A stretch of 64,000 bases of DNA, taken from assembly GCA_024695815.1 (NCBI GenBank), contig JAILHK010000008.1:28836-92835 (forward strand), in the 5' to 3' direction. This document shows, one piece after another, positions 1 through 64,000 of this stretch. Numbering within the stretch: the stretch's first letter is position 1; the number at the start of each line of letters is the position of its first letter. The DNA is from Prevotella sp. (GTDB lineage: Bacteria > Bacteroidota > Bacteroidia > Bacteroidales > Bacteroidaceae). Under the pieces are notes generated by a model. That model saw only the letters and a program-made list of their open reading frames with translations, ran no database searches and was not told the DNA's origin. The translations under genes and the position numbers were made by a program.

Positions 1-567
1 TCCTCTTTGCGTGTCTTCTTCTGGTCGGCATCGTAAACAAGGACAGCAATGGCATTCTTGCCATTCATCTTATAGTAAGGTGTCACGTCAAATCGCGAGC
101 GAAGCATGTGTCCGCTGACATCCTTAGTCGATTCCGCCGTGCCCGATATCTTATGACCATTGAAATAGAAATCAGCATAACGGTTCGTGTTGTCAAAACA
201 CAACCACACGCGTTGTCCGTTCTCTATGGCCGTGCCGTTGATCTCCGTACGATACCAATAAGGTTTACTGTATTTCCTCTCGTCAACACGATAGATATTG
301 TCGGCCACATCAGGGTTCTCCTCTCTGCCCGCAGTCACATAGTCGGCAAACACCACACCCGGTACCGCTGCCACGACAGCATCGTCAAAGTTAAATCCCG
401 ACAACGACACCTCCTGGCCCTTTACCTTCACCTGGTCTTGCGGAGCCACATGCCACACCACCTGCTTATCGTCAGAGTCCAGCGATACCACACGCACCTG
501 CGCCTCCATAGAAAGACTGCTTGTCAGTCCACATGCCAGCGCCATCATTATATTACTTATCTTCATC
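1..567 (-). CDS. Glycoside hydrolase family 2-type protein, N-terminal part (runs off window edge)
   Basis: Absent from the ORF track because it is truncated. Minus-strand frame from ATG at 567 reads MKISNIMMALACGLTSSLSMEAQVRVVSLDSDDKQVVWHVAPQDQ...YWYRTEINGTAIENGQRVWLCFDNTNRYADFYFNGHKISG, with signal peptide and GH2 jelly-roll style. Confidence 0.75.
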
Positions 568-571
568 ACGA

Positions 572-2875
572 TTACTTACTTGCTTTATTACTCATCTGCA
601 TTTCCAGCACCCCACCCTGCATGATGTCCTTGAAATCAATAAAACACTGCTTATGGGCTTTGCCGTTCAGGGTCATCTGTTGAATATAGACATGGTCCTC
701 TGCATTATCCTTTGCCTCGATACGAAAAGACTTGCCGTTAGGCAGGTGGAACGTCACCTTCGAGAATACGGGCGATGTGATCTCAAAACGCGTATTGCCA
801 GGACATGCCTGATGAATACCTGCTGCCGTCAGCACATACCATGCCGACATCTGTCCCACATCCTCATTACCGCAGAGTCCCTCCACCTTGTTTTTATAGG
901 CGTGCGCACAGATATAGCGTGTCCAGTACTGCGTCAATGAGGGAGCACCCAACTGGTTGAACAGAAAAGGCACGAATTGCACAGGTTCGTTGGCATGGTT
1001 GTAGTACACGTTCCAGAACATATCCTCGGGCGTCTGTTCAAACATCCATTTCAAATCTCTCAGCACAGCCTTTCTGCCACCCATCAGTCCAACCATTCCC
1101 TTCACATCGTGAGGCACGAACCATCCCTGTTGCAGGGCGTTGCTCTCCATGGCGCCATACCATTCCTGCAGGCGTCCCTGTTCGGGCCATTCCACCCACG
1201 TGCCGTCTTCGTTGCGCGGACGAAACCACCCCTTCTCTTTGTCAAACATCAGTCTGTAGGCCTGACTCTTCTTCAAGTATTCCTTTTCATCGGCTTTCTT
1301 CCCCAGGGCCTTAGCCAACTGAGCCACACACCAGTCCGTATAGGCATATTCCAGCGTGTGCGACAGTCCGAGTGTGCCGGGCGTATATCCCAGTTTGTCA
1401 TTGCCAAACCTGGCCGACGAGTTCTTGGCATACTGATAAGCCTTCTCTATGTCATAGCCACGAATCCCTTTAGCATAAGCATCGGCCAGCACCGAGATGG
1501 CTGGGTTGCCAAGCATACATCCCGAGTAGCTGTTCAGGAACTCCCAGCGCTCATAATACCCCTTGCCACTCTGCTGGGCCAGAGAAATCAGCGAGCCCAG
1601 CATATCATTCACCAGCGTCGGGTTGATAATCGTCTGCAATGGCATCTGCGAACGAAACACATCCCATCCACTGAAGATGGTGCGCTTGGTAAACGTGCCG
1701 TCGCTCTGGTGTATCTGGTAGTCGCCTCCCACATAGCGCCCATCCACGTCGGTATAGATGCGGGGGTCTATCATCGTGTGATAGAGAGCCGTGTAGAAAA
1801 CCGTTCTCTCATCATCCGTACCGCCTTCCACCTCTATTCTACTCAGTTCCCTGTTCCACAGTGCCTTGGCGGCATGACGCACAGCCTCAAAGTCCTTATC
1901 TCGAAGTTCTGCCTCGAAGTTCTTGCGTGCTCCCTCCTGGTCCACAAACGAGATGCCCACCTTCAGCTCCACCTGGTCGTTGGGTTCGGTGGCAAACTGC
2001 GTAAAGAAACCAATATGGCGGCCCTGCAACGACTGCTGACCACGAATAATCTCAGCCTTCTCCACCACGTCCAGATACGCGTTGCTCACCACATCCTCAT
2101 TATGACGACTCATGCCGTCGGCTATCGCTGCCGACCAGAAGCCATAGTCTGTCATCGGTCTCGACAGCTCTGCATGGAAGTATATCGTGTATAGGCCCTT
2201 GCCTTCACCGTCGCCCCATCCGCCACCGTCGGGCGTGCATCGCATCCATCCCTCAATGGTGTGCTCGTCTATCACCTTCACATATTCCTCCTCGGCCGTG
2301 CCACCCACTCTTCGTGCCAAGTCTATCTGAATGCGCGACTGGTCGTTCTTTGGGAATGTCATCCTCAGAACACCACCATGAGGTGTGACAGAGGTCTCCA
2401 CACGAATGTCATAGTCTGTCAGCACGGCTGCATAGTAGCCAGCGCGAGCCACCTCTTTCGATTTATCCTGACGCGAGCGCCATCCCGGTCGTTTTCCCTC
2501 AATGCCGGCAATGGTCTTCATCGGTCCCGTCGTAGGCATCACGAGGAAGTTGCCCAGATCTCCGTTCCAGCCTATTCCGCTCATCTGCGTCATGGCAAAA
2601 CCCTCTATCGTCTTGTGTTCATAACTATAGCCCGAGCCGTTGTCACCCCCCGTGATGGTCTGCGGACTCACCTGTACCAGTCCGTAGGGTGTCGTTGCAC
2701 CGGGAAAGGTCTTTCCCAGTCCATGATAGGCACCTGCAGCATCCACATTCGTCGATGCGCCGATAAAGGGGTTCACTGCATCCGCAGGGGTTTGAGCGTT
2801 GATGTCAGTCAAGCATAGCAAGCTTCCCACAATAGACATCAGAGTCCAATGTGATAAATATTTTCGTGTGTACAT
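572..2875 (-). CDS. GH92 family alpha-mannosidase
   Basis: ORF 767 aa; VNPFIGASTNVDAAGAYHGLGKTFPGATTPYGLVQVSPQT and GYSYEHKTIEGFAMTQMSGIG are GH92 signatures; signal peptide. Confidence 0.93.
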   Translation of the reverse strand: MYTRKYLSHWTLMSIVGSLLCLTDINAQTPADAVNPFIGASTNVDAAGAYHGLGKTFPGATTPYGLVQVSPQTITGGDNGSGYSYEHKTIEGFAMTQMSGIGWNGDLGNFLVMPTTGPMKTIAGIEGKRPGWRSRQDKSKEVARAGYYAAVLTDYDIRVETSVTPHGGVLRMTFPKNDQSRIQIDLARRVGGTAEEEYVKVIDEHTIEGWMRCTPDGGGWGDGEGKGLYTIYFHAELSRPMTDYGFWSAAIADGMSRHNEDVVSNAYLDVVEKAEIIRGQQSLQGRHIGFFTQFATEPNDQVELKVGISFVDQEGARKNFEAELRDKDFEAVRHAAKALWNRELSRIEVEGGTDDERTVFYTALYHTMIDPRIYTDVDGRYVGGDYQIHQSDGTFTKRTIFSGWDVFRSQMPLQTIINPTLVNDMLGSLISLAQQSGKGYYERWEFLNSYSGCMLGNPAISVLADAYAKGIRGYDIEKAYQYAKNSSARFGNDKLGYTPGTLGLSHTLEYAYTDWCVAQLAKALGKKADEKEYLKKSQAYRLMFDKEKGWFRPRNEDGTWVEWPEQGRLQEWYGAMESNALQQGWFVPHDVKGMVGLMGGRKAVLRDLKWMFEQTPEDMFWNVYYNHANEPVQFVPFLFNQLGAPSLTQYWTRYICAHAYKNKVEGLCGNEDVGQMSAWYVLTAAGIHQACPGNTRFEITSPVFSKVTFHLPNGKSFRIEAKDNAEDHVYIQQMTLNGKAHKQCFIDFKDIMQGGVLEMQMSNKASK

Positions 2876-2892
2876 AACTTTTTTTATATGGA

Positions 2893-5292
2893 TTATCTTT
2901 CCGGATATATTTTCAGTGTCTTAATGGCAAAACGAGGCATCTTCATGCTGATGGTGCCCTTCGCATCTGGTCGATGGTGTGCTAATGGCTCTCCGTTCAG
3001 GTCCACCTCCACAACATCCTTCACGGGGAAGCCCAGCCTCAGCTGTTCACGTCCGCCTTTGCCGTCGGCATTGAAAAGTCGCAGTATCATGGCACCATCG
3101 TCTTGCATCATGGCAGCGCTCAGCTGACAGGTGGCTGCGAGCAACTGGCGTGTGGGGTACTGCTGTGCATGACAGCCCGAGGCCACCAGCGGGTTGTGCC
3201 AGTCGTCCACCATATCCTGCAGCTGTGCCTGGTCCCATCGTCCCTGATGCGGAACCAAGGCATAGTTCATCTCCGTAGCACCATTGATTGGATAGCGGCG
3301 CCACCATAGTCCGTCGCCAGCATACTGCACAGTCAGTGCCAGCGGTTCGTCGGCACCGTAAGAGTAGCTGGTGGTATGGTCCGACAACAATGCAAAACCC
3401 TGTCCTTTCCGTCCTTCGCTGAGGTCCACCCAGTTCAGCACCACGTTGTGCTTGATACTGTCCCAACGGTTGTAGAACGTGTCATCAAGCCGACTCTCGC
3501 AGACGTCGAAAGGTGCATCCTTACTCAACCGAGGCTGTTGCAGCGCCACAGGGAAGAGCATTCGTAACATGTAGCGCGTGTCATAGTAAGGCGTGCGGTT
3601 GGCATTACTGCGATAGCGGAAGGGATCACCCACAGAGGTATCTTCCGTCCAGTGTATAGTCAACTGACAGTCCACGCGCCGCTGTCCCTGTGTCAGTGTG
3701 ATGGTATGCGAGAAAGGCACCCCTGCCACATAGCCGTCTATGCGTATCTGCTGTTTCAACGGGTGGTCTGCCAAACAGGTGGCCGTGGCTACATTCTCTG
3801 TTGATGAGCGCATACCGCCGTGCTGATTGAAATAGCCTTTCAACTCGCCAAAATGCGACGTGCTCCGTTGGTCAACCAGTTCCCTGCCACCTTGTTGTTT
3901 GTCTATCCAGCTACTGACGATGCCGCCTCGTTTCAAATCGAACGTCAACCGATACTGGTCATTTTCCAGGACTGCCGTTGTCTCGCCCTGCCATCTGTCC
4001 TCACGAGCCTGCGCTGCCACGGCAGTATCCACACGGCACGTTGTCTGTCCGAAGGCTGGCACATCGACCCACAGCAGTCGTCCATCGGCCGTCGTTGTCA
4101 CCTCCTGTCGGCGGTGCGCCGTGGTGTTATAGAACGTCACATACGGGCCACCTTGCTTTCCAACGGCAATAGCGTCGCTCATCATCTTGCGTGCCGTCGC
4201 CACACTGCTGTCGGTCCACATGCGGATAGCATCTGCCCACGTGCCGTAGTCCTTCAACTTGTTGTAAGGCACAATCCACGAGTCGTGATGCTGCGCCAAC
4301 ATCAGCGTGCGCCATGCCTCGTCCATCTGCCACTGGTCCATACGATGCCCCGTCAGCACACCGAGTTTCTCGGCCTGCACCAACAGGTTCTCGGCCTGTC
4401 GCACCTGTCGGCCAATGCGCTGCATCACCTGCGAGCCCCACATCAGTCCTGGGTGTATGTCCTCCTGCGACCAGCGCCATTCCTCCACGTTCTTCTTTTG
4501 CGTATAGCAGTCTATATAGTCCGTCCATCTCACATACTGCGTCTGTCCCTTACGGTCACGCAACCAGGGGCCATAGTTCCAACCGGCATCCTGATAGCAC
4601 ATGCCCACAGGATTCTGGATGCCAGCCTTCTCACATATTTGGATATATTCGTCAGAATTAGTCCAACCAATGGTCTGCCACACCGACCCTTCCTGCAGTT
4701 TCTCGCAGGCATAGCGTGGCACAGCTATCATCTTGCTACCGTCTGGGCCCACAAGATTCACCAGCTGACCGCCATGTGCTTCCGTATAACCACCCCAACA
4801 GGTGTCGGGACACTTCAGCACCATATACTTAAAGCCCAACAGTCTCAACAGCTGTGGCAACTGACTTGTGAAACAAGGCTCTTCACTGCTGTAGGTATTA
4901 AACGTGATACCGGGAAAATGGCTGCGCAACTTCTGCATGCCATACTGAAACTGGCGAATGATGCTCTCACCATTTATATTATATAGATAGGGCTGCGCAT
5001 AGGTAGGATTGGTCACCTCAACCTGCGAACTCAACATTTTCTTCTGAAACAGACGGTAGGCTTCGGGAGTGCGCACCGCCACGGTGTCCCATGTCTCGGG
5101 TTCTATCTCTAAACCAATACGCCAGTCGGGATGCCGTTCTAACTGATCTACCATAAACTGCGTGTAGGTGTCCAGAGGATAGTGACCGTAAAGTCCGCCA
5201 TGAAAGCCATCTACAAAGAAGTTTCTGGGCTGCGCCTCAACAGTCAAAACAAACGTAGAACACAAAAAGATTTTTAATAGCCGTGTCATCAT
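2893..5292 (-). CDS. GH38-like alpha-mannosidase, secreted
   Basis: ORF 799 aa; FVDGFHGGLYGHYPLDTYTQFMVDQLERHPDWRIGLEIEPETWD; GH38-style N-terminal domain plus beta-sandwich. Confidence 0.75.
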   Translation of the reverse strand: MMTRLLKIFLCSTFVLTVEAQPRNFFVDGFHGGLYGHYPLDTYTQFMVDQLERHPDWRIGLEIEPETWDTVAVRTPEAYRLFQKKMLSSQVEVTNPTYAQPYLYNINGESIIRQFQYGMQKLRSHFPGITFNTYSSEEPCFTSQLPQLLRLLGFKYMVLKCPDTCWGGYTEAHGGQLVNLVGPDGSKMIAVPRYACEKLQEGSVWQTIGWTNSDEYIQICEKAGIQNPVGMCYQDAGWNYGPWLRDRKGQTQYVRWTDYIDCYTQKKNVEEWRWSQEDIHPGLMWGSQVMQRIGRQVRQAENLLVQAEKLGVLTGHRMDQWQMDEAWRTLMLAQHHDSWIVPYNKLKDYGTWADAIRMWTDSSVATARKMMSDAIAVGKQGGPYVTFYNTTAHRRQEVTTTADGRLLWVDVPAFGQTTCRVDTAVAAQAREDRWQGETTAVLENDQYRLTFDLKRGGIVSSWIDKQQGGRELVDQRSTSHFGELKGYFNQHGGMRSSTENVATATCLADHPLKQQIRIDGYVAGVPFSHTITLTQGQRRVDCQLTIHWTEDTSVGDPFRYRSNANRTPYYDTRYMLRMLFPVALQQPRLSKDAPFDVCESRLDDTFYNRWDSIKHNVVLNWVDLSEGRKGQGFALLSDHTTSYSYGADEPLALTVQYAGDGLWWRRYPINGATEMNYALVPHQGRWDQAQLQDMVDDWHNPLVASGCHAQQYPTRQLLAATCQLSAAMMQDDGAMILRLFNADGKGGREQLRLGFPVKDVVEVDLNGEPLAHHRPDAKGTISMKMPRFAIKTLKIYPER

Positions 5293-5298
5293 AGTTAA

Positions 5299-6501
5299 TT
5301 ATCCGTTAACAGCCTTCTTCCTCTTAGCATTCGACAGACATCTTACTGCCAGTATCATGACGACTAAACCATGGGAAGTGTCAATCTGAGAAACAAAAGG
5401 CGTGAGCAATATGAATACAATCAATAATAAGAAATAGCCTAATACCAAGTGACGGAATCCCGACCACTGGTGAAGAACGAGCCATAACAATAACGGCAAC
5501 GGGTTGAACACCAACACATACCAATTACCCGATGTTCCGTCAAGCGAAGAACAGAATGTGGTGTAGCACAAGGCCAGTCCTATCACCGCCTGCAACAGTA
5601 GCAGTAACCCATCGACTGCTATTGTCAGTTTGCGCAAACGTCCTTTTTGCTCGGCTATGGTGAGCGCCACCATCAATAGCAGCACGATGATGAAACACCG
5701 GGTCGGCGTAAACCACCCTGTGTCATGACCGTCATTGCCAGCTATCAGCACATGCCCGTTGTTCTCTAACAGCAACGGGCGTCGGCTGCCCATCGCATCC
5801 ACAACAGACGCATGCTGCCATGTCTCCACGAGTAGCGATGGCGAATACTTTTGCCCTTTTTGTCCCACTTTGTCGCCCTCGGCCCCCAAGAGAGTGTTCC
5901 AAAAGAAGTCCACCCATGGGCGGTCTTTAGAGATGTGATGCACAAAGTTGCGATAGGTACCATTCAGTATCGGCGAGATAGAATCATACACCAGCTTTGT
6001 ATCGTTCTGCAATGCACTGGTCACGGCATAAGCGCACATGCTGGCGCAATTGGTTGTCAGGTAGTTATATTGACGAAAGGCGCCACGTGCCAGCTCGTTA
6101 TCAAGCAGTTCCCACAGTCGTCTCTTCTGTTGCAGACTGAGGTTCAACTCATACTCCACCACCTGTCGCCCCTCGTTGATGTAGTCTTGCAGATAATCAC
6201 TGGTATGCGCAACAGAGTATTCCCCCATGGCATCACCGGTAAAGAATGCCAGCCGATTACCTGCCGTATCATCGAGTCCATAAGTGAAAGAAAGATCTAA
6301 TCCTGCCGACGGACATTGCAGACGCAAGGCGCAATGACCATGTGCCGTATAGATGGTATAGCCGGGAGCCACACTGAGTAGCGATGTCTTGATATCAGTG
6401 GCCAGCCCATCCTCGTCGGTTTGAGAAAAGCCCATCGCGGGCAACAGCCATAAGACCGTTGCCACAACGATGAGCCGAATAAAAACCTTCCTTAAAAACA
6501 T
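5299..6501 (-). CDS. DUF4105 (Lnb N-terminal periplasmic) domain membrane protein
   Basis: APGYTIYTAHGHCALRLQCPSAGLDLSFTYGLDD...NYLTTNCASMCAYAV, then C-terminal TM helices. Confidence 0.8.
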   Translation of the reverse strand: MFLRKVFIRLIVVATVLWLLPAMGFSQTDEDGLATDIKTSLLSVAPGYTIYTAHGHCALRLQCPSAGLDLSFTYGLDDTAGNRLAFFTGDAMGEYSVAHTSDYLQDYINEGRQVVEYELNLSLQQKRRLWELLDNELARGAFRQYNYLTTNCASMCAYAVTSALQNDTKLVYDSISPILNGTYRNFVHHISKDRPWVDFFWNTLLGAEGDKVGQKGQKYSPSLLVETWQHASVVDAMGSRRPLLLENNGHVLIAGNDGHDTGWFTPTRCFIIVLLLMVALTIAEQKGRLRKLTIAVDGLLLLLQAVIGLALCYTTFCSSLDGTSGNWYVLVFNPLPLLLWLVLHQWSGFRHLVLGYFLLLIVFILLTPFVSQIDTSHGLVVMILAVRCLSNAKRKKAVNG

Positions 6502-7239
6502 TTATCTTATGATCTTCTTTCCATTGACAATATAGATACCTTTGCGCATGGCGCTGACTTTCTGACCACTGAGCGTGAATACCTGCGCCTTAGAAGTCTG
6601 ACGCACCACGTTGTTGATCTTGTCAGGATTGTCACCACCCTCAGGCAGCACAGTGCCCTCTGGCAAGAACACCGCATAGATCACATGGTCTGGCTCTACG
6701 TTCCAGTTATCCTTGGCTCGCGCAGCCTCACGAGCCTGATCAGCGGCATCATCACCTTGGAAGTCATCCGCTTTGGCATCGACATCACGCGGACAGTTAG
6801 CATTGAACACCAGTCCACCATCGGCAACGTAAGGGTCTGTCCATCCATTACTATCGCTTGTGGGGGCCACAAGCAGGTCGGCCTGTGTGTACTCGTTGTC
6901 TGCCTTCTTCACAAGACTGAAGCCAGCCAGCACGTAGCCATCCTCTGGTTCTCCGAAAAGTCCCACCTGATAGAATCCACGCAAAGGGTCACCGTCTTCG
7001 CGTGTCAGGTCGTTACCATTTTCTCCAATGGTAGCCTTCAGCGTGATCGACTCAGCCTTTCGAGTCTGCTGGTTGGATGGGTCTTCTGTTTTCATATAGA
7101 CCACACCGCGTCCTGTCTCGTTAGCCACTAGCTGCACATGAATGTTTTTGTAGGGAGTAGCCTGTGCACTCATAGCCACCACGCAGAGAGCCATTGCGGC
7201 TACCATTCTGCGTACACTTGAAAAGTAAACTTTTTGCAT
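6502..7239 (-). CDS. Secreted protein with short T9SS-like C-terminal tail
   Basis: Signal peptide; C-terminus KAQVFTLSGQKVSAMRKGIYIVNGKKIIR. Confidence 0.65.
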   Translation of the reverse strand: MQKVYFSSVRRMVAAMALCVVAMSAQATPYKNIHVQLVANETGRGVVYMKTEDPSNQQTRKAESITLKATIGENGNDLTREDGDPLRGFYQVGLFGEPEDGYVLAGFSLVKKADNEYTQADLLVAPTSDSNGWTDPYVADGGLVFNANCPRDVDAKADDFQGDDAADQAREAARAKDNWNVEPDHVIYAVFLPEGTVLPEGGDNPDKINNVVRQTSKAQVFTLSGQKVSAMRKGIYIVNGKKIIR

Positions 7240-7361
7240 AACGTTTTTGTTTTTAGGTTACTAAATAAATTGGTAAATTGAACACGCTGCAAAAGTACGT
7301 ACTATTTCTATTTTGGGCTATCAAAAAAGAACACAAAAGCATTAAAAACGAACCAAAAGCA

Positions 7362-10300
7362 CTATTCCTGCACATTTTTCTGATTGACGAACTCCTTTGG
7401 CAACATTCCAAACTGTTTTTGGAAGCACTGTGTGAAGTAGCTGGGCGAACTGAATCCCACCATGTAGCACACCTCATTGATCTTTGTCTCGCCTTGTTTG
7501 AGCAACAGCGCTGCCCGTTTCAGTCGTTCCACCTTAATATAATTATTGGGTGTAAGGTTAAACAAGCCACGCATTTTCCTGTTTAAGTTCGTGCGACTCA
7601 TACACATCTCACTGGCCAGCGCATTTATGTCGAAATCATTATTCGTCATGTTGGCAGTCATCACCTTCTCCAGTCGTTTCATAAACTCTTCGTCGGCCTT
7701 CGATATCGACACCGTGTCTTGTTGCAGGAATGGCGAAGTGGCATAAGCCTGCTTGATGCTTTGTCGCGAACGGAGCAGGTTCTGAATCACACTGAGCAGG
7801 TAGTCCATTGAGAACGGTTTCTCTATGTAGCTGTCAGCACCACTCTCCATACCTTGTATCTTTGCTGAGTCCAGTGTCAGGGCCGTCAGCAGAATCACGG
7901 GTATATGACTGAAGTTCACGTCGCTTTTTACGTGCTGGCACAGTTCGAAGCCATCCATAGGTTCCATCATCACATCCGACACGATGATGTCCACGTCACT
8001 ATCGGTCAGCACCTTCAGTGCCTGTTCGCCATTGATGGCTGTCAGCACACGATAATGGCGTTGCAGGTGGTTCTTCTCATGAGCCAGCAAGGCTGCATTA
8101 TCCTCAACAATCAGTACTGTTGGCAGTTGATCGCGCTCGGGCTGCTCGTCCGTTTCTTCTGTTTCCGTATCAGTGACAACCACTTCTTCGTCCAGCCTCA
8201 TCACATGGTCTTGTTGCTCTATGGGCAGCAGCAGCCGAAACACGTTGAGTGCGGCATCGTCTATGATCTCCAGGTTGCCTCCGTGCAACTCGGCCAAAGA
8301 GCGAGCCAATGCCAGACCAATGCCTGTTCCCGTCTTGGCCTCGGCATTGTCTGCACGATAGAACGGCTTGAAGATCTGTTGTCGCAGCTGAGCATCGATC
8401 AGCCGTCCGTCATTGCGTGTGATGATCTCCACCTGTTCTTCGCTGGCTTTCACCTCCACGCTGACTTGATGCTCACAGTACTTCGTGGCGTTGGTCAGCA
8501 AGTTGCTCACGATCTTGGTCAGCGCTTCACGGTCCACCCATGCCATCAGTGGTGTTTCAGGCAGCACGATGTTTCCCTCAATGCCACGCTGCTGCATCAG
8601 TGGTCCGAAGCGCTTATACACATCATTCACGATTTGTCCGATGTTACAATGCTGGAAGTTCAGTCGCAGTCCGTCGCGTTCAATCTTACGGAAGTCCAAC
8701 AACTGGTTGGTCAGATCCAGCAATCGCGTCACGTTCTGGTCCATGATGTTCAGATTCTCGCGGTCTTCATCATCATGGATATCTTTCTGCAGTATATCCG
8801 TCAGTGGCCCCTTTATCAGTGTCAGCGGCGTACGTATCTCATGAGCCACATTGGTGAAGAAGCTGATCTTGCTCTGGTATAGCTCCTGCTGTTTCTCGTG
8901 CTCAAATTTCTCCATGGCCAGTTGCCTATTCATGCGCGAGCGCTCTTTTAGATAGCGATAGACCAGCAGTCCTACACCCGTCATCAGCAACAGGTAGAGC
9001 AGCCATGCCCACCAGCGCTGATACCAGGGGCGCAGCACGGTGATGCGCAACGTATAGGGCTCGGCCGTCTTACCGATGTTCGACATGTCTTGCACGTGCA
9101 GCACATAACTGCCTGGCGGCAGGTTGGTATATCTGATATAGTTGTCGCTATACAGGTTTTGCCATTCATGGTCGAAGCCCTCCAGGTAATAGGCTATCTG
9201 TCGCATCTGCGCATCGCGGTACGACAGCACCGATATCTTCAGCGAGAACGCATTCTGATCGTGGTTCAGGGTCAGCTCGCGCGTCACCGTGATGCTCTCT
9301 GTCAGCGGAGACTCTGGCGTAAAGTTGTCCACCACACTTCCCTGCAACATCAGCTCTGTGGCAATGATGACCGGGGCCGAAGAAACCCCCAAAAAACTCT
9401 CGGGCGAGAAGGCCACCAAGCCCGACTGGCATCCCAGATAGATTTGTCCCTTAGAGCTGCACAGCGAAGAGTTGCTGCTGAAATCGTTATCCAGCAGACC
9501 GTTAGCGGTGGAATAGATGCGGGTAGAACGGTCGTCAGGATTGTAGCACATCAATCCCTCGTTGGTTGTCAGCCACAACTGTCCTAATCCGTCTTCCACC
9601 ATGCTCTGCACCACACGCTGCGAGCAGAAACTGGGTATGGGTACATGCTCAAAACAACGCTTTTTCTCGTTATATAAGCTGGCACCATTGCAATCTGTAT
9701 ATACCCATATATCTCCATGTGATGTTTCGTAGAGCCCCAACACGTTATTGCTTGCCAACGTGCCATCAGCCTCACGGAACTGTCGCCACTGCTTGCTGCC
9801 TGCTGCCCGCACAAAGACGCCACAGTCATAGATAGCCACCCACAGATTATGCTTGCTGTCCTCCATGATGTCTTTCACGATTTGCTGCGGCAGTTCCTTG
9901 AGGTGATTAAACCTGTTCAGCACCGGATCATAGCAATACACGCCGCCCAGCGTACCTACATATACAACATTGCTCTGCCTTGACTTTTCAAGTGTCAATA
10001 TGAAGTTGTCGTGCAACTGTCCCTCTTCGATGCTCGATTCATAGCTGCGCAACAATCGTCCTGTGGCAGCATCCATCACCTTTAGGCCGTTGTTCAGTGT
10101 TCCTGCCCACAGTTCATTGCCCACCAGACACAGACTTTGCACATTAGGGAATGCCACACTGGCAGACAGGTGTTCAAACCGTCCCGTCGTGGGGTCCAGA
10201 CTGTTCAGTCCGCCATCCTCAGTTGCCACCAAGATATGTCCGTTGGCAGCCTCAACCATTTGTCCCACACGCCTGCCATGCAGTGAGCCTGCCACATCGA

Positions 10301-11333
10301 CGCGCGGCATATAGTTGTTGAAAGCATACGCCATACGCGGTGCATAGCACACGCCACCGAAATAAGAACCCACCCAGATACCTCCATCCTTGTCTCTGAA
10401 CACCTTCTGCAACGAGTTGTCCGACAGAGAGAAAGGATTGGTGGCTTCATATTTATAGTGCGTATAAGTGTTGCTGCTCATATTGTAGGCAAACAGCCCA
10501 CTCTCTGTAGCCATGAGCAGTTGGTCATCGCTCTTGATAAGGTCTCTGGCATAAAGTTCCTTTCCGTCAAGAGAAGAGATGAGTGGTTTCAGCTGCTTCT
10601 CGGGGATGTTCAGTTCAGACAGTCCCGATGCCGACGAGCAGATAAAGAAACGTCCCTGCTCAGTAGAGGTCATCCCCATGATCGTCTGGTGCTCCATGAT
10701 ATTACGTCCATTAGCCCCCGTGAAGCTCACTATCGTCTTAAACAGATTGCGTGTAAACGAGAGGCCACTCTCATAGAAGCCTATCCAGATGGTATGGTCG
10801 CTGTCCATATACAGACTCGACACCGCCGGATAGCCCTCAAGCTTATGGTGTTGCAGCTTGCCTTTCTGCAGGTCGTAGATATAAACACCCTCGTTGTTAC
10901 ACCCTATCAGCACCCGTTGTGCATCGCCCGTGATCACGTTGACCTGGCGCTCTATGCTTTCGCCCGCCGCCGTCTTGGTCGAGAAACGACGGAAAGAGTC
11001 GGTCGTTGGCGAATAGATATAAACCCCATGATCCGTACCCACCCACAACTCGTGGTTAGGTGCCTCGTACATCACACCGATACGGTCGCTGCCCAACTGG
11101 TTGGCACCGTTGCCTTTATGATAAACCTTAAACGAACGCCCGTCAAAACGGTTCATGCCGTCGTTGGTGCCAAACCACATAAAACCCATGTTGTCCTGAA
11201 CAATAGACATCACCGAGTTCTGCGACAGCCCGTTGTTGGTATCGTAATGTCTGAACTGATATTCTGCAGCAGTTGCCATGCCACCATACAGGCACAGCAA
11301 CAGATATAAAAGGCGAATGATTTTCAGTCTCAT
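7362..11333 (-). CDS. Hybrid two-component system regulator (HTCS)
   Basis: N-terminal Reg_prop propeller repeats (DTNNGLSQNSVMSIVQDNMGFMWFGTNDGMNRFDG), Y_Y_Y domain, HisKA (FFTNVAHEIRTPLTLIKGPL), HATPase, receiver (TVLIVEDNAALL), AraC HTH. Start taken at 11333 (MRLKIIRLLY). Confidence 0.96.
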   Translation of the reverse strand: MRLKIIRLLYLLLCLYGGMATAAEYQFRHYDTNNGLSQNSVMSIVQDNMGFMWFGTNDGMNRFDGRSFKVYHKGNGANQLGSDRIGVMYEAPNHELWVGTDHGVYIYSPTTDSFRRFSTKTAAGESIERQVNVITGDAQRVLIGCNNEGVYIYDLQKGKLQHHKLEGYPAVSSLYMDSDHTIWIGFYESGLSFTRNLFKTIVSFTGANGRNIMEHQTIMGMTSTEQGRFFICSSASGLSELNIPEKQLKPLISSLDGKELYARDLIKSDDQLLMATESGLFAYNMSSNTYTHYKYEATNPFSLSDNSLQKVFRDKDGGIWVGSYFGGVCYAPRMAYAFNNYMPRVDVAGSLHGRRVGQMVEAANGHILVATEDGGLNSLDPTTGRFEHLSASVAFPNVQSLCLVGNELWAGTLNNGLKVMDAATGRLLRSYESSIEEGQLHDNFILTLEKSRQSNVVYVGTLGGVYCYDPVLNRFNHLKELPQQIVKDIMEDSKHNLWVAIYDCGVFVRAAGSKQWRQFREADGTLASNNVLGLYETSHGDIWVYTDCNGASLYNEKKRCFEHVPIPSFCSQRVVQSMVEDGLGQLWLTTNEGLMCYNPDDRSTRIYSTANGLLDNDFSSNSSLCSSKGQIYLGCQSGLVAFSPESFLGVSSAPVIIATELMLQGSVVDNFTPESPLTESITVTRELTLNHDQNAFSLKISVLSYRDAQMRQIAYYLEGFDHEWQNLYSDNYIRYTNLPPGSYVLHVQDMSNIGKTAEPYTLRITVLRPWYQRWWAWLLYLLLMTGVGLLVYRYLKERSRMNRQLAMEKFEHEKQQELYQSKISFFTNVAHEIRTPLTLIKGPLTDILQKDIHDDEDRENLNIMDQNVTRLLDLTNQLLDFRKIERDGLRLNFQHCNIGQIVNDVYKRFGPLMQQRGIEGNIVLPETPLMAWVDREALTKIVSNLLTNATKYCEHQVSVEVKASEEQVEIITRNDGRLIDAQLRQQIFKPFYRADNAEAKTGTGIGLALARSLAELHGGNLEIIDDAALNVFRLLLPIEQQDHVMRLDEEVVVTDTETEETDEQPERDQLPTVLIVEDNAALLAHEKNHLQRHYRVLTAINGEQALKVLTDSDVDIIVSDVMMEPMDGFELCQHVKSDVNFSHIPVILLTALTLDSAKIQGMESGADSYIEKPFSMDYLLSVIQNLLRSRQSIKQAYATSPFLQQDTVSISKADEEFMKRLEKVMTANMTNNDFDINALASEMCMSRTNLNRKMRGLFNLTPNNYIKVERLKRAALLLKQGETKINEVCYMVGFSSPSYFTQCFQKQFGMLPKEFVNQKNVQE

Positions 11334-11455
11334 CAGCAATATATAGTTTTCACTAACTTTTCATACAAAAGTAGCTTAAACCACAGACAACCCCTACTAT
11401 CGTCCCGTATTCTTATTGATTTTTAACATTCAACGGGACCGTTCGTCATTCATCT

Positions 11456-11510
11456 GTAAAAACAAAAAGCTTCCCGCCCACAAGTACGGCGGAAAGCTTT
11501 TTGTTTTTAC
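11456..11510. terminator. Long bidirectional intrinsic terminator
   Basis: GTAAAAACAAAAAGCTTCCCGCC / GGCGGAAAGCTTTTTGTTTTTAC, 23-bp stem with 1 mismatch, A/T-rich flanks; 3' of the GH2 gene. Confidence 0.85.
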
Positions 11511-11525
11511 CAGAAATCTGTCTTA

Positions 11526-13358
11526 TTACTTCTCTATGATGCTGGGAATCTTCTCGAAGATAGCCTTCCACTTGGCTGCATCAAACTTAGGACGACGGTC
11601 GTAGTAGTAAACGCCGTTCTTCTCCTGCTCCACGTCGGTGATTTGCGTATAGCAGAATCCAACCACGTTCTTACATGCCTTGATGGCATCAATCTCCTTT
11701 TCCAGAATCTCGAAGAACTCGTCCTCGGTCTCAATCTGAGCGCCGTAGCCCCATGAGTTGCTGCGCTCAGCCTTGGGAATCCAGCCCAGTCCGCCAAACT
11801 CGTCGATCATATAAGGCTGACCTTCCCATTCTGCCAAATAGTCCTTGCCAGCCATGTTGCGATAGTGGGGAGCGCCATTTCTGAAGGTGTGGTTCTCCAC
11901 CAGCTTGTCGTATTCGCGTGTGTAGTCATGAACGCTCCAGATGTCGGTCTTCACATGACCGTCGCCACTGGCATCGTTCACAGGACGTGTGGGGTCGATG
12001 GCCTTTGTCTGGTTATACAGGTCCTGCACAAAACGAACATAGGTGCCGGCCTGTGCTCCCCAGGTCTCGTTAAGGGGTGTCCAGGTCACGATACATGGAT
12101 GGTTGCGGTCGCGCACCACGAGGTCGGTCCACTCACGCAGGAAGTTTCCTGTTGCCTCCTGGTTGTTGACGTTGGTGCCCCACGATGCCTGCTCACCCCA
12201 GCAGATGTAACCCAGCTTGTCGGCCCAGTAGTAGTAGCGCTCCTCGAAGGCTTTCTGGTGCAGACGGGCACCGTTGAAGCCAACGGCCTTACTCATCTCG
12301 ATGTCGTGCTTGAGAGCCTCATCAGTAGGAGCTGTCCAGATGCCGTCGGGATAGTAGCCCTGATCCAGCACCAGACGCTGGAAGTAAGGCTTGTTGTTCA
12401 GATAGAAGTAGCCATCGGCACAGTGGATCTTACGCATACCGGCATACGAGCTGACCTCATCAATCACCTTACCGGCAGCATCCTTCACGATGTACTTCAC
12501 GTCGTAGAGGAAAGGACTCTCAGGGCTCCACAGCTTGGGCTTCTTAATGCTCAGCACCAGGTTGCTGCCGTTCACGGCATTGGCTGTCTTGGTGGCAACC
12601 ACCTTCTTGCCGTCCAGCACCTGCACGGTCAGCGTGTTGCCGTTAGCCTCGCCATAGAACTCCGGACGTACCACCAGCTGCTGCTGGTCGATATCGGGAA
12701 TGGCAAACACATTCTTCAGTCCCTGCGCACTCACGGGCTCCAACCATACGGTCTGCCAGATACCCGTTGTGCGGGTGTAGTCGCAACCGCCAGAGTAGTA
12801 GTTCCAGCACTGTTTGCCGCCAGGCTGCATGCCGCTGCGCAGGTTGTCCACAACGCGCACAACCAAGTTAGCGCTCTGGCCGGCAGGCACATATTTCGTG
12901 ATGTCCATCTCGAAACTGCTTCCCGTGCCGAAGTGCTGCATCACCTCTTTACCATTAATATATATCGTAGCCTCATAGTCCACGGCACCAAAGTGCAGCA
13001 GAATCTTCTTGCCAGCCCATGCTGCAGGCACGCTGATGGTGCGCTGATACCACATGCAGTTGATGAAGTCCGTGTGCTCTACGCCGCTGAGCTTACTCTC
13101 AGGACAGAAGGGAACCAGGATCTTGTCGTCGAAACCCTTACTGTTGCGGAAGTCGCGCGCATCGCCCGACTTTCCGAAGTCGAAGGTGTAGGTCCATGTG
13201 CCGTTCAGGTTCAACCACTGACTGCGCTCAAATTGCGGACGCGGATACTCTGCTCGTGGTGTGCTGGCTTTCACAGCAAAAGCCCCCATAAGAGTCATCA
13301 TAGCCATAAAAATTACTCTTTTCTTGAAAGTTGTTCCAAGGATGTTGATTGATCTCAT
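11526..13358 (-). CDS. GH2 family glycoside hydrolase (beta-galactosidase/beta-glucuronidase-like)
   Basis: RSQWLNLNGTWTYTFDFG...NRNHPCIVTWTPLNETWG...YMIDEFGGLGW. ORF-track start at 13472 lies upstream of the likely promoter; start MRSINILGTTFKKRV at 13358 preferred. Confidence 0.92.
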   Translation of the reverse strand: MRSINILGTTFKKRVIFMAMMTLMGAFAVKASTPRAEYPRPQFERSQWLNLNGTWTYTFDFGKSGDARDFRNSKGFDDKILVPFCPESKLSGVEHTDFINCMWYQRTISVPAAWAGKKILLHFGAVDYEATIYINGKEVMQHFGTGSSFEMDITKYVPAGQSANLVVRVVDNLRSGMQPGGKQCWNYYSGGCDYTRTTGIWQTVWLEPVSAQGLKNVFAIPDIDQQQLVVRPEFYGEANGNTLTVQVLDGKKVVATKTANAVNGSNLVLSIKKPKLWSPESPFLYDVKYIVKDAAGKVIDEVSSYAGMRKIHCADGYFYLNNKPYFQRLVLDQGYYPDGIWTAPTDEALKHDIEMSKAVGFNGARLHQKAFEERYYYWADKLGYICWGEQASWGTNVNNQEATGNFLREWTDLVVRDRNHPCIVTWTPLNETWGAQAGTYVRFVQDLYNQTKAIDPTRPVNDASGDGHVKTDIWSVHDYTREYDKLVENHTFRNGAPHYRNMAGKDYLAEWEGQPYMIDEFGGLGWIPKAERSNSWGYGAQIETEDEFFEILEKEIDAIKACKNVVGFCYTQITDVEQEKNGVYYYDRRPKFDAAKWKAIFEKIPSIIEK

Positions 13359-13583
13359 TTTTTTGTTAATTAGGTTTGAATTGAATTGAGCTATGTGTCT
13401 ATAGATTACCATCAAGCATGATAATGACTTTAATGAAACTAAGGACAGCTCACAATATATAATCGGGCACAAAGGTAAGTAAATTTTTAGAATTATCGGC
13501 CATTATACTTGAATTATTATTGATTTACATCAAATTTCCAAGCCACCGATCATGCACCCAAAACACCTCCGGGACGCCCCAAA

Positions 13584-13620
13584 ACACAAAAAAACCTGGA
13601 CCATCATCATGATCCAGGTT
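13584..13620 (-). terminator. Rho-independent terminator of the HU/smalltalk unit
   Basis: Minus strand AACCTGGATCATGATGATGGTCCAGGTTTTTTTG: 8-bp stem followed by a T tract. Confidence 0.8.
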
Positions 13621-13640
13621 GGCAGGTTGGTGGCGCGCCG

Positions 13641-13745
13641 CTATGCAGCCACACACGATATCACACCCAGCGAGGTGGCAATAGCCGTCAGCACGGCAAT
13701 GGTGGTCTGAAGTATAAACTTCCAAATATCCATCTTCTTCATCAT
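13641..13745 (-). CDS. Smalltalk-family micro-protein (34 aa)
   Basis: Missed by the 60-aa ORF cutoff; reads MMKKMDIWKFILQTTIAVLTAIATSLGVISCVAA*, located between an HU gene and a terminator. Confidence 0.8.
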   Translation of the reverse strand: MMKKMDIWKFILQTTIAVLTAIATSLGVISCVAA

Positions 13746-13775
13746 CTACACTTTTTATTCGTTCTTACCTCCAGA

Positions 13776-14219
13776 TCAATCCTCATTCTCAGCATCCTCG
13801 CTCTTTGCATGACCATACTCGGGCAGCTCCATCAGTCGGCAGCCACTGGTCAGCTCCTTCACATGGTGCTTGTCGGCCGAGATACGGGTCTCGGGCTGGA
13901 AAGCCACCCTTACGCTCTTCACATTGTTCGTAGTGAACGCTTCGGCACTCTCGGCACCAATAGTGCTGATGGCCAACTTAAACGCACCCAGATAGGGCAG
14001 CTTCACGCGCTTTGAGTCCTGAAGCAGGTCGCGCACGGTGGGACCCAGCTCGCTCAGCACCGCCAGGATGTCGGCACGCTTCACCGTACAGTTGTCCTGC
14101 ATCTTCAAGGCAATCTCCTCGATACCCACGGTCTCGGTGATGGCCACGCGGGCATACCACTTACCGAACATCTTAGAATTCTTCACTTCGTTAACATACT
14201 TCTTAAAAAACAGTTTCAT
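13776..14219 (-). CDS. HU family DNA-binding protein (HU-HIG type)
   Basis: KWYARVAITETVGIEEIALKMQDNCTVKRADILAVLSELGPTVRDLLQDSKRVKLPYLGAFKLAIS. Confidence 0.88.
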   Translation of the reverse strand: MKLFFKKYVNEVKNSKMFGKWYARVAITETVGIEEIALKMQDNCTVKRADILAVLSELGPTVRDLLQDSKRVKLPYLGAFKLAISTIGAESAEAFTTNNVKSVRVAFQPETRISADKHHVKELTSGCRLMELPEYGHAKSEDAENED

Positions 14220-14305
14220 AATTGTTTGTGTGTTTTAAATGGTTAATAAAAAATTTGTTGTGTTATCAATGTTGTGTGCCTCTGCACACGGTCTTTTCTT
14301 TTTTT

Positions 14306-14749
14306 TTATACATTCAGCTCCTTGACCATCTGTCGGTTGGCCCTCCGCCCCGGCTGGAAGATGTAGCTCACGTGTATCCAGCAACAGCCATTGCTCAGTC
14401 GTCGTTCCAGCAGCAGCTGGTCGAACACCAGGTGTTTGCTGATAAAGAGGTAGTAGCGCTGTGCTGTCTGTTGCGAGCCGCAGTGAATGTCGGCCGCCTC
14501 GCCCCGCATGTGTTGTGAGTTCTTGACGCCGCCCACCGCTTTGTTCAGCGCCTCACAGCGATAGCCGCTCGCTATGATGATGCGTCCGAATTGTTGTCTC
14601 AGTGGTTCCAGCACCTCCTCGCACAGATGCCTCAGCGCTTCCACCTCTTTCTCGCCAGGTTCGTTTTTCAGTCCCAGTCGGATGGCCGTACCCGAGGCCA
14701 TCATTTCTTGGAGCGTGAAATGCTCCGTCAGTTGTGTTTGTGTTTTCAT
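14306..14749 (-). CDS. Peptidase M15A-type (D-Ala-D-Ala carboxypeptidase/endolysin-like)
   Basis: LTEHFTLQEMMASGTA...IIIASGYRCEALNKAVGGVKNSQHMRGEAADIHC. Confidence 0.9.
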   Translation of the reverse strand: MKTQTQLTEHFTLQEMMASGTAIRLGLKNEPGEKEVEALRHLCEEVLEPLRQQFGRIIIASGYRCEALNKAVGGVKNSQHMRGEAADIHCGSQQTAQRYYLFISKHLVFDQLLLERRLSNGCCWIHVSYIFQPGRRANRQMVKELNV

Positions 14750-14922
14750 GGTTCTTTTTCTTTTATTAATTATTAAGGTATTAATGGTTGGGAATCCTTG
14801 TCGGGATGTCTCTTATTCCTTTCGACGTTGCAAAGGTACAACATTTCGCCAGCCAAATCAAGTCCTTGTATGGTAGAGATAATGGTAGAAAAAAAATACC
14901 GTGGGGGAACCACGGCATTACA

Positions 14923-16074
14923 CTATTCATCATATTGCCACCAGTCGTCACGTCGGCGGCATAATGCCTGCACTATACAGTTCATCGATTTGCACTCTGC
15001 CACTGATATCTTCTCATCCCTGCGATGGTAGCGATAATGCCAAGGCGTCGCAAACAGTAGCCGACCCTCAAGGCAGGCCTGCATCTTCTCTTCTGAAGGA
15101 TGATACATCTCCGCAAAGCCGTTGTCTAGGACAATAATTACCGGAGAGCCTTGCGCCATCACTGCTGCCATGATCTCCTGCTCGCCTTTGGCAATGCGGG
15201 CAGACACCAATACAGCCCCACCTTTGGCAGCCTGCAGACACCGCTGCTTCTGTCGTTCAAAGAGGGACTTGTCCTTACGATGACACACCACTGGCAACAG
15301 CCGTTTCTGCAACAAGCTCCTGTGACCATAAGTGTTACAGCCCACCTTTCCACCTTCATCCAGCAACCGTTCCTTCAGCATCAGCCAGGTCCCGTTATCC
15401 ATTTGCGAGGCATCGCACTCCCGTTCCAGATAGCCATGCAGAGCAGAAAATGTCAACGCTGTATCAACACCACCCTTCTGAATCCTCAGTCCCCCACAGC
15501 TTGACATACGAATCAAGCGCATTCTTGGGTTCTTCCTGATATATTGCCGCTGCTGCTCCAACTGTTCGCTTTGCAGAGGCATCACGTCCACATAGCCTGA
15601 GTCAAAAAGAGGAGGTCTGTCACTACACGCCTTCGATGGCACCTTTTCACCTTCCACATAGCCATCCGTCTGCCTTTCTATCCCAGTCATTTCCCAAAAG
15701 AGCCTATTACACCCCTTCTTAAAACCAGCAATCACATGTCCCAGATGCATCACATGACCATTTCTGCTAACCACATCCCTATGTACCACAGCAATAAAAT
15801 GCACATGATCTGGCATAATTACATAATCCTGAATCTCAACCATCGGGTAGTACTTAGAGATACTATTCAGCAATTCTCGTTGCACCATCAAGCCAATAGC
15901 CGACAAAGCCACATGAGGACCATTCGGATCATCATCATCCCTATTCAGATCACCTACGATACGTCCCAAAGCCTGCGTTCTTCTATCGTTTAGTACAAGA
16001 GTAATATGGTAGATGCCCGTCCGTCTATAGTCATGAAACTCACATCGCCGTTTCATATTATGCCCCTTTTCCAT
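14923..16074 (-). CDS. REP-associated tyrosine transposase-like (Y1/HUH) protein with long C-terminal extension
   Basis: HUH motif in YVIMPDHVHFIAVVH; candidate catalytic Tyr in QQRQYIRKNPRMR; C-terminal ~120 aa (GGAVLVSARIAKGEQEIMAAVMAQGSPVIIVLDNGFAEMYHPSEEKMQACLEGRLLFATPW) looks Rossmann/DprA-like. Confidence 0.85.
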   Translation of the reverse strand: MEKGHNMKRRCEFHDYRRTGIYHITLVLNDRRTQALGRIVGDLNRDDDDPNGPHVALSAIGLMVQRELLNSISKYYPMVEIQDYVIMPDHVHFIAVVHRDVVSRNGHVMHLGHVIAGFKKGCNRLFWEMTGIERQTDGYVEGEKVPSKACSDRPPLFDSGYVDVMPLQSEQLEQQRQYIRKNPRMRLIRMSSCGGLRIQKGGVDTALTFSALHGYLERECDASQMDNGTWLMLKERLLDEGGKVGCNTYGHRSLLQKRLLPVVCHRKDKSLFERQKQRCLQAAKGGAVLVSARIAKGEQEIMAAVMAQGSPVIIVLDNGFAEMYHPSEEKMQACLEGRLLFATPWHYRYHRRDEKISVAECKSMNCIVQALCRRRDDWWQYDE

Positions 16075-16206
16075 ACACCTTTTTATATATTCTCAAGTAT
16101 AGTTTAGAGCCGCAAAGTTACCTGTTTTCCTGCAAACCGCCGCCCATCATCATCAAAAAAAATGCAGATACCACATAAAAAACAACCAATACACCCCCTC
16201 GCATAT

Positions 16207-16610
16207 CTTGCCATTTCCCCGCAAGAAGAAACCAAAGCACCACAAGCACCCGCAACCGCCCCTAGTGTGTCTTGCGGTTTCCCCGCAAGAAAAAAGCAAA
16301 GCACCACAAGCACCCGCAACCGCCCCTAGTGTGTCTTGCGGTTTCCCCGCAAGAAGAAAACAAAGCGCCACAAACACCTGCAACCGCCCCTAGTGTGTCT
16401 TGCGGTTTCCCCGCAAGAAAAAAGCAAAGCACCACAAGCACCCGCAACTGCCCCTAGTGTGTCTTGCGGTTTCCCCGCAAGAAGAAACCAAAGCACCACA
16501 AACACCCGCAACCGCCCCTAGTGTGTCTTGCGGTTTCCCCGCAAGAAAAAAAACAAAGCACCACAAACACCCGCAACCGCCCCTAGTGTGTCTTGCGGTT
16601 TCCCCGCAAG
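16207..16610. repeat. Tandem array of seven 64-bp units, each with a REP-like hairpin
   Basis: Hairpin CTTGCGG-TTTCC-CCGCAAG at 16271, 16335, 16399, 16463, 16527 and 16592; degenerate first copy CTTGCCATTTCCCCGCAAG at 16207. Period 64 (last step 65). Linker AARCAAAGCACCACAARCACCCGCAACCGCCCCTAGTGTGT. Confidence 0.97.
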
Positions 16611-16627
16611 AAAAAAGCAAAAGAAAA

Positions 16628-16653
16628 GGCCCACCGTTGAAGGACGATGGGCC
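16628..16653 (-). terminator. Terminator of the dpn operon
   Basis: GGCCCAccgttgaaggacgaTGGGCC; minus-strand hairpin followed by TTTTCTTTTGCTTTTTT. Confidence 0.75.
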
Positions 16654-16716
16654 GGGACCTAATGTTTTCACAACGCATCACAGCCTGTGAATCTTTTGAT
16701 ATCAACGACCTTAAAG

Positions 16717-17604
16717 TTATATTTCCTCCAGAAATGGCAGTCGATTATCTGTCTCCTCATGACAAATAAAGCAATCTGCCTGAGTGTCCTCGGCCTTCAC
16801 TATGTCTGGTATCTTTTTCTTGAAAGTAGTAAAGGTCTTGATATTCTCTATCTCTTCGCGGCGGGCACGGCTGATTTGGGCAAATGCCTCTTCTTGCTCA
16901 ATGCCCAGAAAACGGCGCTCCAACAGATTGGCAGCAATGCCCGTAGTGCTGCTGCCGGCAAAGGGATCAAGAACCCAAGCACCAGGCTGCGTCGATGCCA
17001 TGATGATGCGAGAGAGTAATCCAAGTGGCTTCTGCGTAGGGTGCTTGGTGCACTTTTTCTCCCATGGTGCAATAGCAGGCAATCGCCACACGTCAGTCAT
17101 TTGCTTATCATCATTGATGTGCTTCATCAACTCGTAGTTATAATAGTGTGCCACTTTCTCCTTTTTTCTCGCCCAAATGATGAACTCCGTCGAGTACGTG
17201 AAGTAACGACAGGAGATATTGGGCGGTGGATTGGTCTTGGCCCAAGTAATAACATTAAGAATCTTGTAGCCTAACTGCGTCAAACAATTGGCAACAGAAA
17301 AGATGTTGTGATAGGTGCCCGATATCCAAATTGTGCCATTATCCTTCAGTTTCTCGCGGCAGAGCGAGAGCCACTTCAAATTGAAGGCGTTGATGTTGTC
17401 CTGAGACATAGACTTGTCCCAGTCACCCTTATCCACACACACCACCTTCCCACTTTGCACTGAGATGCCGCCACTCGATAGGAAGTATGGTGGATCGGCA
17501 AATATCATGTCGAACTTGAAATCGAACTGTGGCAGCAGTTCAAACGTATCGCCATGAAGCAGATTGAAAGTATGATCAGAAGATTTATAATAGGGCTTTA
17601 TCAC
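16717..17604 (-). CDS. dpnA: DpnA-like DNA methyltransferase (beta-class N6-adenine MTase)
   Basis: MIFADPPYFLSSGGIS (DPPY), WLPAIAPWEKKCTKHPTQKPLGLLSRIIMASTQPGAWVLDPFAGSSTTGIAA region; last gene of a DpnII-type cassette. Confidence 0.9.
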   Translation of the reverse strand: MIKPYYKSSDHTFNLLHGDTFELLPQFDFKFDMIFADPPYFLSSGGISVQSGKVVCVDKGDWDKSMSQDNINAFNLKWLSLCREKLKDNGTIWISGTYHNIFSVANCLTQLGYKILNVITWAKTNPPPNISCRYFTYSTEFIIWARKKEKVAHYYNYELMKHINDDKQMTDVWRLPAIAPWEKKCTKHPTQKPLGLLSRIIMASTQPGAWVLDPFAGSSTTGIAANLLERRFLGIEQEEAFAQISRARREEIENIKTFTTFKKKIPDIVKAEDTQADCFICHEETDNRLPFLEEI

Positions 17605-18431
17605 AGTTCTGAACGTAATAATGAAACAAAATCCTGAATATTCGTCAGATTAAACACATAAGGAATTTCTTCGTATGCTTCTTTAAATGAGCCAACACCA
17701 TCCCATCCTTTACCGTCTGTTATCCAAACAAATTTATACCCAGCTATTCCATTAATCTTGGGTGATAATTCCGAATAGGCGCGTGCTACTTCACTTGGCT
17801 TAGATCCTCCGCCCTTTGAATAGAAATTAACTTCAATCAAATATGTCTGTTTTTTTGTTTTAACAACAAAATCAAATCGCTTAATATCTTTACCAAGTAC
17901 AGCTTTTACATCTGGAAGATATTTACATTGTACCTCTTTCTCGCAAGGTATGCCATTCTCGATAAATATGTCATACACCCAGTTCTCCATCACATGTCCA
18001 CTCCTGTTTTTTCTTGCATTCGAATCAAGACCTGTCTCTACGCCAAATACATAGTCAACAAGGTTTTTAATCTCACGGTTTTGGAAAACCTTAGTTAATC
18101 CAGTTCCGCTCATGAATTCCAGAACTCCCTCAACACTAGTAAAAAGTTCATTTATGGGGCGAGCAGTTTTATCAGGTAACAAATACATTTTCTCATCCTT
18201 TCGTCTTGTGGCAATAAGAATGTCAAGCACTTGAAAAACCTGAGGGTCTCTATCCCATATCAACTTTACTGCTTCTGGAAAATTCTCTTTTCCAATGAGG
18301 TAATTGAGTATATTCAAATTAATTGCAATCTCTTCAACGTTTTGCTGAATCTTATCAAAGTCGCAATAGAAATCGAGCGTAGCATTTGTCTCATAGAGCT
18401 GAGACATAAAAAGGTTGAAATTCTTATCCAT
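17601..18431 (-). CDS. dpnB: DpnII-type restriction endonuclease (predicted GATC)
   Basis: GLDSNARKNRSGHVMENWVYDIFIENGI...RFDFVVKTKKQTYLIEVNFYSKGGGSKPSEVARAYSEL; lies between dpnM-like and dpnA-like genes, overlapping both. Confidence 0.9.
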   Translation of the reverse strand: MDKNFNLFMSQLYETNATLDFYCDFDKIQQNVEEIAINLNILNYLIGKENFPEAVKLIWDRDPQVFQVLDILIATRRKDEKMYLLPDKTARPINELFTSVEGVLEFMSGTGLTKVFQNREIKNLVDYVFGVETGLDSNARKNRSGHVMENWVYDIFIENGIPCEKEVQCKYLPDVKAVLGKDIKRFDFVVKTKKQTYLIEVNFYSKGGGSKPSEVARAYSELSPKINGIAGYKFVWITDGKGWDGVGSFKEAYEEIPYVFNLTNIQDFVSLLRSEL

Positions 18432-19320
18432 AGTTCATCATTAATAGTTCTGTCAGTTTTCCTCGCTTTTCTGGGTTGGCATTGATGAATCGAGAGGCGA
18501 ATACCCGTTCAATCCGATAGTCCTTATATAGTTCCTCGAAGAAGGTGTCCTCAGGATTCTTGGCTGAGCAATCTGCGTTGCTTTCCATCCAGTAACAGCC
18601 AGCATCATCTAGTTGACGACAAAAAGCTGCCAGCGCCCTTTGGTCATCATCATTGAAATCACCTCTAGCATATGCCGTAAAACTCGAAGTAGCATCCAGT
18701 GGACGATAGGGAGGATCAAGATAAACAAATGTTAGTCCATCGATATGCTGAATCGTTTGTGCATAATCGCCCTGACAGATTTCAACTTGCGCAGATTGCA
18801 GAAGTTGACTGTCAGTCCTTAATAGTTTTCCATTGCATATAGTTGGATTAGCATGTTTACCAAATGGCACATTAAACTGTCCCCGTCTGTTAACTCTAAA
18901 AAGGCCATTAAAACATGTCTTATTCAAGAATATCAGTTGGGATGACCTGTCTATATCATCACCGATATGCTGGTTGTATTGCTCACGCACCTCGTAGAAC
19001 ATCTGGCTTCGCCCGTTTTGGTCAGTTATGGCCAAATACTTATTCTCTAATTTTTCAAGATTATCAATGAGCGCTTCTACTTCATCCTTAATAATTCGGT
19101 AAGTAAGAATCAGGTCTTCATTGATATCATTGATTACGGCTTTCCTAATGTTGCGAAAATGCTGCAACATATAGAATAGCATTGCTCCACCGCCTACAAA
19201 CGGTTCTACGTAAGTGAAAGGTTCTTGCTTAATTCTCTCTGGCAGCTGTTCAGACAACTGACTTAATAATTGTCCTTTGCCTCCTGCCCATTTCAAAAAA
19301 GGTTTTGCCTCTATGCTCAT
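18424..19320 (-). CDS. dpnM: Dam-family adenine methyltransferase (DpnM-like)
   Basis: KPFLKWAGGKGQLLSQL (FxGxG region), FVYLDPPYRPL; start MSIEAKPFLKWAGGKG at 19320 chosen over the 19374 extension. Confidence 0.93.
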   Translation of the reverse strand: MSIEAKPFLKWAGGKGQLLSQLSEQLPERIKQEPFTYVEPFVGGGAMLFYMLQHFRNIRKAVINDINEDLILTYRIIKDEVEALIDNLEKLENKYLAITDQNGRSQMFYEVREQYNQHIGDDIDRSSQLIFLNKTCFNGLFRVNRRGQFNVPFGKHANPTICNGKLLRTDSQLLQSAQVEICQGDYAQTIQHIDGLTFVYLDPPYRPLDATSSFTAYARGDFNDDDQRALAAFCRQLDDAGCYWMESNADCSAKNPEDTFFEELYKDYRIERVFASRFINANPEKRGKLTELLMMNYG

Positions 19321-19324
19321 TGCT

Positions 19325-19351
19325 CTTTTGTCGTTTGGCTGCGGACAAAAG
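19325..19351. promoter_or_regulatory. Hairpin immediately 5' of dpnM
   Basis: CTTTTGTC (19325-19332) / GACAAAAG (19344-19351), 8-bp perfect stem; its 3' arm on the minus strand ends 4 nt from the dpnM ATG. Confidence 0.6.
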
Positions 19352-19377
19352 AAAGCGTACCCTCCTCCAATCATCCC

Positions 19378-19511
19378 TTAACGAAGGCCGTCCACCACAG
19401 AAGCCCGTACAGAGAGATGAAAGGAAGGGGTACGCCTATACAGCATAGGCGTATCCTCATCCCCAGAGACTCTCTGTAACTTAAACTTGTTTGGTGGACT
19501 GTTTTCGTTAA
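19378..19511. other. 134-bp extended imperfect palindrome in the dpn leader
   Basis: Nested arms TTAACGAA/TTCGTTAA, GTCCACCA/TGGTGGAC, TACAGAGAG/CTCTCTGTA, TACGCCTAT/ATAGGCGTA around a 5-nt loop ACAGC. Confidence 0.9.
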
Positions 19512-19585
19512 AAGTCTCTTAGAACTTAGATACTGCTATCTAATTCCACATAGTTAGCCAGCGCTCATAGTGAGCAATAAGCAGT

Positions 19586-19593
19586 TGCAAAGT
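19586..19593 (-). promoter_or_regulatory. Bacteroidetes -7 box upstream of the dpn leader
   Basis: Minus-strand TAACTTTGCAAC with upstream TTG/TTTTG; would give a leader of roughly 250 nt to dpnM. Confidence 0.5.
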
Positions 19594-19635
19594 TAAGCAT
19601 TTCCATCGACAAAACAAGCGTTCTGCTTTGCTTTT

Positions 19636-19803
19636 TCACCTTTTCACGCTGATTTCTGTTTCTACGTAGTCAGAAGCATCAAGAACAATTTCGCAGTTTC
19701 GGTACATCTGTCTCACCATCTCAACGGCATCATCTTCATTTTCTGCATCCGTCTCAATAATGCGACTCAACACCTCTGTCAGTTTTATTCTATACTTCGT
19801 CAT
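19636..19803 (-). CDS. dpnD: DpnD/PcfM family small protein
   Basis: MTKYRIKLTEVLSRIIETDAENEDDAVEMVRQMYRNCEIVLDASDYVETEISVKR; DpnD-PcfM-like motif. Start at 19803 chosen over 19863 because of the -7 box TACTTTTG at 19812-19819. Confidence 0.8.
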   Translation of the reverse strand: MTKYRIKLTEVLSRIIETDAENEDDAVEMVRQMYRNCEIVLDASDYVETEISVKR

Positions 19804-20211
19804 ACGAATTGCAAAAGTACCAAAAATCAACGATGATTTTGCTCTTAGATCAGAACTTAACAAAAAAGATCAAAAAAGATCAAATCAAAGAAAAAACCAC
19901 CCTTCCTTTGACTTGATTAGTGATATTAATGTTCATTGACGACTACGCCACTATAAGCATTTTTTCTTTAATTAGTGTAGATAATTTAGTAGGTTAAGAG
20001 TTGAGAGGTTGTTTATGCTCAGTGCAAAGATACTAATTTTTTAGCAAATCATCTTATCGAAAGTTCTAAATTACTAAACGAAAAGAGGAAAAAATGTAGA
20101 ATAGTTAATTTTTACATAAAAACTTGACCACCTTATGGTAAAAATGATTATTTTTGTTCCCAAATAACTCGTCGTTTACCTTAAAACGACGAATTAACTC
20201 TATTAACCACA

Positions 20212-20343
20212 ATGAAAAATACTTTGTTATTTCTTACTTGTATAATTGTATTGATGACGGGGTGTAGAGAAACAGGAAAGGACGTATTTTATAAGCAATT
20301 TAGAAATGATGAACTTGGAATTGAAAAAGATAAAGATTTGTAA
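20212..20343 (+). CDS. Small lipoprotein-like ORF (43 aa), possibly a remnant
   Basis: MKNTLLFLTCIIVLMTGCRETGKDVFYKQFRNDELGIEKDKDL*, lipobox LMTGC; TATTTTTG box ~60 bp upstream. Confidence 0.5.
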   Translation: MKNTLLFLTCIIVLMTGCRETGKDVFYKQFRNDELGIEKDKDL

Positions 20344-20890
20344 GGCGACCAAAGAACAGGCATCAGAGATTGCCCGTTTGATTATGATAGCGATGACAGA
20401 CGAATGCTGTCTCTACTTCTGTGGTGAGGGATACGGACTGGATGATTTCCGCAAGATGATGACCATGCTGGTTGAACAAGAAGATTCGCAGTATAGCTAC
20501 AGGAACACCCTGGTGGCTATGGACGGGCATCAGGTTGTGGGCTGTTCAGTGAGTTATGATGGCAGCCAACTACACGCGTTGCGTTTGGCTTTCATCAAGG
20601 CTGCCAAGGAATATCTCGGCAAGGACCACTCGGGTATGGAGGATGAGACACAGGCAGGGGAGCTGTATCTTGACTCGCTGGCCGTACTACCAGAATATCG
20701 CCGTCAGGGAATAGCGAGAGCATTGCTGCTGGCAACCAAGGAGCGAGCCAATCAACACGGGCTACCTCATGTTGGCCTTCTGGTGGACACCGATAATCCT
20801 AATGGCGAAGCACTCTACTCGTCTGTCGGTTTCCGATACGTAGGGGACAACAGATGGGGTGGACATCCCATGAAACACATGATCCTGTAG
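20306..20890 (+). CDS. GNAT family N-acetyltransferase
   Basis: ELYLDSLAVLPEYRRQGIARALLLATKERANQHGLPHVGLLVDTDNPNGEALYSSVGFRYVGD. Confidence 0.93.
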   Translation: MMNLELKKIKICKATKEQASEIARLIMIAMTDECCLYFCGEGYGLDDFRKMMTMLVEQEDSQYSYRNTLVAMDGHQVVGCSVSYDGSQLHALRLAFIKAAKEYLGKDHSGMEDETQAGELYLDSLAVLPEYRRQGIARALLLATKERANQHGLPHVGLLVDTDNPNGEALYSSVGFRYVGDNRWGGHPMKHMIL

Positions 20891-20961
20891 CGAGGCACTG
20901 AATCGCTGCGATCCGGTATCATTTTCTTAGTTTTTTTCGCGTGACACTTGCCTGCAGGTCT

Positions 20962-21184
20962 TTAGCGCTTGTTGCTGAAGAACATGCCGGTGAGGATGAG
21001 CATCGTGCCGATAAGGAAGTAGAGGGTGATGCGCTCGGAGAGCATGAGCCAGGCGAAGAGAACGGTGGTGACGGGGTTGAAATAGACGTAGTTGGTGGCC
21101 ACGACGGCACCAAGCTTCTTCAGGGCCCAGTTCCACGCGATGAAGCAGATCATGGAGGCCACGCAGCCCAGCCACCCGAGGTTG
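20962..21184 (-). pseudogene. 3' fragment of an EamA/DMT transporter gene
   Basis: Encodes only GCVASMICFIAWNWALKKLGAVVATNYVYFNPVTTVLFAWLMLSERITLYFLIGTMLILTGMFFSNKR, same as the C-terminus of the intact gene at 25817-26713; ungapped ~219-nt match to 25821-26039. Confidence 0.9.
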
Positions 21185-21290
21185 TTTATGCTCAATGCAA
21201 AGATACTAATTATTTTGTAAATCACAACTGGTTGCTGTGCCAGAGCAACAAAATTGTGGCTCACACTGGTCTAAATGACTAATTTAATTC

Positions 21291-22316
21291 TTATTCGGAG
21301 TCTTTCTCTTCAAATGGCAGTTCGCCCAGATATTTGTCAAAGTCGCTTTGGAACAGACGGTCCTGAATAATTCGATACTTCTCAAATTCAGTTTCAGCAT
21401 GTAGCACAGCCTCTTCATGAGTTACACTACCAGCATCGTTCAACAAAGGGCGCTCGTCGCTACTCAGATAGGCATCAATACGTTTGGCCCAGTCTTCCAT
21501 CGTCATAGGGATATGACGCTTGGCTCGGCTCTCAGCAAAATCGAGCACAGCAGTTACGATATGCCCCATATCGTCGAGTTCCATCTCATTCAGATAATTC
21601 TTGGCGATAGAAACATCCGTCTTAACAATTTTTCCGTCAGGCGCATTCTCCCAAGTGGTTAGTCCCATGTGCTCTTTTTCAGCATCGGCCCGCTCCATGA
21701 TGAGCTCCGCTGCCGTATGCTGATGCACAGCATAGTGCATCTTGTTTTGAATGCGCTTATAGAACAGCCGTGTGGTAGGTGCATCCTTGTTGTAGTCCAT
21801 GCTGGTGGCATAGATATCTGTGAGCTTTTGGTAGAAACGACGCTCTGAAAGACGAATCTCTCGAATCTCTGCCAGCAGGTGCTCAAAGTAATCCTCGCCC
21901 AAGAAGGTTCCATTCTCCATGCGCTTCCTATCAAGCACATAGCCACGGATGGCATACTCACGCAACACACTGGTTGCCCACTGGCGGAACTGAGTGGCAC
22001 GGATGCTGTTCACACGATAGCCCACGCTGATGATAGCGTCGAGATTGTAATATTGCGTATTATATTGCTTACCATCAGAAGCTGTTCGTCGGAATTTCCG
22101 ACAAACTGACTCTTTAACCAATTCACCAGTATTAAAAGCATTTTGCAGATGCTCTGTTATTGTTGATCGCCCTTTGTCAAAAAGTACTGCAATAGCATCC
22201 TGTGTACACCAAATTGTTTCTTCGGCATACATAACTTCGATTCCCTGTTCCTTCGCCTCGGCCTGGAAAATCAGGAACTCGGCCGTACTGTTTCTTATCT
22301 CGAATTTCTTAGGCAT
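21291..22316 (-). CDS. rhuM: RhuM family protein
   Basis: ETIWCTQDAIAVLFDKGRSTITEHLQNAFNTGELVKESVCRKFRRTASDGKQYNTQYYNLDAIISVGYRVNSIRATQFRQWATSVLREYAIRGYVLD. Confidence 0.93.
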   Translation of the reverse strand: MPKKFEIRNSTAEFLIFQAEAKEQGIEVMYAEETIWCTQDAIAVLFDKGRSTITEHLQNAFNTGELVKESVCRKFRRTASDGKQYNTQYYNLDAIISVGYRVNSIRATQFRQWATSVLREYAIRGYVLDRKRMENGTFLGEDYFEHLLAEIREIRLSERRFYQKLTDIYATSMDYNKDAPTTRLFYKRIQNKMHYAVHQHTAAELIMERADAEKEHMGLTTWENAPDGKIVKTDVSIAKNYLNEMELDDMGHIVTAVLDFAESRAKRHIPMTMEDWAKRIDAYLSSDERPLLNDAGSVTHEEAVLHAETEFEKYRIIQDRLFQSDFDKYLGELPFEEKDSE

Positions 22317-22552
22317 ATATGATTAGCTTGTTATTAACCCCGTGACGGAATCACAGTGTTCACTAAGTTGTTTATGTACGGTGCAAAGATACTAATATTT
22401 TAGCAAAATTGTTTCATATGCTATGATATTTCGTTCATTGGAATAATCACGTTCCTATTTGACCTGTTATTTTCAAACAGTTCAAATGACAGAAACTACT
22501 TTTGCAATGTTTTTACAACTCATTTGTTTTTTACGCAATAACTAAATTAATT

Positions 22553-24094
22553 ATGAAAAGAACTATTTATTATTTCTGCCGACAACGGTTCTTCGGTTTT
22601 CCATTAGCGATGATCTGTATGGCACTGATGGGCTGCACAAAAGCGGCCGACGACATCATCATTCCACCAGCATCACTTACTCTTGATGCTTTCTACACGG
22701 GCTACATCAGTAGCACAGAACAGGACAATGGGGTGGTTTGGACGTGGTCACTCCTTCCTGACAACATGCAGATGGACATCACCATCACTTGCAACGGCAT
22801 TCCATACTGCCATGAAACTACACGCGCCACAACCCTCATTCAAAAGGATCTTGATACTAATGTGCGTTACGACTACCTGTTCCGACTCTTCGACGGCACC
22901 CATTACAGCGATGCTATCATGAAGACCTACACCCGCCAGGGAGCCACAAAACCACAACAGCTCTGCGTTGAACAGCAAGAGGGTACCGACGCCTACGAAC
23001 TGTTGGTCAGCTGGACACCGAGCTACGACGCAACCGAGATTCTGCTGAAAGGAACCAATGGCATCCGAATGGTACAGGAAACACTGAAAGGCGATGCCAC
23101 CACATATACGATAGATCAAATTACCGACAACGAGACGTGGACCTTCGAGCTGACGGCACTGAATGAAAAGGGTAACTCGCTGCCTGTGACCACCATCTTC
23201 AAGTCGGGCAAACAAAAGGTGGCTTTTCTGAGCCAGTATGCCTCACCTGAGGAGTGCGTGAACATGGGCGACGATGATGAAGCCAGCGCATGGCTGTGGT
23301 TTCACGAAACATATCCCAACAGCAAGTTTCTCAGCGCTTCCGACATCAAAGCGACAGAGGATCTTGCCGACTATCGGGTGCTCTTCTATATACGCGATAT
23401 AGACAGCGGAAACGAAGACGACGCATGGAACCAGCCAGTCAGCATTCAGCAGGCCACGCCCTATATACGCGAGTGGTATAAGGCGGGTGGAAACATGGTA
23501 CTGTGGCAGCACGCCGTGGCATTCATCACCGATCTGGGACGCATGGACAGAGACATGATGCGCAGTGTGGATCACCGGGTGACCATAGGCAACGGCAGCT
23601 GGAATGGAGGCATCTGGCACATGGCAGTACAGATAAACCCTGGCAGCTATTTCGTGGAGGACTTCTCCTCTCATCCTCTCTATAAGGATGTAGATGTGCG
23701 CACCGACGGACGTTCTAAGTATGTGACCGTGAAAGGACCAGCATGGACTGAAGACCATAATATCGTGTTCCATAACCTGCCAAGTCTGATAACAGGTTAC
23801 AACAACCAGGACCCCCGCTGCTACGATGCACTGACTGAGATTTACGGCATCTACCCACTGGGGGTATGGGACTCACAGATAGACTGGGTGAGTCAGCTCA
23901 ACGTATGGGAAGCCCGTCAGGGCAATACCGAGTGTCGAGGCACGCTGCTATGCATAGGCAACGGTGGCTGTGAGTTCTCTTACAAGAATAGCGACGGCAC
24001 GCCCGACAAGAATGCTTATCCGCACAATAGTCAGTACCAGTCAAATATTTTAAAAATGGCAAGAAACGCAATAGAGTACCTTAAAACACGATAA
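22553..24094 (+). CDS. DUF4960 / Fn3-like lipoprotein (probable glycan-binding protein of a fructan locus)
   Basis: Lipobox ALMGC; KVAFLSQYASPEECVNMGDDDEASAWLWFHETYPNSKFLSASDI; next to GH32. Start moved to 22553 because the ORF-track start overlaps the TACTTTTG box at 22497. Confidence 0.75.
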   Translation: MKRTIYYFCRQRFFGFPLAMICMALMGCTKAADDIIIPPASLTLDAFYTGYISSTEQDNGVVWTWSLLPDNMQMDITITCNGIPYCHETTRATTLIQKDLDTNVRYDYLFRLFDGTHYSDAIMKTYTRQGATKPQQLCVEQQEGTDAYELLVSWTPSYDATEILLKGTNGIRMVQETLKGDATTYTIDQITDNETWTFELTALNEKGNSLPVTTIFKSGKQKVAFLSQYASPEECVNMGDDDEASAWLWFHETYPNSKFLSASDIKATEDLADYRVLFYIRDIDSGNEDDAWNQPVSIQQATPYIREWYKAGGNMVLWQHAVAFITDLGRMDRDMMRSVDHRVTIGNGSWNGGIWHMAVQINPGSYFVEDFSSHPLYKDVDVRTDGRSKYVTVKGPAWTEDHNIVFHNLPSLITGYNNQDPRCYDALTEIYGIYPLGVWDSQIDWVSQLNVWEARQGNTECRGTLLCIGNGGCEFSYKNSDGTPDKNAYPHNSQYQSNILKMARNAIEYLKTR

Positions 24095-24100
24095 ATCCTT

Positions 24101-25687
24101 ATGAAAATGAATATAATAATAGCAGTAATGGCTCTCATCGCAGTGGCCTGCAAGACAGAAGATCCGAATGTGATACTACAAGAGCGCGCATTCGTGAGCG
24201 GAACATCAGTGAACGTGGAACAAAACATTCCCACAATTGACAACGGATGGTACAGGGAGAAAAACCGTCCACAGATACACTTCACACCAGAAAAGAACTG
24301 GATCAACGACCCCAACGGCATGGTATATGCCAACGGCATTTGGCATCTTTACTACCAATACAACCCCTACGGACACGACTGGGGTAACATCTCGTGGGGC
24401 CACGCCACCTCTACCGACCTGTTTCACTGGAAAGAACAGCCCGTGGTGCTCGAACCCGACGAGCTGGGCTATATCTATTCAGGATCGGCCGTGCTCGACA
24501 AAAACAATACCGCCGGCTTTGGCGAGAATGCCATCGTGGCGATGTACACCGCGCATGGTGCTCACGAACAGCAGTGTATCGCCTACAGCACCGATGGGGG
24601 CATGACTTTCACTAAGTATGAAGGTAACCCTGTCATCAAAAACACCACCCATGGCGACTATCGCGACCCCAAAGTGGTGTGGGACGACGTGACCAGCATG
24701 TGGTACTGCGTCTTCGCGCTGGGCGGAGAGCACACCGCGCAGATATGGAAATCGGCCAACCTCAGGGAATGGAGCATCTGCAGCACCTTCAATGCCAGCG
24801 CATATCCAAAATGCAACGATGGTATATGGGAATGTACCGACCTGTTTCCCATGCAGTACAAAGGCGAACGCAAATGGGTGCTCACGGTGAACATCAGCGG
24901 CGGCGGCCCTGTCCTTGGCTCGGGCACCATGTACTTTGTGGGTGATTTCAACGGCAAACGCTTTGTTGCTGACCACTATAACTACCCCCTCTGGGAAGAC
25001 CACGGCATGGACGACTATGCCAGCGTGACTTGGAGCAATACTGGCGATAGAACGGTGTGCATCGGCTGGATGAACAATCAGGCGTATGGCGGTTATCCGG
25101 TGTCACCTTGGCGCTGCTGCATGACGCTGCCTCGCGAAATGGTGCTGGAGGAATACGATGGACAGCCACTGCTGAAGACCACCATCGTCAGCGAGATTGA
25201 AGGCATCGCCGATGACTGGCACTCGGTGGAGGGGCAGACAGCCTCTATATCATCCTTGCTTGGGGCACTTCCTATGGGTATGAATGGCACAAAACCATCG
25301 CTCGATGCCTATCAGGTAAATGTAACGATAGACACGAGTGCTGACTGCGAGATAAAGCTGTCTAACAGCGTGGAACAGGCCTACACCGTGAAATATCTGG
25401 CGGCAACGAGGGAACTTGTCATCAACCGTGGTGCCAAGACAGGAAACACGGGCTTCCATCCCAACTTCGCCATCCCCGACATGCGCTCATCTATCTTCTC
25501 AAACAAGGAAAAGGTGACGCTCTGCCTGTATGTAGATCAGTCGAATGTAGAGGTTACTACCGACGATGGCTCGGTCATCATGTCAACACTGGTGTTCCCT
25601 GACTTCATCTATGACCAACTGATGGTAAGCGGACAGAAGGCTAAGTCGGAAATCAGAAACCTAAACAGGGTGTGGAAGAAGGATTGA
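24101..25687 (+). CDS. GH32 family fructan hydrolase (levanase/inulinase-like)
   Basis: RPQIHFTPEKNWINDPNGMVYANGIWHLYYQYNPYG...YRDPKVVW...WECTDLF: GH32 catalytic motifs WxNDPNG, RDP, EC. Confidence 0.95.
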   Translation: MKMNIIIAVMALIAVACKTEDPNVILQERAFVSGTSVNVEQNIPTIDNGWYREKNRPQIHFTPEKNWINDPNGMVYANGIWHLYYQYNPYGHDWGNISWGHATSTDLFHWKEQPVVLEPDELGYIYSGSAVLDKNNTAGFGENAIVAMYTAHGAHEQQCIAYSTDGGMTFTKYEGNPVIKNTTHGDYRDPKVVWDDVTSMWYCVFALGGEHTAQIWKSANLREWSICSTFNASAYPKCNDGIWECTDLFPMQYKGERKWVLTVNISGGGPVLGSGTMYFVGDFNGKRFVADHYNYPLWEDHGMDDYASVTWSNTGDRTVCIGWMNNQAYGGYPVSPWRCCMTLPREMVLEEYDGQPLLKTTIVSEIEGIADDWHSVEGQTASISSLLGALPMGMNGTKPSLDAYQVNVTIDTSADCEIKLSNSVEQAYTVKYLAATRELVINRGAKTGNTGFHPNFAIPDMRSSIFSNKEKVTLCLYVDQSNVEVTTDDGSVIMSTLVFPDFIYDQLMVSGQKAKSEIRNLNRVWKKD

Positions 25688-25734
25688 TTAGCTACTTCAT
25701 TCGGGTAGAAACTGATAAACACAAATGAAGTATT

Positions 25735-25773
25735 TTGGGCGGAAACCTATAAAAAAAGCAAGTTTCCGCCCAA
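25735..25773. terminator. 12-bp perfect hairpin 3' of the GH32 gene
   Basis: TTGGGCGGAAAC / GTTTCCGCCCAA; between the convergent GH32 and EamA genes. Confidence 0.6.
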
Positions 25774-25816
25774 GATAAATAACAATTTTATTCAGACAAC
25801 GGAATTGCCTGACACG

Positions 25817-26713
25817 CTATCGCTTGTTGCTGAAGAACATGCCGGTGAGGATGAGCATCGTGCCGATAAGGAAGTAGAGGGTGATGCGCTCGGAGAGCAT
25901 GAGCCAGGCAAAGAGGACGGTGGTGACGGGGTTGAAATAGACGTAGTTGGTGGCTACGACGGCACCGAGCTTCTTGAGGGCCCAGTTCCATGCAATGAAG
26001 CAAATCATAGAGGCTACACAACCCAAGAACAGGAGGTTGAGCACCATCTGGGGGGTGAACACATGGAACACGCGGGGGGTGAAGATCCACACCTCTTCGG
26101 GACGCATCAAGAAGTAGGGGACCATGAACACAAGGCCGTAGAAAAACACCTTGCGGGTGATGAAGAGGGTGCGGTAGTGATGGGTGGCGGGTATCATCAG
26201 CAGCGAATAGAAGGCCCAACAAAGACAGGCACCAAGGGCAAGGGCATCGCCCAGCGGCGAGAGGTGGAGCACGAAATGGCCGTTGAGCACAACAACGACG
26301 ACGCCAAGGGCTGCCATCAGGGTGCCTACGATCTGGATGCCGTGCAGACGCTGGGAGCGATAGAAGAGGCTGATAAGACCGGTGGCAAACAGCGGACTGA
26401 GGCAGACGATGAGCGAGGTATTGGTGGTGGTGGTATAGACCATGGAGGTGTTCTCGGTGAGGAAGTAGAGGGTGCCACCACTGAGACCGAGCAGGGCCAT
26501 GAGCAACTCATCGCGCCACGAGGCGGCAAACCAACGGAACGAGCGGCGCGTCATGGCATAGGCAAGCAGCAGCACGTAGGCAATTATAAATCGCAGGGTG
26601 AAAATCTGGGCTGCCGTGAGGCCGGCCATGAGCAGTAGTTTGGTGTATATAAAGGTGGTGCCCCAAATGGCTACCACAAGAAAGGCTACTAAATGATAAA
26701 CTAGTTTGTTCAT
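25817..26713 (-). CDS. EamA/DMT family transporter
   Basis: MNKLVYHLVAFLVVAIWGTTFIYTKLLLMAGLTAAQIFTLRFIIAYVLLLAYAM; 10-TM pattern. Start 26713 rather than 26764 (promoter TACCTTTG at ~26740). Confidence 0.93.
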   Translation of the reverse strand: MNKLVYHLVAFLVVAIWGTTFIYTKLLLMAGLTAAQIFTLRFIIAYVLLLAYAMTRRSFRWFAASWRDELLMALLGLSGGTLYFLTENTSMVYTTTTNTSLIVCLSPLFATGLISLFYRSQRLHGIQIVGTLMAALGVVVVVLNGHFVLHLSPLGDALALGACLCWAFYSLLMIPATHHYRTLFITRKVFFYGLVFMVPYFLMRPEEVWIFTPRVFHVFTPQMVLNLLFLGCVASMICFIAWNWALKKLGAVVATNYVYFNPVTTVLFAWLMLSERITLYFLIGTMLILTGMFFSNKR

Positions 26714-26809
26714 AATGCTATATAAATGGTATGCAAAGGTACGGTTTATTGACGATACGCACAAATATTATAGTGTTTTTTAAGGGTTCACACAGGCTGT
26801 TTTAAAGCG

Positions 26810-27073
26810 CAATAGCGCCACTATGATGTGGCAATAGTGCCACTATCAGCGCGCAAGAGTGGCACTATTGGATGCCGTCTAGAGTCTAGAAACATCAATT
26901 CTAGAGTCTAGAATGGATCGATGTAGAGTCTAGAATGGGTAATTCTAGAGTCTAGAAATGGCGTTTCTAGAGTCTAGAAATGATGCAAGAGTTAAACTAT
27001 GAGCTTTATATACCCACCATTCTACCCGGTTAAAGTTTTACTATTAGATGCGAAAAGCGTAACTTTGCAACTG
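26810..27073. repeat. Degenerate 22-bp-period tandem array of odd palindromes (about 12 units)
   Basis: Units start every 22 bp: caatagcgccactat (26810), caatagtgccactat (26832), caagagtggcactatt (26854), then tctagagtctagaa-type (26876, 26898, 26920, 26942, 26964), caagagttaaactatg (26986), ttaaagttttactattagatgc (27030), gaaaagcgtaactttgcaac (27052). Confidence 0.85.
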
Positions 27074-27141
27074 GAAAATTAAAGCGACAAGATCGCCATA
27101 CATACAGAGAACGACTATTTATAACCATTAAAAACACGATT

Positions 27142-27567
27142 ATGGCACTATTTTACAAATTCAGGCAAAACAATGATAACACGAAACCTAAGGCCTACAA
27201 GAAGTGGTTTGCACGAGCTGTCCACACCGAGACGGTGGGCATCCGCGAACTGTCGGAACAGATGCAGTGCAACAGCACGGTGAAACGGTCGGACATCCTG
27301 GCCGTGCTGAGCGAACTGGCCGACACCATGACCTCCGAACTGCAAAGCGGACGCAAGGTCTATCTGGAGGGCATCGGCACCTTTATGCTGGGCATCAGCA
27401 GCCGAGGGTGCGACCACGCCCGCGACTTCAGGACAGACCGCGACGTGGTGGACGTGCACGTGGTGTTTCAACCCGACACCTATAAGACGCGCAACGGGGT
27501 GAAACGACACGCACTGACCGACGGCACCCGACTGGTAGAGATGCCACACTATCGGAAACCAGAGTAG
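27142..27567 (+). CDS. HU family DNA-binding protein (HU-HIG type), paralog of 13776-14219
   Basis: KWFARAVHTETVGIRELSEQMQCNSTVKRSDILAVLSELADTMTSELQSGRKVYLEGIGTFMLGIS; promoter TAACTTTG at 27060. Confidence 0.9.
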   Translation: MALFYKFRQNNDNTKPKAYKKWFARAVHTETVGIRELSEQMQCNSTVKRSDILAVLSELADTMTSELQSGRKVYLEGIGTFMLGISSRGCDHARDFRTDRDVVDVHVVFQPDTYKTRNGVKRHALTDGTRLVEMPHYRKPE

Positions 27568-27681
27568 TTAAATGATTTTAAATTCTACGGATTTTAACAC
27601 ACAAACTTACAAGATTGAACATATATTGCACTCTTTAAAGATACTTTTGCAACACCAAAACAATCATCAATTATTAAAACA

Positions 27682-28050
27682 ATGAATGAAATCTACACAG
27701 GCCGCGAGGCTAAACTCCACCTTGCTTCAGAGGTGGAACAAATTCTGAGAAACCACAGTCGAGACGAACAACTGAAATGGAAGGGCTCGACAGTGGACCT
27801 GATGGAAGCGCTGCACATTGCCTTTCTGACCAACACGCTGACCAACGACGAAGGACAGTATATGTCGTTCACGGCCATCGTGCAGAGCGTGTGCGAGGTA
27901 TTGCACGTGCGCATGCCGCGCAACCCTTATAAATATGCTGCGCAGGGCAGTCAGCGACAGGGCTTCCGCAATCGTCCCTACATGGATCGCTACCTGTTTC
28001 TGCTAGGCAGTCATCCCAACCCCTTGTGGCAACAAATAGGGAAAAACTGA
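27682..28050 (+). CDS. RteC-like C-terminal domain protein
   Basis: LKWKGSTVDLMEALHIAFLTNTLTNDEGQYMSFTAIVQSVCEVLHVRM...RNRPYMDRYLFLL resembles the RteC C-terminal module; promoter TACTTTTGC at ~27650. Confidence 0.5.
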   Translation: MNEIYTGREAKLHLASEVEQILRNHSRDEQLKWKGSTVDLMEALHIAFLTNTLTNDEGQYMSFTAIVQSVCEVLHVRMPRNPYKYAAQGSQRQGFRNRPYMDRYLFLLGSHPNPLWQQIGKN

Positions 28051-28136
28051 TAAAAAGTTTAAAGTTTTGTTTAATATTTCAATATTAATTTATATTTTTG
28101 CCAACTGGAAAATCAAATAGTACAAAACCAAAACAC

Positions 28137-28937
28137 ATGAGGAAATATATATTCGGACTTTGCATATTGCTTTGCCTATCCTGTGACGACGTGTTTCAAA
28201 CGCATCCCTACGATGTGAATATCAAGGGCGAGAAAAACCTTAACGCCAAGAATATTGCCATCATCGAAGAGACGTATGCCGACAAGAACCCGCTGCGCGT
28301 GGCTTTTATCAGCGACAACCACCTGTGGCAATCGGACTTCCGCGACGAGATTAGCGACCTGAACAAGCGCACGGACGTGGACTTCGTGGTGCACTGTGGC
28401 GACCTGACGGACACGGGCACCAACAAGGAGTTTGAGTGGTCGCGCGACATTCTCGGCAAGCTGAACCACCCGTTTGTGGTGCTGATAGGCAACCACGACT
28501 TCCTGGGCACGGGCGACCAGACCTACGACGTGATCTATGGCGAGAAGAACTTCTCGTTTATTGCCAACCGCATCAAGTTTGTGTGCATCAACACCAACGC
28601 CACGGAGTATAACTACATGGCTGCCGTGCCCGACTTCAACTTCATGGAAGAGGAGATGGTGAAGGATGCCGACCGCTTCGACAGGACCATCATCATTATG
28701 CATGCCCCACCCTACAGCGACCAGTTTCCCGACAACGTGGTCAAGGCCTTCAGGCGCTATTTGGACTATTTCCCGCGGTTGATATGCTGCGTTTACGGCC
28801 ATTGTCACCGCAACGAGGTGAAGGATATCTACAACGACGGCCTGCTGTTCTATGGCATTGACAGTGCCGAGGGTCGAAACTACAGAATATTCACTTTTAC
28901 AACCGACGGTTATGAAACAGAGCAGATTAATTATTAG
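28137..28937 (+). CDS. Calcineurin-like metallophosphoesterase lipoprotein
   Basis: FISDNHLWQ, VHCGDLTDTG, VLIGNHDF, MHAPPYS, VYGHCHRNE: all metallophosphatase motifs; lipobox LCLSC. Confidence 0.92.
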   Translation: MRKYIFGLCILLCLSCDDVFQTHPYDVNIKGEKNLNAKNIAIIEETYADKNPLRVAFISDNHLWQSDFRDEISDLNKRTDVDFVVHCGDLTDTGTNKEFEWSRDILGKLNHPFVVLIGNHDFLGTGDQTYDVIYGEKNFSFIANRIKFVCINTNATEYNYMAAVPDFNFMEEEMVKDADRFDRTIIIMHAPPYSDQFPDNVVKAFRRYLDYFPRLICCVYGHCHRNEVKDIYNDGLLFYGIDSAEGRNYRIFTFTTDGYETEQINY

Positions 28938-29592
28938 CCTACTGATGTTGCTATTCGCCCTGCACATAACCGCCGGCGATAGCATCTATGTGCAACAGGT
29001 GCAGGAGAGCAAGTACGACAAGCGTATTCGTCACTACCGCAAACACTGGGCGGGACTCATCCCCACGCAGTTTGTGGTCCAGAATGCTGGCAACATGGGA
29101 TTGCTGTCGGCCGGTCTGGGATGGAACTATGGCGGTCGCCGACAGTGGGAGACGGACCTCATGGTGGGATTTATACCCAAACACCAGTCCACACGCACCA
29201 AGATGACCATGACGCTGAAAGAGAACTATATCCCCTGGAGCATCACGCCACACATGGACTTCAACAAACAGAAGCTGCTGAGCGTGGAACCGCTGACAGC
29301 CAGTCTCTACATCAACACCGTCTATGGCGACGAGTTCTGGAAGAACCAGCCCAACCGCTACCCAGACAAATACTATGAGTTTATGTCGACGAAGTTCCGA
29401 CTGAACGTGGCACTGGGACAGCGCATCACGATGAACATACCCGAGAAGTTGCGCATCAGACACAGCCGCGTATCGCTGTTCTACGAGGTGAGCACCTGCG
29501 ACCTTTACATCCGTGCCATGTTCCAGGACAGCAGCGTCAAGCTGAAAGACATCATCGGTCTTTCGCTGGGTATCAAACTACAAACACTATAA
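28912..29592 (+). CDS. Outer-membrane/secreted hypothetical protein
   Basis: MKQSRLIISLLMLLFALHITAGDSIY signal peptide; beta-rich aromatic body; overlaps the preceding CDS 3' end. Confidence 0.65.
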   Translation: MKQSRLIISLLMLLFALHITAGDSIYVQQVQESKYDKRIRHYRKHWAGLIPTQFVVQNAGNMGLLSAGLGWNYGGRRQWETDLMVGFIPKHQSTRTKMTMTLKENYIPWSITPHMDFNKQKLLSVEPLTASLYINTVYGDEFWKNQPNRYPDKYYEFMSTKFRLNVALGQRITMNIPEKLRIRHSRVSLFYEVSTCDLYIRAMFQDSSVKLKDIIGLSLGIKLQTL

Positions 29593-29607
29593 CAAAACAT
29601 CACGCAG

Positions 29608-31818
29608 ATGAAAAGATTCATATTACTACTTGCCTGCATACTGACCATAAGCACCATCGGTGCTGAACAGCAGGCACGACGAAAGAAGGTGGGCGTCGTG
29701 CTGAGTGGCGGCGGCGCCAAAGGCGTGGCACACATCGGTGTGCTGAAGGTGCTGGAAAAGGCTGGCATACCCGTTGACATCATCACGGGCACCTCGATGG
29801 GCAGCATCGTGGGCGGACTGTATGCCATTGGCTATAACGCCCACTCGCTCGACTCGCTGGTGCGCAACCAGGACTGGACCTACGTGATTACCGACCGCGA
29901 GAACCTGAAAAACCAGAGCCTGAGCGACCGTAAGAAACAGAACACTTATTTCATCTCGACCAACGTCACCAGGACAAAGCGCAACAAACTGGCGGGCGGA
30001 CTGATCACCGGCAAGAACATTGCTGAGTTGTTCAACAAGCTCTGCATGGGCTATACCGACTCGCTCGACTTCTCGCGCGACCTGCCCATACCGTTTGCCT
30101 GCGTGGCCACCGATATTATCAACTACGAGGAGTATCACTTCCACAGTGGCCGACTGCCACAGGCCATGCGTGCCTCGATGGCCATACCGGCGGTGTTCTC
30201 GCCCGTAAGACTGGACAACAAGGTGCTGGTGGATGGCGGACTGCGCAACAACTACCCGGTGGATATTGCCCGCGAGATGGGTGCCGACATCGTGATTGGT
30301 GTGTCGGTGAACGACCACCCGATGGGCTACGACGATGTGTGGGGCACGATGAGCGTGGTGAACCAGATTGTGAACATGAACTGTAAGAACAAGTTCGACG
30401 AGAACAAGGAGGCCACCGACCTCTACCTCTATGTGGACCCCGACGGCTATACCGCCGCCAGCTTCTCGGCCACCGCCATCGACACGCTGATACGTCGCGG
30501 CGAGAATGAAGCCATGCGCCACTGGGACGAGATCATAGCCTTGAAAAAGCGTATCGGCATCAGCAACTCGTTCAAGCCCACCATCCTGCACCCGCTGAAT
30601 CCGAAGGTGATGACCATCAACCAGAAGATAGACAGTTGTGTGTTTGTGGACATGACACCACAGGACGAACGCTTCCTACGACAGAAGTTCCACCTGGACA
30701 AGCTGGACAGCATCAACGCCACACTGGAGCAGCAGATCACCACGTCGGTACGTGTGGACCTGTTCTACCAGACGGCTGAATGCCAACTGGAGCCCACCAA
30801 AGACGGACAGGTGCTGAGAATCGTGGCTGGACAGCGCAAGCGCAGCCGTTTCCATGCCGGCGCCCGCTACGACAATGAGGAGTATGCTGCCATACAACTG
30901 GGACTGGACGTGCCGATGAAAACTGCCATACCAATGAACACGGACTTCACCATGCGACTGGGCAAGCGACTGATGGCTCGGGGCGAACTGACTATACACC
31001 CGCTGAACTTCACAAGACCGACGCTGCGCTGCACTTTCTATCGCAACGACATCGACATATACTCGGAGGGCGACCGCGACTATAACATCCTGTACAACCA
31101 GTTCCAGGCAGAGCTGACACCCATCAACCTGAACCTGCGACACTTCAACCTGAAGATGGGCGTGAGGTGGGACTATATGCACTACCGCAACAAACTGGGG
31201 TCGGAATCGTCGGCACTGGTGATACTGGAAAACGAACACTTCTATAGCTACCGCGCACAACTGGACTACAACAGCGAGGACAACTGGTACTTCCCTACCC
31301 GCGGTGCACGCTTCAAGGCTGAATATGCCTACCTGACCGACAACTTTGCCAAGCTGAACAATAAACCGGGCATCAGCGATGTGAATGCCAACTGGCGCAT
31401 CTCGTTCACCATGGGCAGCCGCTTCACACTGCAACCGATGTTCTACGGACGCATACTGTTGGGCACCAACGTGCCTCTGGTGCTGGGCAACACCATCGGC
31501 GGCGAGTGGTTCGGACACTACGTGGAACAGCAGATGCCCTTTGCGGGTATAGGCAATATGGAGTATGTGGACAATCAGTTTGTGGCTGCTCAGCTGCAGG
31601 CGCAACAGCGCATCGGCGACAAACACTACGTGCTGCTGCGCATTGGCGGCGGACAACAGGCCCACCAACTGAAAAACCTGTTGGACCGACAGACGCTGCT
31701 GGGCACTCAGCTGGCCTACTACTACCACACGCTGTTGGGACCTGCCGGGGCTACCATGGGATACAGCAACCACACCAAACAGCTTTATTTCTACCTGAAC
31801 CTGGGCTTTGAGTTCTGA
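29608..31818 (+). CDS. Patatin-like phospholipase fused to an Omp85/BamA-like barrel (PlpD-type)
   Basis: GVVLSGGGAKGVAHIGVLKVLEKAGIPVDIITGTSMGSIVGGLYAIGYN (GGGxKG, GTSMG), DGGLRNNYPV; C-terminal beta-strands ending LNLGFEF. Confidence 0.93.
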   Translation: MKRFILLLACILTISTIGAEQQARRKKVGVVLSGGGAKGVAHIGVLKVLEKAGIPVDIITGTSMGSIVGGLYAIGYNAHSLDSLVRNQDWTYVITDRENLKNQSLSDRKKQNTYFISTNVTRTKRNKLAGGLITGKNIAELFNKLCMGYTDSLDFSRDLPIPFACVATDIINYEEYHFHSGRLPQAMRASMAIPAVFSPVRLDNKVLVDGGLRNNYPVDIAREMGADIVIGVSVNDHPMGYDDVWGTMSVVNQIVNMNCKNKFDENKEATDLYLYVDPDGYTAASFSATAIDTLIRRGENEAMRHWDEIIALKKRIGISNSFKPTILHPLNPKVMTINQKIDSCVFVDMTPQDERFLRQKFHLDKLDSINATLEQQITTSVRVDLFYQTAECQLEPTKDGQVLRIVAGQRKRSRFHAGARYDNEEYAAIQLGLDVPMKTAIPMNTDFTMRLGKRLMARGELTIHPLNFTRPTLRCTFYRNDIDIYSEGDRDYNILYNQFQAELTPINLNLRHFNLKMGVRWDYMHYRNKLGSESSALVILENEHFYSYRAQLDYNSEDNWYFPTRGARFKAEYAYLTDNFAKLNNKPGISDVNANWRISFTMGSRFTLQPMFYGRILLGTNVPLVLGNTIGGEWFGHYVEQQMPFAGIGNMEYVDNQFVAAQLQAQQRIGDKHYVLLRIGGGQQAHQLKNLLDRQTLLGTQLAYYYHTLLGPAGATMGYSNHTKQLYFYLNLGFEF

Positions 31819-31921
31819 CGAAACACGGCAATAATTGAAAATAAAAAAGAAAATAATTGGTAGTGTCAGAAAGTTTTTGTAAGTTTGCAGTTTGAAATAG
31901 TACTATAAAAAAAAGTTAGTG

Positions 31922-32527
31922 ATGACATTTACTGAACAAGCTAATCAGATCTTCCAACAGGCGATACGCGACTATCACTTGACAGACAACGTGGACACGC
32001 CCATGAGAAACCCTTATGAGCGCGAGTCAATAGAGTACAACCTCTATCTGAAATGCTGGATAGACACCGTACAGTGGCACTATGAGGACATCATACGCGA
32101 CCCACACATTGACCCCACCGAGGCGCTGTCGCTGAAGCGACGTATTGACCATTCTAACCAAGACCGTACTGACCTTGTGGAGAATATTGACTCGTACTTC
32201 CGTCATATATACAGCGACGTGAAGCCTCTGCCAGACGCACGACTGAACACCGAGAGCCCTGCATGGGCCGTGGACCGACTGTCTATCCTGGCACTGAAAA
32301 TATGGCACATGGAGGAACAGGTGGAGCGCGAGGATGCCGACGAGGAACACCGTCAGCGCTGTCGCGCCAAGCTGAACGTGCTGCTGGAGCAGCAGGTTGA
32401 CCTCTCTACAGCCATCGACCAGCTGCTGGAGGATATCGAGGCTGGACGCAAATATATGAAGGTGTACAGACAGATGAAGATGTACAACGATCCCAGCACT
32501 AACCCCGTGCTGTATAACAACAAATAA
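31922..32527 (+). CDS. DUF4254 domain protein
   Basis: NQIFQQAIRDYHLTDNVDTPMRNPYERESIEYNLYLKCWIDTVQWHYEDIIRDP; ATG at 31922 follows TAAGTTTG at ~31879. Confidence 0.8.
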   Translation: MTFTEQANQIFQQAIRDYHLTDNVDTPMRNPYERESIEYNLYLKCWIDTVQWHYEDIIRDPHIDPTEALSLKRRIDHSNQDRTDLVENIDSYFRHIYSDVKPLPDARLNTESPAWAVDRLSILALKIWHMEEQVEREDADEEHRQRCRAKLNVLLEQQVDLSTAIDQLLEDIEAGRKYMKVYRQMKMYNDPSTNPVLYNNK

Positions 32528-32541
32528 TGATCTGCAACAGA

Positions 32542-32581
32542 CTCCTAAGTTAGGACATGCAACCGCTTCCTAACTTAGGAG
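32542..32581. terminator. 14-bp perfect inverted repeat between DUF4254 and GT9 genes
   Basis: CTCCTAAGTTAGGA / TCCTAACTTAGGAG; each arm is also a near-palindrome (TCCTAA-N-TTAGGA). Role uncertain, no T tract. Confidence 0.5.
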
Positions 32582-32594
32582 ACTAAATACTGAC

Positions 32595-33665
32595 ATGAAG
32601 CGACAACACTTACTCGTGATAAGATTCTCAGCATTAGGCGACGTGGCTATGATGGTGCCCGTGGTCTATTCGCTGGCCATGCAATATCCTGAGTTGAGAA
32701 TCACGGTGCTGAGTAAGCCGTTTGCTCGCAGCTTCTTTGAGGACCTGGCACCCAACGTAAACTTCATGGCTGCCGACATCAAAGGCGAATATCATGGCAT
32801 GAAGGGACTGAACTCGCTATACCGCCGACTGGTGGCAAAGCAGTTCACACACGTGGCCGACCTGCACTCGGTGCTGCGCTCTAACTACCTGCGACTGCGC
32901 TTCATGATGGGAAACTTTAAGGTGCAACACATCAACAAGCACCGCAAGGACCGCCGACAACTGGTGAAGCGCAACAACAAGCTGCGCCGACCTCTGCCAG
33001 CACAGCAGAACAACTATATGGAGGTGTTCGAGAAACTGGGATTCCCCATCAAGGAACTGACCTTCAACTCGGTGTTCCCTGCCGAAGGGGGCAACCTGAA
33101 CATGCTGCCCAAGGCCATCGGTCCAAAACGCTACTGGGAACAGTGGATTGGCATTGCGCCGTTTGCTGCACACCAGGGGAAAATATATCCGCCTGAGAAG
33201 ATGGAACAGGTGGTGAAACGGCTGACAGAGAACTATCCTAAGTGTCGTATCTTCCTCTTTGGACGCGGCAAGGAGGAAGACCGCTACTTCAAGAAATGGG
33301 TGAAGGAAATGCCACAGTGCGTATTCGTAGGCTGGCATCTGGAGAACATGCATCAGGAGCTGATTCTGATGAGTCATCTGGATGTGATGATTTCAATGGA
33401 CTCTGCCAATATGCACCTGGCCTCACTGACCAACACGCCCGTGGTCAGCATATGGGGTGCCACACACCCTATGGCGGGATTTATGGGCTACAGACAAACA
33501 GAGGAAAACAGCGTTCAGCTGGAACTGGACTGCAGACCATGCAGCGTGTATGGACAGAAGCCTTGTATCTTTGGCGACTATCACTGCATGACAGGCATCA
33601 CTCCCGAGATGATTGTAGGGAAGGTGGATGCTATTTTAAATAAGGTTCAGCAAACTGATAAATAA
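32595..33665 (+). CDS. Glycosyltransferase family 9 (heptosyltransferase-like)
   Basis: LLVIRFSALGDVAMMVPVVYSLAMQYP...SMDSANMHLASLTNTPVVSIWGATHP. Confidence 0.93.
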   Translation: MKRQHLLVIRFSALGDVAMMVPVVYSLAMQYPELRITVLSKPFARSFFEDLAPNVNFMAADIKGEYHGMKGLNSLYRRLVAKQFTHVADLHSVLRSNYLRLRFMMGNFKVQHINKHRKDRRQLVKRNNKLRRPLPAQQNNYMEVFEKLGFPIKELTFNSVFPAEGGNLNMLPKAIGPKRYWEQWIGIAPFAAHQGKIYPPEKMEQVVKRLTENYPKCRIFLFGRGKEEDRYFKKWVKEMPQCVFVGWHLENMHQELILMSHLDVMISMDSANMHLASLTNTPVVSIWGATHPMAGFMGYRQTEENSVQLELDCRPCSVYGQKPCIFGDYHCMTGITPEMIVGKVDAILNKVQQTDK

Positions 33666-34161
33666 CGATTCCTGCCGTCACAGAGACATTCATGGAGTGT
33701 TTGGTGCCTAACTGGGGTATCTCCAAACAGCCATCGCTGGCGTCTATCACTTCTTGGTGGACACCTTTTACTTCGTTGCCCATCACAATGGCATAGCGCT
33801 TGGTGGGATCGGGCGTGAAATGATTCAGCATGGTGCTGCCCTCGCACTGCTCTATGCTGAGCACTACCACTCCCCTACTCTGCAACTCGCGAACGGCTTC
33901 GAGGGCAGTAGGAAAATGGCGCCACTCTACACTGTCCTCGGCACCTAAGGCTGTCTTGTGGATTTCGGCATGTGGCGGACAACCTGTGATGCCACAAAGA
34001 TATACTGCCTCGGCTCGAAAAGCATCGCAGGTGCGAAAAACTGACCCTACATTATGCATCGAGCGCACATCGTCCATGACCACAATCAGTGGTAACTTCT
34101 CTGCTTCGTGAAACTCCTCGACCGAGAGGCGCTTCATCTCTATCGTACGTAACTTTCTCAT
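33631..34161 (-). CDS. TrmH/SpoU family RNA methyltransferase
   Basis: VVMDDVRSMHNVGSVFRTCDAF...YAIVMGNEVKGVHQEVIDASDGCLEIPQLGTKHSMNVSVTAGIVIYQF: SpoU motifs 1-3. Confidence 0.94.
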   Translation of the reverse strand: MRKLRTIEMKRLSVEEFHEAEKLPLIVVMDDVRSMHNVGSVFRTCDAFRAEAVYLCGITGCPPHAEIHKTALGAEDSVEWRHFPTALEAVRELQSRGVVVLSIEQCEGSTMLNHFTPDPTKRYAIVMGNEVKGVHQEVIDASDGCLEIPQLGTKHSMNVSVTAGIVIYQFAEPYLK

Positions 34162-34242
34162 TTCGTTTGCAAAGATAAGTATTTTAAGTGAGAAGTGAAA
34201 AGTGAGAAGTGAGAAGTTTTATTTGAAAGGTGAGAAAAAGGG

Positions 34243-34493
34243 TGTGGATAAGCTGGTGGATAACCCTGTTAATAACTATAGAATAACTTTGGAATAAGTT
34301 GTGGATTATACAATGGGCATTAGAGAGGGGTGGATATCAACACCTTTATTCAGGGCTTTTATTTCACTTTTCCACAGTTTTTCTTGTGAAAAAGATATAA
34401 ACTTATTAATTTTGCACCGAATTACGGAATTGTGGATAAAACATCTATAGTGTTCATTCTCAAATAGAAACAACAAACAGTAGGTGTGAATAA
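34243..34493. other. oriC: Candidate chromosomal replication origin (DnaA-box cluster)
   Basis: TGTGGATAA at 34243 and 34431 (perfect), TGTGAATAA 34485, GGTGGATAA 34255, TGTGGATTA 34300, TTTTCCACA 34368, TGTTAATAA 34267; gene-free AT-rich ~460 bp between trmH and nadA. Confidence 0.7.
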
Positions 34494-34621
34494 CTGTGTA
34501 TTCCGTGGGGAAAACGAAATGGGCAAGTAAAGTGGCATTTAATTACCAACTTATCAACGGCACATTATACTACTCATTTCTATTTTAAAAAGAAAAAGAA
34601 AAAAAGGAATATAATTATAAG

Positions 34622-35611
34622 ATGTTGAAAAAGGAGTGGACAGAGCAAGGCTTCATTGATGAAGCTGTGGCTGAGGGAACAGACTTGAAGAAAGAGATAC
34701 GTAGTCTGTGCAAGGAGAAAAACGCAGTGATATTGGCACACTATTATACCGTTGGCGACATACAAGATGTGGCCGACTTTGTTGGCGACTCGCTGGCATT
34801 GGCACGTAAGGCTGCCGAGACCGACGCCAAGATGATGGTGATGTGTGGCGTGCACTTCATGGCAGAGACCTGCAAGCTGTTGTCGCCCGAGAAGACTGTG
34901 CTGTGTCCAGACCTGAATGCTGGTTGTTCGCTGGCCGACAGTTGTAAGGCGGACGACCTGAAGAGATATAAGGAGGAGCATCCGGGCTATCAGGTGGTGA
35001 GCTATGTGAACACCACTGCTGCCGTGAAGGCACTGACCGACGTGGTGGTGACCAGTGGTAATGCCAAGAAGGTGGTGGATCAGTTGCCTAAGGATGCAAA
35101 GATTATCTTTGGACCTGACTATAATCTAGGTAACTATATCAACGAGGTGACGGGCAGAAAGATGTTGCTGTGGAATGGTGGTTGCCATGTGCACGAGCGC
35201 TTCTCGCCTGCAGCTATTGTGAAGTTGAAGGCGCAACATCCTGATGCTATCGTGATGGCACACCTGGAGTGTAAGGGTCCGGTGCTGGCTCTGGCCGATG
35301 TGAAGGGTTCTACAGCCGACATGCTGAAGTATGCGGGCAATAGTGAGGCTAAGCAGTTTATCGTGGCTACAGAGGCCGGTATTCTGCACGAGCTGCAACG
35401 TATGTGTCCGGATAAGGAGTTCATACCTGTGCCACCAGAGATTACCGAGAGCGGACTGGAATGCTCGTGCAACGAGTGTCAGTATATGAAAATGAACACG
35501 CTGCAGAAGATCTACAACACGCTGAAGTATGAGTGGCCACAGATAGAGATTGATCCTGCCATTGCCAAGGATGCTGTGAAGCCTATTGAACGAATGCTGG
35601 CATTGAGCTAA
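34622..35611 (+). CDS. nadA: Quinolinate synthase
   Basis: AVILAHYYTVGDIQDVADFVGDSLALARKAAE...MCGVHFMAETCKLLSPEKTVLCPDLNAGCSLAD...CSCNECQYMKMNTL. Confidence 0.97.
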   Translation: MLKKEWTEQGFIDEAVAEGTDLKKEIRSLCKEKNAVILAHYYTVGDIQDVADFVGDSLALARKAAETDAKMMVMCGVHFMAETCKLLSPEKTVLCPDLNAGCSLADSCKADDLKRYKEEHPGYQVVSYVNTTAAVKALTDVVVTSGNAKKVVDQLPKDAKIIFGPDYNLGNYINEVTGRKMLLWNGGCHVHERFSPAAIVKLKAQHPDAIVMAHLECKGPVLALADVKGSTADMLKYAGNSEAKQFIVATEAGILHELQRMCPDKEFIPVPPEITESGLECSCNECQYMKMNTLQKIYNTLKYEWPQIEIDPAIAKDAVKPIERMLALS

Positions 35612-37399
35612 ATGGCACATGGTATGGCCTTATATAAAAAGGTTTTAGGATATATACTCAGACCTATCGAAGAGAACATGTTGTTTTTTCTCTTCATGTA
35701 TGTGTTGGGTGCTGTGTGTATTCTCTTTGAACCGTGGGGTGGCTGTAGTCGTTTTTGGTCATTCTTTGAACTGCTGTTCGATGTGTATGTGCTGAGCGCC
35801 CTGCTATGTGTGGTTCCGAAGCGGTTGCGACAGGTCGTCAGGGGATGTCTCTACCCTATCTTTTATCTGACAGCCATTGTGGATATGGCGCTGTTCTACC
35901 GTTTAAATTCGCCTATCATTCCTATCCTGCTACAGATGGCGATGCAGTCGAACGTGAACGAATCGACAGAGGCTATCAATAGTTATATAGACAGCAGTCT
36001 GCTGTTATCGCCAGTGTCTTTGGTATTTGTGGTTCTGCTGGTGCACTTATGTATCGCCGTGAAGCCCGACTGGCGCCAGAAGCTGAAAGACTTTTTGCAA
36101 TGCGTGATGAAGCGTCACCGACTGGTGATTAGCAGCGGGCTTACCGCCTTGCTGTTGTTTTCAGGGTGGTCGTGCGCCATGAATAAGAAGTTCCTCTATT
36201 ATAATATTATTGAGGGTTTGAAGGTCATCGACGTGCAAAAAGAGATGGGCGATGACGATACACGTACTGGTTTTTATATTCCCGTTTACCGCCTTTTGGA
36301 TGCCATCGTCGAGAACAGGGAGATGAAGGACATCATCATGAAACTGCATGAACATGCGGGTAAAGGTGAAGCTACACTTGGTGATGATGCACCATCGCAT
36401 GTGGTGTTTATCATCGGCGAGAGTTACAACAGGTACCATTCGCATCTTTACGGTTATGATTTACCCACCACGCCTTATCAGGACAAACTAAATGAAACTG
36501 GCAGAATGGCTGTGTTCACCGATGCAGTGAGCAGTTGGAACGCTACCTGCGAGTCGTTTCAGAGCATGTTGTCTATGTATTGTGTAGGCGACAAACGGTC
36601 ATGGTATGAGTATCCGTTCTTTACCACATTGATACGCAATGCTGGTTATCAGGTGGCCTTTTTGAGTAATCAGTTTGTGATGGATTGTGGCACATCGTAC
36701 AGCTCGTTTGTGGAGGATGTGTTTATCAACGATAAGGTATTGAGCGATGCTCAGTTTGATATTCGTAACAGCGAGATACATCCTTACGACTTAGGACTCG
36801 TTGATGACTACAGACAGGTGAAAGATAAGGTTGCCGAGCACAACCTGTGGATATTCCACTTCATGGGACTTCATGCCGACTTCCATGAGCGTTATCCGGA
36901 GAGCTGGAAGCACTTTACGGCGAAGGATTACCACCGTCGGGATTTGTTGGCTGCGGATGTAGAGATACTGGCTGATTATGATAATGCCATACGCTATAAC
37001 GACTATGTCATCAAACGCATCATCGATGAGTTTAAGGACAAGGATGCCCTCATCGTGTTTGTGGCAGATCATGGCGAACGTGTGTATGACGACTGTCAGG
37101 TGTTTGGACGTAACCTGACGTGGAATGCCACTGATATCAAGTCGCAATTCTCTATTCCTTTCTGGATTTATGCCACACCGCGATACTACGAGCACCATCA
37201 GGACGATTTTAAGGCCATTCTGGACGCTCGGAACAAACGATACATGACAGACGCCATTGGACACACCTTGCTGCGCTTAGCGGGCGTTAAAACGCCTTAT
37301 TACAGAGCAGAGCGTGATGTTATATCGACAAAGTATGATGAGAATCGCAAGCGAATCATTCGCGAAGAGCGCGACTTTGATGAGATTGTGAAGCCTTAA
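35612..37399 (+). CDS. Phosphoethanolamine transferase/sulfatase family membrane protein
   Basis: N-terminal TM helices; VVFIIGESYNRYHSHLYGYDLPTTPYQDKL; FVADHGERVYDD. Confidence 0.9.
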   Translation: MAHGMALYKKVLGYILRPIEENMLFFLFMYVLGAVCILFEPWGGCSRFWSFFELLFDVYVLSALLCVVPKRLRQVVRGCLYPIFYLTAIVDMALFYRLNSPIIPILLQMAMQSNVNESTEAINSYIDSSLLLSPVSLVFVVLLVHLCIAVKPDWRQKLKDFLQCVMKRHRLVISSGLTALLLFSGWSCAMNKKFLYYNIIEGLKVIDVQKEMGDDDTRTGFYIPVYRLLDAIVENREMKDIIMKLHEHAGKGEATLGDDAPSHVVFIIGESYNRYHSHLYGYDLPTTPYQDKLNETGRMAVFTDAVSSWNATCESFQSMLSMYCVGDKRSWYEYPFFTTLIRNAGYQVAFLSNQFVMDCGTSYSSFVEDVFINDKVLSDAQFDIRNSEIHPYDLGLVDDYRQVKDKVAEHNLWIFHFMGLHADFHERYPESWKHFTAKDYHRRDLLAADVEILADYDNAIRYNDYVIKRIIDEFKDKDALIVFVADHGERVYDDCQVFGRNLTWNATDIKSQFSIPFWIYATPRYYEHHQDDFKAILDARNKRYMTDAIGHTLLRLAGVKTPYYRAERDVISTKYDENRKRIIREERDFDEIVKP

Positions 37400-37407
37400 G
37401 CGCATCG

Positions 37408-38799
37408 TCATTTCACGATAAACTTACGACCGTTGTGGATATAAAGGCCTGGGGTTGGTTTACGCACGCGTTGTCCATTCATATTGTAGATTGACGTAGG
37501 TTGTTGGCTTTGTGGAATATCGTAAATGCTGTTTGTCAGGTTATCTATTTGTTGAGTTAAGATATTGATTCGTTGAGCCACGAGCGAGTTTATTTCATCA
37601 TACTGTGATGAGAACTTTCGGCCTTCATTCGGATATACTTTTTGATGTTGTTTCACTGACTCATCGAAGATGTATTCAAAGCGCTGCTTAAGTTTTTCCA
37701 TCCGGCTGATATAGTTGTGATATAGGGATGGTTTAATGTTATTCCACAGTCGCAGGTAGGCATTTACAAAATCAGTGCGCTGGAAAAGTTTTTGATAGTA
37801 GCCGTAATGATGCAGGCTGCTCCACCCTATCTTGGTTCTGAAAGAAGAGTCGTAGTCCCATATAGGTCCAGTTTTGATGATGGTATTGTCTGTTTGGTTA
37901 TAGATAGAGTAGAACTTATTGCAACCCAAGGCATCGTCTGTGCCAAGGATATCGTGGATAAGTATCCATTTAGCCCATGATTCTATGTCTATGAGTGTTG
38001 AAATATCCTCCTGTCTGTGAAGTGCCTGTTCGAAGGTGGTGATGGTGGTATTAATGAAATCTATTTCATTGCTACTAATATCTTTGTCGTCAGGATATTT
38101 AAAGGTCCATGCGGTGTTGTCTGGTTGCTGATCAGTGTGTGTATATATGTTCTCGTTCCAGAAGAATGTGTCATCTTCGATGATGAATCCTTCTTTGCTG
38201 ATGTTAATTCTGTTTTCACCTCTTGCCACCGCTTCCATGAGATAATACATGCCCTGATACTGTCCGTTGAGAATGAGATGTACAAAGATATATTCGGGTG
38301 TCCATTCCTTTTCTAAGCACTGACTAATAGTGGTTCCTGTCATATTGATAATGTTGCTCTCTTTTTCGGTCATCATCGTATTCCATGTATATAGAGATAG
38401 AAGGAGCCATTCTTTATGGTCATCTGCCGGATTATTCCTGAAGAGTAAATCTTTTTTCTTGGTCAGTTTCAGTTTGTAGGGATGTTGGTCAAGATATAAG
38501 CCCGTGCTGTTGCCTCTTCTTTTTATTTTCATGCCAGATAAATCTTTTACGTAGGGGCCTGAGGCATAGAGAGTGTCGCTATTTGCCAGCATGATCATGC
38601 TGCCAGTGACGTAGTTGTTGTTAGTAATAGTTTTTGGCCAGTTGCTATTTGGTGGCAGTGCCACATCGGCCTGTGGCATTACACTATCAGTGGTGGTGAT
38701 GATGATCAATGGTGCACCTGTTTCTCTGAGTGTTTCTATGGATTGAGAAAAACAGAAAGTACTTATGCAAGATAGGAACAAACAAACTAAAAGGCGCAT
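37408..38799 (-). CDS. CotH kinase family protein with T9SS-like C-terminal tail
   Basis: MKIKRRGNSTGLYLDQHPYKLKL...YIFVHLILNGQYQGMYYLMEAV...GPIWDYDSSF; C-terminus SIYNMNGQRVRKPTPGLYIHNGRKFIVK. Confidence 0.88.
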   Translation of the reverse strand: MRLLVCLFLSCISTFCFSQSIETLRETGAPLIIITTTDSVMPQADVALPPNSNWPKTITNNNYVTGSMIMLANSDTLYASGPYVKDLSGMKIKRRGNSTGLYLDQHPYKLKLTKKKDLLFRNNPADDHKEWLLLSLYTWNTMMTEKESNIINMTGTTISQCLEKEWTPEYIFVHLILNGQYQGMYYLMEAVARGENRINISKEGFIIEDDTFFWNENIYTHTDQQPDNTAWTFKYPDDKDISSNEIDFINTTITTFEQALHRQEDISTLIDIESWAKWILIHDILGTDDALGCNKFYSIYNQTDNTIIKTGPIWDYDSSFRTKIGWSSLHHYGYYQKLFQRTDFVNAYLRLWNNIKPSLYHNYISRMEKLKQRFEYIFDESVKQHQKVYPNEGRKFSSQYDEINSLVAQRINILTQQIDNLTNSIYDIPQSQQPTSIYNMNGQRVRKPTPGLYIHNGRKFIVK

Positions 38800-38809
38800 A
38801 ACTATTTGA

Positions 38810-40744
38810 TTATCTGACGATAGCTATCTTACTCACTACCCCACTCTTTCCTTCGCTGGTGGCCACTGCCACCATATAGACGCCGCTGACCACACGGTTA
38901 CCATGCAGGTCACAGCCGTCCCAGGTGTAGGTGCCACCGTTAGAGCGGCCCTGTGAGACGAGTTTTCCGCTGGGGCTTAGTATCTTTACGTCGGCATCGA
39001 AAGAGAGGCCTGTGACCGTTATAAGACCCGTGTAGCCGGGCTCTACGGGGTTGGGATAGGCATAGACATTGTCTTTCTCCATCTCTTCGGCTGGTTCGGT
39101 GGCATCGCTGACATACGAGCAGAGACCATTGAAGGTTCCAAAGTACACCTTGCCGCTAGTGGGGTCAATAGCTATAGACTCAATATTGTTGCTGAGCAGC
39201 GGACTGTTCTCGGTGGTAAAATGATAAATCTGCTCCATATTGTCGGCACTGATCAGATAGACACCGTTACCATTGGTTCCTATCCACTTGCGGTTGCCGC
39301 CATCAATTGCTATACAACTGATGTTGACACCATTCATCAGGTAGTCGGCAAAGTTGCTGCCGTCGTTGCGTGGCACTTTGATTTGCTGGAAAGTGACTTT
39401 CGATTGTCCTACTTCGTCGCTGGCAATCATGAAGAGTCCCTTGGCGGTGCCCAACCAAATGTTATGGTCGCGGTCTTCGCTGATGGCATTGATATAAGAC
39501 ACGTTGTAGCTGACACCATCCTGATTGGTGAAATAGTTCTCACCATTAACGGAATAAGAATAATAGGATTTAAGTCCGTCAAGCCAGATGTCATAACAGA
39601 ATACAGTAGGTTTTTCCCAGTTAGAATTGACAAACCATAGGTAGCCGCGACTATCTATCATCATATTTGACAGACCAGTTAATCCTATATTGTTCTCATT
39701 TGTCAGTTCCTGCTGATAATGATCAACCCACTCTCCTTCTTTTGTCAGTTCTAATAGATTAACGTGGTCGGCTTGACTATTAAGTATCCAGAGACTTTCG
39801 TTTTTATCAAACTTGAGTCCGTTGATGAGTATATAGGAATTATCTAATTGTTTTCCTCGGTCAACAGCTCCCTTCAGCGGACTATTGTCTTTGTTATAGT
39901 ACTTTGATAGTTTTCCATCCAGAAACTCATATAATCCACATCGTCCACCCACAAAGATATGGTTTTCATTAAAGGGGTCAACAGCAAAACAGTTGTTGTC
40001 TAAATATGAATAGCCAGTGATAGTCTGAAGATTATCTTCTAAAATTTGCCATTCGTCGTTTTGTAATATCTGTGCAGTCCCTGGTCGATGGAGATCCATG
40101 GCCCCGGAGAGGAAATAACCACCCACGGTGTAAAGCCGATTGCCTACGAACTGCATGTTGTAGAAGTAGTTGTACTTAGGACCACCTGGTTGGAGGGTCT
40201 TGACCACGGGCAGGTTGGTGTCGTAGTCGTCGGTCTTAAGAACGGGCAGCGAGGTGGGATACTGCGGATGGGTGGGACGATAGGTGTCGCTGATTTCCCC
40301 ACGCTGCATGTTGACTTTGATAATGGCAAAGCGGACATACAGGTAGGCGTAGATGCCATCGATGGTCAGGCTGTCGATGGTCTTATCGTCGGTCATAGAC
40401 TTCTTGTAGAGTGCTGCAATATTGGTGATATTACCATTGGCATCTAGCAGGTCTATGTTGGAGTTCTGATAGATGATGATGAGCTTACGGGCGTCGTTGT
40501 TCCAGGCAATATGTGTGATATAGGTGTCGCTGAGACCTGTGATCTTGTCGTAGGTGGTGATGCTCTGGTCGTTGAGGTTGTACTGATACAAGCTGTTGGA
40601 CGCCAGCACATAGAGGTTGTTGCCACCTTTCGCAATTTGCTGGGGCTCGTGGTACGACATGTATGCCTGCCACGAACCTACCTGTGCCTGCAGTGACACG
40701 AGTGCACATACGGCGATTAGTAATAGAACAACGATTCTTCTCAT
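38810..40744 (-). CDS. porZ: PorZ-like T9SS component (propeller repeats plus C-terminal sorting-like domain)
   Basis: WQAYMSYHEPQQIAKGGNNLYVLASNSLYQYNLNDQSITTYDKITGLSDTYITHIAWN; VYAYPNPVEPGYTG...VVSKIAIVR. Start MRRIVVLLLIAVCALVSLQAQ at 40744; the 40978 extension overlaps rdgB. Confidence 0.85.
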   Translation of the reverse strand: MRRIVVLLLIAVCALVSLQAQVGSWQAYMSYHEPQQIAKGGNNLYVLASNSLYQYNLNDQSITTYDKITGLSDTYITHIAWNNDARKLIIIYQNSNIDLLDANGNITNIAALYKKSMTDDKTIDSLTIDGIYAYLYVRFAIIKVNMQRGEISDTYRPTHPQYPTSLPVLKTDDYDTNLPVVKTLQPGGPKYNYFYNMQFVGNRLYTVGGYFLSGAMDLHRPGTAQILQNDEWQILEDNLQTITGYSYLDNNCFAVDPFNENHIFVGGRCGLYEFLDGKLSKYYNKDNSPLKGAVDRGKQLDNSYILINGLKFDKNESLWILNSQADHVNLLELTKEGEWVDHYQQELTNENNIGLTGLSNMMIDSRGYLWFVNSNWEKPTVFCYDIWLDGLKSYYSYSVNGENYFTNQDGVSYNVSYINAISEDRDHNIWLGTAKGLFMIASDEVGQSKVTFQQIKVPRNDGSNFADYLMNGVNISCIAIDGGNRKWIGTNGNGVYLISADNMEQIYHFTTENSPLLSNNIESIAIDPTSGKVYFGTFNGLCSYVSDATEPAEEMEKDNVYAYPNPVEPGYTGLITVTGLSFDADVKILSPSGKLVSQGRSNGGTYTWDGCDLHGNRVVSGVYMVAVATSEGKSGVVSKIAIVR

Positions 40745-40745
40745 T

Positions 40746-41372
40746 TTATACCTTTTGTAGGAAGTCGGCCAGCTTCTGGGTGGCACGGGCGCGGTGGCTG
40801 ATGGTGTTTTTGACATCCATACCCAACTCGGCAAAGGTCTTGTCGTAGCCTTCGGGACGGAAGATGGGGTCGTAGCCAAAGCCCTCTGCCCCACTCCGCT
40901 CGCGGGTGATCTCGCCATCGACGATGCCCTCGAACTGATATTCCTGTTTGATGCTGGTGCAACCACAGGGACAGACATCCTTTTTTAGTATTAACGCAAT
41001 GACGGTGCGGAATCGTGCCTTGCGATTGTTATTTTCTGCTAAATCCTGAAGCAACTGGGTCATGTTGGCTTCGCTGTCGTGACTTTCTGCTGCTGGATTC
41101 TTGGTGTTGGCATAGCGGGCGCTATAGACGCCGGGAGCGCCTTTGAGTGCCTCTACCTCAAGACCGGTATCGTCGGCAAAGCAGCTCATGTGGTAGTGGT
41201 CATAGACATAGCGGGCCTTTTGCAGGGCGTTGGCTTCGAGCGTGGTGCCCGTCTCAGGGATATCTACATCGCAACCAATGTCTTTCAGGGATAGTATCTC
41301 TACCCTATCGCCTATAATCTGTCGTATCTCGCTGAGCTTATGCTCGTTGTTGGTGGCAAAAACTATCTTCAT
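40746..41372 (-). CDS. rdgB: Non-canonical purine NTP pyrophosphatase (RdgB/HAM1)
   Basis: [19 protein letters not shown]...[24 protein letters not shown]...[21 protein letters not shown]. Confidence 0.96.
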
Positions 41373-41379
41373 ACGTTTG

Positions 41380-42351
41380 TTATGCTTTCAGTTTTGGCGT
41401 CTTGCGCGCCGTGGGGTCAATGGTTTTCTGACCGGGTGTCTTCACCTTGATGGCATCAAAACCTTCGCCAAAGACACCAATAACGGCACTCTGCGACACG
41501 AAGGCGTTGGGGTCTATCATCTTGATGAGACGGAACATGTCGGTGCTCTCGTTCTTCTTGGCCAGGATACACAGCACTTTGCGCTCCTTGCCCGAATACC
41601 AGCCGTGACCATCGAGGATGGTGACGCCGTGGTCCATGCGGGTGCCGATGGCGTTGGCTATCTCCTGCCACTTCTCAGAGAAGATGAGGAACTGCACTGA
41701 AGAGCGGCGACGGTTGTAGATATAGTCGAGCATGAAGTTCTCGATCATCATGGTACAGAAGCCGAACACTACCATGTGAGTGCGGTCGAGCATGTCGCCA
41801 AACTGCGGGATGAACAGACAGGAGCCTACAATCATGAAGTCGAGGATGAATAGCACCGTGCCCAGCGACATGTTGTAGTACTTGTTCACAGAGGCCGCGA
41901 TGATGTCGGAACCACCTGTGGAACCGTTGTTCAGGAACACGATACCCAGCGACGAACCTGTCATCATACAGCCGATGATGAGCGACATGAAGTTCTGGCC
42001 CTCGCCCAGTATCTTCACCATCTCGCCCGACTCATCGCGCGGCACCAGCTCTTTCATCAGTCCCAACAGGAACGTCAGCACGATGATGGCATAGATGGTC
42101 TTCATCAGGAACTTCAGTCCCAGGATCTTCAGTGCGATGACCAGCAGCGCCAGGTTGATGAGGAAATAGGTGTATTGGTTGGGAAAACCACTGGCATATT
42201 CCACAATAGCAGCGATACCCGACACGCCTCCGGTCACAATCTCATAGGGCATGAGGAAGAAGGTGAAACCAAAGGCATATAAAAAAAGGCCAAGGGTTAT
42301 GAAAACATAATCCTGGACCTCTTTCATGATGATGCGATGATTGATAGTCAT
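41380..42351 (-). CDS. YitT family (DUF161/DUF2179) membrane protein
   Basis: [29 protein letters not shown]...[15 protein letters not shown]...[16 protein letters not shown]. Confidence 0.93.
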
Positions 42352-45168
42352 TTATTTGATAACGATATTCACCATACGCTTAGGGACGATGATAACCTTT
42401 ACTATCTGCTTGTCTTCTACGTACTTGGCCGTACGCTCGTCGTTGCGTACCAGTGACTCGATGGCGGCATTGTCGGCATCGGCAGCCAGCTGAATCTCGA
42501 AGCGGGTCTTACCGTTGAAGGCTACACCCATCTTCACGCTGCTCTCTACCAAGTAGGCCTCGTTCCACTCGGGCCACTGTGCGTCGCACACACTACCCTG
42601 CTCGCCCAGCATCTCCCAAAGCTCTTCGGCCATGTGGGGTGCGAAGGGGGCAATCAGGATGACGAGCGTCTGGAGCAGTTCCTTGTTCTTGCACTTCTGC
42701 TGAGACAGCTCGTTGGTGCAAATCATGAAGGCCGAGATAGCGGTGTTGTAAGAGAATTGCTCGATGTCTTGCGACACCTTCTTGATGAGCTTATGAACAC
42801 TCTTCAGGTTGTCGGCGGTAGCCTCGCCCTCGAAACCATTCTGGAAGAGGTTCCAGAACTTCTTCAGGAAGCGGTGGCAGCCATCGATACCGTTGGTATC
42901 CCAAGGCTTTGACTGCTCTACAGGACCGAGGAACATCTCGTAGAGGCGCAGGGTGTCAGCACCATATTTCTCTACAATCATGTCGGGGTTTACCACGTTG
43001 TACATAGACTTAGACATCTTTTCTACTGCCCAGCCGCAGATATATTTACCTTCTTCGAGGATAAACTCGGCATTGTTGTACTCAGGACGCCAAGCCTTGA
43101 AGGCCTCGATATCCAGCACGTCGGCAGAGACGATGTTCACATCCACGTGGATAGGTGTGGTCTCCTTGTAGTTCTTGCGCAGGTTCAGGCTCACGAACTT
43201 ACCCTTGTCGGCACCTTCGTCCTCGATACGATAGACGAAGTTAGAGCGTCCCTGAATCATACCCTGGTTCACCAGCTTCTTGAAGGGCTCGTCCTCGCAG
43301 GTGTAGCCTGAATCGTAGAGGAACTTATCCCAGAAGCGTGAGTAGATGAGGTGACCAGTGGCGTGCTCGCTACCACCCACATAGAGGTCCACGTTGCGCC
43401 AGTATTCGTTTTTATCCTTGTTGGTCAGCGCCTGGTCGTTGTGGGGGTCCATATAGCGCAGGTAGTAGGCTGATGAGCCTGCAAAGCCGGGCATGGTGTT
43501 CAGCTCGAGGGGGAAGACGGTCTTGTTGTCGATGTCGGAAACGCTGACCACGGTGTTGGTCTCGGTGTTCCAAGCCCACTGGCGTGCGCGACCCAATGGG
43601 GGTTCGCCAGTCTCGGTGGGCTTATACTCGTCGATCTCGGGCAGTTCCAGAGGCAGACACTCCTTTGGAATCATATAGGGCATGTCGTCCTTGTAGTAAA
43701 CGGGGAATGGCTCGCCCCAGTAGCGCTGACGCGAGAAGATAGCATCGCGCAGACGGTAGTTGACCTTCACGCGGCCCAAGCCTTGCTCGGTGACGTATTT
43801 CTTGGTGGCAGCGATGGCCTCTTTCACGGTGAGTCCGTTGAGCGAGAACTTATCGCTGGCAGAGTTGCACATGATACCGTCTTTGGCATCGAAGCTCTCC
43901 TCGCTGACGTCGGCACCCTCGATGACGGGGATGATGGGCAGGTTGAAGTGCTTGGCAAAGGCATAGTCACGAGAGTCGTGAGCAGGCACAGCCATGATGG
44001 CGCCAGTGCCGTAGCCAGCCAATACGTATTCAGAGATCCATACAGGAATCTTGTCGCCTGTAAATGGGTTGATGGCGTATGAGCCAGAGAACACACCAGT
44101 TACGCTGTGGTCCATCTGGCGCTCGCGCTCAGTGCGCTTCTTCACATAGGCCAGATACTCATCGACGGCAGCCTGCTGGTCGGCAGTAGTCAGTTCTTTC
44201 ACCAGGTCGCTCTCAGGAGCCAGTACCATGAAGGTCACACCAAACATGGTGTCGGCACGGGTGGTGAAGATGGTGAAGTGCTTGTCGCTGTCGGCCACGT
44301 TGAATTCAACCTCAGTACCCTCGCTACGGCCAATCCAGTTGCGCTGAGCCTCTTTCAGCGAGTCGGTCCAGTCGATAGTGTCCAGTCCGTCGAGCAGGCG
44401 CTGTGCATAGGCCGATACGCGCAGACACCACTGGCGCATCTTCTTTTGTTCTACGGGATAGCCACCACGTTCAGAGACACCGTTGATGACTTCGTCGTTG
44501 GCCAGCACGGTACCCAGTGCGGGGCACCAGTTCACCATGGTCTCGGCCAGATAGGCAATACGATAGTTCATCAGCACTTCCTGCTTCTTCTTCTCAGAGA
44601 ATGCGGCCCATTCGGCAGCCGTGAAGTGCAGCTCCTCGCTGCCCTGAGCACCGCAGTCCTTAGTACCCATCAGTTCGAAGTGCTCAATGAGCTTGATGAT
44701 GGGCTGTGCCTTCTGCGAAGAAATGCTGTAGTAAGAGCGGAACATACGCTGGAAGGCCCACTGTGTCCAGTGGTAATAGCCTGGGTCACAGGTGCGTACC
44801 TCGCGACTCCAGTCGAACGAGAAGCCAATCTTATCCAACTGCTCGCGATAGCGGTTGATGTTCTGTTCGGTGGTGATGGCAGGGTGCTGGCCCGTCTGGA
44901 TGGCATATTGCTCTGCGGGCAGTCCGTAGGCATCGTATCCCATGGGGTTCAGCACGTTGAAACCCTTCAGGCGCTTGTAGCGTGCATAGATGTCGCTGGC
45001 AATGTAGCCGAGGGGGTGACCCACGTGAAGTCCGGCGCCGCTAGGGTAGGGGAACATGTTCAGAACGTAGAATTTCTTCTTTTTCTCATCTTCCACTACG
45101 CGATAGGTGCCATTGTCCACCCAGCGTTTCTGCCATTTTTTCTCAATGTCTCTGAAATTGTATTCCAT
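42352..45168 (-). CDS. leuS: Leucyl-tRNA synthetase
   Basis: [62 protein letters not shown]. Confidence 0.98.
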
Positions 45169-45362
45169 ATCTTTGTTTTGCTTTTATTTCCTAATGTTTT
45201 CAAGTGTGCAAAGTTACTGAGAATAATTCTTTTCTCCAAAAAAAAGAGTTCAAATCACATTATTTAATAAAATTAATGCTTAAAAACGTTGCTGTTTAAA
45301 ATAAAAAAGTTACTTTTGCATACAAATTCATTTAATATTAACTTTAAACGATACGAAAGATT

Positions 45363-46688
45363 ATGATTAAAACATTACGCTTGTTTTTGGTAGCTATGTT
45401 GGCTATGGTTGGCATGAATGCAAATGCGGGAAAAATCGTGTTTGCCGATATTATTCCTGAACTGGTGAATGGTACAGCCTATACTGATCCATTCGATGGT
45501 GGTGACTTTACCGTGACCTTTGCTGGTGGTGGTAATAACGGTAAATACTATAATACTGGTACTGGTATTCGCTTGTATGCTAATGGAACTATGACGATTG
45601 CCGCTAAGGAAGGCACTATCAAGAAGATTGTCATTGTTTATGATGGTACCAACAAGCCTGAAAGTGAAGATGTTGTAAACGTAGGTACTTATAATGTAGC
45701 TGGCGGTTACTGGACTGGTGATGCTTCAGAGGTTGTGTTCACACGTCCTGAAGGTGCTGGTCACTGGCGTATTAAGTCAATTGCTGTCAACGACGATGCT
45801 ATAATTCCTGAAGTTCCCACAGAGGGTCAGACAGCTGAGACAGCTATTACCGTAGCTCGTGCTTTGGAGATTATCAATGGTCTTGACACGGGTAAGTCAA
45901 CTGATTTCACTTACTATGTGAAGGGTATTGCTACTTCTGAAGTTGAGATCAACTATAGCAGTGCAACCTTTACCATTGCTGATACAGCTGAAGGTACAGC
46001 CGTTCTGAAGGCTTACAACTTGAAAGGTCTTGGCAATAAGGACGCTGCTACAGGTCTGTTTAAGAAGGGTGATACTGTTGTGTTGTTCGGTAATCTGCTG
46101 AAGTATGAGAAGACCGACGTTAATCCTGTTGAGATTATCCCTGAGATTACAAGTGGATATGTTGTATCTGTCAATGGTGATACAGAGCAAAAAGTAGAGC
46201 TCATTGGTGTTGCACAGGCATTGGAGCTCATCAATGCTCTTGATGATAATGCAACGACTGCAGCTTATCAGGTGAAGGGCTTCGTCGTGGGTGGTGATCC
46301 TACCTTCGATCGTAAAACTGAAGATAATAGTCTCTTTGGAAATACCACTTTCACTATTGCTGCTGAGAAGAATGGTTCTAACACTCTGACAGCTTACCGT
46401 TGTAAGTTCTTTAACAATAAGAACTTCGGTGAAGATGACATTACAGCCCTCAAGGATGGTGATGAGGTAGTTATTCAGGGTTCACTCCAGAAGTATGTAA
46501 AGGATAATGTTACTACTCCTGAGTTGAAAGACTGCTACATCGTTAGCATCAATGGTGCTACCTCTGGCATCAACAACATGAAGAACGAAGGTGTTAAGAA
46601 GGTAATCTACAACCTCGCTGGTCAGCGCGTGAAGAGCGTACAGAAGGGTCTGTACATCATCAACGGCAAGAAGTGCTTCGTGAAGTAA
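45363..46688 (+). CDS. Secreted protein with two OB-fold-like repeats and T9SS-like C-terminal tail
   Basis: Repeat 1 AETAITVARALEIINGLDTGK...YYVKGIAT...TFTIADTAEG...KKGDTVVLFGNLLKYEK; repeat 2 VELIGVAQALELINALDDNA...YQVKGFVV...TFTIAAEKNG...KDGDEVVIQGSLQKYVK; tail IYNLAGQRVKSVQKGLYIINGKKCFVK. Confidence 0.75.
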   Translation: MIKTLRLFLVAMLAMVGMNANAGKIVFADIIPELVNGTAYTDPFDGGDFTVTFAGGGNNGKYYNTGTGIRLYANGTMTIAAKEGTIKKIVIVYDGTNKPESEDVVNVGTYNVAGGYWTGDASEVVFTRPEGAGHWRIKSIAVNDDAIIPEVPTEGQTAETAITVARALEIINGLDTGKSTDFTYYVKGIATSEVEINYSSATFTIADTAEGTAVLKAYNLKGLGNKDAATGLFKKGDTVVLFGNLLKYEKTDVNPVEIIPEITSGYVVSVNGDTEQKVELIGVAQALELINALDDNATTAAYQVKGFVVGGDPTFDRKTEDNSLFGNTTFTIAAEKNGSNTLTAYRCKFFNNKNFGEDDITALKDGDEVVIQGSLQKYVKDNVTTPELKDCYIVSINGATSGINNMKNEGVKKVIYNLAGQRVKSVQKGLYIINGKKCFVK

Positions 46689-46710
46689 TTCGTTGATAAT
46701 ACCTATATCG

Positions 46711-46748
46711 GCGAGGCAAGAACCTATGGGTTTTGCCTCGCTTTTTTT
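46711..46748 (+). terminator. Intrinsic terminator
   Basis: GCGAGGCAAGAACC tat GGGTTTTGCCTCGC + TTTTTTT. Confidence 0.92.
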
Positions 46749-46760
46749 GTTATTACAGAA

Positions 46761-46848
46761 AAAAAACGTAACTTTGCAACGAGAAAAGCATAGCTTTACA
46801 GGTGGAATAGTGGCACTTTACTATTCTAAAAGCATAGCTTTGCGATAA
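46761..46848. repeat. 22-bp-period tandem array containing promoter-like units, upstream of mutS
   Basis: aaaaaacgtaactttgcaacga (46761) / gaaaagcatagctttacaggtg (46783) / gaatagtggcactttactattc (46805) / taaaagcatagctttgcgataa (46827). Confidence 0.85.
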
Positions 46849-46861
46849 TAAAAGTAAAAGA

Positions 46862-49483
46862 ATGGCAAAGAAAGACGGGGAACTGACCCCGATGATGAAA
46901 CAGTTCTTCGACCTGAAAGCACAGCACCCCGAGGCGCTGCTGCTCTTTAGGTGTGGCGACTTCTACGAGACTTATTGCGACGATGCTGTGGAGGCCTCAC
47001 AGATATTGGGCATCACACTGACCCGACGCAATAATGGCAATAGTGGAAAGGGCGACGAGATGGCTGGTTTTCCTCATCATGCACTCGATACGTATCTTCC
47101 TAAGCTGATTCGTGCCGGCAAGCGCGTGGCTATCTGCGACCAGTTGGAGGATCCAAAACTCACTAAGAAACTGGTAAAGCGTGGCATCACCGAGCTGGTG
47201 ACTCCTGGTGTGGCTATGAGCGACAACGTGCTGAACTACAAGGAAAACAACTTCCTGTGTGCTGTGCATTTCGGCAAGTCGGCCTGTGGCGTAGCTTTCC
47301 TCGATATCTCTACGGGCGAATACCTGACGGGAGAGGGCACCTACGACTATGTGGAGAAGCTGATGGCTAGCATACAACCTAAAGAGGTGCTCTACGACCG
47401 CGACCACCGTCAGGACTTCGAGCGCTATTTTGGTGTGCGCTACGTGACGTTCGAGATGGACGAGTGGGTGTTCACCGAACAGTTTGCCATGCAGAAGCTC
47501 CTGAAGCACTTCAAGGTGAAGTCGCTCAAGGGATTTGGCGTGGATCATCTGCACAGTGGCGTGGTGGCTGCTGGCGCCATTCTGCAATACCTGGAACAGA
47601 CACAGCACACGCAGATTGGCCATATCACGCAGATATCGCGCATCGAAGAGGATAAATACGTACGACTGGATAAGTTCACCATCCGTTCGCTGGAACTGAT
47701 ACAGACCATGCAGGAGGGCGGACGCTCACTGCTCGACGTGATAGACCGCACCGTGTCGCCCATGGGCGGACGTATGTTGCGCCGCTGGCTGGTGTTCCCC
47801 CTCAAGGAGAAGGCAGCCATCGAGGGCCGACTGGACATCGTGGACTATTTCTTCCGCGAGCCGTACTTCCGCGACCTGATCGACGAACAGTTGCAACAGG
47901 TGGGCGACCTGGAGCGTATCATCTCGAAGGTGGCCGTAGGACGAGTGACTCCTCGTGAGATGGTGCAGCTGAAGCGTGCGCTACAGGCTGTGGAGCCTAT
48001 CAAGCAGGCTTGTCTGCAGGCCGACAACCAAGTGATTCGTCAGTTGGGCGAACGCATGAACGAGTGCCGCGATATTCGCGACCGCATAGAGCGCGAGATT
48101 GTCAGCGACCCGCCACAGCTGGTGCAAAAGGGTGGGGTGGTGCGTAATGGTGTCAACCAGGAACTCGACGAGCTGCGCCACATCGCCTATAGTGGCAAGG
48201 ACTACTTGCTGCAGATACAGAACCGCGAGGCTGAACAGACGGGCATCCAGTCACTGAAGATTGGTTATAACAACGTGTTCGGCTATTATCTCGAGGTCAG
48301 AAACACATATAAAGACCGCGTGCCGCAAGAGTGGGTGCGCAAGCAGACGCTGGCTCAGGCCGAGCGCTATATCACCCAGGAACTGAAGGAATACGAAGAG
48401 AAGATTCTGGGGGCCGAAGAAAAGATTCTCTCGCTCGAGGCTCGCATCTTCAATGAGCTTATTATAGCCGTACAGGCGTTTATACAGGAAGTACAGACCA
48501 ATGCCACCATCTTGGCACGCATTGACTGTCTGCTCAGCTTCGCTAAGACGGCACAAGAGCATCGCTACATCCGTCCGGTGGTGGACGATGGTGATGTGAT
48601 AGACATCCGTCAGGGGCGCCATCCGGTCATCGAAACACAGTTGCCCGTAGAGGAACAGTATGTGCCCAACGATATACTCCTGGATCAGGAACGACAGCAG
48701 ATAGTTATCATTACGGGCCCGAATATGGCCGGTAAATCGGCGCTGTTGCGTCAAACGGCGTTGATAGTATTGTTGGCCCAAGTGGGTTGTTTTGTGCCCG
48801 CAGAGGCCGCGAAAATAGGTTTGGTGGACAAAATATTCACCCGTGTGGGTGCCAGCGACAATATATCACTGGGCGAATCTACGTTTATGGTCGAGATGAC
48901 AGAGGCCTCTAACATCCTGAACAATGCCACGCCGCGTTCGCTGGTCTTGTTCGACGAGTTGGGTCGTGGCACCTCTACCTACGATGGCATCTCTATTGCT
49001 TGGGCCATCGTGGAATATCTGCACGAGCATCCCAAGGCACAGGCACGCACGCTCTTTGCCACCCACTATCACGAGCTGAACGAGATGGAGAAGACTTTCT
49101 CGCGCATCAAGAACTATAATGTCAGTGTGAAAGAGGTGGATGGCAAGGTCATCTTCCTACGTAAGTTGGAACGTGGTGGCAGCGAGCACTCCTTTGGTAT
49201 CCACGTGGCCGAGATTGCTGGCATGCCTCGCAGCATCGTGAAGCGTGCCAACGTCATCCTGAAACAGCTGGAGAGCGAGAATGCACAGGTTGGTGCTGTC
49301 GGTAAGCCCACAGCAGAGATAGCTCAGAGTCGCGAAGGCATGCAACTATCGTTCTTCCAGCTTGATGACCCCGTGCTCTGTCAGGTGCGCGACGAAATTT
49401 TAGGTTTGGATGTCAACAACTTGACGCCGCTTGAGGCGCTCAACAAACTCAATGAAATCAAAAAGATAGTCTCAGGCAAATAA
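46862..49483 (+). CDS. mutS: DNA mismatch repair protein MutS
   Basis: [75 protein letters not shown]. Confidence 0.98.
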
Positions 49484-49494
49484 CCTGAGACTAT
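49466..49494 (+). terminator. Hairpin overlapping the mutS stop codon
   Basis: ATAGTCTCAGG caaataa CCTGAGACTAT; mutS TAA lies in the loop; weak TGCTTT tail. Confidence 0.65.
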
Positions 49495-49522
49495 TGCTTT
49501 AAATCATACAAATCTTTAATAA

Positions 49523-50623
49523 ATGGATAGCAGGCATAATTATAAGACGGTCATGGAGGTGCTGAGGAGCCGGTTGGTCAAAGGTACCTATGCCCATGGT
49601 ACACTACTACCTGCCGAAACTCTGTTAGCGCAAGAGTTTAACGTATCGAGACCTACAATAGCAAAAGTGTATGATCAGCTGGCACGTGAGGGCTTGGTGA
49701 GCAAGAAAAGGGGTATTGGCACTGTGGTTACACTGCCGAAAGTACAGGAACGGTCTTATACGTTTGGTCTGCTACTACCTGGAGCAGGTGAATCTGAGAT
49801 ATTTGCCGAGATTAATAATCGCATTCTTCAGCAGGCTGACAGGATGGGTTTCTGTTGTGAGTGTGTTGGCACTACGGCAAATAATGCTGAGACCAGAAGT
49901 ATGATGGCAGTTTCTTCCTTAGAGAGTTATATTGCAAAAAAGGTGGATGGCATTTTCTTTGCGCCTTTCGAACTTGTCAGAAATGCGAAAGCCATTAATC
50001 ATACTATCTGCGAGATGGCCAGGAAGGCAAATGTGCCCATGGTGTTGATTGACAGGGATGTGGTGGCTGTACCCGAGAGGAGCCCGTTTGACATGGTCAG
50101 TCTTGATAATTATGCTGCAGGCATGGTGATGGCTCGTCATATGATAGCTGCCGGATGTAAGAATATCTATTTTTTTGCCAACGACTATTCCGCCAGTTCT
50201 GTAGATATCCGGGTGAAATCTGTCAAGCTGACTGTCATGGAGGCAGAACTTGATTTCTTCAAAGAGAGTTATATCTGTGGCAATCCTAAAGATATGAATG
50301 TTGTGCGACGAATACCCATTATTCGCCGACAGACAGGCATTATCTGTGCCAACGATGCCACAGCGGTGATGCTGATGTCGTCGCTCGACGAACTGGGCTA
50401 CCGTTGTGGCATCGATTATTTGCTGAGTGGTTTTGACAACATGAAGTATTCCAGTTTCCTTTCGGCTCCACTGACGACCTTCCAACAGCCATGCAATGAG
50501 ATTGCTGATGTCAGTATCGAGTTGCTGATGCGGCGACAGAGAGACAGAGATGCACTGCCTTTGACGGTGCTTCTGAAAGGTCAATTGGTGGAAAGGAAAT
50601 CTACCGTCTTTAGAAATCAATAG
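49523..50623 (+). CDS. GntR-type HTH / LacI-type sensor transcriptional regulator
   Basis: RLVKGTYAHGTLLPAETLLAQEFNVSRPTIAKVYDQLAREGLVSKKRGIGTVV then YTFGLLLPGAGESEIFAEINNRILQ periplasmic-binding-like domain. Confidence 0.92.
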   Translation: MDSRHNYKTVMEVLRSRLVKGTYAHGTLLPAETLLAQEFNVSRPTIAKVYDQLAREGLVSKKRGIGTVVTLPKVQERSYTFGLLLPGAGESEIFAEINNRILQQADRMGFCCECVGTTANNAETRSMMAVSSLESYIAKKVDGIFFAPFELVRNAKAINHTICEMARKANVPMVLIDRDVVAVPERSPFDMVSLDNYAAGMVMARHMIAAGCKNIYFFANDYSASSVDIRVKSVKLTVMEAELDFFKESYICGNPKDMNVVRRIPIIRRQTGIICANDATAVMLMSSLDELGYRCGIDYLLSGFDNMKYSSFLSAPLTTFQQPCNEIADVSIELLMRRQRDRDALPLTVLLKGQLVERKSTVFRNQ

Positions 50624-53600
50624 ATGGCTTTCAGGTCTTTAGAGACAAGTATCTGCTTATTTCCTTTTCCTGAATGGGTGACGGCTTGTTGTCCGTTCAG
50701 ACGAAAGTAATGGGTCTGCGTATTCTTAATAGTGGTAGAACAGATGGTGGTGGGTATGCCATTGACCAGCGTGAACTGCGAGGTGCAGAAAGGTGAGCCC
50801 TGACGGCGACCGTCAACGGCCTGTACGCCTACGGTATAACTGCCGTCTGGCAGTGAGAAGGTGGCCATGGTTGCTGTGCCGCGATTGCCAGCTTCCTCAA
50901 CTTTTCGCAGCCCTTTGTGCTGTTCGTCGGTATAAGCCCTGCAGTTGCCAAGCAGTGTGCCATCGGCGGTCTTGATAAAGAGTTCGTAAGTGGTATTCTT
51001 AGGGGCACCATCAGCAGGTGTCCATGTGATGTTTACCTTCCCCTTGTCAACCTCGGTAACAGTGACATTCGCAGGTGCAACAGGTGCCGCGGTTGGCTTT
51101 TCGCTGCATAGGGTCACGATGAAGGTACGACCATTGCTATAGTTATGGTCTGTGTACTGCTGGTTTTCACAGAATCCCGTTGTCAGGACATCCTTGATGC
51201 CGTCACCATCCCAATCGGTAATGACAGTTGCAGACTCTGAGCCGCCACCATAATTCAATCGCCTGTTGAACACACCGTCAGTGCTGTTCAGCCAGATATA
51301 CCCACTTTGTTTGTTCTCGTCTGGACACCATCCCTGATGCAGTATATCGATGAGTCCGTCTCCATTCCAATCATAGGCATTGGCAACATTCGTCACGGAG
51401 TTAAGTCCTCGCACCCTGAAGCGGTCGAACTGACTCTCAGGCAGTGGCGAAAAGTGGCCTGTGCCATCGTTCACGCATATCATGGTGTGTTCCCAATATC
51501 CCTCATCCTGTCTGCCGGTGAGCTCAATGGCCTTTGGCGTGCCAGGAAAATAGCCACCGTCGCCGCTCAAGAAAACATCTAGATAGCCATCGTTGTTGAA
51601 GTCGGCAACGGCTATTCCGCCATTATATACCGAAGGGTTTTCCAGTCCCCAGTATGTGCGCCGGAAATGCTCTCCAGTGCCATCGTTGAGGTACACCTCT
51701 GTGAAGCGTTCCCAGTCTGCTCCTATGTTTTGACGATAATCCCAGTTGTTCGACGTCACGATAAAGTCACAAAAGCCATCGTTGTTGAAGTCGGCAGGCA
51801 CTACGAAACCATCTGAAAAAGAACGTCCCCGACGTTCGTTGCTCCCCTCAATAATACCGTCATCGAAATAAATAGGTTTGAATGTGATGGTTGTACCATT
51901 ACTACCTTGATTAATAAGCACAACATTGTTTTCCGTATTTCCAATACCAACGATGTCTGTCAGTCCGTCGTTGTTGAAGTCGGCCACAGCTCCAGAGCGG
52001 ATAAGGTTTATGTTCTTGAAGGGTGTTTCAAAGTTCTCGGGCAGTTGTACTCCTGTGTTGGTGATTTCTACGTTCAGTTGCTTGAAAGTACCATCGCCTT
52101 GTCCGAGGAAAATGCCTTTATCATGACTATATTTATTTCTGATGGTCTCGTATGCATTGGGAAGTGGGTTTTCAAAGCAAACCACGTCCATGGTGCCATC
52201 GCCATTAAAGTCGCAGATGCTGTAAGAGGGGCGTACATGGCACTTCAGCGGGTTGCCGATGTCGGTCCATCCTTGTTCTTCTTTTTTCAATAGCCAATTT
52301 GGGCGTTCTTGGTAGTAGACCTGTTCGCCAGCAACCAACAATTCCATCTTGCCGTCGTTGGTGAGGTCGGCAGCAACGATATTGCCGCATTGTGTACCAT
52401 ATTCATGGGTAGATAGTGCAACGAACGGGGGCGTAGCTATGTAAAGTCCAAGATCGGCATTTGATCCACCAAAGTCATTGTGCACGTGCATGGCCAGCAC
52501 ATTGTCTGTTCCATCGGTATGGACGAGTTTTGTGTCTTCTTCGCTGAGCAGATATTGTGCACTGAGCGAACCGTCTGGATTGCCGTCAGGGTAGGCCACA
52601 AGCAGTTTGCCGTTGAGGTAGATTTCGCATGGAGCATCATCAAAACAGCTTTTCACCACAAGGCGTCCGTTGATGGCATTGTTGATGGTGAATGTCCGGC
52701 GCAGATAGATGTCTGCTGGAATATCTACGTTAGCCCACGTACCGGTGCCCATGGGTGCACACATATCCTTCCATTTACGATTGTTGATGTTCGTTAGCTG
52801 GTAGTCGGTGTCATACCATTGGCGTCCTTTTTCGTCGCATGGTGGTGTTCCTACCACAATGCCGCTCATTCCATCATGTTGTTCGCGCCATTGGTTCCAA
52901 GGGATTTGGTCGTTGAACACCATTGCTTTGACCGGATAAGAGTATTTGTCTAAGAAGTAGGCGGGAAGGATGGTGTTGGCATCGAATACAGCTGGAGTCG
53001 GTTCAAGTGTGCTCACCTCAATGTTGCTAAACTTGGCATTGCCTTCCTTTGAATATAACCAAAGGAAACTGCCATTTTGGTCGGGAAGGCGGTTCACGAT
53101 GCAACGCTGATGATTGATGTCCACATCAATGATGTCATCCTTCATGATGATGGTCAGAGAGAGCTTTTTCTGGAGACCGCTGACTGCGTCTATCGATGCA
53201 TCGTGTGCCAGACGTACACGCTGCTCGCTGGGCAGAAAGGAGAGCAGGTAACCATTATCTCCAAGCTCGCCTGAACGTAGTCTCAAACCATACTCCTTAC
53301 AGTTTTCGTCAGGTTCTATATCAAGTGTTATCTTGCAGTTGCGAGGCATGTCGGCCACGTATTTCTTACCATTGGCTTCGGTGATGGTAGCCTTTTGAGG
53401 AACATCGCCTTTGGGTATCACCTCCTCAGGAAACTTCGTAGCCAGATCGCCATTGGGCAGTTGATAGGTCTCGCGGAGCACCACACTGCCGCCAAACACC
53501 TGTCCGCCGGAGTCTCTGCCGTCTGATCGGCTGGCTATCCAGCCTGCAACGATGCGTCGGTTGTCGGCAAAAGAGGCTGTTTTTGCTACGTTGACCCATT

Positions 53601-54411
53601 GCTCCTTCAGTGCCTGCGTCTCAGGCCATTGCCATGGGCCATAGGCGCTTTTCGACTTCACATAATACGTGTCAAGTCCAAGTCCGAACACGAGGTAATA
53701 CCAGTCGTTCCATTTGAAATAGTCTGGACACTCTGGCACACCATTCAGACCGTCAATCACTGTTCCCACCACATTCCAGTCTTTCAGGTCGGTGGATGTC
53801 ATATGTACTAGGCAGCCGCGCGGTCTTTCTCCTTCTGTTCTTTCAGACGAAACAAATAGGTGAAATACGCCATCTTCATCGATAGACACCTTTGGGTCGC
53901 GGAAATGTCGTTGACTGAAGCCGTCGGCCGACAGGAAAAAGGGGTTCGGTTGTTGCTTGGTAAACGTTAGTGCGTCTTTACTGGTGGCATAGCTCAGTCG
54001 TTCACACACATTACCATTGTCCACCAGTCGGGTGGCATAGAAGGCATAGAACAGGTCACCGCTGGCTACCACAGAGCCTGTGCAGATCGATTTCTCCCAT
54101 TCTTCGTCAATGCCAAGTGCGATGGGGTGATGGTCCCAATGCACCAAATCGGTTGTCGTGCTGACGCACCATTGGTGTCCGCCCAGTCCGCCCAGAGCGC
54201 TGTGGTGCCCTTCGTCCAGTAGCCAATAAAGATAGTAGGTACCATTGTGCGCGAAAGGAATACAGTCGCCCACAAAGTATTTCCCGCCAACGGGCGTAAA
54301 ATACTGCATCGTTGAGGGCTGCAGCGTGGGGTCATAACCGCTTGCACCCAGCATTGATACATGGGTGAGCATCGCCATGCTCAACCATAGTAAAACTAAT
54401 TTTTTCTTCAT
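50617..54411 (-). CDS. Multi-domain GH32-like protein fused to jelly-roll, FG-GAP/VCBS propeller and Fn3-like modules
   Basis: N-term GKYFVGDCIPFAHNGTYYLYWLLDEGHHS...RDPKVSIDEDGVFHLFVS...; middle GH2-N-like jelly-roll (YLRRTFTINNAINGRLVVKSCFDDAPCEIYLNGKLL); repeats DFNGDGTMDVVCF, DFNNDGLTDIVGI, DFNNDGFCDFIVT, DFNNDGYLDVFLS, DWNGDGLIDILHQ, DWDGDGIKDVLTT; Fn3 APANVTVTEVDKGKVNITWTP. Confidence 0.82.
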   Translation of the reverse strand: MKKKLVLLWLSMAMLTHVSMLGASGYDPTLQPSTMQYFTPVGGKYFVGDCIPFAHNGTYYLYWLLDEGHHSALGGLGGHQWCVSTTTDLVHWDHHPIALGIDEEWEKSICTGSVVASGDLFYAFYATRLVDNGNVCERLSYATSKDALTFTKQQPNPFFLSADGFSQRHFRDPKVSIDEDGVFHLFVSSERTEGERPRGCLVHMTSTDLKDWNVVGTVIDGLNGVPECPDYFKWNDWYYLVFGLGLDTYYVKSKSAYGPWQWPETQALKEQWVNVAKTASFADNRRIVAGWIASRSDGRDSGGQVFGGSVVLRETYQLPNGDLATKFPEEVIPKGDVPQKATITEANGKKYVADMPRNCKITLDIEPDENCKEYGLRLRSGELGDNGYLLSFLPSEQRVRLAHDASIDAVSGLQKKLSLTIIMKDDIIDVDINHQRCIVNRLPDQNGSFLWLYSKEGNAKFSNIEVSTLEPTPAVFDANTILPAYFLDKYSYPVKAMVFNDQIPWNQWREQHDGMSGIVVGTPPCDEKGRQWYDTDYQLTNINNRKWKDMCAPMGTGTWANVDIPADIYLRRTFTINNAINGRLVVKSCFDDAPCEIYLNGKLLVAYPDGNPDGSLSAQYLLSEEDTKLVHTDGTDNVLAMHVHNDFGGSNADLGLYIATPPFVALSTHEYGTQCGNIVAADLTNDGKMELLVAGEQVYYQERPNWLLKKEEQGWTDIGNPLKCHVRPSYSICDFNGDGTMDVVCFENPLPNAYETIRNKYSHDKGIFLGQGDGTFKQLNVEITNTGVQLPENFETPFKNINLIRSGAVADFNNDGLTDIVGIGNTENNVVLINQGSNGTTITFKPIYFDDGIIEGSNERRGRSFSDGFVVPADFNNDGFCDFIVTSNNWDYRQNIGADWERFTEVYLNDGTGEHFRRTYWGLENPSVYNGGIAVADFNNDGYLDVFLSGDGGYFPGTPKAIELTGRQDEGYWEHTMICVNDGTGHFSPLPESQFDRFRVRGLNSVTNVANAYDWNGDGLIDILHQGWCPDENKQSGYIWLNSTDGVFNRRLNYGGGSESATVITDWDGDGIKDVLTTGFCENQQYTDHNYSNGRTFIVTLCSEKPTAAPVAPANVTVTEVDKGKVNITWTPADGAPKNTTYELFIKTADGTLLGNCRAYTDEQHKGLRKVEEAGNRGTATMATFSLPDGSYTVGVQAVDGRRQGSPFCTSQFTLVNGIPTTICSTTIKNTQTHYFRLNGQQAVTHSGKGNKQILVSKDLKAIY

Positions 54412-54531
54412 AACAGCATATATTTAGGTTTTTGTTCAGGTGCAAAGATACAGAAAAAGCATCAAATATAAACAGCCTAAATACGTGACTTTTTTAGTGA
54501 TATGGCACCTATTTGTTTACATGCTGGTACT

Positions 54532-54587
54532 AAAAAAAGGCTGTCACAGCTGCTCTGATATTGGCAAGAGTCAGTGTGGACAGCCTT
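54532..54587 (-). terminator. Terminator of lgt
   Basis: Minus strand AAGGCTGTC...GACAGCCTT followed by TTTTTTT. Confidence 0.75.
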
Positions 54588-54611
54588 ATTATGCTGTTTT
54601 TTACATGCATG

Positions 54612-55451
54612 TTATTGATGCTTCTTTTTTATAGCTTTTATCATGCAATAAGTACCTATCATGACAAACGGTATTGAGAGAATCTGTCCCATATCGATGG
54701 GGAGGGTATTCTCGAAGGCCTCCTGCACCTCTTTAGTGTATTCAATGAAGAAGCGGAAGGTGAAGATATAGGTCAGACAGAGACCGAAATAGAAGCCGGT
54801 GCCTACCTTCTGTGGCATCTTCTTATAGAGGATAATCATCAACAAGAAGAGTAGGGCATAGGCAATGGCCTCGTAGAGCTGTCCGGGATGGCGGGGTAGG
54901 GCATCTACACGCTCGAACACAAAAGCCCAGGGCACATCGGTCACCTTACCAATAATCTCGCTGTTCATCAGGTTGCCCAAGCGGATGAAGCAGGCGGTGA
55001 TGCCCGTAGCAATGGCAATGTTGTCGAGCACCTGCCACAGGGGCACCTTATGGTGCTTCACATACAGCCACAGCGCAATCATCAGTCCCAGCGTGCCGCC
55101 GTGCGATGCCAGTCCTTCGTAGCCCGTCAGTTTCCAACTGCCGTCGTACATGAAGTGGATGGGCAGCAGCATCTCTACAAAGCCCTTCACCGACGTCAGG
55201 TAGTAGTCGGGCTGATAGAAGATGCAATGGCCCAGACGGGCACCAATCAAGATGCCCAGAAAGCAATAGACGAACAACGGTTCAAACTTCTCCTCAGCTA
55301 TCTTCTGGTTTCTGTATAGCCATCTCACCATGAAGTAGGCCAACAACAAGCCTATCAGCCAGCACATCGAGTACCAGCGAATGGCCAACGGACCCAGATG
55401 GAACGCTTCGAGCGAGGGGTTCCAAAGGATGTATAATAGTTCAGCGTTCAT
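54612..55451 (-). CDS. lgt: Prolipoprotein diacylglyceryl transferase
   Basis: [74 protein letters not shown]. Confidence 0.97.
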
Positions 55452-55483
55452 AATTCATGCTTGTGTATAGAAAGACGATAGCC

Positions 55484-56584
55484 TTACACGTTGAATCTGA
55501 AGTGCATGATGTCACCGTCCTGCACCACGTACTCCTTACCCTCAACGCCCATCTTGCCAGCCTCGCGTACAGCAGCCTCTGAGCCATATTTCAGATAGTC
55601 CTCGTACTTGATAACCTCAGCACGGATAAAGCCCTTCTCGAAGTCGGTATGGATCACACCAGCACACTGAGGTGCCTTCCAGCCCTTCTTATAGGTCCAA
55701 GCCTTCACCTCCATCTCGCCGGCGGTGATAAAGGTTTCCAGGTTCAGCAGCGCATAGGCCTTCTTGATGAGTCGGTTCACGCCGCTCTCTTCCAAGCCCA
55801 GCTCCTCCAGGAACATCTGCTTGTCTTCGTAGCTCTCCAGCTCGGCAATGTCCTCTTCGGTCTTGGCAGCAATCACCATGGCCTCGGCACCTTCCTCCTT
55901 GGCCAGTGCCTCTACCTTCTTGGTGAAGTCGTTACCACTCTTAGCTTCAGCCTCGCCCACGTTGCACACGTAGAGCACGGGTTTAGACGTGAGCAGGAAC
56001 AGGTTGCGCGCGCACTCTTGCTCCTCTTTGCTGTCGAACTCCACGATACGGGCATTCTTTCCCTGCTCCAGCACCTCTTTATATGCCTTCAGCACGGTCA
56101 CTTCTACCTTTGCATCCTTATTACCGGCAGCGGCAGCCTTCTCGGTCTTGGCCAGTCGCGAGTCGATGGTCTCCAAGTCCTTCAGTTGCAGCTCGGTGTC
56201 AATGATTTCCTTATCGCGTATGGGGTCTATGCTACCATCTACGTGGGTGATGTTCTCGTCTTCAAAGCAGCGCAGCACGTGGATGATGGCATCGGTCTCG
56301 CGTATGTTGCCCAGGAACTTATTGCCCAGACCTTCGCCCTTAGAAGCACCCTTCACCAGTCCGGCGATGTCAACAATCTCGCAGGTGGCGGGCACAATAC
56401 GTCCCGGGTGTACCAGCTCTGCCAGTTTGGTCAGTCGTTCGTCGGGAACGGTAATCACGCCCACGTTGGGTTCAATTGTACAGAAAGGGAAGTTTGCTGC
56501 CTGAGCTTTAGCGCTCGACAGACAGTTGAAAAGTGTGGACTTGCCCACGTTAGGCAGTCCCACAATACCACATTTTAATGCCAT
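55484..56584 (-). CDS. ychF: Ribosome-binding ATPase YchF
   Basis: KCGIVGLPNVGKSTLFNCLSSAKAQAANFPFCTIEPNVGVITVPDERL. Confidence 0.98.
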   Translation of the reverse strand: MALKCGIVGLPNVGKSTLFNCLSSAKAQAANFPFCTIEPNVGVITVPDERLTKLAELVHPGRIVPATCEIVDIAGLVKGASKGEGLGNKFLGNIRETDAIIHVLRCFEDENITHVDGSIDPIRDKEIIDTELQLKDLETIDSRLAKTEKAAAAGNKDAKVEVTVLKAYKEVLEQGKNARIVEFDSKEEQECARNLFLLTSKPVLYVCNVGEAEAKSGNDFTKKVEALAKEEGAEAMVIAAKTEEDIAELESYEDKQMFLEELGLEESGVNRLIKKAYALLNLETFITAGEMEVKAWTYKKGWKAPQCAGVIHTDFEKGFIRAEVIKYEDYLKYGSEAAVREAGKMGVEGKEYVVQDGDIMHFRFNV

Positions 56585-56611
56585 TTTTTTCTATAAACGT
56601 TTATTTCTGAG

Positions 56612-56756
56612 TGCAAAGGTACGATTAAGTGAGCGAAAATGCAAATTTATTTGCAATTTTCCGAACGTGAGTACCTTCGGCGCAGCCAAAGGTGGCCGAA
56701 TAAGCGAGAAGAAAAGCAAAGAATTTATTCTTTTTTTGTCGAGCGTGAGTACCTTT
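56612..56756. repeat. Dispersed promoter-associated repeat, copy A
   Basis: tgcaaaggtacgattaagtgagcgaaaatgcaaatttatttgcaattttccgaacgtgagtaccttcggcgc...; near-identical to 63539-63681. Confidence 0.95.
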
Positions 56757-56927
56757 ATAGAAGCTAAAGATACGAATAAGTGTTAAAGTGACACAATAAG
56801 CATTAAAGGAATGTTATCGTTGCATAATACTTATATGATTATTACCTTTTTTTTGCTACCTTTGCAGTTGAAAAGATTGTTAGGATTCAACCACAACCAA
56901 ATTTAACACTATAACAAACACGGGAAA

Positions 56928-57650
56928 ATGAATCAGTTCACGAAAATGAAACTGAGGCTTAAACGGGTATTTAATGGTGGCTTTAAAAGTCACCATTTAT
57001 ACGAAGGACCTTATTATGGCGGTAAGGCATCTTACTCCTACTATGTAGACAACGACAATATGCGCGTCTTCGATGGTCCTTTTCATCTTCGTCTAAGTAC
57101 GCTCAACCGTTATGCCAAGGAAGTTCAAAGCATGGCTCGAGGCAGCTTTATAGACGGTCTGAAGAATGGTAGTTGGTGCTATTTTTACAAGAGTGACCGC
57201 AGACGTATGAAGTTGAACGTAGAGTATGTCAAGGGTTTGATAGACGGAAAACTGCATTTTGAGACTTTCGACTCTGACAACATCAAGAATGTGCCTAAGC
57301 GCACCAGTCTCACATTCTTTGTTCATCATCGCCGATTGGTAGGCGAGATCAACGGTTTTCTGCATGGCTTCAGATTTCATGGCTTGCTCGACGAAGATGG
57401 TCGACCACACAATCTGTGGTCCTGCAACGTCTTCGACGAGTTCAATGGCGAATGGCGCGTTGTCGAAGAGTGGTATCACGGACGCCAGGTGAAGGCCGAA
57501 CGCCAGATGGTTACCTATGGTCGCAACGAGCGCGTAGATTCGAATATGTATCATCAACTCAATGAGCTGATCGACGATATAAATAACGTCATGTTGCCCA
57601 TTATGCAACATGGTTCACTGGGAGGTCTTGCTAACATCCCAGCTGTTTAA
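56928..57650 (+). CDS. Hypothetical protein with MORN/YwqK-like repeats
   Basis: YEGPYYGGKASYSYYV, FDGPFHLRLS, ARGSFIDGLKNGSWCYFYKSDRR, YVKGLIDGKLHFET; promoter TACCTTTGC at ~56857. Confidence 0.6.
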   Translation: MNQFTKMKLRLKRVFNGGFKSHHLYEGPYYGGKASYSYYVDNDNMRVFDGPFHLRLSTLNRYAKEVQSMARGSFIDGLKNGSWCYFYKSDRRRMKLNVEYVKGLIDGKLHFETFDSDNIKNVPKRTSLTFFVHHRRLVGEINGFLHGFRFHGLLDEDGRPHNLWSCNVFDEFNGEWRVVEEWYHGRQVKAERQMVTYGRNERVDSNMYHQLNELIDDINNVMLPIMQHGSLGGLANIPAV

Positions 57651-57676
57651 TACTTTATTATTACTATTTTTTCATT

Positions 57677-57715
57677 AGTGGGCGTCCTCAGTTGATGATC
57701 GCGCCCACTTTTTTT
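57677..57715 (+). terminator. Intrinsic terminator
   Basis: AGTGGGCG tcctcagttgatgatcg CGCCCACT + TTTTTTT. Confidence 0.88.
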
Positions 57716-57755
57716 GTATGCTTAGTGTGCCTCTTTTGTATGCTTAGTGTGCCTC
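57712..57755. repeat. Perfect tandem duplication of 22 bp overlapping the polA stop codon
   Basis: TTTTGTATGCTTAGTGTGCCTC at 57712-57733 and 57734-57755. Confidence 0.97.
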
Positions 57756-60512
57756 GAGCCAGTTTTTGCCAAAACCCGAGTCGGCCACCAGTGGCACGTC
57801 CAGACTCATGGCGTGCTGCATCTCTTCCAGCACGATGCGCTCCACCAGCTCCTTCTCCTTGGGATACACGCTGAAGTTCAGTTCGTCGTGCACCTGCAGT
57901 ATCATCTTGCTCTTGATGCCTTCGGCCTTGAAGCGCTGGAAGATGCGTATCATTGCCACCTTGATAATGTCGGCTGCCGTACCCTGGATGGGGGCGTTGA
58001 TGGCGTTGCGCTCGGCAAAGCCTCGTACCACAGCGTTCTGCGAGTTGATGTCTGGCAGATAGCGGCGACGACCGAATAGGGTAGTGACGTAGCCCTGCTG
58101 GCGGGCCACCTCCTTCGACTGCTCCATGTACTGTTGCACCTGTGGGAAGGTGTCGAAATAGCCGTCTATCAGCATCTTAGCTTCCTCGCGAGGAATGTCG
58201 AGTCGTTCGGCCAGTCCGAACACGGTGATGCCGTAGATGATGCCGAAGTTGGCGCGTTTCGACTTGGTTCGCTCGTCGCGACTGACCTCCTCGATAGGCT
58301 TTTTATAGATGTTGGCTGCGGTGGCAGCATGCAGGTCTTTTCCGTTTTTAAACACCTCGATCATGTGTTCGTCTTTCGACAGATGTGCCATCACGCGCAG
58401 TTCTATCTGACTATAGTCTGCCGAGAAGAACAGACATCCAGGTTCTGGTATGAAAGCCTTTCTGATCTCTTTGCCGTCTTCGCCGCGAATGGGAATATTC
58501 TGCAGGTTAGGGTCCGACGACGAGAGGCGTCCGGTGGCTGTCACCGTCTGATTAAACGACGTATGGATATGTCCTGTGCGTGGGTTTATCAGCTTTGGCA
58601 GCGCCTCGATATAGGTGCCTACCAACTTCTTCAACCCTCTGTGTTCCAGGATGTCTGCCACAATCTCGTGCTTGTTCTTCAGCTGTTGCAGCACCTCTTC
58701 ACTGGTCACGTACTGTCCAGTCTTGGTCTTCTTGGCCTTCTCTACAATCTTCAGCTTGTCGAACAATATCTCGCCCACCTGTTTTGGCGAGGCAATATTA
58801 AACTGCTGGCCAGCCAGTTCGTAGATGCGCGCCTCGATGGTGGCCATGCGTTCGTTCAGTGCCTTCGCCGTTTCCTGCAGCGAGTCGGTGTCCAGGCATA
58901 CGCCGTTCATTTCCATCTCTGCCAGTACCGGCATCAGTGGCATCTCTATCTCGTAGAACAGTTCCTCGCAGTGGTGTTCTTTCAGCAGACCCTCCAGCTT
59001 GTTTTTCAGTTGCAACGTGATGTCGGCATCCTCGCAGGCATATTCATAAATCTGTTGTGGGGTCAGGTCGCGCATAGACCGTTGGTTCTTTCCCTTCGGT
59101 CCTATCAGTTCTTCTATATGCACCGTCTGGTAGTTCAACAACGTCTCGGCCATATAGTCCATGTTGTGATGCAACTCAGGTTGGATGAGGTAGTGCGCAA
59201 TCATCGTGTCCCACATCTGACCGTCCAGATGCACGTCGTAGTTTCTCAACACCTCGAGGTCGTACTTCAAATTTTGACCGATTTTCAAAATCGAAGGGTC
59301 TTCATAGACCGGTTTAAATATGTTAACAATTCGCAACGCTTCTTCACGTTTAGCAGGAATGGGCACATAAAAGGCCTCATGTTCGGTCACGGCGAAGCTC
59401 AAACCCACCAATTCGGCGTCGATGGCCGAGGTCGAAGTGGTCTCTGTGTCTAGACAAAGAATTTGTTTTGTCCTAAATAAATCACAGAGATTTTTTAAAT
59501 CCTCCTCATTTTCAACGAGTTTGTAGTTGTGGGCTACCGTTTTAACGGTCTCAAAACTCGAAAATTTTGGAGTTTCCGTCCCCTCGGTTGCAAATTCTTC
59601 AAAGAGAGAAAGCTGCGAATTATCAGATTTTGGCTTCTTTTCAACTTTTTTAAGAACTCGTTGTGTCAGTGCCTTAAACTCCAGTTCGGTGAACAGTTCG
59701 CTGAGTTTCTCCTCGTCGGGTTGCTGCAGTTGCAGTTCGTCGAGATTCAAGTCGATGGGTACGTCGGTGCGGATGGTGGCCAGGAAATAGCTCATCTTGA
59801 TATCGTCCACATGTTCCTCTACCTTTTTCTTCAGCGCCCCTTTCAGTTCGTTGGTCCTGGCCAACAGCAGTTCCACGCTGCCAAAGTCGGCAATGATCTT
59901 GGCAGCTGTTTTTTCGCCCACGCCCGGACAACCGGGGAAGTTGTCGGCCGAGTCGCCCATCAGTGCCAGCAAGTCTATGATTTGCGTCGTGTTTTCGATG
60001 CCATATTTCTGGCATACCTCGTTAGGGCCCAGCACCTCGTAGCCGCCACCATGGCGTGGACGGAAGATTTTGGTGCGCTCGCTCACCAACTGTCCGTAGT
60101 CCTTATCGGGTGTCAGCATGAAAGTCTCTATATTTTCGATAGAATCGGCCTTTTTTGCTAGTGTGCCAATCACATCGTCGGCCTCGAAACCGTCCACCTG
60201 CAGCACCGGTATGCGGTAGGCCGCCAACAGGTCTTTGATGATGGGCACCGCCTTGCGGATATCCTCGGGGGTAGCTTCGCGCTGTGCTTTATAGGCGGGG
60301 AACGCCTCGCTGCGGAAGGTCAGTCCGTGGGGGTCGAAGGCCACACCCAGGTATTTGGGTTGCTCTTTCTCTATCACTTCTTGCAGGGTGTTCACAAAGC
60401 CAATGATGGCCGATGTGTTCAGACCTTTGGAGTTGATGCGTGGGTTTTTGATGAATGCGTAGTACGACCTGTAAATAAGGGCGTATGCATCTAAAAGAAA
60501 CAGTTTCTCCAT
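57744..60512 (-). CDS. polA: DNA polymerase I
   Basis: FLLDAYALIYRSYYAFIKNPRINSKGLNTSAIIGF; SADYSQIELRVMAHLSKDEHMIEVF; RANFGIIYGITVFGLAERLDI; LQVHDELNF. Confidence 0.98.
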   Translation of the reverse strand: MEKLFLLDAYALIYRSYYAFIKNPRINSKGLNTSAIIGFVNTLQEVIEKEQPKYLGVAFDPHGLTFRSEAFPAYKAQREATPEDIRKAVPIIKDLLAAYRIPVLQVDGFEADDVIGTLAKKADSIENIETFMLTPDKDYGQLVSERTKIFRPRHGGGYEVLGPNEVCQKYGIENTTQIIDLLALMGDSADNFPGCPGVGEKTAAKIIADFGSVELLLARTNELKGALKKKVEEHVDDIKMSYFLATIRTDVPIDLNLDELQLQQPDEEKLSELFTELEFKALTQRVLKKVEKKPKSDNSQLSLFEEFATEGTETPKFSSFETVKTVAHNYKLVENEEDLKNLCDLFRTKQILCLDTETTSTSAIDAELVGLSFAVTEHEAFYVPIPAKREEALRIVNIFKPVYEDPSILKIGQNLKYDLEVLRNYDVHLDGQMWDTMIAHYLIQPELHHNMDYMAETLLNYQTVHIEELIGPKGKNQRSMRDLTPQQIYEYACEDADITLQLKNKLEGLLKEHHCEELFYEIEMPLMPVLAEMEMNGVCLDTDSLQETAKALNERMATIEARIYELAGQQFNIASPKQVGEILFDKLKIVEKAKKTKTGQYVTSEEVLQQLKNKHEIVADILEHRGLKKLVGTYIEALPKLINPRTGHIHTSFNQTVTATGRLSSSDPNLQNIPIRGEDGKEIRKAFIPEPGCLFFSADYSQIELRVMAHLSKDEHMIEVFKNGKDLHAATAANIYKKPIEEVSRDERTKSKRANFGIIYGITVFGLAERLDIPREEAKMLIDGYFDTFPQVQQYMEQSKEVARQQGYVTTLFGRRRYLPDINSQNAVVRGFAERNAINAPIQGTAADIIKVAMIRIFQRFKAEGIKSKMILQVHDELNFSVYPKEKELVERIVLEEMQHAMSLDVPLVADSGFGKNWLEAH

Positions 60513-60598
60513 GTATATTTCAGATTTTTCGGTAAAATTACTAAAAAAATTGGTATTACTCCGATATTTTCAGTAATTTTGTCTCAAAATTATTCATA

Positions 60599-61576
60599 AT
60601 GGACTATCTATCGTTAATCAAACGACCTATCGAGTCGGAACTAAACGAGTTTATTGCGCTCTTCGAGCAGTCTTTGAGTCATGAGGATGAGTTGCTTTCC
60701 GAGGTGCTGTCGCACATCAAACAGCGCGGTGGCAAGCGCATGCGCCCCATGCTGCTGATGCTGTTGGCAAAGAACTACGGCAGCGTGACGGACGTGACGC
60801 TGAACTCAGCCATCGGTCTGGAACTGCTGCACACGGCCTCGCTGGTTCACGACGACGTGGTTGACGAGAGTGAGGAGCGCCGCGGACAGGCCTCGGTGAA
60901 TGCCACCTATAACAATAAGGCTGCTGTGCTGGTGGGCGATTTTATCCTTTCCACCGCACTGCTGAAGGTGTCGTTCACCAACAACCAGCGTATCATCGAG
61001 ACGCTGGCAGAGTTGGGTAGGGTGCTGGCCTCGGGCGAGATTCTGCAGTTGCAGAACATCAAAAACGAGGATATCTCAGAGGATGTCTATTATCAGGTGA
61101 TAGAACAGAAGACAGCGGTGCTCTTTGCCGCCTGTTCATCGATAGGTGCGCTCTCTGCCGGTGCCTCTGACCAGGAGGTAGAGAAGGCTCGCCAGTTTGG
61201 TCATGACCTGGGCATTATGTTCCAGATTCGCGACGATATCTTCGACTACTACGACTCGAAGGAGATTGGTAAGCCTACGGGCAATGATATGACGGAGGGT
61301 AAGCTGACGCTGCCCGTGATCTATGCCTTGCAGCATTCGCCCTTTGACTCGATGATGACGCTGGCCAAGAAGGTGAAGGCGGGCACTATCAATCCCGATG
61401 AAATCGCCGTCTTGGTAGAGTTTACGAAGCAGCAGGGTGGTATAGAATATGCCGAGAAATGTATGGAGGACTACCACCGCAAGGCGCAACAGTATGTGGA
61501 TACCTGTGTCAAGGACCCCACGATAGCCACGGCTCTCACCGCCTATCTAGACTATGTTATTCAGAGAAGAAAATAG
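60599..61576 (+). CDS. Polyprenyl (octaprenyl-type) diphosphate synthase
   Basis: GGKRMRPMLLMLLAKNYG; LLHTASLVHDDVVDESEERRGQASVN; GHDLGIMFQIRDDIFDYY (second DDxxD). Confidence 0.96.
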   Translation: MDYLSLIKRPIESELNEFIALFEQSLSHEDELLSEVLSHIKQRGGKRMRPMLLMLLAKNYGSVTDVTLNSAIGLELLHTASLVHDDVVDESEERRGQASVNATYNNKAAVLVGDFILSTALLKVSFTNNQRIIETLAELGRVLASGEILQLQNIKNEDISEDVYYQVIEQKTAVLFAACSSIGALSAGASDQEVEKARQFGHDLGIMFQIRDDIFDYYDSKEIGKPTGNDMTEGKLTLPVIYALQHSPFDSMMTLAKKVKAGTINPDEIAVLVEFTKQQGGIEYAEKCMEDYHRKAQQYVDTCVKDPTIATALTAYLDYVIQRRK

Positions 61577-61577
61577 G

Positions 61578-61604
61578 AAAAAGTTTCTAACTGAGAAACT
61601 TTTT
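61578..61604 (+). terminator. Hairpin terminator after the polyprenyl synthase gene
   Basis: AAAAAGTTTCT aactg AGAAACTTTTT. Confidence 0.8.
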
Positions 61605-61740
61605 AAGTGAGAAGTGAGAAGTGTTACTAAGTGGGAAGTGAAAAGTGAGAGGTGAGAAGTATTATTAGTACTACTCACCTCTCATCTTATGTATAAAGCC
61701 CAAAAGTGTAATTACACTTCTCACCTCTCACTTCTCACTT
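61605..61740. repeat. Imperfect 8-bp satellite (GTGAGAAG) with an inverted counterpart
   Basis: aagtgagaagtgagaagtg...aaaagtgagaggtgagaag at 61605-61660 versus cacttctcacctctcacttctcactt at 61715-61740. Confidence 0.85.
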
Positions 61741-61749
61741 AAAAGGCGC

Positions 61750-62640
61750 TTAGAAGAATTTCACCTCTTCGCCTACCACCTCGCTCAGCAGCAGGTTGGC
61801 CAGACGACTGGTACCCATGCGGAACCACTTGTTGGTGAGCCATTTCTCGCCAAGAACCTCTTTTACAATGGTGTAGTAGATCAGTGCATCCATCACGCTG
61901 TTAAGGCCGCCAGCGGGCTTAAAACCAATCTGTATGCCGGTCTTATCATAGTACTCTTTGATAGCCTGACACATCACGTAGGCAGCCTCGGGGGTAGCGG
62001 CGGGCTCCAGCTTGCCTGTAGAGGTCTTGATATAGTCGGCACCGCCATACATCGACAGCAGTGAGGCAATCTTGATGTTCTTGGCCGTCTTCAGACAACC
62101 AGTCTCCAGAATCACCTTCATGGCCTGTTCGCCGCAGGCCTCCTTCTGTTGCTGAACCTCATCGACCACGGTGTCGTAGTCGCCCTCCAGGAAGGCACCC
62201 ACGTTCATCACGATATCTATCTCGGTGGCACCGTCTTTTACGGCCAGCGAGGTCTCTACGGTCTTCACCTCTATCAGCGACTGACTGCTAGGGAAGCTGC
62301 CTGATACGCAGGCTACCTCGACACCCTCTACCTCGAGTGTCTCGCTGACGGTCTTGGCAAACTTAGGATAAACGCAGATGGTGGCTACATGGGGTAGGTC
62401 AGGGTACTGCTCTTCAAACTGGTTCACCTTCTCTGTGAAGGCCATCACCGACGTCTCGCTGTCGGTGGTCTTCAGGGTTGTCAGTTCCACGCTTCCCATC
62501 AGGAATTTCTTCACTTCGTGTGTATCGTTCAGGGGCACCTTTTCGGCGATGATCGTCTTCACAGCCTCACGTACTTCCTCGTCGGTGATGTCGAGGTTAT
62601 ACTGGCTCAGCACTTGTTCAATTTTGTTCTTTTCTTCCAT
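61750..62640 (-). CDS. deoC: Deoxyribose-phosphate aldolase
   Basis: VATICVYPKFAKTVSETLEVEGVEVACVSGSFPSSQ; EIDIVMNVGAFLEGDYDTV; DYIKTSTGKLEPAATPE; GFKPAGGLNS. Confidence 0.95.
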   Translation of the reverse strand: MEEKNKIEQVLSQYNLDITDEEVREAVKTIIAEKVPLNDTHEVKKFLMGSVELTTLKTTDSETSVMAFTEKVNQFEEQYPDLPHVATICVYPKFAKTVSETLEVEGVEVACVSGSFPSSQSLIEVKTVETSLAVKDGATEIDIVMNVGAFLEGDYDTVVDEVQQQKEACGEQAMKVILETGCLKTAKNIKIASLLSMYGGADYIKTSTGKLEPAATPEAAYVMCQAIKEYYDKTGIQIGFKPAGGLNSVMDALIYYTIVKEVLGEKWLTNKWFRMGTSRLANLLLSEVVGEEVKFF

Positions 62641-62645
62641 AGTTG

Positions 62646-62993
62646 TTATGCTTTAAGTTTAGGGTTACATATATGTCTTGTTGCGTCTCTTTTTGTCTTT
62701 TTATCGATAGACTTCTGTAGCTCTTCGGTTAGGTCCACACCCGTCTGGTTGGCCAGGCATAGCAGCACCCACAGCACGTCGGCCATCTCTTCGCCCAGAG
62801 CCTCGCGGCCGTTGTCGGCAGCCCTTGGATCATCCTTTTTCCACGACTGTTCGCCGTAGCGTCGGCTGATGACGCGTGCCAGTTCGCCCACCTCTTCGGT
62901 CAGCACCGCCATGTTGGTCATCTCGGCAAAGTACTTCACGCCATACGTCTTTATCCATCTGTCCACAGTCTCCTGTGCTTCTTCTATCGTCAT
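62646..62993 (-). CDS. MazG-like nucleotide pyrophosphohydrolase
   Basis: EMTNMAVLTEEVGELARVISRRYGEQ...REALGEEMADVLWVLLCLANQTGVDL. Confidence 0.9.
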   Translation of the reverse strand: MTIEEAQETVDRWIKTYGVKYFAEMTNMAVLTEEVGELARVISRRYGEQSWKKDDPRAADNGREALGEEMADVLWVLLCLANQTGVDLTEELQKSIDKKTKRDATRHICNPKLKA

Positions 62994-63017
62994 GCCTCTT
63001 GCTTTTTTATTATATCT

Positions 63018-63069
63018 CCCTCTCCTTCTTTCTGAGGAAAGCGCCCCTTTGGGTCGAGCGGGGAGAGGG
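63018..63069. repeat. Dispersed-type palindrome (CCCTCTCC...GGAGAGGG-CCGGGGTGAGG)
   Basis: CCCTCTCC 63018-63025 / GGAGAGGG 63062-63069, followed by gccggggtgaggtc, between dtd and mazG. Confidence 0.7.
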
Positions 63070-63083
63070 CCGGGGTGAGGTCT

Positions 63084-63536
63084 TCACTCCTTGTTCTTTG
63101 TATCCATACAGATGGTCACCGGCCCGTCGTTCAGCAGTTCCACCTTCATATCGGCGCCAAATTCGCCCGTGCCGCATGGTTTTCCCATCTCGTTGCTCAA
63201 CTTCTTGCAGAAAAGCTCGTAGAGCGGCACGCTGACCTCGTGCCTTGCTGCTCTCAACCACGAGGGCCGATTTCCCTTCTTGTAGCTTGCAAACAGCGTA
63301 AACTGGCTCACTACGAGGGCTTCGCCGCCCGTCTCCATGATAGAACGGTTCATCACCCCGTTTTCGTCGTCAAAAACGCGCAGGCCTACCACCTTGCGTA
63401 CCAGCCAATCTACATCCTCTTCGGTATCCTCTTCGCAGACGCCCAACAGGATCAGATAGCCTTTGCCTATACTCGATTTCACGGCCCCATTGATGGTTAC
63501 TGAGGCGTGGCTAACGCGTTGAATTACAATTCTCAT
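63084..63536 (-). CDS. dtd: D-aminoacyl-tRNA deacylase
   Basis: MRIVIQRVSHASVTINGAVKSSIGKGYLILLGVCEEDTEEDVDWLVRKVVGLRVFDDENG; VSQFTLFA; GEFGADMKVELLNDGPVTI. Confidence 0.97.
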   Translation of the reverse strand: MRIVIQRVSHASVTINGAVKSSIGKGYLILLGVCEEDTEEDVDWLVRKVVGLRVFDDENGVMNRSIMETGGEALVVSQFTLFASYKKGNRPSWLRAARHEVSVPLYELFCKKLSNEMGKPCGTGEFGADMKVELLNDGPVTICMDTKNKE

Positions 63537-63538
63537 GC

Positions 63539-63681
63539 TGCAAAGGTACGATTAAGTGAGCGAAAATGCAAATTTATTTGCAATTTTCCGAACGTGAGTA
63601 CCTTCGGCGCTGCCAAAGGTACGAATAAGCGAGAACAAAAACAAAGAATTTATTCTTTTTTTTCCGAACGTGAGTACCTTT
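63539..63681. repeat. Dispersed promoter-associated repeat, copy B
   Basis: tgcaaaggtacgattaagtgagcgaaaatgcaaatttatttgcaattttccgaacgtgagtaccttcggcgctgccaaaggtacgaataagcgag...; matches 56612-56756. Confidence 0.95.
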
Positions 63682-63703
63682 CATTTTTACTGCTATTCCT
63701 TTG

Positions 63704-63857
63704 CAATAGCATCCGAATAGTGCCGCAATACCAGCCGTTTTGCACCCTTATACTTCCGCTTTCGTGTTGCAATACTTACCCTTTTGCTTTCAATCTAGCC
63801 CCTAGACGAGTCAATTCTAGCCCCTGGACGAGTCAATTCTAGCCCCTAGAACAGTGC
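63704..63857. repeat. 22-bp-period tandem array of palindromic units beside the IS end
   Basis: Units at 63704, 63726, 63748, 63770 (caata.../ttata...) then aatctagcccctagacgagtca (63792), attctagcccctggacgagtca (63814), attctagcccctagaacagtgc (63836). Confidence 0.85.
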
Positions 63858-63860
63858 AAT

Positions 63861-64000
63861 TGAAGTGAACCCAGAAAGTTGGACACAACTTAATGGTTCA
63901 AAATGAAACGTAGTTACAGTCTAGAAGAAAAGTTATGTGCAATTGGATTCGTATTCCAAGGTGAATCAGTCAGTTCGGTCTCTCGCAGGTTGCATTTTGG
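63861..64000 (+). mobile_element. IS3-family-like insertion sequence, left end (truncated by window)
   Basis: Terminal TGAAGTGAACCCAGAAAGTTGGACAC then OrfA-like ORF. Confidence 0.75.
63903..64000 (+). CDS. IS3-type transposase OrfA, N-terminal fragment
   Basis: MKRSYSLEEKLCAIGFVFQGESVSSVSRRLHFG..., HTH-type start; runs off the window. Confidence 0.75.
   Translation, partial: MKRSYSLEEKLCAIGFVFQGESVSSVSRRLHF

What the first reader, a model, noticed from the sequence alone, without database searches (positions are those of the whole stretch)
26810..27073. Hidden 22-bp-period array of odd palindromes upstream of an HU gene
Seen directly: 15-mers with 7-bp half-sites around one central base (AATAGTG-C-CACTATc and TTCTAGA-G-TCTAGAA) recur every 22 bp from 26810. 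Five TCTAGAGTCTAGAA units sit at 26877/26899/26921/26943/26965 with 7-nt variable spacers. Phase continues through degenerate units: CAAGAGTTAAACTATG at 26986 is exactly 6x22 from CAAGAGTGGCACTATT at 26854, and ttaaagttttACTATTaGATGC at 27030 is 8x22 from ...ACTATTgGATGC. It ends with the HU promoter unit gaaaagcgTAACTTTGC at 27052. Inference: about two helical turns per unit suggests a same-face operator or nucleoid-protein array, or stepwise 22-bp tandem duplication followed by decay.
Basis: partly seen in the sequence, partly recalled or inferred. Interest (0 to 1): 0.78.

Follow-up and report, generated by a model that had tools for sequence, protein, structure and literature searches.

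The report
Genus-wide 22-bp palindrome arrays in Prevotella
The array beside the HU gene is one of roughly 50-75 intergenic arrays in this Prevotella genome, all built from short palindromes repeated exactly every 22 bp; it looks like a landing strip for an unknown DNA-binding protein, and I found no description of the family in the papers I could search.

Summary
Lag-22 self-match over 26810-27073 is 0.51, against 0.26 +/- 0.03 in shuffles. It is one member of a dispersed family. A 464-kb sample of this genome has 13 lag-22 regions, more than any other lag from 12 to 44.

Arrays are intergenic and modular. A shell of AAwAGTG-S-CACTwTT units surrounds a core block, most often five TTCTAG-NSN-CTAGAA units. 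Shell and core, though unrelated in sequence, share one 22-bp phase (181/185 sites). Consecutive core blocks are 33 bp apart (11/12), so 11 bp is the basic step.

The shell occurs in 41/399 congeners and in none of about 290 genomes outside the genus. The TCTAG core is limited to the Xylanibacter brevis cluster; other species carry other cores in the same phase. At orthologous loci units come and go whole and cores swap, while TCTAG arms stay conserved.

Best reading: a same-face nucleoprotein array bound by an unidentified dimeric protein, BIME-like in role but not a REP/RAYT, BrickBuilt or CRISPR member. The HU gene next door is incidental. Binding protein and function are inferred, not shown.

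The parts
26789..26876 (.). Left shell: A-type units AATAGCGCCACTATG (26811), AATAGTGCCACTATC (26833), AAGAGTGGCACTATT (26855); 26789 is a degenerate unit
   Evidence: in phase with the core
26877..26986 (.). Core: five 22-bp units (15-bp palindrome plus 7-nt spacer) at 26877, 26899, 26921, 26943, 26965; consensus TTCTAGAGTCTAGAA
   Evidence: five is the modal core length, 27/49 blocks in this genome and 29/41 in X. brevis
26987..27074 (.). Right shell: AAGAGTTAAACTATG (26987), unrecognisable unit 27009, TTAAAGTTTTACTAT (27031), GAAAAGCGTAACTTT (27053); the last contains TAACTTTG, which resembles the Bacteroidetes -7 box TAnnTTTG (own knowledge, not tested)
   Evidence: identical over this whole stretch in X. 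brevis
27142..27567 (+). HU-HIG family DNA-binding protein gene next to the array; neighbour, not shown to be functionally linked
   Evidence: Pfam PF18291 E=9.5e-24
25817..26764 (-). EamA-family transporter gene on the other side, divergent to HU (likely start at the internal ATG near 26713)
   Evidence: Pfam PF00892 E=7.3e-36; ORF
46767..46856 (.). Second array of the family in the window, shell-type units only (AAAAGCATAGCTTTA, AATAGTGGCACTTTA and others)
   Evidence: lag-22 scan
63703..63886 (.). Third array: degenerate shell followed by three TCTAGCCCCTAGA-type core units, ending at an IS3-like element
   Evidence: the orthologous X. brevis array has a full core (L086)

Best explanation
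The array is one of a family of dispersed intergenic nucleoprotein platforms. Each 15-bp palindrome is the site of a dimeric, sequence-specific DNA-binding protein. The 22-bp step (two turns at 11 bp) puts all dimers on one face so that they can contact each other along about 110 bp of core. A related or second protein binds the conserved shell palindromes in the same register. Because arrays lie between genes, closer to 3' ends and often between convergent genes, the likeliest role is architectural, like BIMEs: a boundary, anchor or supercoiling-control point between transcription units, rather than an operator for one gene. Shown: period, phase lock, core/shell modularity, modal core of five units, intergenic dispersal, arm conservation with spacer turnover, genus-level restriction. 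Inferred: that a protein binds, that it is dimeric and cooperative, and the architectural role.
For: Phase lock between unrelated palindromes 181/185, and 33-bp offset between consecutive core blocks 11/12. Core length peaks at five units. Between orthologous loci in sister genomes, positions 5 and 11 (TAG/CTA) changed 0 times in 57 core units, while the three central positions changed 15-19 times and flanking DNA differs at about 11%. The centre base is G or C in 475/477 core units in about equal numbers. Arm mutations are essentially independent, with no general excess of compensated pairs (for example 2 double changes vs 4.2 expected at positions 6/10), as expected for half-sites read by protein and not for selected hairpin pairing. 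Spacer positions 3 and 5 favour purine and pyrimidine, a second weak dyad 11 bp from the first. All 49 arrays intergenic; distance to gene 3' ends median 100 bp vs 170 bp to 5' ends, p=4e-5. Arrays spread around a complete relative chromosome without origin or terminus bias.
Against: No binding protein identified and no binding data. The RNA of the region folds much better than shuffles (z=-7.0), so a transcript-level role is not excluded. Positions 3/13 and 4/12 do show a few compensated pairs (4 and 8). The 3'-end preference may partly reflect longer 5' regulatory regions. Concerted conservation could come from gene conversion or enzyme-driven amplification without host benefit.
Confidence: 0.45

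Rival explanations
1. Selfish or neutral minisatellite: the arrays are amplified and homogenised by a recombination, replication-slippage or transposase-like process that acts on the palindromes and have no host function, like the 23-nt bricks of the P. gingivalis BrickBuilt MITE.
For: Whole-unit gain and loss (length differences close to multiples of 22 bp) and block replacement of the core type at one locus while shell and flank stay (window AGT-type core vs CCC-type core in G157, L143). In G428 the array sits inside a conserved dispersed element of about 470 bp. IS3-like elements sit beside several arrays. Cores differ between species.
Against: Core length strongly peaked at five units, not spread as slippage predicts; phase shared by unrelated palindromes and 33-bp offsets; all orthologous loci that could be compared keep an array (biased sample); no terminal inverted repeats seen around the arrays of this genome.
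Confidence: 0.3
2. Transcript-level hairpins: units act as RNA stem-loops at the ends of mRNAs (3' stabilisers, processing sites or attenuators).
For: Stable RNA fold, z=-7.0; closer to gene 3' ends; centre base always G/C inside a 3-nt loop.
Against: Little compensatory change between arms; hairpins need no helical phasing, yet phase is kept across spacers and blocks; no terminator-like T run within the array; no Rfam match; present also between divergent genes (7 of 38 classed arrays).
Confidence: 0.12
3. Operator of the adjacent HU gene or of a local regulon, bound by HU or a GntR/LacI-type repressor.
For: The last shell unit overlaps a possible promoter of the HU gene, and the arrangement is conserved in X. 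brevis.
Against: Tens of arrays beside unrelated housekeeping genes, many between convergent genes.
Confidence: 0.04

Closest known systems
REP / BIME elements of enterobacteria and pseudomonads
   Same: Dispersed, intergenic, palindromic units in clusters; tens to hundreds per genome; IS elements found next to them (REPs as IS targets: PMC1525189).
   Different: 22-bp phase-locked units instead of 20-40-nt units in alternating orientation; no GTAG/CGTC tag (PMC3733652); Y1-type transposase (RAYT) undetected in array-rich genomes G428, G392 and G330; two-tier core/shell build.
BrickBuilt MITE minisatellite of Porphyromonas gingivalis (PMC4596501)
   Same: Bacteroidales, intergenic, short tandem unit (23 nt) with variable copy number, part of a larger element.
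   Different: BrickBuilt repeats (AGAYCATARTATCCTCTCRTRTG) have no spacers between repeats, leader/tail with terminal inverted repeats and 19 loci; here 15-bp palindromes plus 7-nt variable spacers, no inverted-repeat ends seen, modal core of five units.
[quoted passage not shown]
   Same: Prevotella, 188 bp, intergenic, 177-184 copies, no terminal inverted repeats, mostly conserved positions between strains, function unknown.
   Different: Described as a 188-bp repeat found in four related species; no 22-bp period or palindrome array is described in the text.
Plasmid iterons, parS or ParR arrays
   Same: Short sites repeated at helical spacing on one face for cooperative binding (own knowledge).
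   Different: Chromosomal, tens of loci, no clustering at the origin, no rep or par gene association seen.
CRISPR arrays
   Same: Near-identical palindromic repeats separated by variable spacers.
   Different: 15-bp repeats and 7-nt spacers, dozens of loci; units change by whole-unit duplication or loss.

Membership tests
REP/BIME with RAYT | Dispersed extragenic palindromes | tested here: met
   49 arrays, none inside a predicted gene
REP/BIME with RAYT | RAYT (Y1 transposase) in the genome | tested here: not met
   PF01797 not found in G000, G428, G392, G330; present in some array-poor genomes. G000 is 83% complete, so its own absence is weaker evidence than that of the 99-100% complete relatives
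REP/BIME with RAYT | GTAG or CGTC terminal tetranucleotide | tested here: not met
   unit consensus shows no such tag
BrickBuilt MITE | 23-nt repeat without spacers, consensus AGAYCATARTATCCTCTCRTRTG | tested here: not met
   22-bp unit with different sequence and 7-nt variable spacers
BrickBuilt MITE | Leader and tail with terminal inverted repeats | tested here: inconclusive
   none seen in G000; G428 element ends carry direct repeats ATATTTGCAT; not searched exhaustively
PINSR | 188-bp consensus | not testable with these tools
   the consensus is in a figure that is not held
CRISPR | Repeats of about 23-50 bp with unique spacers of similar length | tested here: not met
   15-bp repeats, 7-nt spacers
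CRISPR | cas genes near the array | tested here: not met
   none among Pfam hits of genes around the HU array nor in the 25 families shown for array-flanking genes
Origin-centred parS-type centromere | Clustered around the origin | tested here: not met
   49 loci over the 3.45-Mb chromosome of G157, Rayleigh p about 0.11, distances to dnaA as expected by chance
Protein-binding array, same face | Helical phasing kept across spacers and blocks | tested here: met
   181/185 in phase, 11/12 block offsets of 33 bp
Protein-binding array, same face | A cognate protein that binds | not testable with these tools
   no binding data

The most novel reading that the evidence does not exclude
A new class of bacterial chromosomal architecture element: a genus-wide set of helically phase-locked arrays in which a conserved shell palindrome is read by one factor and an exchangeable, clade-specific core palindrome by a fast-evolving partner, so that specificity of tens of sites per genome is swapped together between related species.
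Probability: 0.3. Interest if true: 0.85.

Novelty: new variant of a known kind. Interest (0 to 1): 0.72.

Why it matters
Dispersed intergenic repeats in bacteria are usually explained by transposases or hairpins. Here the arrangement itself (two unrelated palindromes locked to one 22-bp register, core blocks mostly of five units, 11-bp steps between blocks) points to a DNA-bound protein assembly. X. brevis ATCC 19188 is a named strain carrying many such arrays, so the binding factor can be sought directly. If cores really are swapped between species with their reader, this would be a bacterial case of rapid co-evolution between a repeated DNA site and its reader.

Tried and rejected
HU-specific operator (rejected: 56 flanking genes, no shared family). 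REP/RAYT origin (PF01797 absent in several array-rich genomes). Origin or terminus macrodomain signal: a first impression of clustering near the start of the G157 contig came from a truncated list and vanished with the longer lists. Phage or plasmid origin: no BLAST match in phages or plasmids, no core array in viral contigs; the one viral contig found with the shell pattern carries an unrelated 11-bp repeat AGTGCCACTTT x5. Known RNA family: none. Literature: no held paper contains two or more of the unit strings. A gapped pattern search returned nothing because I set the wrong gap length.

Full report
WHAT WAS CHECKED. The sequence 26810-27073 contains palindromic 15-mers at 22-bp steps as described, with small corrections. 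Lag-22 self-match is 0.512 against a shuffle mean of 0.259 (sd 0.027), and no lag between 10 and 60 reached more than 0.392 in 2000 dinucleotide shuffles. Lag 22 also stands out across the window, which holds two more arrays, at 46767-46856 and 63703-63886, and across 464 kb of the genome: window plus 20 stretches picked without regard to arrays, though at least one of them covers a known array. About 13 lag-22 regions in 464 kb scale to roughly 70 per genome; 49 arrays were examined individually.

ANATOMY. TTCTAGAGTCTAGAA with up to 2 mismatches occurs 142 times in this 2.63-Mb genome against 0-2 for the reversed control, AATAGTGCCACTATT 75 times against 4. Of 22 core-type hits in the 464-kb sample 21 lie within arrays. 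Printing the arrays in 22-bp register shows a common build: a shell of AAwAGTG-S-CACTwTT units, a core block of TTCTAG-NSN-CTAGAA units (NSN mostly AGT/ACT or CCC/GGG, usually uniform within a block), then shell again, with units becoming degenerate outwards. Core blocks have a mode of five units (27/49 in this genome, 29/41 in X. brevis). Shell sites fall in the core's 22-bp phase in 181 of 185 cases; when two core blocks follow each other they are offset by 33 bp in 11 of 12 cases. The centre base is G or C in 475/477 core units, about equally. Two rarer unit types occur in this genome, CGACTTAAGTCG and units with a CCGTAAC spacer.

PLACE. No array lies inside a predicted gene; of those with two flanking genes 20 are in tandem, 11 convergent and 7 divergent intervals. 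They are nearer to gene 3' ends (median 100 bp) than 5' ends (170 bp, p=4e-5). Flanking genes are diverse. Gene calls are my own ORF and codon-usage calls. In the single-contig genome G157, 49 array loci (the printed lists were cut at 100 places) are spread over the chromosome without bias to dnaA.

EVOLUTION. X. brevis ATCC 19188 carries most of the core-type arrays found in a scan of GTDB genomes. Its flanks match this genome at about 78-98% and arrays sit at the same places; this set was selected for having arrays, so empty sites could not be counted. Sixteen alignments to X. brevis or G157 loci (two of them repeats of one locus) all show an array in both, with lengths often differing by about whole units. 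The window array has five AGT-type core units, but CCC/GGG-type core units at the same place in G157, with neighbouring DNA largely kept. Against X. brevis, four of its five core units differ by a centre G-to-C change. Over 57 aligned core units, the A of TAG and T of CTA never changed, while central positions changed 15-19 times; spacers differ at 33% against 11% for flanks, partly inflated by unit turnover.

TAXONOMIC RANGE. The 22-bp-paired shell motif is found in 41 of 399 congeners (reversed control 4), richest in G428 (284), G319 (115), G157 (58), G000 (53) and G392 (37). In an order-wide sample of 295 genomes only G000 has it. G319 appears to be X. brevis, because contig lengths and positions coincide. 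The TCTAG core is in 4 of 399. Other species carry other cores in the same register: AAATCAAATTGATTT in G006, TGTAGTGSCACTACA in G330, and possibly GAAAACATCGTTTTC in G356. In G428 the five-unit array lies in a conserved element of about 470 bp whose ends share the direct repeat ATATTTGCAT.

MECHANISM. Shared phase between unrelated sequences, 11-bp block steps, conserved arms, free spacers and largely independent arm mutations together favour protein dimers lined up on one DNA face over RNA hairpins, although the RNA fold is strong (z=-7.0). What binds, and what it does, is inference. An architectural, BIME-like role fits intergenic placement near 3' ends best; a selfish minisatellite is the main rival.

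COMPARISON. Not a REP/RAYT family by the tests run (no RAYT in several array-rich genomes, no GTAG/CGTC tag, PMC3733652). Not BrickBuilt (PMC4596501). PINSR (PMC4755523) is a Prevotella intergenic repeat of unknown function whose sequence I could not obtain. I found no paper describing the 22-bp arrays, within the limits of an open-licence library.

Noticed in passing
window 63857-64000: Start of an IS3-like element (TGAAGTGAACCCAGAAAGTTGGACAC...) directly behind a CCCC-type core; close copies or a second IS3-type element adjoin arrays in L021, L040, L044, L048, L049. Loci were chosen for arrays, so target preference is not proven.
   Followed up: partly
window 16206-16621: 64-bp unit repeated 6.5 times (93% matches) containing TCTTGCGGTTTCCCCGCAAGA hairpins.
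   Followed up: no
window 34186-34217, 61605-61660, 61715-61740: Heptamer arrays AAGTGAG / CTCACTT, two of them facing each other about 100 bp apart.
   Followed up: no
window 57712-57755: Perfect 22-bp direct duplication TTTTGTATGCTTAGTGTGCCTC after a gene end; not a palindrome, apparently unrelated to the arrays.
   Followed up: no
window 20919-21282: Reading frame nearly identical to the C-terminal part of the EamA transporter at 25817-26764: a duplicated fragment about 4.5 kb away.
   Followed up: no
L117, L171-L176 (G428): Dispersed element of about 470 bp bounded by direct repeats ATATTTGCAT, in both orientations, containing a five-unit shell array.
   Followed up: partly
L098 and L143 vs window 26877-26986: Centre bases of several neighbouring core units differ from their orthologue (AGT to ACT, AGT to CCC), in X. 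brevis with much of the spacer sequence kept; a mechanism such as loop inversion or very short conversion is unexplained.
   Followed up: partly
L091 about 7480-7545: Falcatimonas sp. MSJ-15 has a single three-unit array TCTAGTNACTAGAC at 22-bp steps, an operator-like parallel in a Firmicute.
   Followed up: no
window 21291-22316: RhuM-family gene (PF13310, E=9e-108).
   Followed up: no
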